NCBI GenBank assembly: GCA_015068905.1
Contig: SVJQ01000003.1
Span: forward strand, 1-64,000
Direction: 5' to 3'
From: Oscillospiraceae bacterium
GTDB lineage: Bacteria; Bacillota; Clostridia; UBA1381; UBA9506
Length of the DNA stretch: 64,000 nt
Shown: one piece after another, positions 1-64,000 of the stretch
Layout: every line of letters begins with the position of its first letter
How positions within the stretch are numbered: the first letter of the stretch is position 1
Notes under the pieces: model-generated
Databases searched by the model: none
What the model saw: only the letters and a program-made list of their open reading frames with translations
Told to the model about the DNA's origin: nothing
Position numbers and translations under genes: made by a program

Positions 1-449
1 ATCCTGCACCACGTGGTGAACGACGTGCACCCGAACAATATCTAGATAATAATATTAATAATTATTTTAATAATAACCATCAATCAATCACAGCGCACGA
101 GATGGATGCGATGGAAAATCGAATCAAAGAAAATATTGATTATGAGATTTTAAAAGAGAGATATACAGACGGTATGCTTGAAGAAATTGTCAGCGTAATG
201 GTGGAAGCAGTTTGCGGAACATCACCGACTGTTCGCATCGGTGATAATGAATTTCCGAGAGAGGTTGTGAAATCCCAGATGCTGAAAATCAATAGCGAGC
301 ATGTGGAGTATGTCATTGACTGCATCAAGAAAAATACCACTAAGGTCAGAAATATAAAAGCCTATATGCTCAGGTGCATTTACAGTGCTCCGCAGACCAT
401 TTCACACTACTACACAGCAGAAGTAAATCACGATTTGTACGGAGTATAG
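1..449 (+). CDS. RepA-type replication initiator, C-terminal fragment (DUF6017-like)
   Basis: The reading frame is open from the left edge (first full codon at base 3) to the stop at 447-449, so the gene is cut by the window and the ATG at 102 is internal. The C-terminal part, with KENIDYEIL, RYTDGMLEEIV and TTKVRNIKAYM followed by NHDLYG, resembles the DUF6017 domain found at the C-terminus of RepA_N initiators on integrative elements of Firmicutes. A stretch rich in Asn (about residues 15-25 of the visible part) looks like the linker before that domain. The role, initiation of replication of the excised element, is inferred from family. Confidence 0.75.
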   Translation, partial: PAPRGERRAPEQYLDNNINNYFNNNHQSITAHEMDAMENRIKENIDYEILKERYTDGMLEEIVSVMVEAVCGTSPTVRIGDNEFPREVVKSQMLKINSEHVEYVIDCIKKNTTKVRNIKAYMLRCIYSAPQTISHYYTAEVNHDLYGV

Positions 450-479
450 CTCCGCAAATAAAACGATAGTTTTTTGCAT

Positions 480-550
480 TAGCAAGCACGGCATTTGTAT
501 AGACAAAAGCCACTTGTTAGGGAGAAGCCCCTAATACCCTTTTGTTATCG
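480..550 (+). other. Possible origin of transfer (oriT)
   Basis: Immediately upstream of the MobC-like gene lies a hairpin, TTAGGG (517-522) and CCCTAA (529-534) with loop AGAAGC, flanked by ACAAAAGCCACTTG and TACCCTTTTG. A small inverted repeat plus a nick-like flank directly before a mobC gene is the usual oriT arrangement. The nick site cannot be located from sequence alone. Confidence 0.45.
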
Positions 551-561
551 GAGGTGAAATT

Positions 562-870
562 ATGAGATACAAGCAAAAGCAATTAAATTTTTATGTTTCT
601 GACAAGGTGTGGGAAAAACTGCAAAAATTAAAAAGGGATTCGGGTTTAACAATGACAGCAATTATATCGAAACTTATCATGGGTTACGACATTCATCCAC
701 TTAAAACCGATGAGCTCTTGAGGATATACAAGGAGCTGAATCACATAGGATGCAATATAAATCAAATTGCTCATATTGCAAATTATGAAAGACATGTGTC
801 ACAGGATAAAATAAACGAAGCAGCACAGCTCATGAATGAAGTATGGGAATGTGTGCTTAGCTACGATTAG
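562..870 (+). CDS. MobC-like relaxosome accessory protein
   Basis: 102 residues. The N-terminus (KQLNFYVSDKVWEKLQKL) looks like a ribbon-helix-helix DNA-binding region. The second half carries ELNHIGCNINQIAHIAN, the core motif of bacterial mobilisation proteins of the MobC family (PF05713), which bind oriT and help the relaxase. It is preceded by a strong GGAGGTGA site and by the possible oriT. A relaxase normally follows this gene; here the next genes are small accessory proteins, so the mobilisation module is incomplete within the window. Confidence 0.8.
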   Translation: MRYKQKQLNFYVSDKVWEKLQKLKRDSGLTMTAIISKLIMGYDIHPLKTDELLRIYKELNHIGCNINQIAHIANYERHVSQDKINEAAQLMNEVWECVLSYD

Positions 871-881
871 GAGGAATAAAT

Positions 882-1172
882 ATGAACTTTATAGAAGAAC
901 TGTATTACGGAAACTTAAATCCCAGCGAAAAGCGATATGACCGAGATTCGCAGTATGCAAAAGCTTTGGAAACATTTTGTAAGAACGAAAAAATCTTATC
1001 GGAAATGTTGAAGGGTGATGCATTAAAACGCTTCAATAAGCTTGTGGATGCGAGCGATGAGCTTTCAGCATGCACCGGAACTGAGAATTTTAAAATGGGT
1101 TTCATTCTTGGCGTTCAGCTTATGGCGGATTGCTTTAAGTATGATGCAACCACAATATTTAAAGATATTTAA
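882..1172 (+). CDS. DUF6809-like small protein
   Basis: 96 residues starting at an ATG behind AGGAGGAATAA, 11 bp after the MobC-like gene, so the two are probably co-transcribed. The start (MNFIEELYYGNLNPSEKRYDR) and the FKMGFILGVQLMADC region resemble small acidic proteins of the DUF6809 type that are common on integrative elements of Clostridia. No function is known for that family and no catalytic motif is visible. Confidence 0.6.
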   Translation: MNFIEELYYGNLNPSEKRYDRDSQYAKALETFCKNEKILSEMLKGDALKRFNKLVDASDELSACTGTENFKMGFILGVQLMADCFKYDATTIFKDI

Positions 1173-1182
1173 GGAGGTCATT

Positions 1183-1743
1183 ATGAAAACGTTAAAAGCT
1201 ATTGTAATCTTTATTTTGGTTGGCGTTTTTACAACAACTACATACGCTGCAGAGGTGCCGAGAGAATCGGCACCCTGCAATGCAACCGAAGAAGCTATTA
1301 TCACGGCAGAAGGGCTTATAGGCGATATTCTAACGGGAGTGCAGAATGGTTTGGGATATGCCGATGCAAGAGCAAAATCAAACAGAATTATTTTTAATGC
1401 TTTTCTGAATGGTCAAACAAACGGCTTTAGCTATGGTGAGCTTGTTGATATTGCCAACGGTGCAATTTTTCATTATCGAAATGCTTATCTTAGACCGAGC
1501 TTCTATTCTGAAAATGTTGAGAGAATTAGAAGCATTGTTGCACCGGTAATTAATGATTATAAAGATGGAAAAATAACATACGCTGAAGCAGAGCTTAATG
1601 CAAGAGTGAAAATCTATCAATCCATCAATCCGTCATTTAATCCCGATGTGGAATTTGCAAAAGATCCTATTTACCGAGATATTCCACCCGTTGATAACAG
1701 CTTATTTGCAATAGCAAGAAAGTTGGTTTTAGAAAGCAAATAA
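1183..1743 (+). CDS. Predicted secreted protein of unknown function
   Basis: 186 residues. The ATG at 1183, seven bases after AAGGAGG, is chosen over an in-frame ATG at 1042 that lies inside the preceding gene. Residues 1-23 form a signal peptide (MKTLK, hydrophobic core, then TYAAE as a likely signal peptidase I site). The mature part is mixed helical with no cysteine pairs beyond the single Cys near the N-terminus and no motif I recognise. It follows the DUF6809-like gene by 10 bp and ends the mobilisation operon. Confidence 0.7.
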   Translation: MKTLKAIVIFILVGVFTTTTYAAEVPRESAPCNATEEAIITAEGLIGDILTGVQNGLGYADARAKSNRIIFNAFLNGQTNGFSYGELVDIANGAIFHYRNAYLRPSFYSENVERIRSIVAPVINDYKDGKITYAEAELNARVKIYQSINPSFNPDVEFAKDPIYRDIPPVDNSLFAIARKLVLESK

Positions 1744-1753
1744 AAAATATTTT

Positions 1754-1800
1754 AATTAGTCAAGTACAAATTACTCATTTATACTTGACTAATTTGTTTT
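1754..1800 (+). terminator. Inverted repeat, probable terminator overlapping a promoter
   Basis: Perfect 13-bp arms (1754-1766 and 1782-1794) with a 15-base loop, followed by TGTTTTT. It can end the upstream operon. The right arm contains the -35 box of the next promoter, so a protein binding this palindrome could also act as a repressor of the downstream gene. Confidence 0.6.
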
Positions 1801-1813
1801 TGTGTGCTATAAT
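1785..1813 (+). promoter_or_regulatory. Sigma-A promoter of the AAA ATPase gene
   Basis: TTGACT at 1785-1790 and TATAAT at 1808-1813 with a 17-bp spacer, 30 bp before the start codon. Confidence 0.8.
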
Positions 1814-1842
1814 TTAGATAACCTAAAATGGAGGTCGTATAT

Positions 1843-3228
1843 ATGTTTATAGGCAGAGAACGTGAGCTTGATGCTCTGAACAAGCTTTATAAATCAAACA
1901 AATTTGAATTTGCGGTTATCTATGGCAGACGCCGTGTCGGTAAAACTGCGCTCATAAATGAGTTTATCGGCGATAAAAAAGCCATTTACTTTATGGGTGT
2001 TGAAAGTAACGCAAAGCAGAATCTTGAAAACTTTTCAAAAAGCATTATGGAGTTTGCAAGTGGTATTGAAACGGAGTCCTCTTTCCTTTCCTTCCAGGCT
2101 GCACTTGAATATGTGTTTAAGCTTGCTGCGAACGAAAGAATTATACTCGCTATTGACGAATATCCATACGTGGCTCGTTCAGCAAAAAGCCTTGCATCTA
2201 CTTTGCAGCTTTTAATTGATAAATATAAAGACACAACAAAATTAATGCTTATTCTCTGCGGTTCTTCTATGTCTTATATGGAAGATCATGTGCTTGCATA
2301 TAAAGCACCTTTATATGGGCGTAGAACGGCTCAAATGAAGCTTTTGCCATTTGACTTTGAAGAAACCTGCAGATATTTTAAAAATCTGTCATACGAGGAT
2401 AAAGCACTTATTTACGGTGTTGCAGGTGGTACGCCACAGTATCTTTTGCAGATGGATGATAAATTAAGTGTTGAGGATAATATCAAAAACACATATTTGA
2501 ATCCGATTTCATTCCTTTATGAAGAACCGACTAACCTTTTGAAACAAGAAGTGCGTGAACCTGCAATTTATACAGCTATCATTACAGCGATTGCAACAGG
2601 TTCCTCAAGAATGTCAGAAATTTCAAGTAAAGTCGGCGAAGATACCAATGTTTGTACGAACTACATCAAGAACCTTATGAATCTTGGAATCGTGCAGAAA
2701 GAAACACCATACGGTGAAAAAGCTTCTCGTAAGTCGGTTTATTCCATCGAGGATAATATGTTCCGTTTCTGGTATCGTTTTGTGCTTGATAATAACTCAA
2801 TCATCGCCCGTGGTGCTGCTGATTTGGTTTATAAACGAATTGAACCCCAGCTTTCAGACTATATGGGTAAGGTTTTTGAAGAAATCTGCAAACAGTACCT
2901 TTGGAAACAGCTTCTTTCAGGCAACTGCCCGGTAGAGTTCAGCTCTCTTGGTCGTTGGTGGGGCAATGATCCTGAAGAAAAGTGCCAGACTGAAATTGAT
3001 ATTATGGGTGAACAGGATAAAAATACAGCTCTCTTTGCAGAATGCAAATGGACAAACGAAAAGGTTGACCTTGGTGTTTTAGAAACACTTGTAAAACGTA
3101 GCAACCTGTTCTTATATAAAACAAAGCATTACTATTTGTTTTCAAAGTCAGGATTTACAAAAGGTTGTATTGATAATGCTAATGAGATGGGTAATGTAAA
3201 ATTGATAGAGTTTGCGGATATGATTTGA
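1843..3228 (+). CDS. AAA ATPase of the ATPase_2/DUF234 type
   Basis: 461 residues. The ATG at 1843 is chosen because the in-frame ATG at 1828 overlaps the GGAGG site. The N-terminus has FIGRERELDAL and a P-loop GRRRVGKT (about residues 28-35), then the Walker B-like IILAIDEYPY, as in ATPase_2 proteins (PF01637). A winged-helix region follows (IATGSSRMSEISSKVG). The C-terminus resembles DUF234 with EIDIM and AECKW, a D...ExK pattern of PD-(D/E)xK nucleases. Such proteins are widespread in anaerobes and archaea and are poorly understood. The gene lies just upstream of the restriction-like operon and may or may not belong to it. Confidence 0.8.
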   Translation: MFIGRERELDALNKLYKSNKFEFAVIYGRRRVGKTALINEFIGDKKAIYFMGVESNAKQNLENFSKSIMEFASGIETESSFLSFQAALEYVFKLAANERIILAIDEYPYVARSAKSLASTLQLLIDKYKDTTKLMLILCGSSMSYMEDHVLAYKAPLYGRRTAQMKLLPFDFEETCRYFKNLSYEDKALIYGVAGGTPQYLLQMDDKLSVEDNIKNTYLNPISFLYEEPTNLLKQEVREPAIYTAIITAIATGSSRMSEISSKVGEDTNVCTNYIKNLMNLGIVQKETPYGEKASRKSVYSIEDNMFRFWYRFVLDNNSIIARGAADLVYKRIEPQLSDYMGKVFEEICKQYLWKQLLSGNCPVEFSSLGRWWGNDPEEKCQTEIDIMGEQDKNTALFAECKWTNEKVDLGVLETLVKRSNLFLYKTKHYYLFSKSGFTKGCIDNANEMGNVKLIEFADMI

Positions 3229-3262
3229 AAATCCTTAAATATAGCTAAAAAGGAGAAAGATT

Positions 3263-5548
3263 ATGAATACCTTAGAAGTTAAAAAGAATGATGGAAAGAT
3301 ATACTCGTATATTAGAGATAAATGGTTAGTTTGTACTCCAGAAGAGGAAGTGCGTCAAAATCTTGTATGTAAACTTGTTAACGACTATGGTTATCCTATA
3401 GAATTGATGACCGAAGAATATAGACCTGATTTAGAAACTCGTGGAGTTCGTTCAACTAGAGCAGATATAGTTATTTTTGAAACAAAAGACAAGAAAGAAA
3501 AGAATCATAATGCGTTTATTGTAATTGAATGTAAAGCAGAAAGTGTTAAAATTCGTTTGGAAGATTTTTATCAAGGAGCTGAATATGCTGCGAAAGTCAG
3601 AGCGCAGTTTTTGATTTTACATAATTCCAAAGAAACAAAATTTTATGCTATAGATATGGATCAAATTCCTAATAAGGATGATGCTTTTAATCAAATTGTC
3701 AGAATTCCACATTATAGTGAAATTACTGATAGTAAAAAACTTGAATTAATAAAGAAGCAAACAAAGACATTTACACGTGATGAATTTACAAAAATATTGC
3801 GTACTTGTCACAACATTATTCGCAACAATGATAAACTTTCTCCTGAAGCTGCTTTTGATGAGATTAGCAAGATCTTGTTTATGAAAATAAAATATGAAAG
3901 AGAACAACGAGGTACAAAGGTCTTTACAAAAGAGGAATTTATTGAAAAAGAAAAGTGGTTTGAAAAAGATATAAGACCAAGCTTAAAAGGAACCCCAAAA
4001 GATCTTCCTTATATGCAGTTTTTATTCGCAAACACCAAAGAAGAGTTTAAGGACGATCAGTTGTTTGAAGATAACGAAGTAATAAAAATTCGACAAAATA
4101 GTTTTGAACAAATTCTCGAAAAATTACAAACTTACAATCTTTCTGATACGCAAGATGATGTAAAAGGTATAGCTTTTGAGCAGTTTTTGGGAACGACATT
4201 CAGAGGTGAGTTAGGACAGTATTTTACGCCGAGAACAATAGTGGATTTTATGACTTCTGTTCTTGATCCTAAAGAAGGAGAAACCGTTTGTGATCCTACA
4301 TGTGGTAGTGGCGGATTTTTAATTAAAGCCTTTGAATATATCCGTGAAAAAATTGAGGAAGATGTAAAAAACGCAAAAGCAGAATTGCGTTCTGTTATTG
4401 AGGGTGATAATTATGATAAGCTCTCTGAACAAGAACAGCTTTCGGTTAATGAACGTGTTGAAAGTATGCAAACAATTTTAAATAAAGAACTTGATACACA
4501 GGTTGAAGGTAGCCGTATGTATAATTTGTCACGTAATTGTATTTACGGTACGGATGCTAACCCCCGCATGGCAAGAACCTCAAAAATGAATATGATTATG
4601 CATGGTGACGGACACGGTGGAGTACATCATCACGATGGTTTACTAAATGTTAATGGAATCTTTGAAGAACGTTTTGATGTGATTTTAACTAATCCTCCTT
4701 TTGGCGCTCGTATTGACAAAAATCAAAAAATTACAGAGGCTGACAGATTTACTGATGAGGATCTAATTACAAAATATACAAAGAAATATGGAGAAGCCTA
4801 CGAAAAAGCTCTTCAACAAGTAAATGACAACATTGGTAAATCTTTGCTTTCTCTCTATGATGTGGGTTCAATGTCTGGACTTACAGAGATTCTTTTTATG
4901 GAACGCTGCCTTAAATTGTTGAAAAAAGGTGGTAGAATGGGTATGGTTTTACCCGAAGGCGTTCTCAACACTTCCAATTTGCAGAAGATTCGTGAATACT
5001 TCGAAGGTAAGGCAAAAATTATTCTTATTTGTTCGATTCCACAGGATGTATTTATTGCAGCTGGAGCTACTGTAAAACCAAGTCTTGTTTTCTTCAAGCG
5101 TTTTACTGAGGAAGAAGAGTTACAATATTTAGGGGCAAAGACAAAGGCAGAAAAAGAGATACAACAAAAATATATCAGCAAAATCAACGCTCTTGAAGAA
5201 AAAATTGCAACAGAAAAAGCAAAAAAAATTAAGATTAAAGCTCTTATTGGTGCTGCAGAAAAAGAACTAAAAGACCTAAAAAAGGCGATCGCCGAAGAAG
5301 CAAAACCGCTTACTAAAGAATATTTCAATTACGAAATTCCTGTTGCAATGATTGAGGATGCTGGCATAACCTCAACGGGTGCAGTTTCATCCGGAAATCA
5401 ATTACCGGCTTTACAAAATGAGTATAAAGAATATAGAACTACAAATAAGCTATGGGTTGAATCCGATAGTGTTATTTCGTATACTATCAATTCTTTAGGA
5501 AAACTTTATCGCATTAAAGATGGTAAGGAGGTTGAACTAAAGTGGTAA
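3263..5548 (+). CDS. Nuclease-methyltransferase fusion (HsdM/BcgIA-like)
   Basis: 761 residues. Residues 1-125 form a PD-(D/E)xK-like domain of the HSDR_N kind with D68, E89-C-K91 and a QxxxY motif (Q104, Y108). Residues about 180-500 are an N6-adenine DNA methyltransferase: FRGELGQYFTP, the SAM-binding DPTCGSGGF (344-352) and the catalytic NPPF (477-480). A lysine/glutamate-rich coiled coil follows (about 620-680). Nuclease and methylase in one chain, with a separate specificity subunit next door, matches the layout of type IIB enzymes such as BcgI, or a type I HsdM carrying an extra nuclease. No HsdR helicase is present. It overlaps the next gene by 7 bp. Confidence 0.85.
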   Translation: MNTLEVKKNDGKIYSYIRDKWLVCTPEEEVRQNLVCKLVNDYGYPIELMTEEYRPDLETRGVRSTRADIVIFETKDKKEKNHNAFIVIECKAESVKIRLEDFYQGAEYAAKVRAQFLILHNSKETKFYAIDMDQIPNKDDAFNQIVRIPHYSEITDSKKLELIKKQTKTFTRDEFTKILRTCHNIIRNNDKLSPEAAFDEISKILFMKIKYEREQRGTKVFTKEEFIEKEKWFEKDIRPSLKGTPKDLPYMQFLFANTKEEFKDDQLFEDNEVIKIRQNSFEQILEKLQTYNLSDTQDDVKGIAFEQFLGTTFRGELGQYFTPRTIVDFMTSVLDPKEGETVCDPTCGSGGFLIKAFEYIREKIEEDVKNAKAELRSVIEGDNYDKLSEQEQLSVNERVESMQTILNKELDTQVEGSRMYNLSRNCIYGTDANPRMARTSKMNMIMHGDGHGGVHHHDGLLNVNGIFEERFDVILTNPPFGARIDKNQKITEADRFTDEDLITKYTKKYGEAYEKALQQVNDNIGKSLLSLYDVGSMSGLTEILFMERCLKLLKKGGRMGMVLPEGVLNTSNLQKIREYFEGKAKIILICSIPQDVFIAAGATVKPSLVFFKRFTEEEELQYLGAKTKAEKEIQQKYISKINALEEKIATEKAKKIKIKALIGAAEKELKDLKKAIAEEAKPLTKEYFNYEIPVAMIEDAGITSTGAVSSGNQLPALQNEYKEYRTTNKLWVESDSVISYTINSLGKLYRIKDGKEVELKW

Positions 5549-6924
5549 ATACAAATTCGGTTTTATCATCAATTTTTTTCAGCCAAACCATTGATTGGAA
5601 TATTAAACAATTCTTTAATTCTAATACAATCCAGTCATCATTTGATTTAAAAAGAATTGGGAAAGCAATAACAAGATGTAAAGATCAAATGATTGTTGAA
5701 GATGGTAATAAATATAAGCGTATAACTATCAAAACAAATTGTGGTGGAGTTGTTGTTAGAGATGAAGTTTTGGGAGAAGAAATTAAAACAAAGAATCAGT
5801 ACTATATAAAAGCTGGACAATTAGCAGTTTCAAAAATTGATGCTAGAAATGGAGCGTTTGGTATAGTTCCACCCGAGGCAGATGGAGCAATTATTACGGG
5901 GAATTTTTGGGTATACGACGTTAATCCGGAAGTGGCGAACATTGAATATTTAGTATTGCTGTTATCATCTAATGCCTTTGTACAAGCTTGGCAGGATTGT
6001 AGTAATGGTAGCGGTAATCGTTTATATTTACAAGAAGATAAATTTTTAAATTACAAAATACCAATGCCATTAGTTGAAGAACAAGAACGAATAGTATATA
6101 AATATAACAAGGGTGTTAATTCTGCTAATGAAGCAATCAGTGAAGCTGATAAACTTAGCAATTCTATTGATTCATGCTTATCGAGTTTATTACAATTGAA
6201 AACTGTTAAAAATCAACATAATGATAAATCAGGATTGATATCAACAACGACATTGAAGAATCTTATTGGCTGGGGAGCAAAAACAAATAGTAATCCAATC
6301 AAACCTCAAGAATTATTTGAGTCAATTCAATATGAAAATATGCCCTTAGAATTCTATTGTGAGATTAACCCAAAAACCATATATCCCGATCAATGTGAAG
6401 AAATTTCATTTGTACCTATGGAATGTGTGTCTGATATATACGGGGAAATTGCTGAACGAAAAAACGGGAAAATATCAAATAGTAAAGGTTATACATTGTT
6501 TCAAGAAAATGATGTTATTTGGGCAAAGATAACGCCGTGTATGCAAAACGGAAAATGTGCGATTGCAACCAATTTAAAAAACGGTTATGCGTATGGCTCT
6601 ACGGAATTTCACGTTTTAAGAGCAAATGAAAATGCTCTACCTGAGTATATACATTGCTTTATGAGATCAAAACGATTGAGGGAGGTTGCGATGAGTTATT
6701 TTACAGGGTCAGCCGGACAACAGCGCGTAGGTACAGATTTTTTATCAGCATTAACATTGCCATTATTGCCGTTGAGATCTGATGATCGTAATGTTTTAAC
6801 TCAAGAAACGATTGTAAAAAAAGTTGCTGGAATTAGAAACCAAATTAAAGAACTTCATTTAAACGCAGAAAAAGCACGTATACAGGCAAGAAAAGACTTT
6901 GAGGAGGTGATTTTCGGTGAGTAA
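5542..6924 (+). CDS. hsdS: Restriction-modification specificity subunit (HsdS/BcgIB-like)
   Basis: 460 residues from a GTG start behind AAGGAG that lies inside the end of the methylase gene, indicating translational coupling. The chain has two half-repeats: residues about 15-190 and 260-450, each a target recognition domain followed by a helical spacer (for example KIPMPLVEEQERIVYKY and a matching TLPLLPLRS region). This is the standard HsdS architecture that reads a bipartite DNA target and positions the methylase. The target sequence cannot be predicted by eye. The 3' end overlaps the next gene by 8 bp. Confidence 0.85.
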   Translation: MVNTNSVLSSIFFSQTIDWNIKQFFNSNTIQSSFDLKRIGKAITRCKDQMIVEDGNKYKRITIKTNCGGVVVRDEVLGEEIKTKNQYYIKAGQLAVSKIDARNGAFGIVPPEADGAIITGNFWVYDVNPEVANIEYLVLLLSSNAFVQAWQDCSNGSGNRLYLQEDKFLNYKIPMPLVEEQERIVYKYNKGVNSANEAISEADKLSNSIDSCLSSLLQLKTVKNQHNDKSGLISTTTLKNLIGWGAKTNSNPIKPQELFESIQYENMPLEFYCEINPKTIYPDQCEEISFVPMECVSDIYGEIAERKNGKISNSKGYTLFQENDVIWAKITPCMQNGKCAIATNLKNGYAYGSTEFHVLRANENALPEYIHCFMRSKRLREVAMSYFTGSAGQQRVGTDFLSALTLPLLPLRSDDRNVLTQETIVKKVAGIRNQIKELHLNAEKARIQARKDFEEVIFGE

Positions 6925-8416
6925 ATTTTCATTTTATGGCTTGCTTGGCAATAACTGTGGTATTGTAACTCCTTATTCTGGAGCTTTGAAAAGACTGCAT
7001 GAAATTGGATTTTCTGTAGAAAACGGTATTCCTACTCTTAGGGGGTATGCTAAAATATCTGATTTGGCAGCAGCTTCTATTCCGCAATATGAACGATATC
7101 AACGGAAGCTAAGAGAGGATCATGTTAATGATATCGCAAGATTTCTTGATAACTGTAAAGATGAGGCAAAATTTCTTCCAGAGGTTGTGTTATCTGTAAA
7201 AGATCCTAAGGTAGCTAGCTTAAAGAGTTACGCTCATAAAGGTTTTGCTTCTATTTCTGACACCGCAAAAGGAGCAATTAAAAACATAGGATATTATGTT
7301 TTAGAAGTAGAAGAAGGGATGCTCACAAGGGTTGATGGAAACCATAGGTTAGAAGCTGGTAAAGATAAAGATTATTATATACCTTTTTCTATCGCTTTGT
7401 GGAATGTCGATGCCGAAGATCCTGATAATATTATTCTATCAGACTCAGATAGTGATAACACAGAGAGTGAATCATTCTTGTTTTATATACTTAATAACAC
7501 TGCCAGAAAGCTTGAAGCTGAAGAAAATTTTAAAGGACTAGTACAGTCTGAAAAATGGGAAAAGGAAGAACTTTTGCTGATTAATAAGCATTTGCCACTT
7601 TTAAAGTATTATCACGAAAACTATGAGGGTAATCCTTTGATTAGTAAAGATTATTTTAATTCGCCACTTTCTCAAATATGCGAAGTATTGGAAGAGATAA
7701 ATAACGATGACATCGATGAACAACAATTTGATATCTTGCTTATAGACTCTTTTAAAATGCTTGGGCAAACAGGTAACTTTAATTACATAAAAAGCGAATT
7801 CGAAAATATATTCTTTCAACTTTCGTTCTATTGCAGATATAAGAGTACAGATTTTTCCGAAGCTTGTAAAATGCTAACGCTTATAGATAAGTGGCTTGAA
7901 AAATACAAGTATACAGGAGCTGTGTTTACCAAGGCTTCTAAGATTTTTGATGTGGCATACAAACACATTAGTGTGTCTCCTAAATACATATTTATGGCTA
8001 TGCAATACAAGAGCGAACAGATAGTTAGTGATTATAATGGTGCTCTTCAACGGGCTGTAACCACTTTAAATAATATGGGAGCAAATGTTGAATTGATTGC
8101 ATATCCAATAATGACAGGTGAAGGAAAAAGCATCAATATAACTGCTGATATATATGACAAAATAGAAAATTGTTCAGTATTTCTTGCCGATACAACAGAG
8201 GCTAATCCCAATGTTATGTACGAACTTGGAATAGCATATAACAAAAAGAAGCCAATCATTATGGTTAGAGAAAAGGGTAAGCAGATTAAGGTACCTTCTG
8301 ATATTATTTCAGAGTATTATTATTCTTTTAATGGTATGACTGAACTTGAAAATCTATTTGTTAAGCATATAAGAAAAATAATGGAAACAGACTACGGTAT
8401 TGTTTATCCGGGTTAA
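6917..8416 (+). CDS. DGQHR/DndB-like domain fused to a TIR/deoxyribosyltransferase-like domain
   Basis: 499 residues from a GTG start behind GAGGAGG. The N-terminal half has a helical VNDIARFLDN segment and the motif VDGNHR (139-144), close to the DGQHR motif of the DndB/ParB-like superfamily seen in DNA modification and defence loci. The C-terminal domain (about 352-495) begins KYIFMAMQY and contains VFLADTTEANPNVMYELG (421-438), the signature of nucleoside deoxyribosyltransferase/TIR-like folds, in which the glutamate (E436) is the usual catalytic residue. I infer a sensor domain joined to a nucleotide-cleaving effector. It shares the operon with the restriction genes. I do not know this fusion as a named family. 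Confidence 0.65.
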   Translation: MSKFSFYGLLGNNCGIVTPYSGALKRLHEIGFSVENGIPTLRGYAKISDLAAASIPQYERYQRKLREDHVNDIARFLDNCKDEAKFLPEVVLSVKDPKVASLKSYAHKGFASISDTAKGAIKNIGYYVLEVEEGMLTRVDGNHRLEAGKDKDYYIPFSIALWNVDAEDPDNIILSDSDSDNTESESFLFYILNNTARKLEAEENFKGLVQSEKWEKEELLLINKHLPLLKYYHENYEGNPLISKDYFNSPLSQICEVLEEINNDDIDEQQFDILLIDSFKMLGQTGNFNYIKSEFENIFFQLSFYCRYKSTDFSEACKMLTLIDKWLEKYKYTGAVFTKASKIFDVAYKHISVSPKYIFMAMQYKSEQIVSDYNGALQRAVTTLNNMGANVELIAYPIMTGEGKSINITADIYDKIENCSVFLADTTEANPNVMYELGIAYNKKKPIIMVREKGKQIKVPSDIISEYYYSFNGMTELENLFVKHIRKIMETDYGIVYPG

Positions 8417-8433
8417 TTTAAAGGGAGAGTATT

Positions 8434-9519
8434 ATGAATAATGTTAAATTGAGTTCTGCTGTATCAGAATTCTCAAAAAATAGAAAAAACAATTCTGCAT
8501 ACTACGAAGAAAATTGGGCTGAAAGAAAAGAACGAAAGGATTATTATCAGTCTTTTACAAAAGATAAGATTATCGCTATGACTGAAGATGAATTTTATGA
8601 GTATATCAGTAAGCTTTGGTCTATGCTTATTTGGGGCAATAAAAAATATGTTGTGGACAAGCTTATTTCTGATAATGGTTTTTCTTCTCTAAAGAAGCAC
8701 TTGGCTGAACTTCTCTACGGTTCTGCAAAAATAGAATCAAGATGGGATACATTTTTAAAATCAATAAAGGGTATGGGACCTGCAACAATAAGTGAGTTGC
8801 TTACATATGCAAACCCTGATGAATATGTTATTTTCAATAAAACTACAATTCTTGGTTTTACTTATCTTGATATACCAGATATGCCTAAATATAATTATCA
8901 ATACACCGGAAAGAAATATGCTGAAGTATGTAAAATTGCAAAAGAAATTTCTGCTGCATTGAAAGAAGCTGGAGCTGAAGATTATGACCTTTTGGCAGTC
9001 GATTACTTTATGTGGGATGAGATTCTTCCTCTTGCAGAGAAAAAAGAAGTAAAAACAAATGACGAGGATGATCCAAAGATAGAGAAGCAAGTTAGCGATA
9101 AAGATTCAAAATCTCTACACACAGAGATTAAGGAAAAACTTGTTGCAATCGGAGAACTTCTTGGTTTTGAAAGCCGTTCCGAAGTTAAAATCACCACCGG
9201 TGCAGTTGTTGATGCTGTATGGGAAGCCAAAATAGGTAACATGGGTAAGGCGATTTATGTGTTTGAAGTACAGTCCAAAGGCTCTATTGATAGTTTGATT
9301 CTCAACCTCAAGAAAGCTCAAAGCAATGCTGCTGTTCAGGCTGTTGTAGCTGTTGCTGATGAAGCTCAGTTAGCTAAAATTATCAGCGAAAGCAACGGCG
9401 TTATTGATGAAAAATCTTTGAGAACATGGGATTCAGAAGATGTTTTAGCTGTATATGATTCACTTGTCAGAGCACATGAATCTATTAACAAATTGGCATT
9501 GGTTCCGGAAAGCTTTTAA
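8434..9519 (+). CDS. HhH protein with restriction-endonuclease-like C-terminus
   Basis: 361 residues behind a GGGAGAG site, 17 bp after the previous gene. Residues 111-123 (IKGMGPATISELL) are a helix-hairpin-helix, usually a non-specific DNA-binding element. A charged linker (about 202-228) leads to a second domain with helix-strand order and VVDAVWEAK (D260) followed by YVFEVQSKGS (E278, Q280, K282). That resembles a PD-(D/E)xK nuclease core with an altered third position, so it may be catalytic or only DNA-binding. Its position in the operon suggests a DNA-acting part of the same system. Confidence 0.6.
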   Translation: MNNVKLSSAVSEFSKNRKNNSAYYEENWAERKERKDYYQSFTKDKIIAMTEDEFYEYISKLWSMLIWGNKKYVVDKLISDNGFSSLKKHLAELLYGSAKIESRWDTFLKSIKGMGPATISELLTYANPDEYVIFNKTTILGFTYLDIPDMPKYNYQYTGKKYAEVCKIAKEISAALKEAGAEDYDLLAVDYFMWDEILPLAEKKEVKTNDEDDPKIEKQVSDKDSKSLHTEIKEKLVAIGELLGFESRSEVKITTGAVVDAVWEAKIGNMGKAIYVFEVQSKGSIDSLILNLKKAQSNAAVQAVVAVADEAQLAKIISESNGVIDEKSLRTWDSEDVLAVYDSLVRAHESINKLALVPESF

Positions 9520-9540
9520 AGATACTATTGGTGATAGATT

Positions 9541-11151
9541 ATGATTAAACGAGAAACAAAATACGGTAAAGAATTTATTTTTAAAAACAAATTTGTAAAA
9601 AACAGAATTCCTCCAAATGATAGGAAACTAGATTCGTTTTTGAAGTTCAAATACACACTTGTTTCGCATTTGCATTTAGAAAGATTATTTAAAAAGAAAT
9701 CTTGGTATCACTCGCTTCATATTCATTGGGGAAAAACTGATAATGAATTAGATGAATTTTACAAGAAGCAGGCACAGGAAGCAAAAATATTTAATAGGGA
9801 CGATTTGTGTTTGGAACATTTGGTAATATATGATTTATTACCTAAAGAATATTTAGACGATTATAGAAATAAATATATTAAATTTAGAGCTGTTTCTCAG
9901 AAAAAACATATTCATAATAGAACTTTAAATCAAATAAATGAGTCATTCGATAGAATGCAAAACTCTAGAATTTCGGGTTCCTGGCACAATATGGATTTCT
10001 TCGCAATTGAAGAGAATAGTCCTCTATCAAAGTATTTTGATTATTTTACTTTGCAATTTATAGGGTTAACAGAATCGTTCTTTATTATTAAATATTGTGT
10101 AGATACAAACGAGTTTACAAAGAATGAATTATCCGAGATATTAACATCTATTGTAGATAAAGAAATTTTGTGTATTAGTAATGATAAATGGTGGAAGAAA
10201 AAGAGTTTTGCAGGATGTTATTGTTACCATGTTGGAGATGATGCTAAAACTTATGCACTCGAAAACTATATTTTAGAATTAAAAAACGAATTTTGGCAAG
10301 TAATAAAAGAAAGTTTGATTTCAGACTTCTTTAACGAAAAAAATATTCCTCCAAGTGTTGAAGCATACTCTTCAAAAACTTTAGATGAAAAAGCAGACGA
10401 TATTTTATCGTTGTTAGCTACAAGAAGTTTTGGTAATGTAGAATATAACAAAGTGCAAAAGGTATATTTTATTCCGGCTATTCATATTCGTAAGGGAATT
10501 AGTCTGAACAATTCAAAAATCATAGCTGATTTCAAACAATTTGAAAATGATGGACACGGCTTATATGATTTTTTATCTATTGAAGATGTTATATATAAAG
10601 ATTTTGCAGATTTCTTTGTTTTAAGAGCATTAACTTATCCTATATCGAAACTTGTATATCAGGCACAGCGAAAAGTAAATAAAAATGTGTATAAAAAAGC
10701 TCAATATGACTCTTTGATCAAATTAAAATTAGAGTTGGACAAAGCAATATACTTCTATAGAAGACTTTATGCAGAAGTTTCACCTTATTGTGGGATAAAG
10801 GATAGAATAGATCATAAATTTTGGAATTATAAAAATAAATTCGCTAATGTTTTTGATGAAAAACATCCCGAATTACCCAAAGTTAATTCTTTTGAAACAA
10901 TGTATAGAGAACTTCAATATGATATCAAGGAAAAACATAATTTGTTAGAAAATATTTACAAGCACTTCGAAGAAAACGCAAAAGCTGTCGAAAGCAGATA
11001 TAATTACAAGATAGTTAAATGGACACTAATTGTAACTTGTTTGTCTTTGGTTGTGACAATATTATTTGCAGGGAATCCAAATCTGTACGAAAGCATAAAG
11101 AATAGTTTAACAACTGTATGTTCTGAAATTAAAAATCTGTTTACAAAATAA
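9541..11151 (+). CDS. Unrecognised tail-anchored protein, last gene of the operon
   Basis: 536 residues, 21 bp after the HhH protein with a weak GGTGAT site. The body is highly charged and rich in Lys, Asn and aromatic residues, with predicted long helices towards the C-terminus (about 380-490). A single hydrophobic segment at about 493-511 (WTLIVTCLSLVVTILFAG) is followed by 25 residues, so the protein is probably anchored in the membrane with most of its mass in the cytoplasm. No catalytic motif is evident. Membrane proteins at the end of defence operons are often effectors, but that role is only inferred here. Confidence 0.6.
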   Translation: MIKRETKYGKEFIFKNKFVKNRIPPNDRKLDSFLKFKYTLVSHLHLERLFKKKSWYHSLHIHWGKTDNELDEFYKKQAQEAKIFNRDDLCLEHLVIYDLLPKEYLDDYRNKYIKFRAVSQKKHIHNRTLNQINESFDRMQNSRISGSWHNMDFFAIEENSPLSKYFDYFTLQFIGLTESFFIIKYCVDTNEFTKNELSEILTSIVDKEILCISNDKWWKKKSFAGCYCYHVGDDAKTYALENYILELKNEFWQVIKESLISDFFNEKNIPPSVEAYSSKTLDEKADDILSLLATRSFGNVEYNKVQKVYFIPAIHIRKGISLNNSKIIADFKQFENDGHGLYDFLSIEDVIYKDFADFFVLRALTYPISKLVYQAQRKVNKNVYKKAQYDSLIKLKLELDKAIYFYRRLYAEVSPYCGIKDRIDHKFWNYKNKFANVFDEKHPELPKVNSFETMYRELQYDIKEKHNLLENIYKHFEENAKAVESRYNYKIVKWTLIVTCLSLVVTILFAGNPNLYESIKNSLTTVCSEIKNLFTK

Positions 11152-11154
11152 ATT

Positions 11155-11186
11155 AAAAGCAGCAGACCTCCAGTCTGCTGCTTTGT
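11155..11186. terminator. Bidirectional rho-independent terminator
   Basis: Perfect 12-bp arms, 11156-11167 and 11173-11184 (AAAGCAGCAGAC and its complement) with a 5-base loop. It separates the convergent defence operon and the minus-strand gene that follows. Confidence 0.85.
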
Positions 11187-11197
11187 CATATAGTGGA

Positions 11198-12139
11198 TTA
11201 TCTAAAATCATCAAGCCAGGTTTGGAACTGTTCGAGGGTGATTTCGCCGTTATAACATTTCTTTCGTTCTGCACGGGCGGTTTTACCGAACTCTTTAAAT
11301 TCTTCCTTCGTAATGAGCTTTGCTCTTTGACGGGAATCCATACGGCGATAAGCTGTAATATATGCCTTGTGGATAGCATCGTCTTTATGGACAATATCAA
11401 AGGTTTTAAGTGCACCGATTTCGCTACAAGGCTTTGTTTCGCCGGGCATAATTCTTTCGCAGTATTCGCTATTGATGCGACCACGTGGAATAAAATATTC
11501 TCCGCAGCATTTACAGGGCTTAAACTTAATCTTATTTACAAGCATAAGCATTATATCAAAACGAATTACATCATCAATAGTTTCTAAAGGATACACAACA
11601 ACATATTCATTTGCATCAAAATAGGATGCAAAATCAAAATTAAAAAGCTTACTCTCTTCACGGTGCTTTGTAAAGCGCTGAGGTAGGGAGCCTTTTTTAT
11701 CTTTAATAATTTTATCCAAATAGAATTTGATTTCTGCCTTTTTCTGCTCTATGCTATCAAGCATTGCATTAAGGAATTTATCAAAGTATTTTTCAGAGCC
11801 TTTTTTCGGGGCAGTAAAATCGCTTCCGAGAAAATTCGTAAATTCACTGCTACCATTAGCAAGATAATCAATAAAAGAAGCAATATATACGGTTAAGTAG
11901 CTATTCTTATCAACATAAGCAGCAGACTTTTTGATTGCCTGCTCTGTGCCACCTCCGCCGTAGGCTATAACTATATCTGTAAAAATCGTTCTCAGCACAT
12001 CAGCATCAATCCAAAGAAAGTCGAAAAGAGCTTTGCCGGAAACGGTGCTGACAATTGTTTCTTCAATATTATTAAATTTTAATTTGTATGAGGTTTGGTT
12101 GCCGTTGGCAAAACCGAGGATTTTAGTGTTTTCTTTCAT
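11198..12139 (-). CDS. DUF6076-like zinc-ribbon protein
   Basis: 313 residues. The ATG at 12139, behind AAGGGGTGT, is preferred over an in-frame ATG at 12211 that lies on the -35 box of its own promoter. The C-terminal third has CKCCGEYFIPRGR and a later Cys pair (YCERIMPGETKPCSEIG), a probable zinc ribbon as in DUF6076 proteins on Firmicute mobile elements. Its function is unknown. It is divergent from the excisionase-integrase pair and sits between the cargo and the recombination module, which would suit a regulator. Confidence 0.6.
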   Translation of the reverse strand: MKENTKILGFANGNQTSYKLKFNNIEETIVSTVSGKALFDFLWIDADVLRTIFTDIVIAYGGGGTEQAIKKSAAYVDKNSYLTVYIASFIDYLANGSSEFTNFLGSDFTAPKKGSEKYFDKFLNAMLDSIEQKKAEIKFYLDKIIKDKKGSLPQRFTKHREESKLFNFDFASYFDANEYVVVYPLETIDDVIRFDIMLMLVNKIKFKPCKCCGEYFIPRGRINSEYCERIMPGETKPCSEIGALKTFDIVHKDDAIHKAYITAYRRMDSRQRAKLITKEEFKEFGKTARAERKKCYNGEITLEQFQTWLDDFR

Positions 12140-12182
12140 AATACACCCCTTCAATAAACGAATATAAATAATTCTTGTAAGT

Positions 12183-12211
12183 ATTATATCACGTCGTTTT
12201 TGAAAAGTCAA
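12183..12211 (-). promoter_or_regulatory. Promoter of the DUF6076-like gene
   Basis: On the minus strand TTGACT (12206-12211) and TATAAT (12183-12188) with a 17-bp spacer. The spacer contains AAACGACG (complement of 12192-12199), a word repeated near the opposing promoter. Confidence 0.75.
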
Positions 12212-12256
12212 TACGAAAGCACAAAACGACTATAGAAAATTATTTTTAAAATATAC

Positions 12257-12285
12257 TTGACAAATGAAAATCATCGTGCTATACT
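12257..12285 (+). promoter_or_regulatory. Promoter of the excisionase-integrase operon
   Basis: TTGACA (12257-12262) and TATACT (12280-12285), 17-bp spacer. AAACGACG follows the -10 box at 12288-12295, and GACGAT/ATCGTC form an inverted repeat at about 12292 and 12318. The repeated word in both divergent promoters points to a shared operator. Confidence 0.75.
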
Positions 12286-12366
12286 ATAAACGACGATAAA
12301 GAAATGAAAATAAAATAATCGTCTAATATAATCGGTGTAAAAATACTGAAGGAAGGAGGTAATAGT

Positions 12367-12561
12367 ATGAACGTATTGAATTACACACAGAAGCTAAAGC
12401 ATTATCCTGATGTGCTCACGTCGGATCAGGCAGCTGAAATTCTTAATGTCAGCAAGAAAACGCTTTATATGGCAATTAAGAACAAGGAACTGCACGCCGT
12501 GAAGATTGGACGAGAATATAGGATAGTGAAAGCAAAGCTTGTAGAAATGTTAGTATCGTAA
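12367..12561 (+). CDS. xis: Excisionase-like HTH protein
   Basis: 64 residues behind GGAAGGAGG. The sequence VLTSDQAAEILNVSKKTLYMAIKN and AVKIGREYRIVKAKL is the winged-helix signature of the excisionase/MerR-like DNA-binding family (HTH_17). It lies 14 bp before the integrase gene. In related elements such proteins bind the attachment site arms and steer the integrase towards excision. Confidence 0.85.
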   Translation: MNVLNYTQKLKHYPDVLTSDQAAEILNVSKKTLYMAIKNKELHAVKIGREYRIVKAKLVEMLVS

Positions 12562-12575
12562 GAGGGTGATTATTT

Positions 12576-13766
12576 TTGAAAAAGGAAATTAAGGTGTCAG
12601 GACATCTGGAGGTTATCAAAGGTATTTACCATATGAAGCTTTCCTGGGTGTCCGCAGAAGGTAAGAGACAAAGGAAATCGAAAAGCACAGAGCTACCGGA
12701 ACGGGGCAACAAGAAACGTGCTCAGGATATGCTGATTGATTTTCAACGTGAGCAGGAGGCAGAGCTTGTAGCAAACGGCAACAGCACAAAAGACATACTT
12801 TTCACCGATTATATGAAACAATGGCTGGAAAAGATGAAGCTACAAATCCGACCTACTACATACAGCGGTTATCATGATAATGTTTACGGAATTATAATTC
12901 CATATTTTAAACCAATGAAGCTTAAGCTTAGAGATGTTACACCTAAGCATATTCAGGATTTTTATACGAAGCAAAGACAACGTGTAAAAGGTACAACAGT
13001 TAAAAGCTATCATGCAAATATACATAAAGCTTTCAAAGATGCAAGAAAACTACAGCTTATTGACTCAAACCCTATGGAGTGTGTGGATCCTCCGAAAAAG
13101 GAGCCATACCACGGTCAGACATATACTGTTGAGGAAGCTCAAAAAATACTTGCGTTGATAAGCGATACGATATTTGAAATTCCTATAACAATGATGTTGT
13201 TTTACGGACTTCGTCGTGAAGAAGCGATCGGTCTTAAATGGCAGAACATTGATTTTGACAACGATACCTTTTTGATTGCACATACTGTAACTGAAACAAA
13301 GGTTGACAGACACCTGCAAATGGTTAAAGAAGATTTAACTAAAAACAGTAGTAGTTATCGTTCGCTTCCATTAGTAGCTCCGGTTAAGGAATTGCTTTTA
13401 GAAAAGAAGCAAAGCATTCAGGAATACAGAAAGCTTTTCAGAAGAAGCTACTATCGTGAAGATTCTGATTATGTTTGTGTCAATGAGATTGGTGAATTGA
13501 TTAAACCGAGAACACTGTCGGATAATTTTAAGAGGATTATTCGCCAGAATAAAATTCGTAATTTAAGACTTTATGACTGCCGACATACTGCAGCAAGTAT
13601 AATGCTGAAAAACGGTGTTAATATGAAGAAGATTCAAATGATACTCGGGCACAGTGATTATGCAACAACTGCAAATATATATTCCCACCTTGATTATACT
13701 GATAAAATATCAGCAACAGAAACAATGAAGGAGATAATCTATGGTAAGGATAATGAAACAGTTTAG
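12576..13766 (+). CDS. int: Tyrosine integrase
   Basis: 396 residues from a TTG start behind AGAGGGTGA. The N-terminal part is an arm-binding and SAM-like core-binding region (ILFTDYMKQWLEKMK). The catalytic domain shows arginine I in LFYGLRREEA, box II as YDCRHTAAS, the LGHSDYATT box and the tyrosine in IYSHL. Box II reads YxxR where many integrases have HxxR, a variant that is common in this branch. The enzyme would integrate the element at the nearby tRNA-Ser. A TTG start and coupling to xis suggest low, regulated expression. Confidence 0.95.
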   Translation: MKKEIKVSGHLEVIKGIYHMKLSWVSAEGKRQRKSKSTELPERGNKKRAQDMLIDFQREQEAELVANGNSTKDILFTDYMKQWLEKMKLQIRPTTYSGYHDNVYGIIIPYFKPMKLKLRDVTPKHIQDFYTKQRQRVKGTTVKSYHANIHKAFKDARKLQLIDSNPMECVDPPKKEPYHGQTYTVEEAQKILALISDTIFEIPITMMLFYGLRREEAIGLKWQNIDFDNDTFLIAHTVTETKVDRHLQMVKEDLTKNSSSYRSLPLVAPVKELLLEKKQSIQEYRKLFRRSYYREDSDYVCVNEIGELIKPRTLSDNFKRIIRQNKIRNLRLYDCRHTAASIMLKNGVNMKKIQMILGHSDYATTANIYSHLDYTDKISATETMKEIIYGKDNETV

Positions 13767-13850
13767 GGCAAATCAAGGCAGATTTGGGCAAAACAAAGCC
13801 CGGTTCAGACAAAGTAAATGCGGGCTTACAAACCTGCAAACCCGCAAAAA
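13767..13850 (+). other. Attachment-site flank with direct repeats
   Basis: Between the integrase stop and the tRNA are several copies of a GGCAAA-type word (GGGCAAATC, TTTGGGCAAAACAAAG). The same word recurs beyond the tRNA (TTTGGCAAAATG and CATGGGCAAAACAAG, about 13980-14020). These may be integrase arm sites. This is an inference from repetition and position. Confidence 0.4.
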
Positions 13851-13853
13851 CAC

Positions 13854-13942
13854 TGGCGGAGAAGGTGGGATTCGAACCCACGTGCCCGTTAAGGCAAACG
13901 CATTTCGAGTGCGCCCCGTTATGACCACTTCGATACTTCTCC
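13854..13942 (-). tRNA. tRNA-Ser(CGA), intact
   Basis: On the minus strand the 5' acceptor GGAGAAG pairs with CTTCTCC, followed by G and an encoded CCA. The anticodon loop is CTCGAAA (anticodon CGA) on stem GCGCA/TGCGT, with a long class II variable arm and the T loop GGTTCGAATCC. It is the probable integration target; its 3' part may have been supplied by the element. The only promoter visible upstream is the one before the broken copy at 14144. Confidence 0.95.
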
Positions 13943-14103
13943 AGATATGAAATTGTTTTATATGTCAGCCCTGACAAATTTGGCAAAATGATATTTAAGG
14001 CAAAAACATGGGCAAAACAAGCAAAAGTTAGTTAAAAATAAAATTACAGAAACCGCTTAAAATCAAGGGTTTCGGGCTACGGGAGTTCCGTTAGATGTAG
14101 AAG

Positions 14104-14144
14104 CTTTCGAGTCATGTCCGTTATGACCACTTCGATACCGCTCC
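14104..14144 (-). pseudogene. Truncated tRNA-Ser 5' half
   Basis: On the minus strand this begins GGAGCGG, then shares 20 bases with the intact tRNA-Ser (D arm region, TATCGAAGTGGTCATAACGG) and the anticodon loop CTCGAAA. After the loop the sequence no longer pairs (CATGA against GCTTC), and no T arm or acceptor 3' strand follows. The break in the anticodon loop is where tyrosine integrases often cut. It looks like the scar of an earlier integration or deletion. Confidence 0.75.
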
Positions 14145-14159
14145 GTGTATGAAAATGTT

Positions 14160-14213
14160 AGCGATACTTTGTATCGCTTTTTTTATTTTACCTGATTATA
14201 TGGGGTTTGTCAA
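14160..14213 (-). promoter_or_regulatory. Promoter of the tRNA-Ser locus, with leader hairpin
   Basis: Minus strand TTGACA (14208-14213) and TAAAAT (14185-14190) with a 17-bp spacer. A hairpin AGCGATA/TATCGCT (about 14160-14178) follows the start point; read in the plus direction it is trailed by eight T and could act as a terminator. The promoter reads first into the broken tRNA and then into the intact one. Confidence 0.7.
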
Positions 14214-14294
14214 GGGTTTTGGGAGGCTTGTGTTATCATAAAAAGCCCGGATATTTCATAGATTTTAATAAGATATGTAATAAGGGGCGAGAAG

Positions 14295-15494
14295 ATGCAG
14301 GAATATTTAGTTAAATGCCGGGGCAAGTGGTGGCATTTTTTTATGAAGCCGCTTTACGGCTTGTGTTACAGAAGGCGGGAAGGGGGCAGGTTTTTAAACT
14401 TTGAGGTGTTGCTCCTTGATGCGTGTGAGGATTTTTGCGCCACCTGTATGGGGGACAGCATTCACATTGTCTGTCAGGATAAAAACGGCAGTATTTTATA
14501 CTTAAATGGTGCAGAGGGGGAGTGGAAACGAACCGTTTTGTTGGCAAACAAATCGTCAGTTCCGTATCCGAAGCATTTTTCATTGGTGCCGGTGGGGAAT
14601 TTTTTAAATCTTTTTTATGTGATCGCCTATCAGGAAAAGCAGATGCTTGTGCATCAGATTTTAGGGGTGCAGGACAAACCGCCCACGGTGGTGGACCGCA
14701 TTGCCCCGGGGATGCCTTTGTTTCTGGCGGAGCCGGCTGTGGGAACAGACATAGCGGTTATTTACCGGAATGAAGCCGGCAATAGCGGCTGTCGCACCTT
14801 TCGGTGGTCAAAAAAGGAGTTCGGTCGTTTTGTGCCGGTTAACCCCAGCCTTGGCGGGCAGGTTTGCGCCACACTTTTAGAAAATTATGGGCGCACACGT
14901 TACTGCGCCCTTCAAAAGGTGGAGTCTGTTCGGAATCTGGTTTATTTTGAAAAGACCGAGGATGAGACCTTTACCTCTGCCGTGACGGTTAATCTGGATT
15001 GCCCCAAAGACAGCGCTCCCGTGTTTTATCGCGAGGGGGAAAAGCTGTATCTTGCTTGGCGTGAAGCCGGTAATGTGATGTCATCATATTCTACAGATGA
15101 CGGTGCCAAATGGTCAAAGCCTGTGAAATATATGAAAGGTGCTCAGGTCGTGCCGGTGCTTTATACCCTTTGTGAAGATGGAAGAAGCAGGCGGTTATAC
15201 GGTTTTGAGAAAGACCGTGAGATTGTGTTTTATATCGGTGCAGGGATTTTGGATGAGCAGACCGAGAAGAAGCCAAAAGGATTTCGCCCTGCCGGATATG
15301 AAATTGAGGATTTTGTCAAAAACGCAGTAGCGGCCGAAGCGGAAGAAAAGCCTGCAGGAGATCCTGCTGTAGAGCAGCTTAAGAAAGATTTTTTGCACCT
15401 GAAGGAGCAATATTTTACCTTGCGGCGAACTCTTGCCGAAGTGACGGAACGGATAGAAGAGCTTGAGCATAAAACTGCCGGGTCGGCACAATAA
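14295..15494 (+). CDS. BNR/sialidase-like beta-propeller protein with coiled-coil tail
   Basis: 399 residues behind AGGGGCGAGA. No signal peptide or membrane segment is evident. The body is beta-rich with repeated blades and one clear Asp-box, YSTDDGAKWSKP (about residue 262), as in BNR/sialidase-fold propellers. Residues about 352-395 are a heptad-rich coiled coil (LKKDFLHLKEQYFTLRRTL). Sialidase catalytic arginines cannot be assigned, so a structural or binding role is as likely as an enzymatic one. It is a single-gene unit ending at a terminator shared with mntP. Confidence 0.5.
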   Translation: MQEYLVKCRGKWWHFFMKPLYGLCYRRREGGRFLNFEVLLLDACEDFCATCMGDSIHIVCQDKNGSILYLNGAEGEWKRTVLLANKSSVPYPKHFSLVPVGNFLNLFYVIAYQEKQMLVHQILGVQDKPPTVVDRIAPGMPLFLAEPAVGTDIAVIYRNEAGNSGCRTFRWSKKEFGRFVPVNPSLGGQVCATLLENYGRTRYCALQKVESVRNLVYFEKTEDETFTSAVTVNLDCPKDSAPVFYREGEKLYLAWREAGNVMSSYSTDDGAKWSKPVKYMKGAQVVPVLYTLCEDGRSRRLYGFEKDREIVFYIGAGILDEQTEKKPKGFRPAGYEIEDFVKNAVAAEAEEKPAGDPAVEQLKKDFLHLKEQYFTLRRTLAEVTERIEELEHKTAGSAQ

Positions 15495-15528
15495 AAAAGG
15501 ACTGTGGCAAGTGCCACAGTCCTTTTTT
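15493..15528. terminator. Bidirectional terminator
   Basis: AAAAAAGGACTGTGGC and its complement around the loop AAGT. It serves both the propeller gene and the convergent mntP gene, whose stop codon it overlaps. Confidence 0.9.
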
Positions 15529-16093
15529 ATGCAAAAAACAAGTGTTCAATTAAAATTTTCAGCCCCATAATAATCAGAACGGCACCACCGATTAGCTGTG
15601 CACGCTTTCCTAAAGCCTGACCGGCACATTTGCCGAGAAGGGCGCCAATGGTGCAGAGCACAAAGGTGATGAGGCCGATAATGGCAACCATCCACCCAAT
15701 CCCCATGGTCTCCGGCAGAAAGGCGAAGGTAACACCGGCGGCTAAAGCATCAATGCTGGTGGCAACGGCAAGAACAATCAGTACAGAAAACTGCGTGCTG
15801 CCCTGTGCCTCTTCATCTCCACCCCGGATGACGTCATAAATCATTTTAGCACCGATATAGCCCAGCAGAGCAAAAGCTATCCAATGGTCAAAGGCGGTAA
15901 TGTAACTGCTGAACAGGTGCCCTGCCGCCCAACCGATGAGGGGCATAAGTGCCTGAAACAGACCGAAGAAAAAGCCGAATTTTAAAGCATCTCTCAGCCG
16001 AAGGTTCGGGATTGCCATACCGTTTGAAAGGGATACGGCAAACGCATCCATTGAAAGGCTGAGGGCAATTAAAACAAGCTCAACGATACCCAT
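15527..16093 (-). CDS. mntP: Manganese efflux pump MntP
   Basis: 188 residues. The ATG at 16093 behind AAGGAGG is chosen over an upstream ATG at 16135 that lies in the preceding terminator. Six membrane segments are visible. The paired acidic motifs SLSMDAFAVSLSNG (helix 1) and ATSIDALAAGVTF (helix 4) are the hallmark of the MntP/YebN family, which exports manganese. No yybP-ykoY riboswitch is seen in the short upstream gap. Confidence 0.93.
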   Translation of the reverse strand: MGIVELVLIALSLSMDAFAVSLSNGMAIPNLRLRDALKFGFFFGLFQALMPLIGWAAGHLFSSYITAFDHWIAFALLGYIGAKMIYDVIRGGDEEAQGSTQFSVLIVLAVATSIDALAAGVTFAFLPETMGIGWMVAIIGLITFVLCTIGALLGKCAGQALGKRAQLIGGAVLIIMGLKILIEHLFFA

Positions 16094-16131
16094 GTGAGCC
16101 TCCTTATGTATTTTAAAAGGAATTATACATA

Positions 16132-16160
16132 ACAAAAGACCCGCAATCGGGGTCTTTTGT
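16132..16160 (-). terminator. Terminator after lysC
   Basis: Hairpin ACAAAAGACCC/GGGGTCTTTTGT around GCAATC, directly after the lysC stop in the direction of transcription. Confidence 0.8.
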
Positions 16161-16179
16161 CAGTTGTATGTAATTAATT

Positions 16180-17385
16180 TTACAGTTCAAATTTGTCGTG
16201 GATTGCACGAACAGCTTTGTCTTCATAGCCGGCATCAATCAGGACAGAAACCTTGATTTCAGAAGTTGCAATCATGTGAATGTTAATCTGTGCATCATAG
16301 AGTGCTTCAAACATTTTAGCTGCAACGCCGGGGTTTGAAACCATACCTGCACCAACGATAGAAACCTTTGCAACATCTTTGTTTGAGCTGAGGGTTTCGT
16401 ATGCGATGATGTCTTTGTTTTCTTCTAAAATCTGCAGAGCTTCTGCCAGATGTTCTTCTGTGGTGGTGAAGCTGATGTCTTTTTTGCCTTCACGGCCAAT
16501 GGACTGCAGGATGACATCTACATTAATGTTCTTTTTAGCAAGCAGTGAGAAAATTCTGAATGCTTTACCCGGTGTATCTTCAACGCCGCAAATAGAGATA
16601 CGGGCAACGTCTGTATCCTTTGCGACACCTCTAACTAACATTTTTTCCATATTGACAGCCTCCTTAACGATGGTGCCCTCAGCTCTTGTCAGGCTGGAAC
16701 GGACACAGATGTTTACGTTATATTTTTTGCCTAATTCAACAGAACGGTTATGCAGAACATTAGCGCCCAGGCTTGCAAGCTCAAGCATTTCATCAAAGGT
16801 GATTTCATCCAGCTTGGAAGCGTTGGGAACAATTCTCGGGTCGGTGGTGTAGACACCGTCAACGTCGGTATAAATTTCGCAAAGGTCAGCGTGCATTGCA
16901 GCTGCCAGTGCTACGGCTGAGGTATCAGAACCGCCACGGCCCAGGGTGGTGATATCACCATATTTGTTGATGCCCTGGAAACCGGCAACAATAACAATGT
17001 TTTTCTTATCCAGCTCCATCTGAATGCGTTCCTGCTCAATTCTTCTGATGCGGGCAGCAGAATATTTTGAGTCGGTATGCATACCAACCTGCCAACCGGT
17101 TAAAGAAACAACGGGAAAGCCCAGCTTTTCAATAGCCATAGCCAGCAGAGAGATAGAAATCTGTTCACCGGTGGAGAGGAGCATATCCATCTCACGCTTA
17201 GAGGGTGATGGGTTGATTTCTTTTGCTTTTGCAATCAAATCATCGGTGGTGTCACCCTGAGCGGATACAACAACAATGACCTGATTGCCGGCTTTATAAG
17301 TGCTGGTAATAATGTCTGCAACGTTAAACACGCGCTCGGCATTTGCAACAGATGAGCCGCCAAATTTTTGAACAATAAGACTCAT
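16180..17385 (-). CDS. lysC: Aspartate kinase
   Basis: 401 residues. The N-terminal catalytic motif VQKFGGSSVAN (residues 4-14) binds ATP/aspartate, and RGGSDTSAVALAAA is the second kinase signature. Two ACT domains follow (from about 265: ARISICGVEDTPGKAFRIF, and about 345: KVSIVGAGMVSNPGVAAKM), so feedback inhibition by lysine or threonine is expected. It phosphorylates aspartate at the start of Lys/Thr/Met synthesis. It follows degV by 30 bp, probably in one transcript. Confidence 0.95.
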   Translation of the reverse strand: MSLIVQKFGGSSVANAERVFNVADIITSTYKAGNQVIVVVSAQGDTTDDLIAKAKEINPSPSKREMDMLLSTGEQISISLLAMAIEKLGFPVVSLTGWQVGMHTDSKYSAARIRRIEQERIQMELDKKNIVIVAGFQGINKYGDITTLGRGGSDTSAVALAAAMHADLCEIYTDVDGVYTTDPRIVPNASKLDEITFDEMLELASLGANVLHNRSVELGKKYNVNICVRSSLTRAEGTIVKEAVNMEKMLVRGVAKDTDVARISICGVEDTPGKAFRIFSLLAKKNINVDVILQSIGREGKKDISFTTTEEHLAEALQILEENKDIIAYETLSSNKDVAKVSIVGAGMVSNPGVAAKMFEALYDAQINIHMIATSEIKVSVLIDAGYEDKAVRAIHDKFEL

Positions 17386-17415
17386 ATGATCAGTCCTTTC
17401 GCAATAATTAACAAA

Positions 17416-18273
17416 TTAAATTTCGTGGTTACGAACAAATAAAATACCTAACGTATCAGCACCGCAGTGTGATGAAATGGTGCAACCGGCGCGGGTGAGC
17501 AACACCTCAGAGAATAAGCCGGTGTCAACCACTGCCTGATATGCCATATCTACCACGTCGTCGCTACAACCTGCGTGGGTAACAAAAATGCGATGGGTAT
17601 CAAAATCACCGTCTGCTAAGCGCTCTTCAATATATTTTTGCAGAACAGCCTTAAACTTGCCGCGATATTTTTTACCCACATCCATTTTACCGCCGCTGAC
17701 TTCAATGCAGGGCTTAATGCTGAGTAAGTTTGCGCCCAGTGCAGCAAGCGCACTGCAACGGCCACCTTTTCGCAGATATTCTAAATTATCAATAATAAAG
17801 CTTGCGTCAACCCGCTTTACAAATTCCTCGCAATCTGCGACAACTTCTTCAGCGGTCTTGCCTTCTGCCAGCATTTCAGCAGCGTGGAGAATCGTCAGCG
17901 CTTCACCGGTAGACAGGTTTAACGTATCAACGGGGAACACTCTGCCTTCAAACTCTGCTGCGGCAAGCACAGCGTTCTGATAGGTGCAAGAAAGGCCTGA
18001 GCTTAATGAAAAATGAATCACCTGATCGGCGTCTTTTAAAAGCCCTTCAAAGTATTCGATAAAATCACCTACAGAAACTGCAGAGGTTTTCGGCATAACG
18101 CCGTTTTCCTTTACCTTTTGATATAACTCATCCGGTGTGATTTCAATGCCATCGCGGAAAGCTTTCTCACCAAAGGTTATATATAAAGGTAAACGGCTGA
18201 TGTTGTATTTTTCAAATAATTCAGGGGTTAAATCGCAGGTTGAATCTGCTGATAAAATAATCTTTTTTCCCAC
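17416..18273 (-). CDS. DegV-family fatty-acid-binding protein
   Basis: 285 residues. A GTG start at 18273, behind AAAGGAGAGG, fits the family start (KKIILSADSTCDL); the longer frame to 18369 runs through the promoter. DegV signatures are present: ADSTCDLTPE, VMPKTSAVSVGDF, the SSGLSCTYQNA loop and the C-terminal SHCGADTLGI. Members bind fatty acids and in several Firmicutes feed the FakA kinase. No fakA is near. Confidence 0.9.
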   Translation of the reverse strand: MGKKIILSADSTCDLTPELFEKYNISRLPLYITFGEKAFRDGIEITPDELYQKVKENGVMPKTSAVSVGDFIEYFEGLLKDADQVIHFSLSSGLSCTYQNAVLAAAEFEGRVFPVDTLNLSTGEALTILHAAEMLAEGKTAEEVVADCEEFVKRVDASFIIDNLEYLRKGGRCSALAALGANLLSIKPCIEVSGGKMDVGKKYRGKFKAVLQKYIEERLADGDFDTHRIFVTHAGCSDDVVDMAYQAVVDTGLFSEVLLTRAGCTISSHCGADTLGILFVRNHEI

Positions 18274-18330
18274 ACAATCCTCTCCTTTCGGTCGGGGGAT
18301 ATCAGTAGACAAAACTATATTTATTTTATC

Positions 18331-18359
18331 ATTATAATATACGAAAGAAAAAAAGTCAA
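18331..18359 (-). promoter_or_regulatory. Promoter of degV-lysC
   Basis: Minus strand TTGACT (18354-18359) and TATAAT (18331-18336), 17-bp spacer. Confidence 0.8.
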
Positions 18360-18411
18360 TATGACCCACAGAAAATCACACTAAAAAATTGGGTGTTTTA
18401 TGAGATTTTTG

Positions 18412-18440
18412 TTTACAAAAAGGTGTATTTGTGGTATGAT
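18412..18440 (+). promoter_or_regulatory. Promoter of trxA and the following cluster
   Basis: TTTACA (18412-18417) and TATGAT (18435-18440), 17-bp spacer, 84 bp before the trxA start. Confidence 0.7.
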
Positions 18441-18523
18441 AGAATGTGGAAAATAATAGACCCTTAAATATTTTTCTTTTTATGGTTTATAATATATTCA
18501 GAACTTGGAAAGGATGCGGTATT

Positions 18524-18853
18524 ATGGCCAACGATTTTGTAAAAAAACTGACGGAAGCAAATTTTGAGCAGGATGTTTTAAAAAGTGATAAGCCTGTTTT
18601 GGTAGACTTTTGGGCATCCTGGTGCGGCCCCTGCAGAATGGTTTCACCCCTGATTGACCAACTGGCAGAAGAATTTGACGGTCGCGCTGTGGTTGGTAAG
18701 GTCAATGTAGATGAAGAAGGTCCCCTTGCTATCCGCTATAACGTTATGACCATTCCCACTGTTATTATCTTTAAAAACGGTGAAGTTTTAGATCAGGTTT
18801 CCGGTGCATATCCCAAGGCGCACTTTGAGGAGATGCTCAACAAGGCACTATAA
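18524..18853 (+). CDS. trxA: Thioredoxin
   Basis: 109 residues. The ATG at 18524 behind AAAGGA is chosen over an upstream in-frame ATG without a ribosome site. The active site is [10 protein letters not shown] (Cys33/Cys36 region), with the conserved cis-proline in MTIPTVIIF. It is a cytoplasmic disulfide reductase. It is the first gene of a cluster that continues into yhbY and leuS. No thioredoxin reductase gene is in the window. Confidence 0.95.
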
Positions 18854-18874
18854 AGAAAAGACAGGAGATTTTTC

Positions 18875-19162
18875 ATGATTACAGGAAAACAAAGGGCATC
18901 CCTTCGCAAGCTGGCGAATCCCATCCCTGCAATTTTGCAGATTGGCAAGGGCGGCATCAATGACAATTTTTTAAAGCAGGTTGATGATGCGTTAGAAGCC
19001 CGTGAGCTGGTTAAGGTTTCAATTTTAGAAACGGCGATGCTTGACACAAAGGCGACCTGCAATTATGTTGCAGAGTGCTTGCACGCTGAGCCTGTGCAGG
19101 CCATTGGTTCAAAGTTTGTTATTTATCGCGAATCAAAAGAAAATAAAACCATTGAAATTTAA
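18875..19162 (+). CDS. yhbY: YhbY-family RNA-binding protein
   Basis: 95 residues behind CAGGAGA. It is a single CRM domain with the GxxG loop IGKGGINDNFLKQV and the start TGKQRASLRKLAN. The family associates with pre-50S ribosomal particles. It lies 21 bp after trxA and 11 bp before nadD, the usual order in Firmicutes (yhbY-nadD-yqeK-rsfS). Confidence 0.93.
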   Translation: MITGKQRASLRKLANPIPAILQIGKGGINDNFLKQVDDALEARELVKVSILETAMLDTKATCNYVAECLHAEPVQAIGSKFVIYRESKENKTIEI

Positions 19163-19173
19163 AGGATGATTTT

Positions 19174-19767
19174 GTGAAAACAGGTTTATACGGTGGCACC
19201 TTTGACCCCCTTCATAATGGGCATATCAAGGTGGCACAGGCGGCAAAAAATCACCTTCAGCTTGACAGAATTATTTTCATCCCGGCAGGGGACCCTCCTC
19301 ATAAAACAGACAAGAAGATTACCGATAAGGCGCACCGCCTTGCCATGACTGAACTTGCGGCAGAGGGCGTAGGTGCTTTTGTTTCTGACTGGGAGCTGAA
19401 CCAGACGGAAAGAAGCTATAGCGTTTTGACGGTACAGCATTTTAAAGAGCTGTACCCGGAGGATGAAATTTATTTCATCATCGGGGCAGACTCCTTTCGC
19501 GATTTGCCTTCCTGGTGGCACTACCGGGAACTGATGGGGCTGTGTAATTTTGTAGTGGTGTCTCGTCCTGATGTAGATAAATCCACCTTTTTATCCCGAT
19601 TCGATGGGGATGAAACGCCGCCCAGAGTCTTCTTTTTAGATAATATTTTAATGGATATTTCGTCAACCCAAATCCGCAATATGGCAGCAGAGGGAAAGGA
19701 CTTTTCTCACTTGGTGCCTGCCTCTATAGCGGATTATATACAAGCAAATGGTTTATACAAAGGTTAA
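19174..19767 (+). CDS. nadD: Nicotinate-nucleotide adenylyltransferase
   Basis: 197 residues from a GTG start behind AAAGGATGA. GLYGGTFDPLHNGHIKVA carries the nucleotidyltransferase GxFxPxHxGH signature and ISSTQIRN is the second ATP-binding motif. It converts nicotinate mononucleotide to deamido-NAD in NAD synthesis. It is followed directly by yqeK. Confidence 0.96.
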   Translation: MKTGLYGGTFDPLHNGHIKVAQAAKNHLQLDRIIFIPAGDPPHKTDKKITDKAHRLAMTELAAEGVGAFVSDWELNQTERSYSVLTVQHFKELYPEDEIYFIIGADSFRDLPSWWHYRELMGLCNFVVVSRPDVDKSTFLSRFDGDETPPRVFFLDNILMDISSTQIRNMAAEGKDFSHLVPASIADYIQANGLYKG

Positions 19768-19781
19768 AGATGGAGGAGCCA

Positions 19782-20381
19782 ATGGAATTAGCCAAAATGG
19801 ATCTTGAAGCAATGGAACAAAAACTCAGAGGCATGTTGTCTGAAAAGCGGTATCAGCACTCTCTGGGCGTCATGGAAACTGCTATAGAAATGGCAGAGAT
19901 TTTTGGTGTCGATGTGGAAAAAGCACGCCTTGCCGGGCTTTTGCATGATTGCGCCAAAGATATTGAAAGAAGCAAACGGATTCCTCTTTGCAAAGAACTG
20001 GGTGTTCACCTTGACCCGGTGAAAAAAGACCAAAAGGGTTTGATTCACGCAGATTTGGGTGCAAAAATGGTTGAAACAGAATTTGGCATTACCGATATAG
20101 AAGTTATCAACGCTGTGAAGTATCATACTTTGGGCAGAGAGAACATGACAGACCTTGAAAAGATTTTATACTTGGCAGATATCATTGAACCAAACCGAAA
20201 ACCCTTTGACGGGATAGAGGAGCTTCGCAGCTTGTGCAGAAGCAATTTAGACTGTGCTATGCTTTACGCGCTGGATCGGTCGATTGAGTATATTCAACAC
20301 CGGCACAAAAAGCTACATAGCCAGACCTTGCAGGCACAGCAATACTTTTTAGAGATATGTAAAGAGAAGGTGACAGGATGA
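19782..20381 (+). CDS. yqeK: HD-domain diadenosine tetraphosphatase YqeK
   Basis: 199 residues. The ATG at 19782 is chosen because the in-frame ATG at 19770 overlaps the GGAGGAG site. The HD metal motif is GLLHDCAKD, with H in YQHSLGVMETA and KYHTLGRENMT completing the site. YqeK proteins hydrolyse Ap4A symmetrically. It overlaps rsfS by 4 bp (ATGA). Confidence 0.93.
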   Translation: MELAKMDLEAMEQKLRGMLSEKRYQHSLGVMETAIEMAEIFGVDVEKARLAGLLHDCAKDIERSKRIPLCKELGVHLDPVKKDQKGLIHADLGAKMVETEFGITDIEVINAVKYHTLGRENMTDLEKILYLADIIEPNRKPFDGIEELRSLCRSNLDCAMLYALDRSIEYIQHRHKKLHSQTLQAQQYFLEICKEKVTG

Positions 20382-20737
20382 CATCGTTAGAAAAAACACA
20401 GGCAATCGTTAAACATTTAGATAATAAAAAGGCAAAAGACATTAAGGCCCTACAGGTTTCAGAGCTGACCCTTTTGGCAGACTATTTTGTAATCTGCTCA
20501 GCTCAGTCTTCCACTCAGGTGAAAGCCTTGGCAGACACCTTGGAAGAAGAAATGGAAAAGAAAGAAATCACTCTTTTCCAAAAAGAAGGCAAGCAGGGCT
20601 TTAACTGGATTTTGATGGATTATTCCGATGTGATTGTGCATATATTTTATCAGGAAACCCGTGAATTTTACGGTCTGGAAAAGCTCTGGTCAGATGCTGT
20701 TGAGCTGAATCTGGACGAGATTATAGAGGAGGACTAA
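20378..20737 (+). CDS. rsfS: Ribosomal silencing factor RsfS
   Basis: 119 residues starting in the yqeK stop. Conserved [22 protein letters not shown] and [17 protein letters not shown] match the RsfS/Iojap family, which binds ribosomal protein uL14 and blocks subunit joining when nutrients are short. Followed by leuS after 5 bp. Confidence 0.95.
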
Positions 20738-20742
20738 AGAGG

Positions 20743-23154
20743 ATGGAATATAATTTTCAAAACATTGAGAAAAAGTGGCAGAACAACTGGTACACAAATA
20801 ACACCTTCCGTGCAAAGGACGATTATACTATGCCGAAGTTTTACGGCTTGGTAGAATTCCCGTATCCGTCAGGTCACGGTCTGCACGTTGGTCACCCCAG
20901 AAGCTATACAGCTTTGGATATTGTTGCCCGCAAACGCCGGTTAGAGGGTTATAATGTACTGTACCCTATCGGTTGGGATGCGTTCGGTCTGCCGACGGAG
21001 AATTTTGCGATTGCTAACAAAATCCATCCGAAAAAGGTTACTGCAGATAACGTGGCAAACTTCAAGCGCCAGCTCCAGAGCATTGGTTTTTCCTTTGACT
21101 GGACCCGTGAGATTAATACCACCGATGCGGCATACTACAAATGGACACAATGGATTTTCTTAAAATTATTTGAAAAAGGTCTTGCTTATAAGCAGGAGAT
21201 GCCCATCAACTTCTGTACTTCCTGTAAGGTTGGCCTTGCTAATGAAGAGGTTGTTAACGGTGTTTGTGAACGTTGCGGTAGTGAAGTTGTTCGCCGTAAC
21301 AAGAGCCAGTGGATGCTGAAGATTACTGAATATGCTCAGCGCCTGATTGACGATTTGGATGACCTTAACTACATAGAAAAAGTTAAAACCCAGCAAAAGA
21401 ACTGGATTGGCCGCTCTGAGGGTGCTGAGGTAGAATTTAAAATCAGCGGCACCGATGAAAAGGTAACTGTATATACCACCCGTCCTGACACCCTGTTTGG
21501 TGCAACCTATATGGTTCTGTCACCGGAACACCCCTATGTTGAACAATTTAAAGATAAGATTAAAAACTACGATGAAGCTGTGGCTTATCGTGAGAATGCG
21601 GCTAAAAAGTCTGAGTTTGAACGTACTGAGCTTGCAAAAGATAAAACCGGTGTTCGCTTAGACGGCTTATTTGCTGTTAACCCCGTTAACGAAAAAGAAA
21701 TCCCCATTTTCATTTCTGATTATGTGTTAATGAGCTACGGTACCGGCGCGATTATGGCTGTTCCTGCTCACGATGACCGTGACTGGGATTTTGCAAAGAA
21801 ATTCGACCTGCCCATTATTGAAGTTGTTGCCGGTGGTGAGGATGTGCAGAAAGCTGCATACACTGACACCGATAGCGGCAAGATGGTTAACTCCGGCTTC
21901 TTAGACGGTATGGAAGTGAAAGAAGCTATTGCTGCCATCCGAGATTTTCTTGAAGAAAAGGGCATTGGCAAAAAGAAAGTTAACTACAAACTCCGTGACT
22001 GGGTATTCTCCCGTCAGCGTTATTGGGGCGAGCCCATTCCTTTGGTTCACTGTGACAAGTGTGGTTGGGTGGCTCTGCCTGAATCCGAACTGCCCCTCAC
22101 TCTGCCTGAGGTTGATAACTATGAACCCACAGACAATGGTGAATCTCCCTTGTCTAAGATTGAAGACTGGGTGAACACCACCTGTCCCAAGTGTGGCGGT
22201 CACGCTGTTCGTGAAACTGATACTATGCCTCAGTGGGCGGGTTCTTCCTGGTACTTCCTGCGCTATATTGACCCGGGCAACAACGATGCACCCGCATCAG
22301 AGGAAGCTATTAATTACTGGATGCCGGTTGACTGGTACAACGGCGGTATGGAACATACCACGCTGCACCTTCTGTACTCCCGTTTCTGGCACAAGTTCTT
22401 ATATGACATCGGCGTAGTGAACACACCGGAACCCTATGCAAAACGTACCTCTCATGGTATGATTCTGGGTGAAAACAATGAAAAGATGTCCAAATCCCGT
22501 GGTAACGTTGTCAATCCGGATGATATCGTGAACGATTTTGGTGCTGACACCTTCCGTACCTATGAAATGTTCATCGGTGCCTTTGATCAGGCAACACCCT
22601 GGTCTATGAACGGTGTTAAGGGCTGCTACCGCTTTATGGAACGTGTATGGAATCTGCAGGAACTTTTGAGTGATGAAGAAGGCTATTCTGCTGACCTTGA
22701 AAACACCATGCACAAAACCATTAAAAAGGTTACGGAAGATATTGAACGTATGAAGTTTAACACTGCTATCGCAACCCTGATGGCGCTGATTAACGACTTC
22801 TACAAAAAGGGCAGCGTAACCCGTGGCGAACTTAAGACCTTCTTATTGCTCTTAAATCCCACCGCGCCCCACATCACAGAAGAAATGTGGCAAAACGCAG
22901 GCTTTGGCGGCGAGCTGAATGCTGCGAAATGGCCGGAATATGACGAGGCAAAGACAATCGACTCAACGGTTGAAGTGGTTGTTCAGTTAAACGGTAAGGT
23001 AAAAGGCAAAATTATGGTTTCTGCCGGTCTTGACCGTGACAGTCTGGGTGAAGCAGCGCTGGCTGATGACGTGGTTAAAAACCTGCTAGATGGTAAAACC
23101 GTGGTTAAAACCATTTGCGTACCTGATAAACTGGTAAACTTCGTGGTTAAATAA
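20743..23154 (+). CDS. leuS: Leucyl-tRNA synthetase
   Basis: 803 residues, the bacterial length. The HIGH motif is HVGHPRS, two zinc-type Cys clusters are visible (CTSCKVGL...CERCG and CDKCGW...CPKCGG), the editing CP1 domain carries [14 protein letters not shown], and the class I KMSKS motif is intact ([11 protein letters not shown]). No T-box was found upstream, so expression probably follows the yhbY cluster promoter. Confidence 0.97.
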
Positions 23155-23165
23155 GTTATAAAAGT

Positions 23166-23202
23166 AAAAAAAGGCTGTAGCGTTTTTGCTACAGCCTTTT
23201 TT
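23166..23202. terminator. Bidirectional terminator
   Basis: AAAAAAGGCTGTAGC and GCTACAGCCTTTTTT around GTTTTT, between leuS and the convergent oxidoreductase gene. Confidence 0.9.
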
Positions 23203-23205
23203 AAT

Positions 23206-24321
23206 TTAGTCAATAACAGGAATCTCAAGTGCGTTGCCGCCGTTTTCGGCAGATATGTGGGCAATGGTACCGGGAAGAGATGCGTTGATTGCAAAATCAA
23301 TATCAAGCTCAGGCTTTTTACCTTTCACAATACATTCTATGAATTTACGGAAGGTTACAACGTCGCATCCACCATGCCCCTGCAGATCGGATTCACCGGG
23401 ATAACTGATTGCAACGGGAATTTCCATCTTTGTTTCAAAGGTTCCCGGAATACTCGAAAGCTGCGCAAACGAGTTTGCTTTTTCCCACGCCTTTGTGGGG
23501 TCTGTCATAATGCTGCCTCTTGTACCAATTATGCGGAAGTTGTGGTCAAACCCTGCATATGCACCAAAGATAATGTTAATTCTGATGATGGCACCCTTTT
23601 CAGTTTTCATAATTGCTACAGCGTTAGCGGATACTTTTTTATTGGGGTTGTATTGAATGTCGGACTCAAAGCAAGAAACGCTTACGCAACGGTCATTCAT
23701 AATATAAAGAAGGGGTCCTAAGCTATGGGTTAGATAGTGAATTGCCGGATGATACGTTCTCCATGTTTCTTTGACAGGCTTTAAGTTTCCGTCTTCGTCA
23801 TAATAGTTTTTATAATCAAACGTGTGAATATATTCTGCTTCTGCAAGAACAACATCGCCAAACTCGCCGTCGTCATACATCTTCTTCCATGTTTGAATAT
23901 TGGCAACATAGCAAACATTTTCAGCAAACATAAAGGTGAGATCGGGGTGAGCCGAAACTGCCGCCTTCAGTGCTTTTGCTTCTTCAACGGTTTGAACGGC
24001 AGGTACTTCCTCAAGCACATGCTTGCCGGCTTCTAAAGCCATAATTACCTGCTCGGTATGAAGCGGTGCATCGGTGCAAATATAAACTGCATCAACATCA
24101 GATTTTAAAAATTCTTCATAGCTTTCAAAAGATTCATATTCTGAGGGGTCAATGCTGTTGTTTTCCTTTAACATTTTATGGGTTGCTTTAATCGCTTCAG
24201 GATTTTTGTCGCATACAGCGGTCACCTTAACATTGTCATCGTTTGCAATGTAAGAAAGCATATAACGACCTCTCCCGAGACCAACTGCACCTATTTTAAC
24301 AACTTTTTTTTCAGCTTCCAT
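23206..24321 (-). CDS. Gfo/Idh/MocA-family oxidoreductase
   Basis: 371 residues. The ATG at 24321 is chosen because an ATG at 24336 overlaps the GGAGG site. The Rossmann start VKIGAVGLGRGRYMLSYI and the motif GKHVLEEVPAV (the EKP-type loop, here EEVP) identify the family; the C-terminal domain is the standard alpha/beta. It probably acts on a sugar or inositol derivative with NAD(P). The LEE variant lacks the usual EKP lysine, so catalysis may differ. The AraC regulator lies just upstream on the same strand. Confidence 0.85.
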   Translation of the reverse strand: MEAEKKVVKIGAVGLGRGRYMLSYIANDDNVKVTAVCDKNPEAIKATHKMLKENNSIDPSEYESFESYEEFLKSDVDAVYICTDAPLHTEQVIMALEAGKHVLEEVPAVQTVEEAKALKAAVSAHPDLTFMFAENVCYVANIQTWKKMYDDGEFGDVVLAEAEYIHTFDYKNYYDEDGNLKPVKETWRTYHPAIHYLTHSLGPLLYIMNDRCVSVSCFESDIQYNPNKKVSANAVAIMKTEKGAIIRINIIFGAYAGFDHNFRIIGTRGSIMTDPTKAWEKANSFAQLSSIPGTFETKMEIPVAISYPGESDLQGHGGCDVVTFRKFIECIVKGKKPELDIDFAINASLPGTIAHISAENGGNALEIPVID

Positions 24322-24371
24322 CCGTATATCCTCCAACGCATTATTTTAGAGATTTGCTCTCTGTTACAAAA

Positions 24372-24400
24372 AGTATACCATAGATTTTTTTGAGGGTAAA
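24372..24400 (-). promoter_or_regulatory. Promoter of the Gfo/Idh/MocA gene
   Basis: Minus strand TTTACC (24395-24400) and TATACT (24372-24377), 17-bp spacer. Confidence 0.65.
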
Positions 24401-24432
24401 TGGATATTAAGAGTGTGATGATGTAAAAAAGT

Positions 24433-25239
24433 CTACTTCTTTATGTTTTTTAAATACGCAGACGGGCTCATTCCCATCTTTCTTCTGAACACCTTTGAAA
24501 AGTATAGGGGATCGGAAAAGCCACATAAGGTTGAAATATAGGAAACAGGCGTTACGTTGTTCTCCAAAAGCCTTATGGCGTACTGAATCCTTAACTGATT
24601 TATATATTTGTTAAGTGAAATGTTCATTTTCTTCTTGAAAACGGAAGATACATATTTTGCACTGTAAGAAAATCGCTCAGCGATTTTCTGAACTGTTATA
24701 TCGGCATCTTTGTAGTGAATGTCAATATATTCCGTCAAAGCTTCAACCAGCGCATCGGCATTAGATTTTCCTGCTTCTTCCTCTTTCGTACTGATATATG
24801 AAATTGTGTTCAGCAAAACGCTTTCTGTAACAAAATGCGCATTGTGGATGGTCACTCTTTTGATGGATGTTTTCCAGAAGTCAATTAAATAACTAAAATT
24901 ACCACAAATGGGATTGCCAACAGTAATGCTACGGTTTTCCAGCATTTTCACTATATCTGCACCGATAAAATCAATGTATATGTATCTGAAATCATCGCTT
25001 GCCTCGATTTCATAGGTGCAACCCGGAAAGCAGAAAAAAAGCGTTCCGCGTTCAAGCGAAAAACGAAGTGAGTTGATTTTTAAAATACCGCGCCCTTCTG
25101 TAATCAGGTGAACAGAATAAGTTTTAAGAAAGAACGGCTGTGAAAGTGCTTTAAATTCTGTTTCATAAACAAACCGTAAGGTTCTAATGTTATGGTTATT
25201 TTCCTTATCAGGCATAAAACTGCAAATGCTTTTATCCAA
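24433..25239 (-). CDS. AraC-family transcriptional regulator
   Basis: 268 residues. Residues about 15-140 are a cupin-like sensor domain (SLERGTLFFCFPGCTYEI). Residues about 165-265 hold two helix-turn-helix units: VQKIAERFSYSAKYVSSVFKK and VSYISTLCGFSDPLYFSKVFRRKMGMSP. It probably controls the oxidoreductase gene 111 bp downstream and responds to a sugar, by analogy with the family. Confidence 0.9.
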   Translation of the reverse strand: MDKSICSFMPDKENNHNIRTLRFVYETEFKALSQPFFLKTYSVHLITEGRGILKINSLRFSLERGTLFFCFPGCTYEIEASDDFRYIYIDFIGADIVKMLENRSITVGNPICGNFSYLIDFWKTSIKRVTIHNAHFVTESVLLNTISYISTKEEEAGKSNADALVEALTEYIDIHYKDADITVQKIAERFSYSAKYVSSVFKKKMNISLNKYINQLRIQYAIRLLENNVTPVSYISTLCGFSDPLYFSKVFRRKMGMSPSAYLKNIKK

Positions 25240-25595
25240 TCATGCCACCCTCTCATAGCATAATGCTGTTATTTAATCATATCATCCTCTTGGTGTGCTT
25301 GTAAATAGACATTATCCTGAAATATATGGAAAAAACAGAACTATCCAAATCTGTATAGATGATAGACTTTGAATATCTCTGTTTGTAAGACGGATAAATA
25401 GTGGGTTTTAATGAGGTTTCTATGGATGAATTTATACAGAAGAAACAAGTAAAAAACACTTTAAGAAAAGTATAATATCCATAGTAGGTTATGGTTGGTA
25501 TTCTCTCGAAAGAACCGTTACGAAGCGGTGATTGTGGTGTATGATTTCAAAAGCTCGATAATTTTATACCGGGTTTCTTCCTTTATAATATAACA
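25240..25595. other. Intergenic gap with one promoter and no gene
   Basis: Minus strand TTTACA (25300-25305) and TATGAT (25276-25281), 18-bp spacer, can drive the AraC gene. Beyond that I see only short unsupported frames, AT-rich sequence and no hairpin with a T run. Confidence 0.5.
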
Positions 25596-26369
25596 CTAAA
25601 ACATAACTGCCAGTTCATCTTCTTCTGTCACGGGGGCGTATTGTTCCTTTTGCGTTCCTGCCACAGTAGCGACGAAAACTCTCTCAGCACCGGCATCACT
25701 CAGTAACTTTGAAAGGGCATCAGCCGTGGCACCGGTTGTCAGCACATCATCAATCAACAAAACATGCTTACCCTTAAACGCTTTTTTCGGCATAGAAAGG
25801 GAGAAGGCTTTTTCTACATTTTTAAATCGTGAGACATAGTCAAGTGAGCTTTGTTTTCGGGTTTCGGCAGATTTTGAAAACGCCTCAGATAAAAAAGGGA
25901 TGCCCAATTCTTTTGCCACAGGCTCTGCAATCAGGTTTGTGTGGTGATAGCCACGCTCTCTGTGCGCGGCTTCTGTCATTGGTGTGCAGACAACGCAGTC
26001 AAAGGGATTCTGCCGGTGAAAGGGCAAAACCCTGTAATACAAAAGCCGGGCAAAGGTTCGACAGAGATCTCTGCGACCGTAGAATTTATATTGTAAAACA
26101 GCGTGCCGGATGCCTTCCTTATAGGGCAGGCAAGCGACGGCACGGGTAAAGTAATGAACGTGGGTCTGACAGGTCGGGCAAAAGGGCTCTAATGAGGTCA
26201 GTTGGCATCCGCAGATTCTGCAGGTGGGTACTTCGTCTAAAAAGGTGAGCTTTTCCGCGCAATGATGGCAGATGGCAATCCGGCTTTTGGTTTCCTTCAT
26301 CACGCGACCACAAATCATACATCGCTCAGGAAAAACAAGATCTAAAATCTTTTCTTTCACTGCGTGCAC
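25596..26369 (-). CDS. comFC: ComF-family phosphoribosyltransferase-like protein
   Basis: 257 residues. The N-terminus has three Cys-rich knuckles (CMICG, CHHC, CRICG and CPTC), a double zinc ribbon. The C-terminal part is a type I phosphoribosyltransferase fold with the PRPP loop HVLLIDDVLTTGATADA and the upstream CTPMTEAAHRERGYHHT motif. ComFC supports DNA uptake in competent species; no comFA is next to it here. Confidence 0.9.
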   Translation of the reverse strand: MHAVKEKILDLVFPERCMICGRVMKETKSRIAICHHCAEKLTFLDEVPTCRICGCQLTSLEPFCPTCQTHVHYFTRAVACLPYKEGIRHAVLQYKFYGRRDLCRTFARLLYYRVLPFHRQNPFDCVVCTPMTEAAHRERGYHHTNLIAEPVAKELGIPFLSEAFSKSAETRKQSSLDYVSRFKNVEKAFSLSMPKKAFKGKHVLLIDDVLTTGATADALSKLLSDAGAERVFVATVAGTQKEQYAPVTEEDELAVMF

Positions 26370-26539
26370 CCCCCTTCATAAACTATTATTGGTAATCATT
26401 TTACCATATATTGAAAGCTGTCGCAATAAAATTTACAGGGATTTACAACATATATACATAGTCTTTGTCCAAAATAAACAGATAGATGTTAAAAAATTTT
26501 AGCGATTTATGAAAAATCTTCGAAACTCAAAAAAAAACC

Positions 26540-26568
26540 TTGACAATAAGGAAAAATATAGGTACAAT
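26540..26568 (+). promoter_or_regulatory. Promoter of pyrG
   Basis: TTGACA (26540-26545) and TACAAT (26563-26568), 17-bp spacer. The start point falls just before the ribosome site; no CTP-sensing attenuator is evident. Confidence 0.8.
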
Positions 26569-26577
26569 ATAGTGTAG

Positions 26578-28209
<1,632 letters not shown>

Positions 28210-28227
28210 GTTTCTTCCTATATAATA

Positions 28228-28376
28228 GCCTTCCCCGATTCGCCTCCCTTGCCTAAAGGGAGGGGGACCAAACGTAGTTTGGTGGAGGGATTTTGAGAAG
28301 GCGGTGGATGAGGCAGAGGCTGTAGGGAATGCATTGATGCATTCCGAAGCGGAACGGATAAATCCGTTCCCTACAG
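28228..28376. repeat. Palindromic intergenic repeat cluster
   Basis: Begins CTTCCCC/CGCCTCCC, contains GACCAAACGTAGTTTGGTGG (a perfect inner palindrome) and a module bounded by GTAGGGAATG and TTCCCTAC that holds CGGAACGGATAAATCCGTTCC. Related modules recur at 31.84-32.33, 35.6-35.77 and 36.07-36.39 kb. The rest of the gap to 28,500 holds no gene. Confidence 0.7.
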
Positions 28377-28509
28377 AAAATAACAATGTATTATCAGAAA
28401 TTCCGTACTTGCTTTCAGTAATAATGTACAGCAATGTACGTTGTTATATAGATTTGTAACAGCGATAAAACGGTAGTTTTACAATTTTATTACAGTTGCA
28501 AATCAGGCA

Positions 28510-28538
28510 TTGACTATCACAAAAACATGTGGTACAAT
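28510..28538 (+). promoter_or_regulatory. Promoter of the SLH protein gene
   Basis: TTGACT (28510-28515) and TACAAT (28533-28538), 17-bp spacer. It gives a leader of about 120 bases before a strong GGGAGGA site, as often seen for highly expressed surface-layer genes. Confidence 0.8.
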
Positions 28539-28666
28539 CAATGCATAAGGATGGGATAACTGTCCTTCTATACGTGTTTCTCGTTTTTGAAAGAGGAATG
28601 AGTTACACCTAACCAATAGCTCTTTCAATAAAAATAAAAAAATATTATAAGGGAGGATTTGAGACT

Positions 28667-31600
28667 ATGAAAAATCTCAAAAGACTGATGTCAGTAGTTT
28701 TGAGCGTTGTTATGCTGCTGAGCTTTGTTATCAGCACCAGCGCTGCAACATTCACTGACGTCGCAGAAACTGACAATGCTTTCGAAGCAATCGAAGTTCT
28801 GGCCGCTCTCGAAATCTTAGAGGGTAAAGAAGCTGGCGTATTCGATCCGGAAGCAAACATCAAGAGATCTGAGTTCGCTGCAGTTATCTGCAGAGCTATG
28901 AACCAGTCTCCGGTTGGCGTTGCAACCTTCGTCGATGTTCCCGAAGATCATTGGGCATATGACTACATCGCATGGGCTGCTTCCCAGAACATCGTTAAAG
29001 GTAAAGGCGAAGGCAAGTTCGATCCCGATGCTAACGTTACATACAACGAAGCAATCACCATGATCGTTCGTGCTATGGGCTACGAATACTACGTAGAAGA
29101 ATACCTGGGCGGCTTCCCGACAGGTTACACCAGAATCGCTGGTTCCTACAAAATCGATGCTGGCGTTAACACCTCTAACGGTAACGCAGCTGCTAGCCGT
29201 GCAGACGTTGCACAGTTAGTATACAACGCATTCGAAGCTCCGCTGATGGACTACTCCTACGCTATCGGCAACGATACCGAGTATGTTATCTACAACGGTT
29301 CTAAGAACGTTGACTACGAAAAGAGAACTCTGCTCTCTTACTATGCTGACCTCTACAAGTTCAAAGCAACTGTAGACAACACATTTAAGAACAGCTCCGC
29401 TTTAACTGACGCTCGTGGCAATAAGCTGATGAACTTAACCATCCAGTCTACTTACGGCTTCAAAGCTGACCAGTTATATGATGCATTAGATAAGAGACTT
29501 TCTGCTAACCCCGGCCTTGGCGAAACTAACGCATTAAACAACATTATTGCTAACAATGAAGCTTGGGCTAACTACCAGGGTTACACTGTTGATGCTTACA
29601 TCATTCTGAACGAATCTGGCAAGCTTGAAGTTGTTGCTATGGTTCCTGTTACCGCTTCCGGTACTGAACTGGTTATCGAAAACGCTAAAGAAGCTATCAA
29701 CGTAGCTGATTGGGATGGTACCGACTTAACTTTCGAATATGAAGATGAAAACGGTAAGGAAAGAACTCCTGACATTGCTGAAAACGCTGTTGTATATGTT
29801 AACAATATCGTAGTAGGCGCAATCAATGCTAACGCTACTGCTGAATCTTACTTTGAAGCTTTAGAAACTGGCGCATACCCCAGCGTTACTCTGCTTGATT
29901 CTAATGATGACGGCGTATACGACAAAATCTACATGACCAAATACGTTTACGGTATCGTTGAAGAAGTTGATGCTGATTACGAAGTAATCGAAACAACTGC
30001 TAATGACGTATTTGAACTGTCTGAAGACGACACTAAGGACGGTTTCGTTTACACCATCTACAAAGATGGCGAAGAAATCGCTATCAGCGACCTGGTTGCT
30101 GGCGATATGCTGAACATCGTTATTGGTGATGCAAGTTCAAACATTGCTTATGCTACTTTTGACGATGTTTCCAATGCTACTTTCGCTGACATCTATGTAA
30201 CTAACAACACTATCGAATCCAGCGTATCTTCTGTTGGTGGTCAGGGTACTTCTGCCGATCCCTGGAGATACATGATCGATGGCGAAGAATACTACACAGC
30301 AGCTACCGCTATGTGCGGCACATTAGATCCTGCTGATACCGGTATCTTCTACATCACTATTGATGGTTACATCTATGATGTTGACTTCACAAGCACTCAC
30401 AGCGACAACTACGGTTTCATTCTTGAAATGGGTAAAACCAACACAGCATTTGGTACCACCTGGCAGATCAAACTGTTAGACAAAACCAATACTGTAAAGA
30501 CTCTGAACGTTAAAGATACCCTTTTCGTAACTATCGACAAAGACGTTACAGGTTCTCCTTTAACAGTTACTTCTGTTGCATATGACAGACGTCAGTTCAA
30601 AGCAACTGATGGCAAATTAAATCCGATTATGGAAGAAATTCGCAGCTACACATACGGTACTTCCGCTGCTAATGCTGCTTCAAAGCTTGGTAAGAGAATG
30701 GTAACTTTCAAAGAAGTTAACGGCGAAATCACTGAGCTGGTATTTGCTACCGCATATGCTCCTTCTACTGTTAGAGACTTCAACGTTACTTCTGCTGGTC
30801 CTCAGTACTACAACGGCAAAGCTGGTCGTCTGGGCAACATGGAAATGTTAGACAGCTCTGTTCTGTTCTTCGCTCCTGATGCTGCAGCTGCATATGCTAT
30901 GACTGCTGATGCTGATAACGATGGTACTGATGATTCTTACGAATTAGATGTTGATAAAGTTCAGGTTTACGCTCAGAGCGGCCTGAAAGACACTCAGAAC
31001 TACACTGGTATGCTGTACAATGTTGATGCTAACCGTGCATTCGGTGCTGCGCTGATCACAGCTGGCATGACCTTCGCTGGTGATGCTAACGCTCTGGCAG
31101 TAATCACAAGCGTATCTAAAGGCTTGGATGCAGCTGGCAACAGCACAACTGTTCTGACTCTGATGCAGTCTGGTGAAACCAAGTCTATCGCAGTTAGCGA
31201 TCAGTATAGTGATGCTTTTGATGTAACCAACGCTGATCCTGGTGACGTTATCCAGTACACCTTAAACGCTTCTGAAGAAATCAACAAGATTGAAGCAGTT
31301 TATGACATCTCCGCTAAACAGCTGATGAAGACTGGTACTGCTAACGACATCGAGTTCAAGATGGGTGTTGTTACTGAAAATACCGGCAAGGTAATCGCTC
31401 TGGATCAGAAAGATGTACCTGCAGGTCTTATCACTCCTAGCAATCCTTCTAACGATGCAGTTCTGGCTTGGGATCTGGCTGACGATTGCACAAACGTTCT
31501 GTACAACACAGATCGTGCAGGCAAAGCAAATGCATTCAACGCTAAGAGCGGCACAGCTTACATTAGAGCTTACAAGGCTGACGCTTCTACTGATGCCTTC

Positions 31601-31765
31601 ACAACTGATGCTTACGTAGCAGTTGTAAGAATGGTTGATGGCGTTGTTGTTGACGTAGTTGCTTATCAGTATGCTGAAGATACTCTGCAGACTTATGTAG
31701 ATGCTACCACTACAGCTGCTGAATTCACCGACCTGTTCACAACAGCTGGTGCAATTTACGCTTAA
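28667..31765 (+). CDS. S-layer homology (SLH) domain surface protein
   Basis: 1032 residues. Residues 1-27 are a signal peptide (KRLMSVVLSVVMLLSFVIST, then SAA). Three SLH units follow: FTDVAETDNAFEAIEVLAAL (about 29-75), FVDVPEDHWAYDYIAWAASQ (about 88-135) and a weaker one to about residue 190, which anchor proteins to wall polymers. The rest (about 200-1032) is acidic, Ala/Asp/Thr-rich and beta-rich with no enzyme motif. Codon use is strikingly uniform (GTT, GCT, AAC, GAA), a sign of very high expression, so this is a candidate main S-layer protein. Confidence 0.88.
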   Translation: MKNLKRLMSVVLSVVMLLSFVISTSAATFTDVAETDNAFEAIEVLAALEILEGKEAGVFDPEANIKRSEFAAVICRAMNQSPVGVATFVDVPEDHWAYDYIAWAASQNIVKGKGEGKFDPDANVTYNEAITMIVRAMGYEYYVEEYLGGFPTGYTRIAGSYKIDAGVNTSNGNAAASRADVAQLVYNAFEAPLMDYSYAIGNDTEYVIYNGSKNVDYEKRTLLSYYADLYKFKATVDNTFKNSSALTDARGNKLMNLTIQSTYGFKADQLYDALDKRLSANPGLGETNALNNIIANNEAWANYQGYTVDAYIILNESGKLEVVAMVPVTASGTELVIENAKEAINVADWDGTDLTFEYEDENGKERTPDIAENAVVYVNNIVVGAINANATAESYFEALETGAYPSVTLLDSNDDGVYDKIYMTKYVYGIVEEVDADYEVIETTANDVFELSEDDTKDGFVYTIYKDGEEIAISDLVAGDMLNIVIGDASSNIAYATFDDVSNATFADIYVTNNTIESSVSSVGGQGTSADPWRYMIDGEEYYTAATAMCGTLDPADTGIFYITIDGYIYDVDFTSTHSDNYGFILEMGKTNTAFGTTWQIKLLDKTNTVKTLNVKDTLFVTIDKDVTGSPLTVTSVAYDRRQFKATDGKLNPIMEEIRSYTYGTSAANAASKLGKRMVTFKEVNGEITELVFATAYAPSTVRDFNVTSAGPQYYNGKAGRLGNMEMLDSSVLFFAPDAAAAYAMTADADNDGTDDSYELDVDKVQVYAQSGLKDTQNYTGMLYNVDANRAFGAALITAGMTFAGDANALAVITSVSKGLDAAGNSTTVLTLMQSGETKSIAVSDQYSDAFDVTNADPGDVIQYTLNASEEINKIEAVYDISAKQLMKTGTANDIEFKMGVVTENTGKVIALDQKDVPAGLITPSNPSNDAVLAWDLADDCTNVLYNTDRAGKANAFNAKSGTAYIRAYKADASTDAFTTDAYVAVVRMVDGVVVDVVAYQYAEDTLQTYVDATTTAAEFTDLFTTAGAIYA

Positions 31766-31792
31766 GTCTTTTAGCTTGAAAAAAGCTTAATA

Positions 31793-31827
31793 AAGAAGCA
31801 TGGCGCAAGCCATGCTTCTTTTTTTGC
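31793..31827 (+). terminator. Terminator of the SLH gene
   Basis: AAGAAGCATGGC/GCCATGCTTCTT around GCAA, followed by a run of T. Confidence 0.9.
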
Positions 31828-31837
31828 ATCCTATTAC

Positions 31838-32335
31838 CTTGGCTCCCTCATCAAAGGGAGCTGTCGAACGTAGTGAGACTGAGGGAGAGAAAATGACATT
31901 GAAAAATGTTGGTGCGGAGGATTCTCACAACATTGTAGGGGAGGGTCTCCGCGCCCTCCCGAAGGACGGGCGGGGCTGGAATCCCGCCCCTACGATATAG
32001 ATGAATGTTTGTAGGGGTCATTCACGAATGACCCGCGGGCGATTCTTGAATCGCCCCTACATTTTTTATACCGTAACCGTAGGGCAGGGGCTTGCTCCTG
32101 CCGAAAAAGCCTTCCCCTTTGGAGCACTGTCTAAATCTATGATTTAGCAAACAGTGCCCATGGCAAAACGTCCCAAGAGCGCGTAGCGCGATTGGATGAC
32201 GTTGACGGCTGAGGGGAAGGGGGACCACCATAGGTGGTGGGTGAGGTGGAAATGTAGGGAATGGCGGTTTCCGACATTCCAAAAGCGGTGCATCGTAAAC
32301 GCTGCACCCTGCTACACCTCATCAGTCTCGCTTGC
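31838..32335. repeat. Block of modular palindromic repeats
   Basis: Holds a GGCTCCCTC...GAGGGAG unit (31841-31888), a long GTAGGGG...CCCCTAC unit (31935-32060) with inner palindromes GGGTCATTCACGAATGACCC and GGGCGATTCTTGAATCGCCC, and a CTTCCCCTTTGGAG unit with its complement GAGGGGAAGG (about 32108-32220). Short open frames here are products of the repeats, not genes. Confidence 0.75.
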
Positions 32336-32362
32336 TCGACAGTTTATCCCTGCCTTAAACCC

Positions 32363-32391
32363 TTGACAATTTGCACAATAAATGGTATGAT
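32363..32391 (+). promoter_or_regulatory. Promoter of kduI-kduD
   Basis: TTGACA (32363-32368) and TATGAT (32386-32391), 17-bp spacer. Confidence 0.8.
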
Positions 32392-32485
32392 AAATATGTA
32401 TGATAAAAATTTCCTTTGGTCAATATTATGGGAAATTTATTACATTGTTTAATTAAAAAATAACATAAAGAAGGAGAAACGAAAA

Positions 32486-33316
32486 ATGGAAATCAGAAAC
32501 GCCACAAATCCCAGAGATTTTAAACACTACACAACCGAAACTCTGCGTGAAGAGTTTTTAATCACCGGTCTTTTCACCGCTGACAATGTGAAGATGGTTT
32601 ACAGCCACATTGACAGAATCATCACCGGTGGTGCAATGCCCGTTAACAAAAAGCTCACCGTTGAAGCCGGTAAAGAGCTTGCTGCTACATATTTCTTAGA
32701 GCGCCGTGAAATGGGTATCATCAACGTTGGTGGCCCCGGTAAAATTACCGTTGACGGCACCGAATATGAAATGAAAGAACGTGACGGTCTCTACATTGGT
32801 ATGGGCAACCGTGACATCGTTATGGAAAGTGCTGACGCTAAGAATCCTGCTAAGTTCTACATCAGCTCCTGCCCGGCTCACAAAAGCTATCCCAACGTTA
32901 AAATTGACATTGCTAAGGCTAAGAAAGTTCCCTGTGGCAGTGCAGAAGATGCTAACAAGCGTGTTATCAACCAGTACATTCACCCTGAAGTATTAGACAC
33001 CTGTCAGCTCTCCATGGGTCTGACCAATCTGGAACCGGGTTCTGTTTGGAACACCATGCCCAGCCACACTCATGACCGTCGTATGGAAGTTTATCTCTAC
33101 ATCGACATGGGTGAAAACGATGCTGTATTCCACATGATGGGTCAGCCTCAGGAAACCCGCCACATCATTATGCACAATGAAGAAGCTGTTATCAGCCCCA
33201 GCTGGTCTATCCACTCCGGCGTTGGTACCAAGAACTACTCCTTCATCTGGGCTATGTGCGGTGAAAATCAGGAATTCACCGATATGGACGGTATTGAAAC
33301 AAAAGACTTAAGATAA
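32486..33316 (+). CDS. kduI: 5-keto 4-deoxyuronate isomerase
   Basis: 276 residues behind AAGGAGAAAC. The cupin-type enzyme is recognised by [30 protein letters not shown] and the metal-binding [15 protein letters not shown] (His and Glu ligands). It converts 5-dehydro-4-deoxyglucuronate to 2,5-diketo-3-deoxygluconate in the breakdown of pectin and other uronic-acid polymers. kduD follows after 25 bp. Codon bias suggests strong expression. No regulator lies alongside. Confidence 0.96.
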
Positions 33317-33341
33317 TTATAATTTACAGGAGGAACAGACA

Positions 33342-34139
33342 ATGACTATGAATGATTTTCGCTTAGACGGTAAAATTGCTCTGGTTACCGGCGCATCCTA
33401 CGGTATCGGCTTTGCTATTGCTTCCGGTTTTGCCGCTGCAGGCGCAAAAATCGTGTTTAACGACATTAATCAGGAATTGGTAGACAAGGGCTTGGCTGCT
33501 TACAAAGAAGCCGGTATCGAAGCTCATGGCTACGTTTGTGACGTAACCAGTGAAGAACAGGTTAATAACCTTGTTGCAACTATTGAAAAAGAAGTTGGCG
33601 TAATTGACATCTTAGTTAACAACGCCGGCATCATTAAGCGTATCCCCATGTGCGATATGACTGCTGAAGATTTCAGAAAGGTTATCGATGTTGACTTAAA
33701 CGCACCTTTCATTGTTGCAAAAGCTGTTATTCCGTCCATGATTAAAAAGGGTCACGGTAAAATTATTAACATCTGCTCTATGATGAGCGAACTGGGTCGT
33801 GAAACCGTTTCTGCATACGCTGCAGCTAAGGGCGGCCTGAAGATGCTGACTCGTAACATCTGCTCTGAGTATGGTGAATACAACATTCAGTGTAACGGTA
33901 TTGGACCTGGTTACATTGAAACACCCCAGACTGCACCCCTGCGTGAAAGACAGGCTGACGGTTCCCGTCATCCCTTTGACCAGTTTATTGTTGCTAAGAC
34001 TCCGGCTGCTCGTTGGGGTAAACCGGAAGAACTGCAGGGTCCTGCTGTGTTCTTAGCATCTGATGCTTCTAACTTTGTAAACGGTCACATTCTCTACGTT
34101 GACGGTGGTATCTTAGCATACATCGGCAAACAGCCCTGA
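33342..34139 (+). CDS. kduD: 2-deoxy-D-gluconate 3-dehydrogenase (SDR family)
   Basis: 265 residues behind AGGAGGAAC. The SDR cofactor loop TGASYGIGFAIA, the NNAG motif (LVNNAGIIKR) and the catalytic Ser/Tyr/Lys (SMMSELG...YAAAKGG) are present. Together with kduI it completes the pathway from unsaturated uronate monomers to 2-keto-3-deoxygluconate. Other SDR substrates are possible, but the kduI linkage makes KduD the best call. Confidence 0.93.
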   Translation: MTMNDFRLDGKIALVTGASYGIGFAIASGFAAAGAKIVFNDINQELVDKGLAAYKEAGIEAHGYVCDVTSEEQVNNLVATIEKEVGVIDILVNNAGIIKRIPMCDMTAEDFRKVIDVDLNAPFIVAKAVIPSMIKKGHGKIINICSMMSELGRETVSAYAAAKGGLKMLTRNICSEYGEYNIQCNGIGPGYIETPQTAPLRERQADGSRHPFDQFIVAKTPAARWGKPEELQGPAVFLASDASNFVNGHILYVDGGILAYIGKQP

Positions 34140-34162
34140 TCGTGATACATAAGTAGCCTGAT

Positions 34163-34200
34163 AAACGGATAAGTTAAACCCTTTTTAACTTATCCGTTTT
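34163..34200 (+). terminator. Terminator after kduD
   Basis: AAACGGATAAGTTAAA and its complement around CCC, followed by TTTT. Confidence 0.85.
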
Positions 34201-34249
34201 GTGTTAATTAAGTGTTTTTGCAGAATTTTGAAAGAGTAGAGGGAGAAGA

Positions 34250-35596
34250 ATGAAGCCAAAAAATATATATCAAATGTATTTGCGAATGTTCACACCGTCA
34301 GGCACTCTTGCCGCAGCGGAAGAAATGATTCCTTATCTTGCTGATTTGGGCATTGATTGCATATATTTAAGCGCCTTAAATCAGGCAGATGATGCGCAGG
34401 AGGGTCAAAGCCCCAGACAGCTTAAATCAGGCATTGGCAACCCCAAAAACCCGTACCGCATCACGGATTATTATGCTGTTGATGAGGAATATGGCAATAT
34501 GGAGGATTTGAAGCGTTTTGTGGAGTCCTGTCATCGTGCGAATATTAAGGTTTTAATTGACCTTGTGTATATGCATTGCGGTCCGAATGCTGTTTTCATT
34601 AAGGAACATCCCAATTTTGTCAAGCGCGACGAGAACGGAGACATTCAGTGTACAAGCTATGGCTTTCCTCTCATTAACATTGATAATCCCGAACTTAGAG
34701 AATATCTGTGGGCGAATATGGAATTCTATCTGACCGAGATTAAGGCAGACGGCTTCCGCTGCGATGTGGCAGAAGAGGTTCCCTTAGACTTCTGGAAAGA
34801 GGCTGTTCGTCGCTTAAAGAAAATTAAACCCGATTTAATTATGCTTGACGAGGGTGGAATCCCTGATTATTTAGAGGCTTTTGACCTTTTGTATGGTGGC
34901 GGTCTTGAGGGCGCTATCAATCGTGTATTCCACAACAAGCAAAATTCCAAAAAGGCACACAAGGTGGATGCTTACCACTTCCGCCCGTTAGATGCCGAAA
35001 CGGTATACAATGCTGAACACATTCGCACAGCTTGGGAGAAATCCCACGAAAAAACGCCCCTGTGTTCTTCGCTGAATCAGGTAGAAAACCACGACATTGC
35101 AAATGATGCTTACTATGAGCGTTCAGAGGCTCATTTGGGCCACGACGCTGTTGAGGCAATGCTGGCACTTATCTTTACCTTTGATGGCATTCCAATGATT
35201 TTCAACGGCATGGAATTTGCCGACAGCGGCAGACGAACCCTTTGGTACAGCCGCTTTTATTCAGGTGCAATGGTAATTGATTGGAGCAAGCTGGCAACAG
35301 CCGCCGGTCGGGAGCGCTTTGCAATGGTTAAACACATGATTGCTATGAGAAACGGCAGAAAATCTCTGACAGAGGGCGACCTTTCCTGGACAGAACACGA
35401 CAACACCAAAAATGTTCTCGGCTTTACAAGATGCCATGAGCAGGAAAAAACACAGGTGTTTGTCAATGTGACAGCCAAGGTGCAAAAAACAAAAGTGCAG
35501 GGGCCGTTGCCGGGGAAAATTCTGGCCAGCAAAAACGCCTATGTACAGAATGGCTCGATTACGTTGCTGCCCTATGGTTATTTGATTACAGAATAA
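34250..35596 (+). CDS. GH13 alpha-glucanase-family glycosidase
   Basis: 448 residues, cytoplasmic (no signal peptide). The four GH13 regions are visible: KVLIDLVYMHCG (region I, where His lies close to the usual place), GFRCDVAEEV (region II, nucleophile Asp), IMLDEGGIP (region III, acid/base Glu) and VENHDIAND (region IV, Asp). It probably acts on alpha-glucan oligosaccharides. The precise specificity cannot be told. It has no close partner genes. Confidence 0.85.
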   Translation: MKPKNIYQMYLRMFTPSGTLAAAEEMIPYLADLGIDCIYLSALNQADDAQEGQSPRQLKSGIGNPKNPYRITDYYAVDEEYGNMEDLKRFVESCHRANIKVLIDLVYMHCGPNAVFIKEHPNFVKRDENGDIQCTSYGFPLINIDNPELREYLWANMEFYLTEIKADGFRCDVAEEVPLDFWKEAVRRLKKIKPDLIMLDEGGIPDYLEAFDLLYGGGLEGAINRVFHNKQNSKKAHKVDAYHFRPLDAETVYNAEHIRTAWEKSHEKTPLCSSLNQVENHDIANDAYYERSEAHLGHDAVEAMLALIFTFDGIPMIFNGMEFADSGRRTLWYSRFYSGAMVIDWSKLATAAGRERFAMVKHMIAMRNGRKSLTEGDLSWTEHDNTKNVLGFTRCHEQEKTQVFVNVTAKVQKTKVQGPLPGKILASKNAYVQNGSITLLPYGYLITE

Positions 35597-35599
35597 AGA

Positions 35600-35767
35600 A
35601 CGGGCGGGATGAATCCCGCCCCTACGATATATGTCAATAATTGCAGGGGTCATCCGTGGGTGACCCCTGTATTTTTTCGCGTGCCACAAACGTAGGGCAG
35701 GGGCTTGCTCCTGCCGAAACGGTGTCACATTCTGTGACAAAACGGACGAGCAAGCCCATTCCCTACA
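35600..35767. repeat. Modular palindromic repeat, second copy
   Basis: Contains GGGCGGGATGAATCCCGCCC, AGGGGTCATC...GGTGACCCCT and a CGTAGGGCAGGGGCTTGCTC unit closed by CCCTAC. Same modules as the blocks at 31.9 and 36.1 kb. It ends next to the promoter of the structured RNA. Confidence 0.75.
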
Positions 35768-35774
35768 ATTTTTC

Positions 35775-35803
35775 TTGCCAAACGTAATAACATATGATAT
35801 AAT
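35775..35803 (+). promoter_or_regulatory. Promoter of the structured RNA
   Basis: TTGCCA (35775-35780) and TATAAT (35798-35803), 17-bp spacer; the expected start is at about 35810, the first bases of the closing stem. Confidence 0.75.
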
Positions 35804-35808
35804 AAATA

Positions 35809-35976
35809 TGCTACACAAGTACATAATGATTAAGTCAATAGTGGATGTATTTTTTTACCTTTTGGTAAAAATGCATGCTCTATTTTCACATCCCTGTTGG
35901 CTTGTCGAAATACTTGTGTAGCAACAAAGTGAGCCATGCATTTTTCATGCGTCGGCTCTGGTCGGCGCATTTTTTA
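35809..35976 (+). ncRNA. Structured small RNA, family not identified
   Basis: A perfect 13-bp closing stem (35809-35821 with 35911-35923) starts at the promoter start point. Inside is a second long stem: AAGTCAATAG against CTGTTGGCTT, extended by GGATGT/ACATCC, and an apical hairpin TTTTTACC/GGTAAAAA. After the fold a hairpin with wobble pairs (ATGCGTCGGC/GTCGGCGCAT, about 35947-35970) is followed by TTTTTT, a terminator. No reading frame with a ribosome site lies in it. The rod with an internal bulge recalls 6S RNA, but it is shorter than usual. Confidence 0.65.
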
Positions 35977-36032
35977 ATGCACGGAAAAACATCTCCTTTT
36001 GGAGAATGGTTTGTTTCTCATTTTCACACACG

Positions 36033-36062
36033 AAAAAGGGCGGTTTAAACCGCCCTTTTTCC
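36033..36062. terminator. Palindromic terminator
   Basis: AAAAAGGGCGG and CCGCCCTTTTT around TTTAAA; it works in both directions. No gene is immediately upstream except the structured RNA. Confidence 0.8.
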
Positions 36063-36068
36063 TTTTGT

Positions 36069-36390
36069 GCAGGGGAGGGTCTTTGCGCCCTTCCGAAAGA
36101 TGGGCGGGATGAATCCCGCCCCTACGATATATGAATGTTTGTAGGGGTCATTCACGAATGAACCGCGGGCGATTCTTGAATCGCCCCTACAATTTTTGCT
36201 TTTGTGCGCCGCAATCGTAGGGCAGGGGCTTGCTCCTGCCGAAGCGGTATCACATTCTGCGCTAAAACGGAACGAGCAAGCCCGTTCCCTACAAAATTTG
36301 TGTAATTTACGGTAACCCGTAGGGGAGGGTCTCTGCGCCCCCTACGATATATGAATGTTTGTAGGGGTCATTCGTGAATCGCCCCTACAT
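36069..36390. repeat. Modular palindromic repeats, third and fourth copies
   Basis: 36069-36292 is a full set of modules; 36318-36388 is a shortened copy that jumps from GGTCTCTGCGCCC straight to CCTACGATATATGAATG and lacks the inner ...GACCCGCGGGCGATTC part, as expected of recombination between short repeats. The block lies between two terminators and holds no gene. Confidence 0.75.
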
Positions 36391-36408
36391 TTTTATGCTT
36401 TTAGGCAC

Positions 36409-36442
36409 AAAAAAAGGATGGTCAAAAACCATCCTTTTTTAT
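36409..36442 (-). terminator. Terminator of pckG
   Basis: AAAAAAAGGATGGT and ACCATCCTTTTTT around CAAAA, 11 bp after the pckG stop. Confidence 0.85.
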
Positions 36443-36453
36443 ATGCTGTTACA

Positions 36454-38241
36454 TTAGTTCAGCTTTGCTTTTAAGGTATTTAAAGATTCAGCCAGTTCAG
36501 CAGGCAGCTTGTCGCCGAAGGTAGAAGCGAAGAATTCTTCAATGTCTTTTGCTTCTGCTGTCCAAACGTCTTTATCAACGTTTAACAGTTCAGCTAAGAT
36601 GTCAGCATTTACATCATCTAAGCCTTCGATGTCGATGTCGCCAGCGTTGGGAACATAACCGATAGCAGTTTCCTTAGCGTCAACCTTACCTTCGCAACGA
36701 TCCAGAATCCAGTTCAGAACGCGCATGTTGTCGCCGAAGCCGGGCCACATGAAGTTGCCTTCATCGTCCAGACGGAACCAGTTAACGTTAAAGATTTTCG
36801 GAGCCTTGTCACCCAGCTTGTCGCCCATGTCGAGCCAGTGCTGGAAGTATTCAGCCATGTGGTAACCGCAGAAGGGACGCATAGCCATGGGGTCATGACG
36901 AACAACGCCAACCTTACCGGTTGCAGCAGCGGTGGTTTCAGAAGCCATAACCGCACCAACGAATACACCGTGATCCCAATCTCTTGACTGGTAAACCAAC
37001 GGAGCAGCCTTAGCACGACGGCCACCGAATACGATTGCGGAGATGGGCACGCCCTTACCGGAATTGAATTCAGAGCTGATGCAGGGGCAGTTTTCAGCCG
37101 GAGCTGTAAATCTTGAGTTGGGATGAGCACCACTTGTGCCAACCTTGTCAGCCTTGTCGTACTTTTTGTAATCCCACTCTTCGCCACGCCAGTTCAGAGC
37201 GTTTGTCGGCGGATTGTCGTTTAAGCCTTCCCACCAAACTTCGTTGGTGTCAAGGTCGTGAGCAACGTTTGTAAAGATGGTGTTCTTGCGGGTAGAAGCC
37301 AGCGCGTTGGGGTTAGATTTATCGTTAGTACCGGGAGCAACACCGAAGAAACCGTTTTCGGGGTTGATTGCCCACAGTCTGCCGTCTTCGCCGATACGCA
37401 TCCAAGCGATATCGTCACCAACGCACCAAACTTTGTAACCCTGTTTGCGATATTTTTCAGGCGGAATCAGCATAGCCAGGTTGGTCTTACCACAAGCAGA
37501 GGGGAATGCAGCAGCAATGTACTTAACTTCACCCTTGGGATTTTCCAGACCTAAGATGAGCATGTGCTCAGCCATCCAGCCTTCGTTTTTACCTAAGAAA
37601 GAAGCGATACGCAGAGCGAAGCACTTTTTACCTAAAAGAACGTTACCGCCGTAACCGGAGTTAACAGAGATAATGGTGTTATCTTCGGGGAAGTGGCAGA
37701 TGTATCTCTTGGATTCATCAATTTCGCATCTGCAGTGAAGGCCCTTAATCCAGTCTTCGCTGTCGCCTAAAGCGTCTAAAACATCATTACCAACACGGGT
37801 CATGATTGCCATGTTCAGTACAACGTAGATAGAGTCAGTCAGCTCGATACCGATTTTAGAAAATTCGGAACCAACGGGACCCATGGAGTAGGGGATAACA
37901 TACATGGTTCTGCCCTTGTATGAATCTTTAGCGATGTCATACAGCATTTTGTATGCTTCCTGAGGATCCATCCAGTTGTTGGTGGGGCCAGCTGCCTCTT
38001 TGGTTTTAGCACAGATAAAGGTTCTGTCCTCAACACGGGCAACGTCGTTCACTGCGGTGCGGTGCAGATAGCAACCGGGCAGTGTTTCTTCGTTCAGTTT
38101 AATCATTTCGCCTGTGGAGCAAGCTTCAGCACGGAGCTTTTCATAAAGCTCTTCACTACCGTCGATAACAACAACGTTATCGGGTTTAACGAGTGCTTTC
38201 ATCTCTTCAATCCAGGCATTTACGGATTTGTTTTTGATCAT
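36454..38241 (-). CDS. pckG: Phosphoenolpyruvate carboxykinase (GTP)
   Basis: 595 residues. The ATG at 38241, eight bases after GGAG, is chosen over a GTG that overlaps it. The P-loop FPSACGKTNLAML and the metal/GTP motif VWCVGDDIAWM, along with FGGRRAKAAPLVYQSRDW, identify the GTP-dependent family. It interconverts oxaloacetate and phosphoenolpyruvate. Codon bias suggests high expression. It stands alone between two terminators or promoters. Confidence 0.96.
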   Translation of the reverse strand: MIKNKSVNAWIEEMKALVKPDNVVVIDGSEELYEKLRAEACSTGEMIKLNEETLPGCYLHRTAVNDVARVEDRTFICAKTKEAAGPTNNWMDPQEAYKMLYDIAKDSYKGRTMYVIPYSMGPVGSEFSKIGIELTDSIYVVLNMAIMTRVGNDVLDALGDSEDWIKGLHCRCEIDESKRYICHFPEDNTIISVNSGYGGNVLLGKKCFALRIASFLGKNEGWMAEHMLILGLENPKGEVKYIAAAFPSACGKTNLAMLIPPEKYRKQGYKVWCVGDDIAWMRIGEDGRLWAINPENGFFGVAPGTNDKSNPNALASTRKNTIFTNVAHDLDTNEVWWEGLNDNPPTNALNWRGEEWDYKKYDKADKVGTSGAHPNSRFTAPAENCPCISSEFNSGKGVPISAIVFGGRRAKAAPLVYQSRDWDHGVFVGAVMASETTAAATGKVGVVRHDPMAMRPFCGYHMAEYFQHWLDMGDKLGDKAPKIFNVNWFRLDDEGNFMWPGFGDNMRVLNWILDRCEGKVDAKETAIGYVPNAGDIDIEGLDDVNADILAELLNVDKDVWTAEAKDIEEFFASTFGDKLPAELAESLNTLKAKLN

Positions 38242-38566
38242 TCCTAACACTCCTTTTGAAAAATTTGTTAAACATCTATGATGTCAGAGATGTCAGGACG
38301 AAGTCCATTCAATCTCAGCGTTTACATAAATCGTTTAAAGTGGGAAAAGTCAATTCCCCCTCAGTATGAAAGTATACCACAAATTGGTTTCAATTTCAAG
38401 TAATTTGGTGCATTATTTTAATTTTTATTCACAAATACCTGCAAATTTTTTTGTAAACACATTCTTTTTGACATTTTTCGTGATTCTGCACAGAAGTAAC
38501 AAAGGATTTACTTTTTGCAGGGTGTGTGTTACAATATAGTCATAACCGACAAAGTGGGTGAAAAGT
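38242..38566. other. Divergent promoter region between pckG and an AraC gene
   Basis: Minus strand TTGAAA (38394-38399) and TATACT (38371-38376), 17-bp spacer, serve pckG with a leader of about 120 bases. Plus strand TTTACT (38507-38512) and TACAAT (38530-38535), 17-bp spacer, serve the AraC gene. No gene or RNA is seen between. Confidence 0.7.
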
Positions 38567-39481
38567 ATGAAAAACCAACAGGAAAAACCGGAGGTTGTGG
38601 CACTTACAAAAGAGCTTTTTTTCAGACCGGACGAAAATGTGCATATTCAGATGTCTAACGAATTTCCTGACTATATCGGCGTGATGCACAGCCACGAATA
38701 TATCGAGGTTGTGTATGTAATTTCAGGCAAGGCCCGGCACAAAATCGGGGGCAAAACCTATGAGGTAAAGCGGGGCGACTTGTTTATTATCAATATGAAC
38801 ACCCCTCACGCATTTTATCAGGAGGAAGGTTCAAAAGAACCGTTTGTGGTCTATGACCTGATGTTCACCCTTGATTTTTTTGACCAGTCATTGACAGGGA
38901 GCCAGTCGCTTGAGAAGCTGAACAGTTCCTTTATGTTTTACTCTCTGTTCCATGACAGAGATGAATTTCCCCCGTATTTTAGTGTGTCTGGCAGCACCTA
39001 CACTATGTTTGGTGAGCTGTTTAACAAAATTTATTTAGAGCACAGGGGTAGAGAAAAGGGATATATTGAAATTATTCGTGCCTATCTTTTGCAGCTTATT
39101 ATTACTATCTTCCGCTTAGACAACACGGCGGCTAAAAGTGCGGGCAGGCTTAAAAATAAGCAAACAGTTGCATACATTATTCAGTATATTAACGAAAACT
39201 TTTCTTCGCGCCTGTCTGTTCGTGAACTGGCTGAAAAAGTGTATTTAAATCAGGATTATTTAGGGCGAATTTTCCGTCAGGAAACAGGCATGAGTATTGG
39301 TGCTATGATTCAGAAGGTGCGTATTGAACACGCCTGCCATCTTCTGTCTGCATCAAGCCGTACGGTAACAGATATTGCAGCCGCCTGCGGCTTTGACGAT
39401 ATGAAGTTTTTTTATAGTGTTTTTAAAAAGCACATGGGCGTTTTGCCCGGGTATTACCGGGAGCAGACCTCAAAAAAATAG
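38567..39481 (+). CDS. AraC-family transcriptional regulator
   Basis: 304 residues; the ATG at 38567 is preferred to the GTG at 38558 because GGTG sits at a usable distance, but either is possible. Residues about 25-120 are a cupin sensor (GVMHSHEYIEVVYVISGKAR, VKRGDLFIINMNTPH). The C-terminus has two HTH units: VRELAEKVYLNQDYLGRIFR and VTDIAAACGFDDMKFFYSVFKK. It most likely controls the peptidase-like/deacetylase pair downstream, whose promoter carries two direct repeats. Confidence 0.9.
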   Translation: MKNQQEKPEVVALTKELFFRPDENVHIQMSNEFPDYIGVMHSHEYIEVVYVISGKARHKIGGKTYEVKRGDLFIINMNTPHAFYQEEGSKEPFVVYDLMFTLDFFDQSLTGSQSLEKLNSSFMFYSLFHDRDEFPPYFSVSGSTYTMFGELFNKIYLEHRGREKGYIEIIRAYLLQLIITIFRLDNTAAKSAGRLKNKQTVAYIIQYINENFSSRLSVRELAEKVYLNQDYLGRIFRQETGMSIGAMIQKVRIEHACHLLSASSRTVTDIAAACGFDDMKFFYSVFKKHMGVLPGYYREQTSKK

Positions 39482-39498
39482 TCTTTCCAAAAACAGTC

Positions 39499-39532
39499 GG
39501 AATATTCCACTATCTTGTAGGAATGTTCTACT
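39499..39532. promoter_or_regulatory. Tandem operator for the AraC-type regulator
   Basis: GGAATATTCCACT (39499-39511) and GGAATGTTCTACT (39520-39532) are direct repeats 21 bp apart, two helical turns, the spacing AraC-family activators use. The second overlaps the weak -35 region of TATAAT at 39554-39559. Confidence 0.65.
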
Positions 39533-39598
39533 GTTTTTTTCATTTGCTTTTTTTATAATAATAGTATAAACTGAGAAAAATTTTAAGGAGGCAGAGAT

Positions 39599-40948
39599 AT
39601 GGTTAATATAAAAGAGTGGAGCAAGCAGGCAAACATCGTTGCCGATGTTTTGGCAAAGGCTCCGAAATTTGACAAAACCCTGCGTGTAGAAAAACCTGAA
39701 TTCGAGCGCAGGCAAAAGGCAGTGTATGAGGCACTTAAAAAAGCCGGCTTTGATGGCGGTATTGTGTATTCCGACGAGCATTATCACGGTGACGTGCCTT
39801 ACCTTGGCGGTAACACCAACATTTCTGTTGAACCTGTTGCCGGTATTGTTGGTAAAAACGGCTTTTCCATCATTGCAGGCCTTGAGGGTTGCTATGTGGC
39901 AGAGCAGCTGTCTGTCAGAAGCGGCTGCAAGGTTGCCCGTGTTGAAATGTTAAAGCTTGCTGATGAAGACTATCCCGTTGAGGTGGACCGCTTAGAAGAT
40001 GTGGTAGAAGACATCTGCGGCGGCAAGCCCAAACGTCTGGCGCTTCTCACCCCCCGTGCAGTTATGCCGGTGAGCATCTATGAGTGGTTTGAAGCCTATG
40101 TGGGCAAGGGAAACCTCTTAGATGGTCAGGAAATTTACTACAAAATTAAATATGAAAAGTCTGACATTGAAATGACCTTAACCCGTCAGGCGGCGAAAAT
40201 CACCGACTATATGATTGAGGGTATGCTTTCTGTTATGAAGCCGGGCATGATGGAAACCCAGGTAGCTCAGTGGGGCTATGCTATCGCCTCTGAGCTGGGT
40301 GTTGAAGAAATGGGTATTGACATTATGGTCACCAGCGGCGAAGCTAACCGTTCCATTGTTGGTAAAGCCTTAAACAGAGTGATTCAGGAGGACGACTTTG
40401 TGCATTTAGGCGTTGGCCCTGCTATGGACGGCTTAACTGCCTGCCAGCGTTGCAGCGTTGTCTGCACCGAAAAGGGCGGCAAACTCACTGAGCCTCAGGA
40501 ATACTGGATGAGCTTTGTGGAAGATGCTTACCGTGTCGGACTTGAGGCTTACATCAATGTGGCTGAAAACAACCTGCCCGCAAGACTGCAGGAGCAGGCA
40601 CTGGTTGACTATTTTGAATCAAGACGTGAAGAGGTCAGCAAACGTATCGGCAAACCTATTGACCTTGCTATGCTCAAGCCTTACACCGGCACTCATAACG
40701 CAGGCTACACCGAATGTCAGGAATTCTATGGCGCCATTACTTTAAATTCCAATGAACCTTTAGGAAACCAGATTGTTATGATGCTAGACGTAGCTGCCCG
40801 TGGCTTCGGCAGCACCTGGAATGAGGTTATCATCCCTGAATTTGACTATATTTTAGTTGAAAAAACCTTAGGTAAATTCGGCAACAGGGTTGAAGTGTTT
40901 AACGACCTGCCTATCCGTGTTCAGCACTTAGTTGGCTGTGGCTATTAA
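39599..40948 (+). CDS. M24 (pita-bread) family peptidase-like protein, atypical metal site
   Basis: 449 residues behind AAGGAGGCAG. Residues about 1-170 are a creatinase/prolidase-like N-domain, and about 185-445 the pita-bread domain (KIKYEKSDIEMTLTRQAAKI, GVGPAMDGLTACQRC, YTGTHNAGYTECQEF). In active members two Asp, one His and two Glu bind metals. Here only parts of those positions are recognisable (H in GTHNAGY, D in PAMDG), and the usual final EP is replaced by MLDVAARG. It may be a divergent hydrolase of a creatine-like amide or be inactive. It is followed by a PIG-L gene 12 bp away. Confidence 0.7.
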   Translation: MVNIKEWSKQANIVADVLAKAPKFDKTLRVEKPEFERRQKAVYEALKKAGFDGGIVYSDEHYHGDVPYLGGNTNISVEPVAGIVGKNGFSIIAGLEGCYVAEQLSVRSGCKVARVEMLKLADEDYPVEVDRLEDVVEDICGGKPKRLALLTPRAVMPVSIYEWFEAYVGKGNLLDGQEIYYKIKYEKSDIEMTLTRQAAKITDYMIEGMLSVMKPGMMETQVAQWGYAIASELGVEEMGIDIMVTSGEANRSIVGKALNRVIQEDDFVHLGVGPAMDGLTACQRCSVVCTEKGGKLTEPQEYWMSFVEDAYRVGLEAYINVAENNLPARLQEQALVDYFESRREEVSKRIGKPIDLAMLKPYTGTHNAGYTECQEFYGAITLNSNEPLGNQIVMMLDVAARGFGSTWNEVIIPEFDYILVEKTLGKFGNRVEVFNDLPIRVQHLVGCGY

Positions 40949-40960
40949 GGAGGGCTGACC

Positions 40961-41806
40961 GTGAAATTTACATACTGTGATTTAAACACAAAGGCTGTCA
41001 GCGGTGACATCAATCAGATTTTCCCCGGTTTCTCAGAAAACGAAGTGCTGGCAGTTATGAGCCCTCACGATGATGATGCCATCATCGGCGCAGGCTATGC
41101 CATGCTGGCGGCGAAAAATGCCGGTGCAGATGTGTATGTTGTCATCTTCTGCCGTGGCGATGCCGGTTACAGCACTATTGAAGAAAAAGATACCATTGAA
41201 GAGGTAAGAGAGCGGGAAACCTATGATTGCTACGAGCGTTTGGGCATCCCCCGTGACCACATTCTGCGCCTAGGCTTTCCTGACTTTTCCGCCATCGGCC
41301 ATTGGGGTTGGGAAAAGGCAGACGGCAAGCCCGGTGATATGCCGACCCTCTTGCGGTTTTTGCGTGAGAAAAAGGTAACTCGTGTTATGATTCCTAACCA
41401 TTATCATGAGCACATTGACCATGTGGCAGCCCATAATATGTCAAGCTTCACCGTGCCTCAGGCAGGGGATGTTTGTCTGGTGGACTATGGCACACCCCAC
41501 GGCGTGAAATCCACCCTGCAGTATTCTGTCTGGGCAGATTTAGACCCGGAAAATGCCTTGATTGCCGGCAGACCCACCAACCTGCGCGCTAACCGCATTT
41601 TAGTGGTTGACGGCGAGGTTGAAGAAAAGATTGCCGATGCCATTTCTGCCTACGTTTCTCAGGAGGAAATTATCCGCAGTTTAGTGGAGGCAAGAAAAGA
41701 AAGAAGAACCAAAAACGGTGACTACGTTGAGGTTTACATCACCTTTGACTGCCGTCCGAAAATTGATTTTGCGCCCTATGTAGAATGGGCAGAAAAGAAT
41801 ATTTAA
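40961..41806 (+). CDS. PIG-L family deacetylase
   Basis: 281 residues from a GTG start behind AAGGAGGG. The zinc motif MSPHDDDAIIGAG (PHxDD) and the HxxH-type HYHEHIDHVAAHN complete the metal site of GlcNAc-PI/LmbE de-N-acetylases. It hydrolyses an N-acetyl or amide bond of a small or sugar substrate. Pairing with an M24-like gene behind an AraC gene suggests a catabolic unit for an amide-bearing compound. Confidence 0.88.
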   Translation: MKFTYCDLNTKAVSGDINQIFPGFSENEVLAVMSPHDDDAIIGAGYAMLAAKNAGADVYVVIFCRGDAGYSTIEEKDTIEEVRERETYDCYERLGIPRDHILRLGFPDFSAIGHWGWEKADGKPGDMPTLLRFLREKKVTRVMIPNHYHEHIDHVAAHNMSSFTVPQAGDVCLVDYGTPHGVKSTLQYSVWADLDPENALIAGRPTNLRANRILVVDGEVEEKIADAISAYVSQEEIIRSLVEARKERRTKNGDYVEVYITFDCRPKIDFAPYVEWAEKNI

Positions 41807-41840
41807 AAAAAGCTGCAGCAATTTGCTGCAGCTTTTTTTA
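41805..41840 (+). terminator. Terminator after the PIG-L gene
   Basis: AAAAAAAGCTGCAGCA and TGCTGCAGCTTTTTTT around ATT. Confidence 0.9.
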
Positions 41841-41855
41841 TTGGTACAACTAACC

Positions 41856-41884
41856 TTGATTTTCGTATTTAGATATGTTAAAAT
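41856..41884 (+). promoter_or_regulatory. Promoter of the vWA-lectin gene
   Basis: TTGATT (41856-41861) and TAAAAT (41879-41884), 17-bp spacer. Confidence 0.7.
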
Positions 41885-41922
41885 AATAGTAAAACTAACG
41901 TATTAACAATGGGGGAGATATT

Positions 41923-44073
41923 ATGAAATGTAAGGTTTGCGGTGCAGAACTTTATGAAGGTGGCAAGTTCTGCGGTAAATGTGGTGCTCCGGTTGAAGCG
42001 GCGCCTGTGCCGGTACAAGAGCCGGAAGCAGCACCTGAGACAACACCGGTAGAGAAGGTTACTCCGGCGTCAAACTGGTTTGCGGCAGCCCCAGAAGAGG
42101 GCGAAAAAGAGCCGCAGATAGAGGCGCCGCCGGTAGAAAAACCGGTGGAGGCACCTGTGCAAAAAACGGCACCGGTAGCAGAAAAAGCTGCTCCTGCGGC
42201 GCCGAATGCCGTACCAAAGGTTGCACCAAAAGCTAAGAAAAAATCAAAGGCACCGCTTATCATTGGCATTGTGGCGGCACTTGTGGTTATTCTGGCGGTG
42301 GTTGTTACAGGCATCGTTGGTGTTGTTGCACACCTGTTAACAAGACCGGTATCTGACGAAAAAGCGGCAGATATGCTGCAAGAAGTTACAGTGGAGCTTA
42401 AGAATCAGAACTATAAAAAAGCCGATAAGCTGTTATCTAAAATAAAGCTGCAAGAGGGATCACAGCATGAGGCACTTTGTGCTGAGCTTTCAGAGATTAT
42501 TAAAGCAGAACCCAAGGTAGCTTCTGCCGACACATCCAATTATCCTAATGTGACGGTAGAATTAAAAGTCAGCGACAAAAATGTTGAGTATACAAAAGCA
42601 GATTTTGAGGTTCGCTGTGAAGATTCTTCGGCTTTGCCCATAACAGCCTTTGAAAAATCAGGCAAAACCTACAAGCTTACATACATAGCTGCAGAAGAAG
42701 AAGGCGACAGAGACGTAGAAGATGAAATCGTTTTCGTAAAATATAAAGAAGCAGAATTTTCTTTGCCTGTTGAATTTGTTTCAAAAGATGTAGCAGAGGC
42801 GAATGTATCTCTTGTTACTTCAAACGTAAATGCATATCCCGAAATCTCTCTGTACCTTAAGGTTGTTGATGAATACGGCAATCCCATTGACAATTTAACA
42901 AAAGAATCCTTTGCTGTAAGAGAGTATCTGAATATTAATGATTACCTTGAAAGAGACGTTATTTATGCTGCCAAGATTGACGGCACCGATGCGCTCAATG
43001 TCAGCCTTGCGATTGACAGAAGCGGCAGCATTGATGACTCTGACATGACAAAAATTAAAAATGCAACCAATACCTTCTTATCAAAGCTGCAGTTCGAGTC
43101 CGGCGATAAGGCGGAAATTGTAGCCTTTGATACCAACGTTATGCAGATGTGTTTGTTTACCAATAATAAGGATAACCTGACAAATGGCGTTAACAGTATG
43201 TATCCTTACGGTATGACAGCCTGCTATGATGCCATCGTGCGTTCTATTGAGAACGCCAGCCTGCAGAGCGGCGCCAGATGCGTCATCGTCTTTACTGATG
43301 GTCTTGACAATGAAAGTATAAACTCTGTAGACAGTGTTATCCGCCTTGCAAAGGAAAGAAGCGTTCCGGTATACACCATTGGTGTAGGTTACAGCTTAGA
43401 CGAATATGAGCTTCGCAGAATTGCAAACAGTACAGGCGGTACCTATCACCACATTGATGATATTTCATCTATGAGCCAGATTTATGACGAAATATACAGA
43501 GAGCAGAAAAATATGTATCACATAAAATATGTCAGTGACGCCTCTTTGTCTCAGGATACAGCAAGAAGAGTTGTCCTGCGTGTTGCCGGCGGCGGACACA
43601 AGGGCACCTGCGACAGAACTTATACACCGATTGTTCCTGTTACGGCTGCTTCTCACGGCTCAAGATATGAAGTTATCAAAGCAGACATCACCTGGGAGGA
43701 TGCAAACAGACAGTGCATCAACAAAGGCGGTCACCTTGCAACCATTACCAGCAAGGCAGAAGAAGATAAGATTATTGCCGTTGCAGAAGCATCAGGCATT
43801 GAAAGACTCTGGATCGGTGGTTACACCACAAATGACCGCTACGGTGAAGCTATGGGACATTGGGTTATGGGTGAACCCTTCACATACCAGAACTGGTTCT
43901 CAGAAGACGAGCCCTCGCGTTTTGACTCAGACAATGCTGAAGAATTTTATCTGATGCTGTGGAAGATAAATGGCAGATGGTCCTGGAACGACCAGCGTAA
44001 CGACCTCATTAACAGCCCCTTTGCAAGCACCTATCAAGGTAAGATGGGCTATGTAATTGAGTATGAAGACTAA
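41923..44073 (+). CDS. Zinc-ribbon, vWA and C-type-lectin-like membrane protein
   Basis: 716 residues behind GGGGGAGA. Residues 1-22 are a zinc ribbon (CxxC at 3/6 and 17/20). A Pro/Ala/Glu-rich linker leads to one membrane segment (about 111-137) preceded by lysines. Outside the cell come a spacer, a von Willebrand A domain (about 357-530) with an intact MIDAS (AIDRSGS, D365; VFTDGLDNES), and a C-type-lectin-like domain (about 585-716: TWEDANRQC, GGHLATI, RLWIGGY and WSWNDQ). It is probably an adhesive or sensing surface protein. A lipoprotein gene follows after 26 bp. Confidence 0.85.
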   Translation: MKCKVCGAELYEGGKFCGKCGAPVEAAPVPVQEPEAAPETTPVEKVTPASNWFAAAPEEGEKEPQIEAPPVEKPVEAPVQKTAPVAEKAAPAAPNAVPKVAPKAKKKSKAPLIIGIVAALVVILAVVVTGIVGVVAHLLTRPVSDEKAADMLQEVTVELKNQNYKKADKLLSKIKLQEGSQHEALCAELSEIIKAEPKVASADTSNYPNVTVELKVSDKNVEYTKADFEVRCEDSSALPITAFEKSGKTYKLTYIAAEEEGDRDVEDEIVFVKYKEAEFSLPVEFVSKDVAEANVSLVTSNVNAYPEISLYLKVVDEYGNPIDNLTKESFAVREYLNINDYLERDVIYAAKIDGTDALNVSLAIDRSGSIDDSDMTKIKNATNTFLSKLQFESGDKAEIVAFDTNVMQMCLFTNNKDNLTNGVNSMYPYGMTACYDAIVRSIENASLQSGARCVIVFTDGLDNESINSVDSVIRLAKERSVPVYTIGVGYSLDEYELRRIANSTGGTYHHIDDISSMSQIYDEIYREQKNMYHIKYVSDASLSQDTARRVVLRVAGGGHKGTCDRTYTPIVPVTAASHGSRYEVIKADITWEDANRQCINKGGHLATITSKAEEDKIIAVAEASGIERLWIGGYTTNDRYGEAMGHWVMGEPFTYQNWFSEDEPSRFDSDNAEEFYLMLWKINGRWSWNDQRNDLINSPFASTYQGKMGYVIEYED

Positions 44074-44099
44074 TTTGCAATTTTTCAGGAGGAAATAGA

Positions 44100-44825
44100 A
44101 TGCAGCTTAAAAAGTTAGCTATATTGAGTTTGGTTTTTGCATTGCTGGCTCTGTCAGGATGCTTGCCACCTGTAGTTGAAGACAAACCGGAACAAACAGA
44201 ACCTGCAGCGACAGAAGAGGTCTTGGCTGAAAGCGAAAAGTCAGCAGAGAAAGACGAACATCTTGCCCAGTTAATTCAATATGCCGATGAAAATCTGAGA
44301 ACTATTCAGATTGTTTATCCGGCATCCGGGGTGGATAAAACTTATAGCGGCGATCAGATTCGCTATGGGCTTATGGATTTATCCGGAGACGACAAGCCGG
44401 AGCTGGTTGCCTTTGTATCTGAGGATGACGAAATTGCCTTCTTCAACGTTTATTATAATGATAACGGTAATATTGCTGAAGTTTACAACGGTCACCCAAG
44501 CGGCTTTGAGGGTGGATGTCAGGGAATTGCCTTGTATGAAGACGAGTACTATGTTTATCATGAGAGTTTTTCCTCTTCAACCGGTATGGAAATGGGCCTG
44601 AGCCGATTCAGTCCGGCAAAGCCGATTGAGGATGGCGTCTGGAATAATGTTTATGAGGCAAAGCACGGCGTTAACAGCGAGACCTTTGCCTTAGAGGGGA
44701 ACCTTGTAAACGGTGCCGATGTTTCTTTTGAGGAGTTTGAAGCATACAGAGAAGGGCTGTCTGCTTCGGTGTGCCTCTCTATGAAAGAGTTTTATACCAT
44801 AGAAGACTTAAGAAATTTACTATAA
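44100..44825 (+). CDS. Lipoprotein of unknown function
   Basis: 241 residues behind AGGAGGAAA. Signal peptide with lipobox LLALSGC (Cys21). An acidic linker (about 25-60) is followed by a compact domain with GLMDLSGDDKPELVAF, which resembles an integrin-like FG-GAP/EF-hand calcium loop. Probably co-transcribed with the vWA-lectin gene and displayed on the outer face of the membrane. A similar layout occurs in the lipoprotein at 62.84 kb. Confidence 0.75.
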   Translation: MQLKKLAILSLVFALLALSGCLPPVVEDKPEQTEPAATEEVLAESEKSAEKDEHLAQLIQYADENLRTIQIVYPASGVDKTYSGDQIRYGLMDLSGDDKPELVAFVSEDDEIAFFNVYYNDNGNIAEVYNGHPSGFEGGCQGIALYEDEYYVYHESFSSSTGMEMGLSRFSPAKPIEDGVWNNVYEAKHGVNSETFALEGNLVNGADVSFEEFEAYREGLSASVCLSMKEFYTIEDLRNLL

Positions 44826-44842
44826 TTCACATGTCTGAAATA

Positions 44843-44885
44843 GAGGCGGCAGTAACAAGAAAATGCTTGTTGCTGCCGCCTCTTT
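44843..44885 (+). terminator. Terminator
   Basis: GAGGCGGCAGTAACAAG and CTTGTTGCTGCCGCCTC around AAAATG, then TTTC. Confidence 0.85.
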
Positions 44886-44926
44886 CTATGCTCAAAAAAA
44901 TTTTTTAAAAAATTTCAAAAAAAGTA

Positions 44927-44974
44927 TTGACAAAGGGATATACGGTTGCTATAATGTAATTGTAATCATTACAA
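44927..44974 (+). promoter_or_regulatory. Promoter with Fur/PerR box
   Basis: TTGACA (44927-44932) and TATAAT (44950-44955), 17-bp spacer. The perfect palindrome TTGTAATCATTACAA (44960-44974, 7-1-7) lies on the start point and matches the PerR-type box. A repressor there would block transcription of its own gene and of the rubrerythrin. Confidence 0.85.
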
Positions 44975-45008
44975 AAGTGAAATCGTTACAAAAATAGGAG
45001 GTGCTGTT

Positions 45009-45407
45009 ATGACATCCGCGGAGATACTTATAAGCCATGACATTAAGCCATCGCTGTCGAGAGTTTTAATCTTCGATTATCTCAGGCAGCACAGAACCCA
45101 CCCGACAGTTGATGAAATTTATTCTTCACTTTCAAAACGGGTTCCCACTCTTTCTAAAACGACGGTGTATAACACGGTCAAGTTGCTGTCTTCGGCGGGC
45201 ATTATCAAAACCATCACCATTGAAGAACAGCAAGCAAGGTATGACGCCTGCACCGACCTCCACGGTCACTTTCTTTGCACCGATTGCGGCGGGGTTTTTG
45301 ATTTTGATACCTCCCTGCCTGACAGTCGGCTGCCACACGGCTTTACCGTGGCAACTCAAGAGGTGTACTACACAGGCACCTGTCACCATTGTAGTCAAAA
45401 AAATTAA
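45009..45407 (+). CDS. Fur-family repressor, probably PerR-like
   Basis: 132 residues behind AGGAGGTGC. Winged helix from HPTVDEIYSSLSKRVPTLSKTTVYNTVKLL; the dimerisation half has the metal sites DLHGHFLCTDCG and GTCHHC (structural zinc). PerR is suggested by the own-promoter box and by the downstream rubrerythrin, but Fur or Zur cannot be excluded from sequence alone. Confidence 0.88.
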   Translation: MTSAEILISHDIKPSLSRVLIFDYLRQHRTHPTVDEIYSSLSKRVPTLSKTTVYNTVKLLSSAGIIKTITIEEQQARYDACTDLHGHFLCTDCGGVFDFDTSLPDSRLPHGFTVATQEVYYTGTCHHCSQKN

Positions 45408-45441
45408 AAATAAATATTATATTTAAAGGAGATTGAAAACT

Positions 45442-46029
45442 ATGAAAAAATTTGTATGTTCTGTATGCGGTTACGTTCACGAGGGAGACGCTGCTCCCGC
45501 AAACTGCCCGGTATGTAAGGTTCCGGCTGAAAAGTTTAAAGAAATGGTAGAAGGCGCAGCCCTCGCCGCTGAGCATGAATACGGCGTTTACGGCAAAACC
45601 GTTAAAAATAACCCCGACATTTCTGAGGAAGATAAAAAGTTCATCTTCGAACAGCTGATGGCAAACTTCAACGGCGAATGTGCTGAAGTTGGTATGTACC
45701 TCTGCATGGCTCGCATCGCTCATCGTGAAGGTTACCCCGAAGTTGGCCTCTACTGGGAAAAGGCAGCGTTTGAAGAAGCTGAACATGCAGCAAAATTTGC
45801 TGAACTTTTAGGCGAAGACTTAGAGCCCAACATGAAAGCCACCACAAAAGACAACCTGGCTTGGAGAGTTGACTGCGAATACGGCGCAACTCAGGGCAAG
45901 TTTGACCTGGCAGCTTGCGCTAAGAAAAACGGCCTTGATGCAATCCATGACACCGTTCACGAAATGGCCCGCGACGAAGCTCGGCACGGTAGAGGTTTAG
46001 AGGGTCTCTTAAAGAGATATTTTAAATAA
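45442..46029 (+). CDS. Reverse rubrerythrin-type peroxidase
   Basis: 195 residues; the ATG at 45442 is chosen over a TTG at 45433 that sits on the AAAGGAGA site. An N-terminal rubredoxin domain ([24 protein letters not shown]) precedes a ferritin-like diiron domain ([35 protein letters not shown]). This order is that of reverse rubrerythrins, which reduce hydrogen peroxide and oxygen in anaerobes. It is 34 bp behind the Fur/PerR gene and likely under the same box. Confidence 0.92.
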
Positions 46030-46042
46030 GATATAATCATTA

Positions 46043-46078
46043 AAAACAAGGGTTGAGCGTTTCTCAACCCTTGTTTTA
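46043..46078 (+). terminator. Terminator after the rubrerythrin
   Basis: AAAACAAGGGTTGAG and TCTCAACCCTTGTTTT around CGTT. Confidence 0.85.
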
Positions 46079-46157
46079 TGCCGTTTTCAGCTTGATTTTA
46101 TCTAGAAAAAATATGACGGGGCGATTGCCCCGGCATATTCTGATTCTAAAATTCTGC

Positions 46158-46189
46158 AAAAAAAAGAGTTGGCACGGTAATGCCAACTC
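46158..46189 (-). terminator. Terminator of the aromatic operon
   Basis: Minus strand hairpin GAGTTGGCA/TGCCAACTC around TTACCG, followed by eight T. Confidence 0.85.
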
Positions 46190-46219
46190 GGATTTTTATT
46201 AAAAACTGATTTTTTGAGA

Positions 46220-47248
46220 TTAAAGCACATCTGCTAAGTCGTAAATGAGCTTTTCTGTCTTTTCCCAGCCAAGGCAGGGGTCAGTGATTGATTTTCCGTA
46301 GGTGCCTTCTTCGGGTTTTTGTGCACCATCTTCAATATAGCTTTCAATCATAAGACCTTTCACAATCTTTTTAACATCATCAGAATGACGGCAGCTATGC
46401 AGAACTTCTTTTGCAATTCTCGGCTGTTCCATCCATTGTTTACCTGAATTTGCGTGGTTTGTGTCAATAATTACAGACGGATTTTTAAGGCCGGAGCTTT
46501 CATAGATTTCGGCAAGGTGAATCAGGTCTTCATAATGGTAGTTCGGCAAAGACTGACCGTGCTTGTTCACATAGCCTCGCAAAATTGCGTGAGCAAGGGG
46601 ATTGCCCTGACTTTCTACCTCCCAGCCTCTATAGATAAAGGTGTGAGAATGTTGTGCGGCGGTGATAGAATTCATCATAACAGAAATGTCACCGGCGGTG
46701 GGGTTTTTCATGCCGACAGGGATATCAAGCCCGCTTGCAGTCAGGCGGTGCTTTTGATTTTCAACAGACCGTGCACCGATGGCAACGTATGATAAAAGGT
46801 CAGATAAGTATCTGTAGTTTTCAGGGTAGAGCATTTCATCAGCACAGGTAAAGCCGGTTTCTTCAATGGCTCTTATGTGCAGATTGCGGATGGCCACCAC
46901 GCCCTTTAACATATCAGACCCCTTGTTCGGGTCTGGCTGGTGAAGCATGCCTTTGTAGCCGTCACCGGTCGTTCTCGGTTTATTTGTATAGATGCGCGGA
47001 ATAATCAGTATTTTATCGGCAACCTTTTCCTGTACGTTCCTTAACCGCGAAATATAGTCTATCATACTGTCATCGTGGTCTGCAGAACATGGACCGATAA
47101 TCAGAATCAGTCTGTCATCCTTGCCTTCAAAAATAGACTTTATTTGTACATCTCTTTTTTCTTTTAATTGTTCATTTTTGTATGATAAGGGGTACTGTTC
47201 CTTGATCTCCATAGGGATAGGTAACTTGCGCTTAAAAATCATATTCAT
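46220..47248 (-). CDS. aroF: 3-deoxy-7-phosphoheptulonate (DAHP) synthase, type I
   Basis: 342 residues behind GGGAGG. It has IIGPCSADHD, KPRTT, NPTAGDISVMMNS and IIDTNHANSGK, the signatures of the E. coli AroFGH type. It condenses phosphoenolpyruvate and erythrose-4-phosphate as the first step of the shikimate pathway. It is the last gene of the operon, 21 bp after tyrA. Allosteric type (Phe, Tyr or Trp) cannot be told by eye. Confidence 0.94.
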   Translation of the reverse strand: MNMIFKRKLPIPMEIKEQYPLSYKNEQLKEKRDVQIKSIFEGKDDRLILIIGPCSADHDDSMIDYISRLRNVQEKVADKILIIPRIYTNKPRTTGDGYKGMLHQPDPNKGSDMLKGVVAIRNLHIRAIEETGFTCADEMLYPENYRYLSDLLSYVAIGARSVENQKHRLTASGLDIPVGMKNPTAGDISVMMNSITAAQHSHTFIYRGWEVESQGNPLAHAILRGYVNKHGQSLPNYHYEDLIHLAEIYESSGLKNPSVIIDTNHANSGKQWMEQPRIAKEVLHSCRHSDDVKKIVKGLMIESYIEDGAQKPEEGTYGKSITDPCLGWEKTEKLIYDLADVL

Positions 47249-47269
47249 TTTTACTATCCTCCCAGATAC

Positions 47270-48127
47270 TTACTTTTTGTCAAATAAAGCTCTGCGCTCA
47301 GTAGAGTGGCGCATCATTTTTCTCATGCCGACAATATCTTCTGCCTGAAGCATATTTTTTAATTCATTAAATTTATCTATAAACAAATCCATTTGCTCAA
47401 GCAGTGCATCTTTGTTTGCGACAAAAAGCTCGCTCCACATCTGGTCGTTTATACGGGCGATACGGGTCAGGTCACGGAAGGAGTCACCTGTAAACTTTTC
47501 CATATCTTCTTTGTCATTGCAGGTCATAAGGGTAATGGCGATGCAATGGGTCAGCTGAGACAGAAAGCCAATCATTTCGTCGTGCTCTTCCGGCGAAAGG
47601 GTGGTCACGTTTGAAAAGCCTAAAAGCTTTCCCAGCTCAAGACAGGTGTTAATGGCCTCATCTGTGTTTTTGTTTGTAGGGGTAACAATATAGTTTGCAC
47701 CCTGAAAAATTTTATCGGTGCTGTTTTCAACACCGGAAACCTCACGACCTGCCATGGGATGTGCTGCGATAAATTCAACATCATCCCGCAGAATGTCCTG
47801 AATTTTATAGACAATGCTTCGTTTAACACCGGTTACGTCTGTGATAATGGCACCGCTTTTTAAAAGGTTTTGGTTTTGTTCAATCCATTCAACAAAAACG
47901 TGAGGATACAGAGCAAAGATGACAAGGTCGGCGCTGCCGATGATTTTGGCATCAAGCTCTGTTGAGCCCTCGTCAATCAGCCCTTCTCTCAGGGCATAAT
48001 CAATAGAGCTTTGCTCTTTGGTAATAGCGCTGATGTGGAACCCGAACCGCTTCAGCGCTCTTGCATAGCTGCCGCCCAAAAGTCCCAGACCAACGATTAA
48101 TATTTTTTGACTTACATCTACTATCAT
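47270..48127 (-). CDS. tyrA: Prephenate dehydrogenase
   Basis: 285 residues. The ATG at 48127 (behind GGTGG) gives the family start with the NAD motif ILIVGLGLLGGSYA; the longer frame to 48157 runs into aroA. Conserved HPMAGREVSGVENS and the following helical domain identify it. It makes 4-hydroxyphenylpyruvate for tyrosine. No ACT domain is attached. It overlaps aroA by 4 bp. Confidence 0.93.
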   Translation of the reverse strand: MIVDVSQKILIVGLGLLGGSYARALKRFGFHISAITKEQSSIDYALREGLIDEGSTELDAKIIGSADLVIFALYPHVFVEWIEQNQNLLKSGAIITDVTGVKRSIVYKIQDILRDDVEFIAAHPMAGREVSGVENSTDKIFQGANYIVTPTNKNTDEAINTCLELGKLLGFSNVTTLSPEEHDEMIGFLSQLTHCIAITLMTCNDKEDMEKFTGDSFRDLTRIARINDQMWSELFVANKDALLEQMDLFIDKFNELKNMLQAEDIVGMRKMMRHSTERRALFDKK

Positions 48128-49326
48128 GATAATTCCACCTCTGCGCCAAGAGCGCATATATCTTCAAAAAATCCGGGATAGCTTTTTCTGACAGCTTCAA
48201 TTCCGGAAATTTCTCCACCAATTTTTGAAAGTATGATTGACATTGCCATAACGATTCTGTGGTCGTTATGCCCGTCAAGAATGTTGCCTTTAGAAGAAAG
48301 CTCCTGCTTTGGTACGGTAATCATATTGTCGCCAAAAACGAGCCCTCCGCCAAGCTTTTTAAGCTCATCGTGCATTGCCATGCCTCTGTCGCTTTCTTTT
48401 GCCTTAAGCCTGTCTGTGCCTGTAAAGACCGCGCCGTTTTTTAAAGCGGCAAGGGCAATTAACACAGGCCCCAGATCAGGGCAGTCAGAAAGGTCAAGGG
48501 TGGGTGTTCCGCTTGCTATTTTTTCAAAATACTCGCCATACACCTTGTCCCCCTGAAGGCTTTCGGCATTCAGGTTTTGTATCTCTATTAAAGAGCCGAT
48601 ATGGTTAAATGCATCAAGAAATGCTGCATTTGAATAATCGCCTTCAATTTTGCCTGAATAGGTATGCAGTTTTGATTTTTTTATGGTTATGGTATATGCA
48701 TCTGAAAAGGTTACATCTGCACCAAAGGCTTTTAATGCAGATATTGTCAGGTTGATATATGACCGGCTTTCAAAGGGCGGGATGATGGTAATCTGCGAAT
48801 CCTCACCCAGATACAGCAGGGCAAAGATAAGCCCGGTAATAAACTGGCTGCTGATATCGCCCCTGACCTCATACTGTCCGCTTGTAAGCTTTCCGCAAAG
48901 GGTCACTGAGCTTGCATCTTTTTTAAAGGTAAAGCCCTTTTCCTGACATATTTTTTCATATACATCCAAAGGGCGCTCAAACAGCCGCCGGCTCCCCTGC
49001 AAGGTCACCGGCTTGCCCAGACATAAGGCAAGAGGGATAAAAAACCGCAGGGTGCTGCCGCTTTCTCTGCATGGCAGGATGGGGTTTTGGGCGCTCATAA
49101 AGCCATCAGGATTCACGCTGACCGTATCGCCGTTTGTTGCTATTTTAGCGCCAAGCGCCTGCAGGCAATCAATGCTTGCCAGAATATCCTCACTGTAATC
49201 AACACCGGAAATGTGGCATGTTTCTCCCGATAGTGCTGCGCCAATCAGATACCTGTGCGCCATGCTTTTTGACGGCGGGGCACTGACCGTTCCTTTGAGT
49301 GTACAGGGTTTAAATTTTGCATTCAT
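48124..49326 (-). CDS. aroA: EPSP synthase (3-phosphoshikimate 1-carboxyvinyltransferase)
   Basis: 400 residues. APPSKSMAHRYLIGAAL, the ESGSTLRFF motif and the C-terminal DGHNDHRIVMAMSI are typical. It joins phosphoenolpyruvate to shikimate-3-phosphate. It lies one base after aroQ and overlaps tyrA. Confidence 0.96.
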   Translation of the reverse strand: MNAKFKPCTLKGTVSAPPSKSMAHRYLIGAALSGETCHISGVDYSEDILASIDCLQALGAKIATNGDTVSVNPDGFMSAQNPILPCRESGSTLRFFIPLALCLGKPVTLQGSRRLFERPLDVYEKICQEKGFTFKKDASSVTLCGKLTSGQYEVRGDISSQFITGLIFALLYLGEDSQITIIPPFESRSYINLTISALKAFGADVTFSDAYTITIKKSKLHTYSGKIEGDYSNAAFLDAFNHIGSLIEIQNLNAESLQGDKVYGEYFEKIASGTPTLDLSDCPDLGPVLIALAALKNGAVFTGTDRLKAKESDRGMAMHDELKKLGGGLVFGDNMITVPKQELSSKGNILDGHNDHRIVMAMSIILSKIGGEISGIEAVRKSYPGFFEDICALGAEVELS

Positions 49327-49327
49327 T

Positions 49328-49756
49328 TTATCGACCTTCTGTCAAAAAGTCAATGGCTTCTAAATACCCATCTGTGCCATGACCTGTAATGGTTTTCACA
49401 CATGCAAGCCGTATATAGCTTATCTGTCTGAAATCTTCTCTTTCATAAACCTTTGAAATGTGCACTTCAACTGTCGGAATGTTGACAGATTTGACAGCGT
49501 CTAAAATAGCAACGCTTGTGTGGGTATAGGCACCGGGGTTTATCACAATGCCGTCGGTGTTGCCATAGGTTTCTTGTATTTTGTCAACAAGGTCGCCCTC
49601 GTGGTTGGATTGGTACAGCACCACTTCAATGTTTTTGCTGTCACAATGCTTCTTTATTTTTTCGCAAAGATCGCTGTAGGTTTCTTTGCCGTAATGGTCA
49701 GGTTCTCTGATGCCGAGCATATTCAGATTTGGTCCGTTTATGACAAGGATTTTCAT
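49328..49756 (-). CDS. aroQ: 3-dehydroquinate dehydratase, type II
   Basis: 142 residues. INGPNLNMLGIREPDHYG carries the catalytic Tyr region, NPGAYTHTSVAILDAV the active-site residues and VEVHISKVYERE the Arg/Glu loop. It dehydrates 3-dehydroquinate in the shikimate pathway. It overlaps the aroE-aroK fusion by 4 bp. Confidence 0.96.
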   Translation of the reverse strand: MKILVINGPNLNMLGIREPDHYGKETYSDLCEKIKKHCDSKNIEVVLYQSNHEGDLVDKIQETYGNTDGIVINPGAYTHTSVAILDAVKSVNIPTVEVHISKVYEREDFRQISYIRLACVKTITGHGTDGYLEAIDFLTEGR

Positions 49757-51003
49757 TTTATCAGCTCCAATCGTTTGGTCAGGATATATTGTGCCTCTTC
49801 TTCCGCTGTCTTCATATCAGGCACGGTCACATCAGCTGTTGACTGATAAATCGGAAGCCGCTTGCTATATAGCTTTTTGAGCTTTTCATAGGTGTCTGAA
49901 AGAGGTCTGTCATCTGTGGCCTTTAGTCTTTCTACATCTGCGTTTATAAAGAACAGCTTACCGTTTCGCAAAAGACAGTGTACATTTTCTTCTCTCAAAA
50001 CGGCACCGCCACCGGTGGCAATAATGCGAGCGCTTTGTGAAGATACATCACGGATAACCTCTGATTCTATATCTCTGAAATGCTTTTCGCCTTTGGCATC
50101 AATCAGTTCTTTTATAGTACAACCGCACCGCTTTTCAACCTCAGCATCTGTGTCAAAAAAGGTAAAACCGTCAAGTTTCATTTGCTTTCCGACGGTGCTT
50201 TTACCGCTTCCCGGCATACCGATCAGTACAATATTTTCTTTTGATGTAAGAACGGAAGCAAATACGCTGTCAGCAGTTTCTTTCGGAATTTTGATATCTA
50301 AGAACTTTTCAACCGCCACAACCGCCTGCATGACAAGCATATACAGACCGCCCTCAGCTTTAATGCCTCTTCTTTTAGCATCCAGCACAAGGTTTGTGCA
50401 AAGGGGATTATAAACGGCATCAATCACGCCCTCAAGGGCATTAAAACAAGTAATATCAATGGGTTTTGAGTCGCAATCAGGATACATGCCTGAAGGGGTG
50501 GTGTTGATGATGACACCGGCATCTGTATGCTTGTTTTTTGCTTCTTCATAGGTGATGCAGCCCTCTTTTTCGCTGCGGCTGACAACCAAAACAGAAGCTG
50601 CGCCCAGGTCCGTTGCTACCACCCGTGCGGTTTTACTGGTGCCGCCTGTTCCCAGCACAAGCACCTTTTTACCCTGCATATTGATACCGACCTTTTCAAT
50701 CAGAGCTTTCATGCCATAATAGTCGGTATTATATCCGTATAACTTGCCAGATTTGTTGACAACGGTGTTAACGGCACCAATTCTGTCAGCAATATCGCTG
50801 ATGGAGTCAAGGTAAGGGATAACAGTTTGCTTATACGGTATGGTTACGTTAATTGCTTCGAAATCTTTTTTGGTGAAGAAGGGTTTAATATCTTCTTCAG
50901 CAAGCTCAATGAGATTATATTCATAATCAGCAAGCTTTGCATGAATCTCTTTTGAAAAGCTGTGTGTCAGTTTTTTGCCTATACAACCGTATGTTTTCAT
51001 CAT
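49753..51003 (-). CDS. aroEK: Shikimate dehydrogenase-shikimate kinase fusion
   Basis: 416 residues. Residues 1-255 are AroE (GKKLTHSFSKEIH, NVTIPYKQTV, AVNTVV, GTGGTSKTA). Residues about 256-416 are AroK with the P-loop IGMPGSGKSTVGK (261-273), FFDTDAEVE and TGGGAVLREEN. One chain reduces 3-dehydroshikimate and phosphorylates the product, two consecutive steps. The start is one of two adjacent ATG codons behind AGGTG. Gap to aroC is 4 bp. Confidence 0.95.
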   Translation of the reverse strand: MMKTYGCIGKKLTHSFSKEIHAKLADYEYNLIELAEEDIKPFFTKKDFEAINVTIPYKQTVIPYLDSISDIADRIGAVNTVVNKSGKLYGYNTDYYGMKALIEKVGINMQGKKVLVLGTGGTSKTARVVATDLGAASVLVVSRSEKEGCITYEEAKNKHTDAGVIINTTPSGMYPDCDSKPIDITCFNALEGVIDAVYNPLCTNLVLDAKRRGIKAEGGLYMLVMQAVVAVEKFLDIKIPKETADSVFASVLTSKENIVLIGMPGSGKSTVGKQMKLDGFTFFDTDAEVEKRCGCTIKELIDAKGEKHFRDIESEVIRDVSSQSARIIATGGGAVLREENVHCLLRNGKLFFINADVERLKATDDRPLSDTYEKLKKLYSKRLPIYQSTADVTVPDMKTAEEEAQYILTKRLELIK

Positions 51004-51007
51004 CTGT

Positions 51008-52096
51008 TCACCTCAACCAATCTGTTCCGAATCTCATAGCAAGGGCGTCGCATAACACGATGGCAGATGCCGCATCCTGCACAACTCTTGCTCTGTGAAC
51101 AATGGCAGGGTCGTGTCTGCCTTTCGGTTCTAACACCGTTTCGGTCATACTTTTAAAATCTATGGTATTTTGGGGTTTGAATATTGTCGGCGTCGGTTTA
51201 ATGGCGGTTCTGAAAATAATCGGCATACCGTTTGTGATACCGCCGTTTATGCCGCCGTTGTTGTTTGTAGTAGTGATAACCTTGCCGTTTTCAATTCTCA
51301 TAGCATCGTTTGCCTCGGAGCCCATGGAATCAGCCATGGAAAACCCTTTGCCAAACTCAATGCCCTTAACGGCAGGGATTGAAAACAGTATGTGTGAAAG
51401 CTGGCTCTCCAAAGAATCAAACCAAGGTTCTCCAACTCCTGCCGGCATACCGCAGATGGCTGTTTCTAAAACGCCGCCAACGCTGTCGCCCTTTGAAGCT
51501 GCATCCAAAATGGCATTTGTCATTTCGCTGATGCGGGGTTCGTCTAAAACAGCAAAGGTTTTCTGATTTAATTCCTTAATGTCAGAAAGCAGGTCGCCAA
51601 ATTCTCTGTCAAAAATACCGGCGCACTTTTTAACATGGGTGCCGATATAAATGCCCTTTTGCTCTAAAGCATATCTGCAAATGGCACCGGCAGCAACCAG
51701 CGCCGCTGTGATTCTGCCGCTGAAGTGCCCACCCCCGCGAGAATCCTGAAAGCCGTGATACTTACACTCTGCTGTGTAGTCCGCGTGAGAGGGTCTTGCA
51801 ACCGTTCTCATTTGCGAGTAATCTCCGCTTTTAACATTCTCGTTGGGAATCATTATGGTAATGGGTGTTCCGGTTGCTTTGCCGCCCAAGACACCGCTTA
51901 CAATTTTAAATTCATCTTTTTCTTTTCTCGGGGTTGAAATCTTTCCGTCAGGGCGCCGGAGTAAAAGCATATGACGGATGTATTCTTCATTTATCTCAAC
52001 CCCCGGCGTCATGCCGTCAAGCACCGCGCCGATATATTCACCGTGACTTTCGCCGAAGATGGTTATTGCTATGCTGTTTCCGAAAGTGTTTTTCAC
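51008..52096 (-). CDS. aroC: Chorismate synthase
   Basis: 362 residues. FGESHGEYIGAVLDG, RPSHADYTAECKYHGFQDSR with GGGHFSGRIT and the C-terminal GRHDPAIVHRARVVQDA are the three family signatures. It makes chorismate using reduced FMN. Operon position is six bases after aroB. Confidence 0.97.
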   Translation of the reverse strand: MKNTFGNSIAITIFGESHGEYIGAVLDGMTPGVEINEEYIRHMLLLRRPDGKISTPRKEKDEFKIVSGVLGGKATGTPITIMIPNENVKSGDYSQMRTVARPSHADYTAECKYHGFQDSRGGGHFSGRITAALVAAGAICRYALEQKGIYIGTHVKKCAGIFDREFGDLLSDIKELNQKTFAVLDEPRISEMTNAILDAASKGDSVGGVLETAICGMPAGVGEPWFDSLESQLSHILFSIPAVKGIEFGKGFSMADSMGSEANDAMRIENGKVITTTNNNGGINGGITNGMPIIFRTAIKPTPTIFKPQNTIDFKSMTETVLEPKGRHDPAIVHRARVVQDAASAIVLCDALAMRFGTDWLR

Positions 52097-52102
52097 TTTG
52101 TA

Positions 52103-53131
52103 TCACCCTTCCAAACAATTTTTCGCCATTTCTATCACGTCGCTGCTTTTCATAGTTGTCAGCTCAAAGGAGCCCACAGCCGGTACAGTTGTTACCGTCA
52201 CGCTGTCGCCGTCTGCTTTTTTATCGTGAAATGCCGCCTCGGCAATTTTATCCCAATCGTATGTAATCTTGTTATATAAATTGCATTTTTTTAGAACAGC
52301 GATGATTCTTGGTCGTATAGCTTCATCGCACATAGGGATAAGCCCCAGGGCAACGCATTCGCCGTGGTAAAGCTCGGACATATTTTCGCTGCTTTCAATG
52401 CCGTGACCAACGGTATGGCCGAAGTTAAGAATTTTTCTCAGGCCTGCTTCCTTTTCGTCCTGCTCGACCACATTTTTTTTGATGTTTAAAGAGCGGATGA
52501 TGATTTCATCAATGCTGTTTTTAATGTCACCGTTTTCAAAGATATCAAACAGCTCTTTGTCTGACGTCAGCGCCATTTTAACGGCTTCTGCCAGTCCATT
52601 TGCAATCTGCCGGTCGGGAAGTGTATCTAAAAGCTCAGGGTCAATCAAAACCTTTTTGGGCTGATAAAAAGTGCCCACAATATTTTTTACGTTTCCGAAA
52701 TTGATAGCGGTTTTTCCGCCGATGGATGAATCAATCTGTGAAAGCAGAGTGGTGGGGATGTTATAAAAATCAACACCGCGCATATAGGCAGATGCCACAA
52801 AGCCTGAAAGGTCGCCCACAACGCCGCCGCCAACAGCCACAACGCAGTCTTTTCTTGAAAAGCTGTTATCAAGCATTTTTTGAAGGAGCTCACCAAAAAC
52901 AGCAAGGCTTTTTGAACCTTCGCCCGAGCTAACGGTGCAGATAACAGGCGTTTTACATTGGGCGGCAACGGTCTTTGCATAGCCTTCGGGAACACCCGAA
53001 TCGGTTACAATCAAAACCCGTCTGTTTAAATTCAAATGTTTTCCGGCATCCTTTAAAATGCCTCTTTCTACAAGGATGTCATAGCTGTCATCCTTTAAAT
53101 TTACATGTATGTTCATATCAGTCATCCTCAT
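52103..53131 (-). CDS. aroB: 3-dehydroquinate synthase
   Basis: 342 residues. GGGVVGDLSGFVAS, IPTTLLSQIDSSIGGKTAIN and NFGHTVGHGIE provide the NAD and metal sites. The ATG at 53131 overlaps the pheA stop (ATGA), but an in-frame ATG at 53116 is better spaced from GAGG and gives the usual family start; both are plausible. It closes DAHP to 3-dehydroquinate. Confidence 0.95.
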   Translation of the reverse strand: MRMTDMNIHVNLKDDSYDILVERGILKDAGKHLNLNRRVLIVTDSGVPEGYAKTVAAQCKTPVICTVSSGEGSKSLAVFGELLQKMLDNSFSRKDCVVAVGGGVVGDLSGFVASAYMRGVDFYNIPTTLLSQIDSSIGGKTAINFGNVKNIVGTFYQPKKVLIDPELLDTLPDRQIANGLAEAVKMALTSDKELFDIFENGDIKNSIDEIIIRSLNIKKNVVEQDEKEAGLRKILNFGHTVGHGIESSENMSELYHGECVALGLIPMCDEAIRPRIIAVLKKCNLYNKITYDWDKIAEAAFHDKKADGDSVTVTTVPAVGSFELTTMKSSDVIEMAKNCLEG

Positions 53132-54216
53132 ATCTCGCTGTGGGAAGCAAAGGTCCCCGCAACTTTAAGCTTATCACAAACCTGATTCAGCTCTTCAAGC
53201 ATTTTTTTGCCGGCTTCGTTGTCGGTTGTGCCGTCAATTTCAATATAAAAATAGTACTGCCAGGAATGCTTTTTAAGGGGTCTGCTTCTGAGTGCTGTCA
53301 TGTTGTAGCCGTATTTGCCGATGATGCTGATGGCATTTGCCAGCGAACCGGCTTCGTTTTTAACGGTAAACATCAGGACTGAGTTTGAAAGAGAGGGAGT
53401 CTGAGCACCCACTTTTGAAAGGACAGCAAAGCGGGTGGTGTTTTCACCGCTTTTGTTGATGCCTGCTTCCAACACCTTAAGGCCGTAAATTTCAGCCGTT
53501 TCAACACTTGCAATAGCGCCGAGGGAGGGGTCCTTTAAATCGGCAACAGCCTTGGCGGCAACAGCTGTATTGTTTGCCTCTTCTGTATCAAAACCGCGCA
53601 GGGCAAGATAGTCGTGGCATTGGCTCAGCGCCTGAGAGTGGCTTGTTACCTTTTTGATGTCATCAACGGTTGCTTCAGGCAGACCTAATAAGTTCTGGTG
53701 AATTTCAAGTTCATAAATTCCGTTTATGAACAGGTTTCCCGAAAAAATAAGGTCCATGGTCTGTCCGACTTCGCCTGCATAGCTGTTTTCAATGGGGAGA
53801 ACAGCTACATCTGCGCTGCCTTTTACAACCGCGTCGTATGCTGATTTAAAATCACGGCAGGAAACTCTGTTGCTGTCAGGAAAAATGCGACCTGCGGCAA
53901 TGTGAGCAAAGGCGCCCTCAACACCGCTGTATGCAACCTTTAAGCCGCTTTGCATTCTGTACTGGTAAGCTCTTGAGAGGGACATTAAGTGCTTGATATA
54001 GTCAATATAATATCCCTGTAATGTCTCATCCTCAATCATGGATGCGTTTTTTGCAATCACGGCGTCTTCCCTTGCCTGATCCAAAATAGGCAGACCAAAC
54101 TCTTTTTTATGTTCATAAACCATTTCGGCGGCTCTCATTCTTTCAACGAAAAGTGCTGCCATTTTGGAATCAACTTCGTTGATGATTTTTCTTGCTTCAT
54201 CCAACTTATTTGACAT
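53128..54216 (-). CDS. pheA: Bifunctional chorismate mutase/prephenate dehydratase
   Basis: 362 residues; the ATG at 54216 behind AAAGGA replaces an upstream TTG. Residues about 1-85 are an AroQ-type chorismate mutase (LDEARKIINEVDSKMAALFVERM). Residues about 90-270 are prephenate dehydratase (YSGVEGAFAHIAA, ENSYAGEVG, THSQALSQC type SHSQALSQC, TTRFAVLS). Residues about 280-360 are an ACT domain (NEAGSLANAISIIGKYGYNMT, ESRP-type RSRPLKK). It yields phenylpyruvate and is probably Phe-inhibited. Confidence 0.96.
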   Translation of the reverse strand: MSNKLDEARKIINEVDSKMAALFVERMRAAEMVYEHKKEFGLPILDQAREDAVIAKNASMIEDETLQGYYIDYIKHLMSLSRAYQYRMQSGLKVAYSGVEGAFAHIAAGRIFPDSNRVSCRDFKSAYDAVVKGSADVAVLPIENSYAGEVGQTMDLIFSGNLFINGIYELEIHQNLLGLPEATVDDIKKVTSHSQALSQCHDYLALRGFDTEEANNTAVAAKAVADLKDPSLGAIASVETAEIYGLKVLEAGINKSGENTTRFAVLSKVGAQTPSLSNSVLMFTVKNEAGSLANAISIIGKYGYNMTALRSRPLKKHSWQYYFYIEIDGTTDNEAGKKMLEELNQVCDKLKVAGTFASHSEI

Positions 54217-54236
54217 CTTTGATGTTCCTTTCAAAG

Positions 54237-54268
54237 GAGAACCTCACTTGTTTTGCAAGCGAGGTTCA
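54237..54268 (-). other. Intercistronic hairpin before pheA
   Basis: GAACCTCACTTG and CAAGCGAGGTTC can pair with one mismatch around TTTTG in the 93-base gap between the ACT gene and pheA. There is no strong T run, so it is more likely an RNA-stability or partial-termination element than a full terminator. Confidence 0.45.
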
Positions 54269-54309
54269 ACAGAATTAAGTTCAATATCGTTATCTTGTGA
54301 ACCAAAGGC

Positions 54310-54741
54310 TTACAGCTTACAAATGTCAGCTTCTGTAATCAGTTTAAAGCCGGAGGCTGTGAGGGCTGCTTCTGCTGCTTCGTTGTCTTCAACTCTCAAA
54401 ACAACATAGGCGTGCTTTTCTGTGCGAGCCATAAAGGCATAAAGATATTCAACGTTGATGTTTGCTTTGTCAAGAACATCCAGCGCGGCGGTGAGCTTGC
54501 CGGGTTCGTCACTGATTTTAACGCCCACAACATCAACAACCTTAATGAGATAGCCCTGTTCCTTCAGCACCTTTTCTGCAGCACACTCATCGTTTACAAT
54601 CAGGCGGAGAATGCCGAAATCTTCTGTTTCTGCAATGGAAAGCGCTCGCATATTTATATTGCTTTTTGCAAGAATATCTGTAACGGAAACAATGGTACCC
54701 TTTCTGTTCTGAACAAATACGGTTAACTGTTTAATAGCCAT
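54310..54741 (-). CDS. Tandem ACT-domain protein
   Basis: 143 residues with two ACT units: KQLTVFVQNRKGTIVSVTDI (about 3-65) and VVGVKISDEPGKLTAALDVL (about 70-140). No enzyme domain is attached. Such proteins sit next to phenylacetate-CoA-ligase-like genes in anaerobes and are thought to sense amino acids. It lies 17 bp after the ligase gene. Confidence 0.88.
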   Translation of the reverse strand: MAIKQLTVFVQNRKGTIVSVTDILAKSNINMRALSIAETEDFGILRLIVNDECAAEKVLKEQGYLIKVVDVVGVKISDEPGKLTAALDVLDKANINVEYLYAFMARTEKHAYVVLRVEDNEAAEAALTASGFKLITEADICKL

Positions 54742-54758
54742 TTTTCATATCCCCTTTC

Positions 54759-56066
54759 TTATACAAGCTTACGCTTATCAATGACACGAACTGCTTTGCC
54801 TTCGCTTCTTGCAATGGTTTTGGGTGCAACCAGATGCACCTTCGGGTTAATGCCGAGCATTGTCTTCATAGCGCCTGCTAAAACCTTTTCCATAGCCAGA
54901 ACGTCGCTAACCTTATCGGTGAACTGTTCAGGAGACATTTCAACATTGACCTCAAAGGTATCGGTGTTGTTGGCTCTGTCAACAATAATCTGATAGTTCG
55001 GCTGATAGCCTTCATTTAAGAGCACAGTTTCAATCTGACTCGGGAAGACGTTAACGCCTCGGATGATGAGCATATCGTCAGTTCTGCCCATGGGTTTTGC
55101 CATTTTAACAAGGGTTCTGCCGCAAGAGCATTTCTTTCTTGACAGCACACAAATATCTCTCGTTCTGTATCTGAGCAGGGGGAAAGCTTCTTTATCAAGA
55201 GAGGTAAATACCAACTCGCCCTTTTCACCCTCGGGAAGCACCTCACCGGTATCGGGGTCAATAATTTCTGCTAAAAAGTGGTCTTCATTAACGTGCATAC
55301 CCGTCTGTTCGCTACATTCAAAAGCAACGCCGGGGCCGGAGGTTTCGGTCAGACCGTAGATATCATAAGCTTTAATGCCCAAGGTTTCTTCAATGCCTTT
55401 GCGCATCTCTTCAGTCCAGGGCTCTGCGCCGAAGATACCGGCTTTTAAGGGAATATCCTCAGGCTTGTAGCCCTGTTCTTTTAAAGTTTCACCAATATAG
55501 GCGGCGTATGACGGTGTGCAGCAAAGAATGGTTGCACTCAGGTCAGTCATGAACTGAATCTGACGCTCTGTATTACCGGAGGACATAGGCAGGGTCAAGC
55601 ATCCAACCTTATGTGAACCGCCGTTTAAGCCCGGTCCGCCTGTGAACAGACCGTAACCGTAAGCCACCTGACAAACATCTTTGTTAGAGCCACCTGCTGC
55701 AACAATGGCACGGGCACAGCAATCTTCCCAAAGGTCAACGTCATTTTGGGTATAAAAAGCAACCACACGACGACCGGTAGTACCGGAGGTTGACTGAATG
55801 CGAACGCAATCTTCAAGGGGTTTTGCAAGCAGGCCATAGGGGTATGCATCTCGCAGGTCTGCCTTTGTCAGGAAGGGAAGCTTATGTAAATCTTCAATTC
55901 CTTTAATATCTTCAGGTTTAACGCCCTTTTCATCCATTAAGTTGCGGTAGTAGGGCACGTTTTCATACACATGCTTAACCTGCTTTACTAATTTTTCTGA
56001 CTGGAGTTTTTTCATCTCGGGCAGAGACATGGTTTCAATGTCTTTTTGATAATAATTCTGAGCCAT
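54759..56066 (-). CDS. paaK: Phenylacetate-CoA ligase-like adenylating enzyme
   Basis: 435 residues. The AMP-binding motif RIQSTSGTTGRRVVAFY, YGLTETSGPGVAFEC and the late TDDMLIIRGVNVFPSQIE hinge match the PaaK family. It activates phenylacetate or a related aryl acid with CoA. As the first gene of an aromatic biosynthesis operon it may recycle arylacetates into amino acids, in partnership with an arylpyruvate oxidoreductase not present in the window. Confidence 0.9.
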   Translation of the reverse strand: MAQNYYQKDIETMSLPEMKKLQSEKLVKQVKHVYENVPYYRNLMDEKGVKPEDIKGIEDLHKLPFLTKADLRDAYPYGLLAKPLEDCVRIQSTSGTTGRRVVAFYTQNDVDLWEDCCARAIVAAGGSNKDVCQVAYGYGLFTGGPGLNGGSHKVGCLTLPMSSGNTERQIQFMTDLSATILCCTPSYAAYIGETLKEQGYKPEDIPLKAGIFGAEPWTEEMRKGIEETLGIKAYDIYGLTETSGPGVAFECSEQTGMHVNEDHFLAEIIDPDTGEVLPEGEKGELVFTSLDKEAFPLLRYRTRDICVLSRKKCSCGRTLVKMAKPMGRTDDMLIIRGVNVFPSQIETVLLNEGYQPNYQIIVDRANNTDTFEVNVEMSPEQFTDKVSDVLAMEKVLAGAMKTMLGINPKVHLVAPKTIARSEGKAVRVIDKRKLV

Positions 56067-56119
56067 TTTTGTTCATCCTTTCCGTTACATAAAAATTTGT
56101 TCAAACAGGCTTGCTTTTT

Positions 56120-56405
56120 TGAAAATAAAAAAGTCCTCTGCAATCCTGTTTCAGGATACAGAGGACGAAAATAACATTTCCGTGGTACCACCTCAGTTCG
56201 CCGCTATCTCACGGTAGCGACCTTATCAGGTACTGGCATACCTTAGTTCTGTAACGGGAACACCCGTTGCCTCCTACTTAAGACGAATCTTGTTCAGTGC
56301 ACTGCTAACAGAAGGAATTCGTGAAGGACGCCCCATTTGCCTCGCACCAACCGGCAACTCTCTCCATGTTCTTTCCAACCTACTGGTTTCTGATCTTCGC
56401 ATTTA
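56120..56405 (-). promoter_or_regulatory. T-box leader, probable phenylalanine specifier
   Basis: On the minus strand, stem I starts with GCGAAGATCAGAA and carries the AGAGAG and GGTGCGAGGC elements. The T-box GAGGTGGTACCACGG is at about 56181-56196 and a terminator (GTCCTCTG...CAGAGGAC, 56133-56166 with T run) follows. The specifier position, just before the closing TTCTG strand, reads GAA-TTC, so TTC (Phe) is the best reading. Uncharged tRNA-Phe would switch on the aromatic operon. Confidence 0.92.
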
Positions 56406-56413
56406 ATGAATAA

Positions 56414-56442
56414 ATTTTAGCACTTTGCAGCTTAAATGTCAA
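56414..56442 (-). promoter_or_regulatory. Promoter of the T-box operon
   Basis: Minus strand TTGACA (56437-56442) and TAAAAT (56414-56419), 17-bp spacer. Confidence 0.85.
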
Positions 56443-56512
56443 TAGTTTTTTAGAATTTTTCATAATTTTTTAATCGGTTTTGCTCCATTTTATGCAATCT
56501 GTATTGTTGCAC

Positions 56513-59197
56513 TTATGCATCGGAGCTGTGGGTACTTTCCACCAATCCGTATTTAACCTTTACCCGTTCCAGCTTATCTATCATAGGCGCGCTGAGAAAC
56601 CACAGGAAAAAGGCAGTCCCACAGCTGTGAACCAAATCCATAGGAAAGCCCGCTATACAGGCGGCAAAAATCATCTCAGCCGTGATGCTTCTTTGCCACA
56701 TAATGACAGAGCCGGGGTTCATAATACCGCCGTAGATGATAAGGGTTGCCAAGAAACCGAAGATGCAAAGAGAAAGCCTTGTTTTTCTCAAAAATCCTTT
56801 TTTAAAAAGTATGCCGGCAAGAAAGCCGATGATGCCGAAGGCGAACATCTGCCACGGCGTCCACGGCCCCTGCCCGAAGAAAAAGTTTGAAACAAAGCCG
56901 GACATGGCACCCACCAAAAAACCTGTCTCGCCGCCAAAGCAAACCCCGGCGATGATCACCAAAGCGACAATGGGCTTAAACTCAGGCAACATAAAGAATG
57001 CCGCCCTGCCGGCAACGGAGAGGGCGCACAAAACGCTGACGATAATCAGTTCTCTTGCCTTTGGCTTTCTTGATTCAAACACCATGCCAAAGGGTATCAT
57101 GGTTTCTAACATAATCAGCAGGCTGATGATATAATATTTTCTGCTGCCGAAAAAGAAAACACCGGTGTAAATGGTCAGCGGTATCAAAAGCAGAATTAAA
57201 AAGGTCGATGCAAGGGTTCTTTTGGTAAGACGTCTGTTACCACGGGGCGTTTGCGCCAAACTGGCGCCAAGCTCCCTTTGCGGAAAGAAGCAAGAGGCAG
57301 CAACCGCCAAGCTGATTATCTGCAGCGCCCCCATACCGAAGAGCCCTATATTTGCAATGCCAAAGAGGTTTGTATTTGTTAAAAATGATACCGGAATGAG
57401 CACAAAAAGCAAAGCAAACAGACTGCCGGCTATAATTCTTGCAGGGCTGAGCTTTTTGGATGTTTCTTCTTTAAATGTGCTTTCCGTTTCGGTTTTTGCA
57501 AAGTCTTTATTGCGGACCTTTTTCTCTCTTTTTTGGATGCTTTTGCCGCAGGCGAGTAGAATATCCTCTGCTAAAACCGCATCGGGCAGGCAGGTTCTTG
57601 CCATACGGTTTGCTGCGGTGGTATAAAAGTTTTTGCCTTTAAAAAATGCTCTTGGAGCGCCTTCAGATGTGATGCTTCCGTCAAACATCAGGGCGCATCG
57701 GTCGGCATACTTTGCACAGAACTCAATGTCGTGAGATACCATAAGGATGGTTGTGCCGGCTGATTTTAAGTCAAATAAAATATCTGCAAATTCCTCTTTA
57801 AACCCTGCATCCATTCCTTTTGTCGGCTCATCAAGCAGTAAAATGGCAGGCTCTGTCAGCAGGACTTTGGCAAGGGCCGCCCGTTGCTGTTCGCCACCGG
57901 ATAAATCGTAAGGATGGCTGTCGAGCAAGGCTTCGATTCTGCAAAGCGTGGCAATATCCAGCGCTTTTTGCTCTTGTTCTTCTTTTGTGAACTTTTTATC
58001 TGACACCATTTCCATTAAATCAAGATACACGGTTTTTTTTGCAAAAACACTTTGAGGGTTTTGTGGAAGAACGCCCAAAAGCCCCTCGTATGCATTCTTA
58101 ATTTTAAAAACACTTTGCCCGTTTATCAGCACGTCACCGCGATAGGGGGCGTTAAGCCCTGCTATCATAGACAGCGCCGTTGTCTTGCCTGTGCCGTTGC
58201 CGCCCGCAAGGCAAAAAAGCTCACCACGGCTGACTTTTACATTCAGCCCTTTAACAGCGTCAGGAAGCTTTTTTTCGTATCGGAACCAAGCGTCTTTGAC
58301 CTCGATTACAGTATCGCCTTTGTCGCAAGGGGTATCGTTTGGAATCATATCAGGATTTACAGGGTTCTCTTTGGCGTATTTTTCAAGCCATACTCTGCCA
58401 TCACGCACCGTCAGCGGAGAGGGCAGGGTGCCGACCACCTCGCCGTGGACTCTCATAGGGGTGGGGAGAGCTTTATACATATCGTGGTTTTCGGATTTCA
58501 GGATGCTGCCCACTTCATCAGGTGATGCATCGGCAATGATTTTGCCCCGGTCCATCACAATCACTCTGCCTGTAAGGGGGAGGGCATCTTCCAACCGATG
58601 TTCAGAGAGAATCACCATTGTGCCCAGTTCGCGATTGATTTTTTCGAGAGTTTTCAAAAATTCACCTGCGGCGATGGGGTCAAGTTGGCTGGTGGGCTCA
58701 TCAAGAATCAAAACCGACGGTCCGCACGCCATGACAGAGGCAAGGCAAAGCAGCTGTTTTTGCCCGCCTGAAAGTTCGGTCACATTTTTATAAAACCAAT
58801 TCTCGATGCCAAAGAATGACGCCATTTCCGAAACCCTTGCCCTGATTTCAGGGGTTTTGTATCCAAGGCTTTCCAGCCCGAAGGCAAGCTCGTGCCAGAC
58901 CTTGTCAGTCACAATCTGATTATCGGGGTTTTGCATCACAAAGCCGATGGTTTTCGCCTGTTCTCTGGCATCATAGTCTGACAAGGGCTTTTCGCCCAGA
59001 GAAATATTGCCGCTTATCGTGCCAAAAGGTGATAAGGATGGCATAAGCAGCCGCAAAAGCGTGGTCTTTCCGCAGCCGGACTTACCGCAAAGGAGGACAA
59101 ACTCGCCTTGGTTAACGGTAAAATTTATGTTGTCAAGGGCTTTGTTTGTTTTCGTCGGATATGTAAAACTTACATTTTCAACGCGTATGCTTTCCAT
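56513..59197 (-). CDS. ECF transporter: two ATPases fused to an S-component
   Basis: 894 residues. ATPase 1 (1-240) has P-loop GKSGCGKT (38-45) and LSGGQ (142-146). ATPase 2 (about 295-540) has P-loop GGNGTGKT (332-339) and LSGGEQ (432-437). From about 590 to 885 is a multi-pass membrane region ending in the S-component motif GAMSGFVSNFFFGQGPWTPW. So the A, A' and S parts of an energy-coupling factor transporter are one chain; the T-component is the preceding gene, overlapping by 28 bp. The cobalamin riboswitch upstream suggests import of cobalamin or a precursor. Confidence 0.88.
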   Translation of the reverse strand: MESIRVENVSFTYPTKTNKALDNINFTVNQGEFVLLCGKSGCGKTTLLRLLMPSLSPFGTISGNISLGEKPLSDYDAREQAKTIGFVMQNPDNQIVTDKVWHELAFGLESLGYKTPEIRARVSEMASFFGIENWFYKNVTELSGGQKQLLCLASVMACGPSVLILDEPTSQLDPIAAGEFLKTLEKINRELGTMVILSEHRLEDALPLTGRVIVMDRGKIIADASPDEVGSILKSENHDMYKALPTPMRVHGEVVGTLPSPLTVRDGRVWLEKYAKENPVNPDMIPNDTPCDKGDTVIEVKDAWFRYEKKLPDAVKGLNVKVSRGELFCLAGGNGTGKTTALSMIAGLNAPYRGDVLINGQSVFKIKNAYEGLLGVLPQNPQSVFAKKTVYLDLMEMVSDKKFTKEEQEQKALDIATLCRIEALLDSHPYDLSGGEQQRAALAKVLLTEPAILLLDEPTKGMDAGFKEEFADILFDLKSAGTTILMVSHDIEFCAKYADRCALMFDGSITSEGAPRAFFKGKNFYTTAANRMARTCLPDAVLAEDILLACGKSIQKREKKVRNKDFAKTETESTFKEETSKKLSPARIIAGSLFALLFVLIPVSFLTNTNLFGIANIGLFGMGALQIISLAVAASCFFPQRELGASLAQTPRGNRRLTKRTLASTFLILLLIPLTIYTGVFFFGSRKYYIISLLIMLETMIPFGMVFESRKPKARELIIVSVLCALSVAGRAAFFMLPEFKPIVALVIIAGVCFGGETGFLVGAMSGFVSNFFFGQGPWTPWQMFAFGIIGFLAGILFKKGFLRKTRLSLCIFGFLATLIIYGGIMNPGSVIMWQRSITAEMIFAACIAGFPMDLVHSCGTAFFLWFLSAPMIDKLERVKVKYGLVESTHSSDA

Positions 59198-60057
59198 CGT
59201 CTCACCTCCTGAATTTCAATCACTATAGGGCATATACAAAGCAGAAAATATGCCAAAAAAACACTTGCACCAAAGGGCGAAATTTCGACTGATTTCATAG
59301 TGGGGAAGAAGCTGAAGCTCATTCCGCCCATAATGCCACCGATCAAGGTATATATCCCTGAGAGCAGGATGCAAACAAGGGCTTTTGCATCCCGCTTATC
59401 AAAGGTAAAAATAGAAAAAGCCGTTCTGCCGGGAATGCCGTATCCCCGGGCTTTCATACTGTCTGCGGTTTCGATGGCGTTCTCCAGCGCCCAGGTTGTC
59501 ATAACGGAGAGGATGCTGAGCCCGTGTTTTGCGCGTTTTATAAGGCTGCCGGAGGAAACATCTCGCCCCAGACACTTTTGCGCGCCGGCTACGACCTTCA
59601 GCTGATGGGAAAATCTTGGCACAAACCGCAGGGTCATAGAAAAAATGAGTGAAAGGCCGGGAATGATTTTGCCGAACAGATAGATAAATTTGTCACTTGT
59701 CATTACCTCATTGTAGCAGGAAAAATGACAGATAACGCCGGCAATCATCAAAGCCGCACAAAGACCGTAAGCCACAGATTCCAGCGTCAGGGGGTTGCCG
59801 TTTGGAAGATAGTGCAGCACCGTCACCCCCTCGTGGTTAAAGGCAGGGTTAAAAAGTGCCGCCATAAGAGCCATAGGCAACATATACAGTAGGTTTTTTC
59901 TGATTTGTGCTTTTCCCTTGAGCATCACGGAGCAAATAAAGCCGCTTGTTAGTGAAATACCAAGGCATACCGGATGTAGAAAAAAGCAGGAAAACCCGAT
60001 GACAAGCACAAAGTATGTGAAATTTACAATCGGGTGATAGGTTTTAAATTCGTTCAT
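59170..60057 (-). CDS. ecfT: ECF transporter T-component
   Basis: 295 residues. The ATG at 60057 (behind AAGGA) is chosen; the longer frame to 60108 lies in the riboswitch terminator. Several membrane segments and the coupling motif ADSMKARGYG (ARG-type loop) identify EcfT, which links the ATPases to the S-component. Expressed first, then the fused A-A'-S chain. Confidence 0.92.
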   Translation of the reverse strand: MNEFKTYHPIVNFTYFVLVIGFSCFFLHPVCLGISLTSGFICSVMLKGKAQIRKNLLYMLPMALMAALFNPAFNHEGVTVLHYLPNGNPLTLESVAYGLCAALMIAGVICHFSCYNEVMTSDKFIYLFGKIIPGLSLIFSMTLRFVPRFSHQLKVVAGAQKCLGRDVSSGSLIKRAKHGLSILSVMTTWALENAIETADSMKARGYGIPGRTAFSIFTFDKRDAKALVCILLSGIYTLIGGIMGGMSFSFFPTMKSVEISPFGASVFLAYFLLCICPIVIEIQEVRRWKAYALKM

Positions 60058-60092
60058 TTTTATTACCGTTCCTTGAAGAAGTATAATCGCAT

Positions 60093-60133
60093 AAAAAAAC
60101 TGCGGCAATTTTTCTATGAAAAATTACCACAGC
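60093..60133 (-). terminator. Riboswitch-controlled terminator
   Basis: Minus strand CTGTGGTAATTTTTC and GAAAAATTGCCGCAG around ATA, followed by seven T, between aptamer and ecfT. Confidence 0.85.
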
Positions 60134-60214
60134 TGTGTTTTTCTGTGATGGTCACATTTTGCTTTTACAAACAAAAAAGTCACCGCTGTGCACAGGGTGC
60201 ACCGACAAGATAAC

Positions 60215-60420
60215 ATCAAAGCAGGTCTTGTGACTTACGCCATATAGATTTCTCCGCATTTTTGCACCCTGCCTTCGCGGTTTCCCACTGACCGGCTTTC
60301 GCCAACGGATGCAAAAACTTTGGCGCATACACCGACAGTTATCGCAGGGGATTCTCACCCCATTCCCTTTTCACCGGCTATGCCTTGCTTGCGCTTTTGC
60401 GGCATAACCAACACTTTGTG
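60215..60420 (-). promoter_or_regulatory. Cobalamin riboswitch
   Basis: On the minus strand the leader has GGTGAAAAGGGAA, GGTGAGAATCCCCTGC, CCGGTCAGTGGGAAACCGCG and the B12 box AAGTCACAAGACCTGC (complement of 60221-60236), in the order of the cobalamin aptamer. It is followed by the terminator, so ligand binding should reduce transporter expression. Confidence 0.92.
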
Positions 60421-60445
60421 TGACAGTATTAAGCTTTATAAAATT

Positions 60446-60474
60446 ATTTTACCATAAAGTTGTGATAAAATCAA
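60446..60474 (-). promoter_or_regulatory. Promoter of the ECF operon
   Basis: Minus strand TTGATT (60469-60474) and TAAAAT (60446-60451), 17-bp spacer. Confidence 0.75.
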
Positions 60475-60600
60475 TCTGCAAAAAGTGAAATTCAAAACAG
60501 ATTTTTGATACTACAGATAAAGATTTTGAGGGTTCTGAAACGGGATTGTGAAACCGAGCCGGTTAAATCAAGAAATTTTCTATGAAAAGGAGAGAAATAC

Positions 60601-60629
60601 TTGAATCAAAGCTTTTTCTGTGGTATTAT
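60601..60629 (+). promoter_or_regulatory. Promoter of the decarboxylase beta-subunit gene
   Basis: TTGAAT (60601-60606) and TATTAT (60624-60629), 17-bp spacer. Confidence 0.65.
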
Positions 60630-60668
60630 GATATATAGCAATTACAACAATAAACAAAGAGGTGCTTT

Positions 60669-61808
60669 ATGGAATTTTTGTTAGAAGGATTTATGAATGT
60701 TACCTGGCAGCAGGGCGTTATGTACCTTGTGGGTATCGTTCTGATTTATCTTGCCATTAAAAAGGAATATGAGCCTTCGCTTTTACTGCCTATGGGCTTT
60801 GGTGCCATTTTGGTTAACCTACCCCTGTCGGGTGTGGTGAATCAGAATATTGAAGGTATTGGTGAAGTGACAGGTATTATCGAGTGGCTGTTTGATATCG
60901 GCATTCACGCATCAGAAGCAATGCCCTTGTTACTCTTCATCGGTATCGGTGCTATGATTGACTTTGGCCCCCTGCTTTCAAACCCGAAAATGTTTTTATT
61001 CGGCGCTGCGGCGCAGTTTGGTATCTTTTTGGTTATAGCAGCAGCGGCTCTGATCGGCTTCCCCTTGAAGGAAGCAGCGTCCATCGGTATCATCGGTGCG
61101 GCTGACGGTCCTACTTCAATTTTGGTTTCTCAGGTACTTAAATCAGAGTATGTGGGATCAATCGCGGTGGCGGCATATTCTTACATGGCGCTTGTGCCGA
61201 TTATCCAGCCCCTTGCCATTAAGGCAGTTACCACGAAGAAGGAAAGAAAAATCAGAATGACATATAACCCTGCAAACGTGTCAAAGTCACTGAAAATTGC
61301 ATTTCCCATCATCGTAACCGTTATTGCCGGTTTTATTGCACCCACATCTGTTGCATTGGTTGGCTTTTTGATGTTTGGTAACCTATTGCGTGAGTGCGGC
61401 GTGCTTGATTCTTTATCCGAATCCGCGCAGAAGGTGCTTGCAAATCTTGTAACTCTTTTGCTGGGCATCACCATTTCCTTCAGCATGCAGGCAGAAGCCT
61501 TTGTAACGTTTGAAACCTTGATTATTATGGGTCTGGGTCTTGTGGCATTTATCTTTGACTCGATTGCCGGCGTGTTCTTTGCAAAGTTTTTGAACCTGTT
61601 TACCAAGAACAAAATCAATCCTATGGTTGGCGCGGCAGGCATTTCGGCATTCCCCATGTCCTCCCGCGTGATTCAGAAGCTGGGTCAGGAAGCAGACCCC
61701 CAGAACTTCCTCTTAATGCATGCTGCCGGTGCAAACGTTTCCGGTCAGATTGCATCCGTTTTAGCAGGTGGTATGATTCTGAACCTGATTCCCCAGCTTA
61801 TAAAGTGA
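60669..61808 (+). CDS. oadB: Sodium-transporting carboxylate decarboxylase beta subunit
   Basis: 379 residues behind GAGGTGC. About ten membrane segments; GAADGPTSILVSQ holds the functionally important Asp, and the C-terminal MSSRVIQKLGQEADPQNFLLMHAAGANVSGQI is typical of OadB/MmdB/GcdB. The beta subunit decarboxylates carboxybiotin and pumps sodium out. The carboxyltransferase and biotin carrier genes are not in the window, so the substrate (oxaloacetate, methylmalonyl-CoA or glutaconyl-CoA) is open. Confidence 0.93.
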   Translation: MEFLLEGFMNVTWQQGVMYLVGIVLIYLAIKKEYEPSLLLPMGFGAILVNLPLSGVVNQNIEGIGEVTGIIEWLFDIGIHASEAMPLLLFIGIGAMIDFGPLLSNPKMFLFGAAAQFGIFLVIAAAALIGFPLKEAASIGIIGAADGPTSILVSQVLKSEYVGSIAVAAYSYMALVPIIQPLAIKAVTTKKERKIRMTYNPANVSKSLKIAFPIIVTVIAGFIAPTSVALVGFLMFGNLLRECGVLDSLSESAQKVLANLVTLLLGITISFSMQAEAFVTFETLIIMGLGLVAFIFDSIAGVFFAKFLNLFTKNKINPMVGAAGISAFPMSSRVIQKLGQEADPQNFLLMHAAGANVSGQIASVLAGGMILNLIPQLIK

Positions 61809-61824
61809 TTGGAGGCTATATAAA

Positions 61825-61971
61825 ATGAAATTACAACCCTTTATGTCAAATGAAATGATTGCTGATTTAATGTCATCCCTTCAGGTTATGTGGCAGGGTA
61901 TGCTTGCAATCTTTATCGTTATGGGCGCGATTGCCCTCATTGTGTATCTGTTTACTAAGTTTTCAAAATAA
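61825..61971 (+). CDS. Small membrane protein, OadG-like candidate
   Basis: 48 residues behind GGAGGCTATA, 16 bp after the beta-subunit gene. The N-terminal half is amphipathic (MSNEMIADLMSSLQVMW); residues about 24-43 form one membrane segment (GMLAIFIVMGAIALIVYLF), then basic KFSK. The place and topology fit a gamma/OadG-type scaffold subunit, although the tail is much shorter than in known gamma subunits. Confidence 0.7.
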   Translation: MKLQPFMSNEMIADLMSSLQVMWQGMLAIFIVMGAIALIVYLFTKFSK

Positions 61972-62020
61972 CAATGCCGTGATGCGCGAGATTTTGAAAT
62001 TTTTATAAGGAGGCTTCTTT

Positions 62021-62224
62021 ATGGAAAACTATATGGTATGTAACTGCAAACAGGTCAGCTATGCAGACATTTCAGATGCAGTTCACAACAACACAAATTT
62101 TGCCGATGTTCTCAAAACCTTTGAGGAAGTGCAGAAGGTGACCCATTGTTCTACCGGTTGTGGCGGTTGCCATCAGAAGGTACTTGACATTATATCCGAT
62201 ATTTTAAGCGGGGTATCACAGTAA
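62021..62224 (+). CDS. BFD-like [2Fe-2S] protein
   Basis: 67 residues behind AAGGAGG. Four cysteines in CNCKQVS and CSTGCGGC match the bacterioferritin-associated ferredoxin-like fold. In other bacteria such proteins help release iron from ferritin. A ferritin gene follows after a terminator. Confidence 0.85.
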   Translation: MENYMVCNCKQVSYADISDAVHNNTNFADVLKTFEEVQKVTHCSTGCGGCHQKVLDIISDILSGVSQ

Positions 62225-62228
62225 GTTA

Positions 62229-62267
62229 ACAACAAGGCACTCCGCTTGCGGAGTGCCTTGTTTATTA
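62229..62267 (+). terminator. Terminator after the BFD-like gene
   Basis: ACAAGGCACTCCGC and GCGGAGTGCCTTGT around TT. Confidence 0.85.
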
Positions 62268-62290
62268 TTAAAAGATAAGGAGAGATAAGT

Positions 62291-62803
62291 ATGTTAAACG
62301 AAAAAGTATCAAAGTTAATCAATGAACAGGTGAATAAAGAGCTGTATTCAGCCTATTTGTACCTTGATTTTTCCATTTACTATGAACAGCAGGGCTTAGA
62401 CGGCTTTGCCAACTGGTATATGGTTCAGGCACAGGAAGAGCGTGACCATGCTATGCTGATGCTGAAATATCTGCAGCTTTGCGGTGAAAAAGTTACGCTG
62501 GACGTTGTAGCAAAGCCGGATAAAGAAATGAACAAGCTGATGGATCCCCTGCAGTTTGGCTTGGAACACGAGCAGTATGTAACCAGCCTGATTAACGATA
62601 TTTATGCTGCAGCTTATGAAGTAAAGGACTTCAGAACCATGCAGTTCTTAGACTGGTTTGTGAAAGAACAGTTAGAAGAAGAAAAGAATGCCGAAGATAT
62701 GATCAAGAAAATGGAGCTGTTCGGCAACGACTCTAAAGGCCTTTATTCTCTTGATACCGAGTATGCGGCAAGAATTTATACTGCACCGTCATTGGTGTTA
62801 TAA
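62291..62803 (+). CDS. ftnA: Ferritin
   Basis: 170 residues behind AAGGAGAGA. The non-haem ferritin pattern is intact: NEQVNKELYSAYLYLD, VQAQEERDHAMLML and the later FKEQLEEEK-type VKEQLEEEKNAEDM with ferroxidase Glu, Glu and His residues. It stores iron and protects from oxidative stress, matching the rubrerythrin and PerR-like genes elsewhere in the window. Confidence 0.95.
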   Translation: MLNEKVSKLINEQVNKELYSAYLYLDFSIYYEQQGLDGFANWYMVQAQEERDHAMLMLKYLQLCGEKVTLDVVAKPDKEMNKLMDPLQFGLEHEQYVTSLINDIYAAAYEVKDFRTMQFLDWFVKEQLEEEKNAEDMIKKMELFGNDSKGLYSLDTEYAARIYTAPSLVL

Positions 62804-62839
62804 GACTTTGAGATAACGGAAAAATTCGGGGGTGTTTGT

Positions 62840-63796
62840 ATGAAAAAAGTATCAATAATAACCGTGGCTTGTTTGCTTTTGCTGTTATTGTCGGGTTGCA
62901 GTCTTATGACAAACATCGGCAATCCGCCGGTACCCGATTCGCCTGCAAAAGAAAGTGTGTCAAATCCGTCTGATAAGAAGGAAAAAACCCCCAGAACGGT
63001 GGATATTTCTGCCGGTATTACAGACGGAGGCTATGGGTATTCTTATGCATATGATTTCGATTTTGACGGCGAAAAAGAAGCCATTTCAATGAAGGTCATT
63101 GACGATGTGGACAATGAGTGGTTCAGCTCTTTGGATGTTTCCATCGGCGAATATCAAAAGTATCTTGAGCTGCTTGATGGAATAATTGAAAAGGTCTATG
63201 TCTGCGATATTGACCCGGATGACGGGGTTATGAACCTTGCCATTATCACCTGTGAGATCAGTGGTGATCCCAGAATCCGTATTTTGCAATATGATCCGGA
63301 TCTGGCACCCTGCATGTTTAAAGACGTAAACCCTGACGGTGAGTATATGGAGGATAGTTTGTGGCTAGGATATGCGGTTTCTTATTATTTTAATGTGAAT
63401 GAGGATGACTCTATCACCATTGAAACACAGACCGACAGCGCCGGTATGTGGAGCGTGTATAAGACCTATCGGGAAAATGACGGCTTTTTTGTGGAGGATA
63501 TTCCTGAAACCTACAAGGTTTTACCGGACTTTATGGAACGGGCGATTTCAGGTGAAACGTCACTTTCCGGTGAAGAGCTTGCAAAGTGGAAGGAAGGCTA
63601 TGTAAAAGCCTGTGTAGAATATGCCGGAGATGGTATTACGCTGGCGCCCGGAGATTATTTTAAGGTGACTCTGGATGACGGGAACAATAACCTGTATGTT
63701 AAGAAGGAATCCGGTGAGGCGGGCTGGATTAATGTGGACTATAAAAATGAAGCACGCTATCAGCTAAACGATTTGTTCTTCTTCCTGGCAGGCTAA
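62840..63796 (+). CDS. Lipoprotein of unknown function
   Basis: 318 residues behind CGGGGGTG. Lipobox LLLLSGC (Cys20) after a KK signal peptide; a Pro/Ser/Lys linker (about 25-55); then YDFDFDGEKEAISM, an EF-hand/FG-GAP-like calcium loop, and CDIDPDDGVMNLAI, a second such loop. A C-terminal SH3-like stretch (GDYFKVTLDDGNNNLYVKK, GEAGWINVDYK) may bind cell wall. It is not close to any family I can name. Confidence 0.7.
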   Translation: MKKVSIITVACLLLLLLSGCSLMTNIGNPPVPDSPAKESVSNPSDKKEKTPRTVDISAGITDGGYGYSYAYDFDFDGEKEAISMKVIDDVDNEWFSSLDVSIGEYQKYLELLDGIIEKVYVCDIDPDDGVMNLAIITCEISGDPRIRILQYDPDLAPCMFKDVNPDGEYMEDSLWLGYAVSYYFNVNEDDSITIETQTDSAGMWSVYKTYRENDGFFVEDIPETYKVLPDFMERAISGETSLSGEELAKWKEGYVKACVEYAGDGITLAPGDYFKVTLDDGNNNLYVKKESGEAGWINVDYKNEARYQLNDLFFFLAG

Positions 63797-63831
63797 AATA
63801 CCTCTGTAGGCAGAACAATTCAAAGAGCAAC

Positions 63832-63863
63832 AAAAAAACGCGACCTAAGAGGTCGCGTTTTTT
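63832..63863. terminator. Bidirectional terminator
   Basis: AAAAAACGCGACCT and AGGTCGCGTTTTTT around AAG, between the lipoprotein gene and a convergent gene. Confidence 0.9.
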
Positions 63864-63872
63864 ATTGCTTAT

Positions 63873-64000
63873 TTACTTTCTTCTTGAAAGCTTGACCGCG
63901 CACAAAAGAATGCCGGCAACAATAAAGAAGACAAACATCACACGGGGATAGAACCAAATATATTCAACCCCTGCGGTGAAGCTGATACCGCAAAAGGCGC
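63873..64000 (-). CDS. Membrane protein, C-terminal fragment
   Basis: The stop is at 63873-63875 and the frame is open to the window edge (42 residues visible). The fragment contains YPRVMFVFFIVAGILLCAV, a membrane segment, and ends in KLSRRK, a basic cytoplasmic tail. The family cannot be told. Confidence 0.6.
   Translation of the reverse strand, partial: AFCGISFTAGVEYIWFYPRVMFVFFIVAGILLCAVKLSRRK

Follow-up and report, generated by a model that had tools for sequence, protein, structure and literature searches.

The window, meaning the whole 64,000-nt stretch of Oscillospiraceae bacterium DNA that was analysed, carries an intergenic structured RNA between an alpha-amylase-like gene and a convergent phosphoenolpyruvate carboxykinase-like gene. 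The following features were assigned (coordinates, strand, feature, basis).

34250-35596, +, alpha-amylase-like gene, upstream flank (ORF)
35775-35803, +, promoter (-35 TTGCCA at 35775-35780, 17-nt spacer, extended -10 TATGATATAAT at 35793-35803)
35809-35976, +, structured RNA of ~167 nt (fold z -7.65; family model R1, 153.3 bits)
35809-35821 / 35911-35923, +, closing stem P1 (13 pairs by reading the sequence)
35822-35826, +, internal-loop sequence between P1 and P2, family consensus UnAAUA (unpaired, conserved)
35827-35848 / 35888-35907, +, stem P2 (fold and covariation)
35852-35871, +, AU-rich apical hairpin P3, UUUUUACC-UUUU-GGUAAAAA (fold and covariation)
35867-35880, +, pseudoknot 5' strand AAAAAUGCAUGCUC (covariation; own versus swapped strands)
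35931-35945, +, pseudoknot 3' strand GAGCCAUGCAUUUUU, doubling as antiterminator 5' strand (pseudoknot by covariation, antiterminator by own versus swapped energies)
35931-35941 / 35947-35958, +, alternative antiterminator hairpin (own versus swapped energies)
35947-35975, +, terminator T1 (hairpin 35947-35970 and T6)
35977-36031, +, T1-T2 spacer (predicted to pair, on read-through, with the RNA's 3' half)
36032-36061, +, second terminator T2 (terminator prediction)
36454-38250, -, phosphoenolpyruvate carboxykinase-like gene, convergent, context only (ORF; identity by reading the sequence)

No sense-oriented gene lies behind the window copy. The earlier note had placed the RNA alone in a repeat-filled gap, and this description fits: the position is intergenic between the two flanking genes, and dispersed repeats are present. 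These repeats, of the GTAGGGGAGGGTCTCTGCGCCCTCCC and GTAGGGCAGGGGCTTGCTCCTGCCG types, were located at window positions 35602-35768, 36090-36400 and 31951-32105, and occur at approximately 20 places in the genome, several of them adjacent to further family copies (C1, C5, C9 and C14). Elsewhere, the window contains a T-box leader and a cobalamin riboswitch (56158-56406 and 60203-60413, both on the minus strand) and an ORF (28667-31765) for a large secreted protein, whose N-terminus is S-layer-homology-like as judged by reading the ORF.

The promoter (TTGCCA-17-TATAAT with a TG extension) has 11 of 12 consensus matches, in agreement with the well-formed -35/-10 pair noted before, and the -35 TTG / TRTGnTATAAT spacing is conserved ahead of 178 family copies. 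The fold of the window RNA was computed at -62.3 kcal/mol, compared with -34.4 +/- 3.7 for shuffled sequences, and was equalled by 0 of 200 shuffles. The perfect 13-bp closing stem described from the transcription start was recovered by reading the sequence; a computed fold begun at 35810 contains 12 of these pairs. P2 was also present as described, but with 20 pairs in the minimum-free-energy fold, not the 16 counted previously, and its upper part varies in length among copies. The AT-rich apical hairpin was confirmed by the fold, and the proposed terminator by a hairpin followed by T6. The earlier proposal, a structured RNA that fits no family and brings along a promoter and a terminator, is thus supported, with no Rfam match and with strong compensatory change. 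Two of the outcomes named in the earlier note as refuting, an Rfam hit and a lack of covariation, were looked for and did not occur.

Covariation of the helices and the pseudoknot

Covariance model R1 was built from 42 copies. The search for compensatory changes suggested in the earlier note was positive; strong changes were found in relatives' copies and every helix was supported. When the P1+P2+P3 core, the pseudoknot and T1 were scored together in the 42 copies, 93.8% of cells were paired and two-sided changes occurred in 28 of 44 pairs, values reached by 0 of 500 shuffles. Shifting the strands by 1-3 columns lowered pairing in these copies to 31-51%. For P1, 7 of 10 pairs showed compensatory changes in alignment A1 and 10 of 10 in the class-level set A5, which was fitted to P1; the equivalent value for T1 was 6-7 of 9 pairs in A1 and A5. 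P1, P2, P3 and T1 were 97.5% paired in 48 class-level copies, in an alignment that was fitted to R1 and whose counts lean toward the model. Unpaired positions of the UnAAUA loop were 79-98% conserved in 48 class-level copies, and a conserved unpaired UUU follows the pseudoknot 5' strand. The loop is a possible tertiary or ligand/protein site, and both unpaired elements are candidates for parts of a binding site.

A 14-bp pseudoknot, absent from the earlier note, pairs 35867-35880 with 35931-35945 (GAGC-C-AUGCAUUUUU). It joins the apical strand to the segment directly before the terminator and is backed by compensatory changes. In the 48 class-level copies, which were found with R1, a model that omits the pseudoknot, 91.9% of cells were paired and two-sided cells numbered 38, compared with 14.9 in shuffles (0 of 500 reaching this value). 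When the energy of each copy's own strands was compared with that of strands swapped between copies, z was -11.4 for the pseudoknot and -22.9 for the terminator.

The run of five A in the AAAAAUGCAUGCUC strand is common to P3, where it pairs with five U, and to the pseudoknot; P3 and the pseudoknot must therefore exchange. A U-A-U triple helix formed by the conserved U5/A5/U5 tracts was also considered and set aside. Strand exchange appears to be the simpler reading, because the A tract can form antiparallel pairs with either U tract.

Copies in relatives and their downstream genes

Searches by blastn against 61 relatives gave matches in 30 genomes, 16 of them in one genome. R1 identified 10 copies in the genome of the window, copies in 18 of 20 genomes of the same GTDB family (up to 27 per genome), and, at E <= 1e-10, copies in 25 of 118 genomes sampled from the class. 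In a 299-genome sample of the phylum, searched with stricter filters, no genome other than the window's own was found, which makes this sample a good negative control. An exact 20-base pattern occurred in 93 stretches from named genomes, nearly all Clostridia/Oscillospiraceae MAGs and mostly from ruminant gut, and R1 recognised all but one of 80 such loci searched. The R1-negative exception, a Hahella contig, looks like a chance match to the pattern. A phage or plasmid origin was rejected, the exact pattern having no match in viral contigs and likewise none in plasmids. One leader copy was seen before a zinc-ribbon membrane protein on an unverified 6.5-kb 'phage' scaffold that looks chromosomal.

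Leader and stand-alone copies were called automatically, and the class numbers are approximate because a few leader ORFs are doubtful and a few genes were missed among the remainder: a ribosome-binding site and start codon lay at most 50 nt past the terminator in 88 of 179 distinct copies, with the start codon 15-29 nt past it in 78 of the 179. The next gene was on the strand of the RNA in 73 of 84 cases. BspA LRR_5 proteins were encoded downstream in 18 of 84; other products comprised Cu-amine-oxidase-N, AMP-binding enzymes, HTH regulators, SLH, lipoproteins, DUF6809 and small proteins. By an in-house heuristic, approximately half of the downstream products have a signal-peptide- or membrane-like N-terminus. 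A protein family of ~40-50 aa (MPDYKSMYLDLFNSVTDAIEVL...) was observed directly behind the RNA at L013, L019, L026, L039 and L070 (no Pfam family for the L013 and L019 members), and another of ~77 aa (MNIKVELLKNYISDFINFKIEDFEIDASQIADTTA...) repeatedly so, at L144, L106, L154 and L105 (no Pfam match for the L144 member).

T2, a feature likewise missing from the earlier note, has counterparts in 42 of the 67 copies for which no downstream gene was called. A convergent gene came next in 32 of 41 second-terminator copies, the group to which the window copy belongs. Pairing scores between the spacer and the RNA were 24.8 for a copy's own RNA, 22.8 for swapped and ~17 for shuffled sequences in the stand-alone class. 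The spacer as copy-specific antisense of its own RNA was rejected on these scores, which allow at most family-level complementarity. Stand-alone spacers often hold a contiguous near-antisense of the family P1 3' strand and pseudoknot 3' strand (TGCAGGCTCTGTTATTGCGACACAAA), for example at L034:1521-1760, L032, L203 and L077. Tandem stand-alone copies within one genome were seen at L005, L036, L035 and G015:C9:8559-9184; at L005 and L035 the whole unit of promoter, RNA, T1, spacer and T2 is repeated.

Proposed attenuation and alternative readings

As in an attenuator, the promoter of leader copies is separated from the ribosome-binding site by an intrinsic terminator, an arrangement that the window copy lacks. 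A predicted mutually exclusive antiterminator, which the earlier note did not contain, shares a strand with the upstream domain: the pseudoknot 3' strand can also pair with the T1 5' arm, and the shared strand gives transcription-attenuator logic. Own strands paired better than swapped strands (z -6.7), compared with z -2.6 to +0.7 for four controls (reversed, complemented and neighbouring strands); part of this signal is relatedness, because reversed strands, too, score slightly below zero (z -2.6). The signal was z -4.7 in leader copies and z -5.0 in stand-alone copies. Column-wise covariation of the antiterminator did not exceed that of shuffles, possibly because the length of the outer arm differs among copies. 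Mean energies were -16.1 for the terminator and -9.0 for the antiterminator; the terminator is ~7 kcal/mol more stable, as expected if the antiterminator acts only during transcription.

We favour, with a probability of roughly 0.7, the reading that the RNA belongs to a new family of attenuators (orphan riboswitch-like) of the class Clostridia, with the pseudoknot as the deciding element and the window copy as a stand-alone member. Members of the family probably switch transcription on or off, often ahead of genes for surface proteins. Transcription would begin at P1, and P1, P2 and P3 then fold and offer AAAAAUGCAUGCUC in the apical loop, as covariation shows. The emerging GAGCxAUGCAUUUUU segment would have two mutually exclusive partners. 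Pairing with the apical strand would form the pseudoknot, leave the terminator hairpin free and stop transcription at ~167 nt; were the pseudoknot blocked or slow, the segment would pair with the T1 5' arm and transcription would go on. Read-through would, in roughly half of the copies, reach a gene with a ribosome-binding site directly behind the terminator. In stand-alone copies, including that of the window, it would stop at T2, and noncoding transcripts of ~167 and ~250 nt are predicted. Attenuation at the window locus would control RNA length alone, because no sense gene follows. The data show the helices and the pseudoknot, conservation of the promoter and terminators, and the placement of genes; we infer that pseudoknot formation is the off direction, that a signal controls the switch, and that stand-alone copies have a function as RNAs, for instance as decoys.

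The window copy and the stand-alone class could be primarily trans-acting small RNAs, serving as factor decoys or base-pairing to other copies by way of the exposed apical strand, with the terminator merely a 3' end and no switching at the window locus. This is a possible but rather unlikely account. It agrees with the missing sense gene, T2 behind T1 and the convergent gene next, with the conservation of stand-alone copies and their tandem duplication in one genome, and with the stable fold and strong promoter; against it, stand-alone copies hold antiterminator complementarity equal to that of leaders, which a plain small RNA does not need. It is improbable that the element is a spreading or mobile promoter-plus-terminator cassette that lands before genes without regulated switching. 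Such a cassette would suit the very diverse following genes, the joint movement of promoter and RNA, and the many copies per genome, but a promoter with a terminator immediately behind it serves no purpose unless that block is lifted, the pseudoknot and antiterminator with their one common strand are maintained, and terminal repeats or a transposase association were not noticed.

A shortened 6S RNA is refuted. The long rod and the closing stem at the transcription start are 6S-like, but the comparison with 6S RNA fails: an unmistakable 6S RNA is encoded on another contig of this genome (G000:C4:48261-48447, 99.7 bits), so the window RNA is not 6S; RF00013 has no match in the window, and the pseudoknot and leader placement are foreign to 6S. 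Equally implausible is a small-protein gene or type I toxin in the 31-codon hydrophobic frame from 35826 in the rod: the open frame MIKSIVDVFFYLLVKMHALFSHPCWLVEILV is present in the window copy, but a ribosome-binding site is absent, and the start codon and frame are lost in aligned copies while pairing stays. A 23-codon ORF behind T1 was rejected, as the frame is not kept and there is no ribosome-binding site.

Relation to known RNAs and significance

The view that no known family fits was borne out by cmscan, which gave no Rfam match at or above the gathering threshold over the RNA in the window or at 20 other loci. The scan of the window returned only a T-box, tRNA and cobalamin riboswitch, all away from the RNA, and the 20 loci with other copies plus the window, searched against Rfam 15, returned only tRNA, T-box, cobalamin and L10 leader, all elsewhere. 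A permissive Rfam search over the locus gave sub-threshold matches only, the best over the RNA body being rliE (23.1 of 90 bits). No description of the family was found in the openly searchable literature, short of very recent work. The RNA family is apparently uncatalogued, and new within a known kind, the transcription attenuators.

With preQ1 and fluoride riboswitches the family shares the leader position, a pseudoknot strand exchanged with an antiterminator, and an intrinsic terminator near the ribosome-binding site. It differs in fold and sequence (no Rfam match), and in having very diverse downstream genes, many stand-alone copies and no known ligand. The c-di-GMP riboswitches of Clostridia (GEMM-I, RF01051; c-di-GMP-II, RF01786) occur several per genome before surface-protein genes, and multiple genome copies ahead of surface-protein genes are found here too. 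RF01051 and RF01786 had no match in the window or the 20 other-copy loci. c-di-GMP as the signal was tentatively set aside, as the GGDEF count does not appear to track the RNA count: no GGDEF protein was seen in G016 (11 copies of the RNA) or G014 (4 copies), two incomplete genomes. In EutX and Rli55, a riboswitch-type element acts as a free-standing decoy RNA ending at its own terminator. The stand-alone RNAs described here resemble these in being free-standing, riboswitch-type and closed by their own terminator, whereas ANTAR hairpins and a cobalamin aptamer were not found here and a decoy role is hypothetical.

A structured RNA that occurs hundreds of times among uncultured gut Clostridia, as often as 27 times in one genome, that Rfam lacks and that lies ahead of genes for adhesin-like BspA proteins, lipoproteins and uncharacterised small proteins would be of major regulatory importance in the gut bacteria of ruminants and humans. 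It raises a riboswitch-type question, that of the ligand or factor, and, thanks to the strand that the pseudoknot shares, two-base mutations can put the switching hypothesis to a direct test. Tentatively, the RNAs may form a new signal-sensing class of gut Clostridia (at most 27 copies per genome) that coordinates a surface- and secreted-protein regulon, with free-standing copies as decoys or timers for the leaders.
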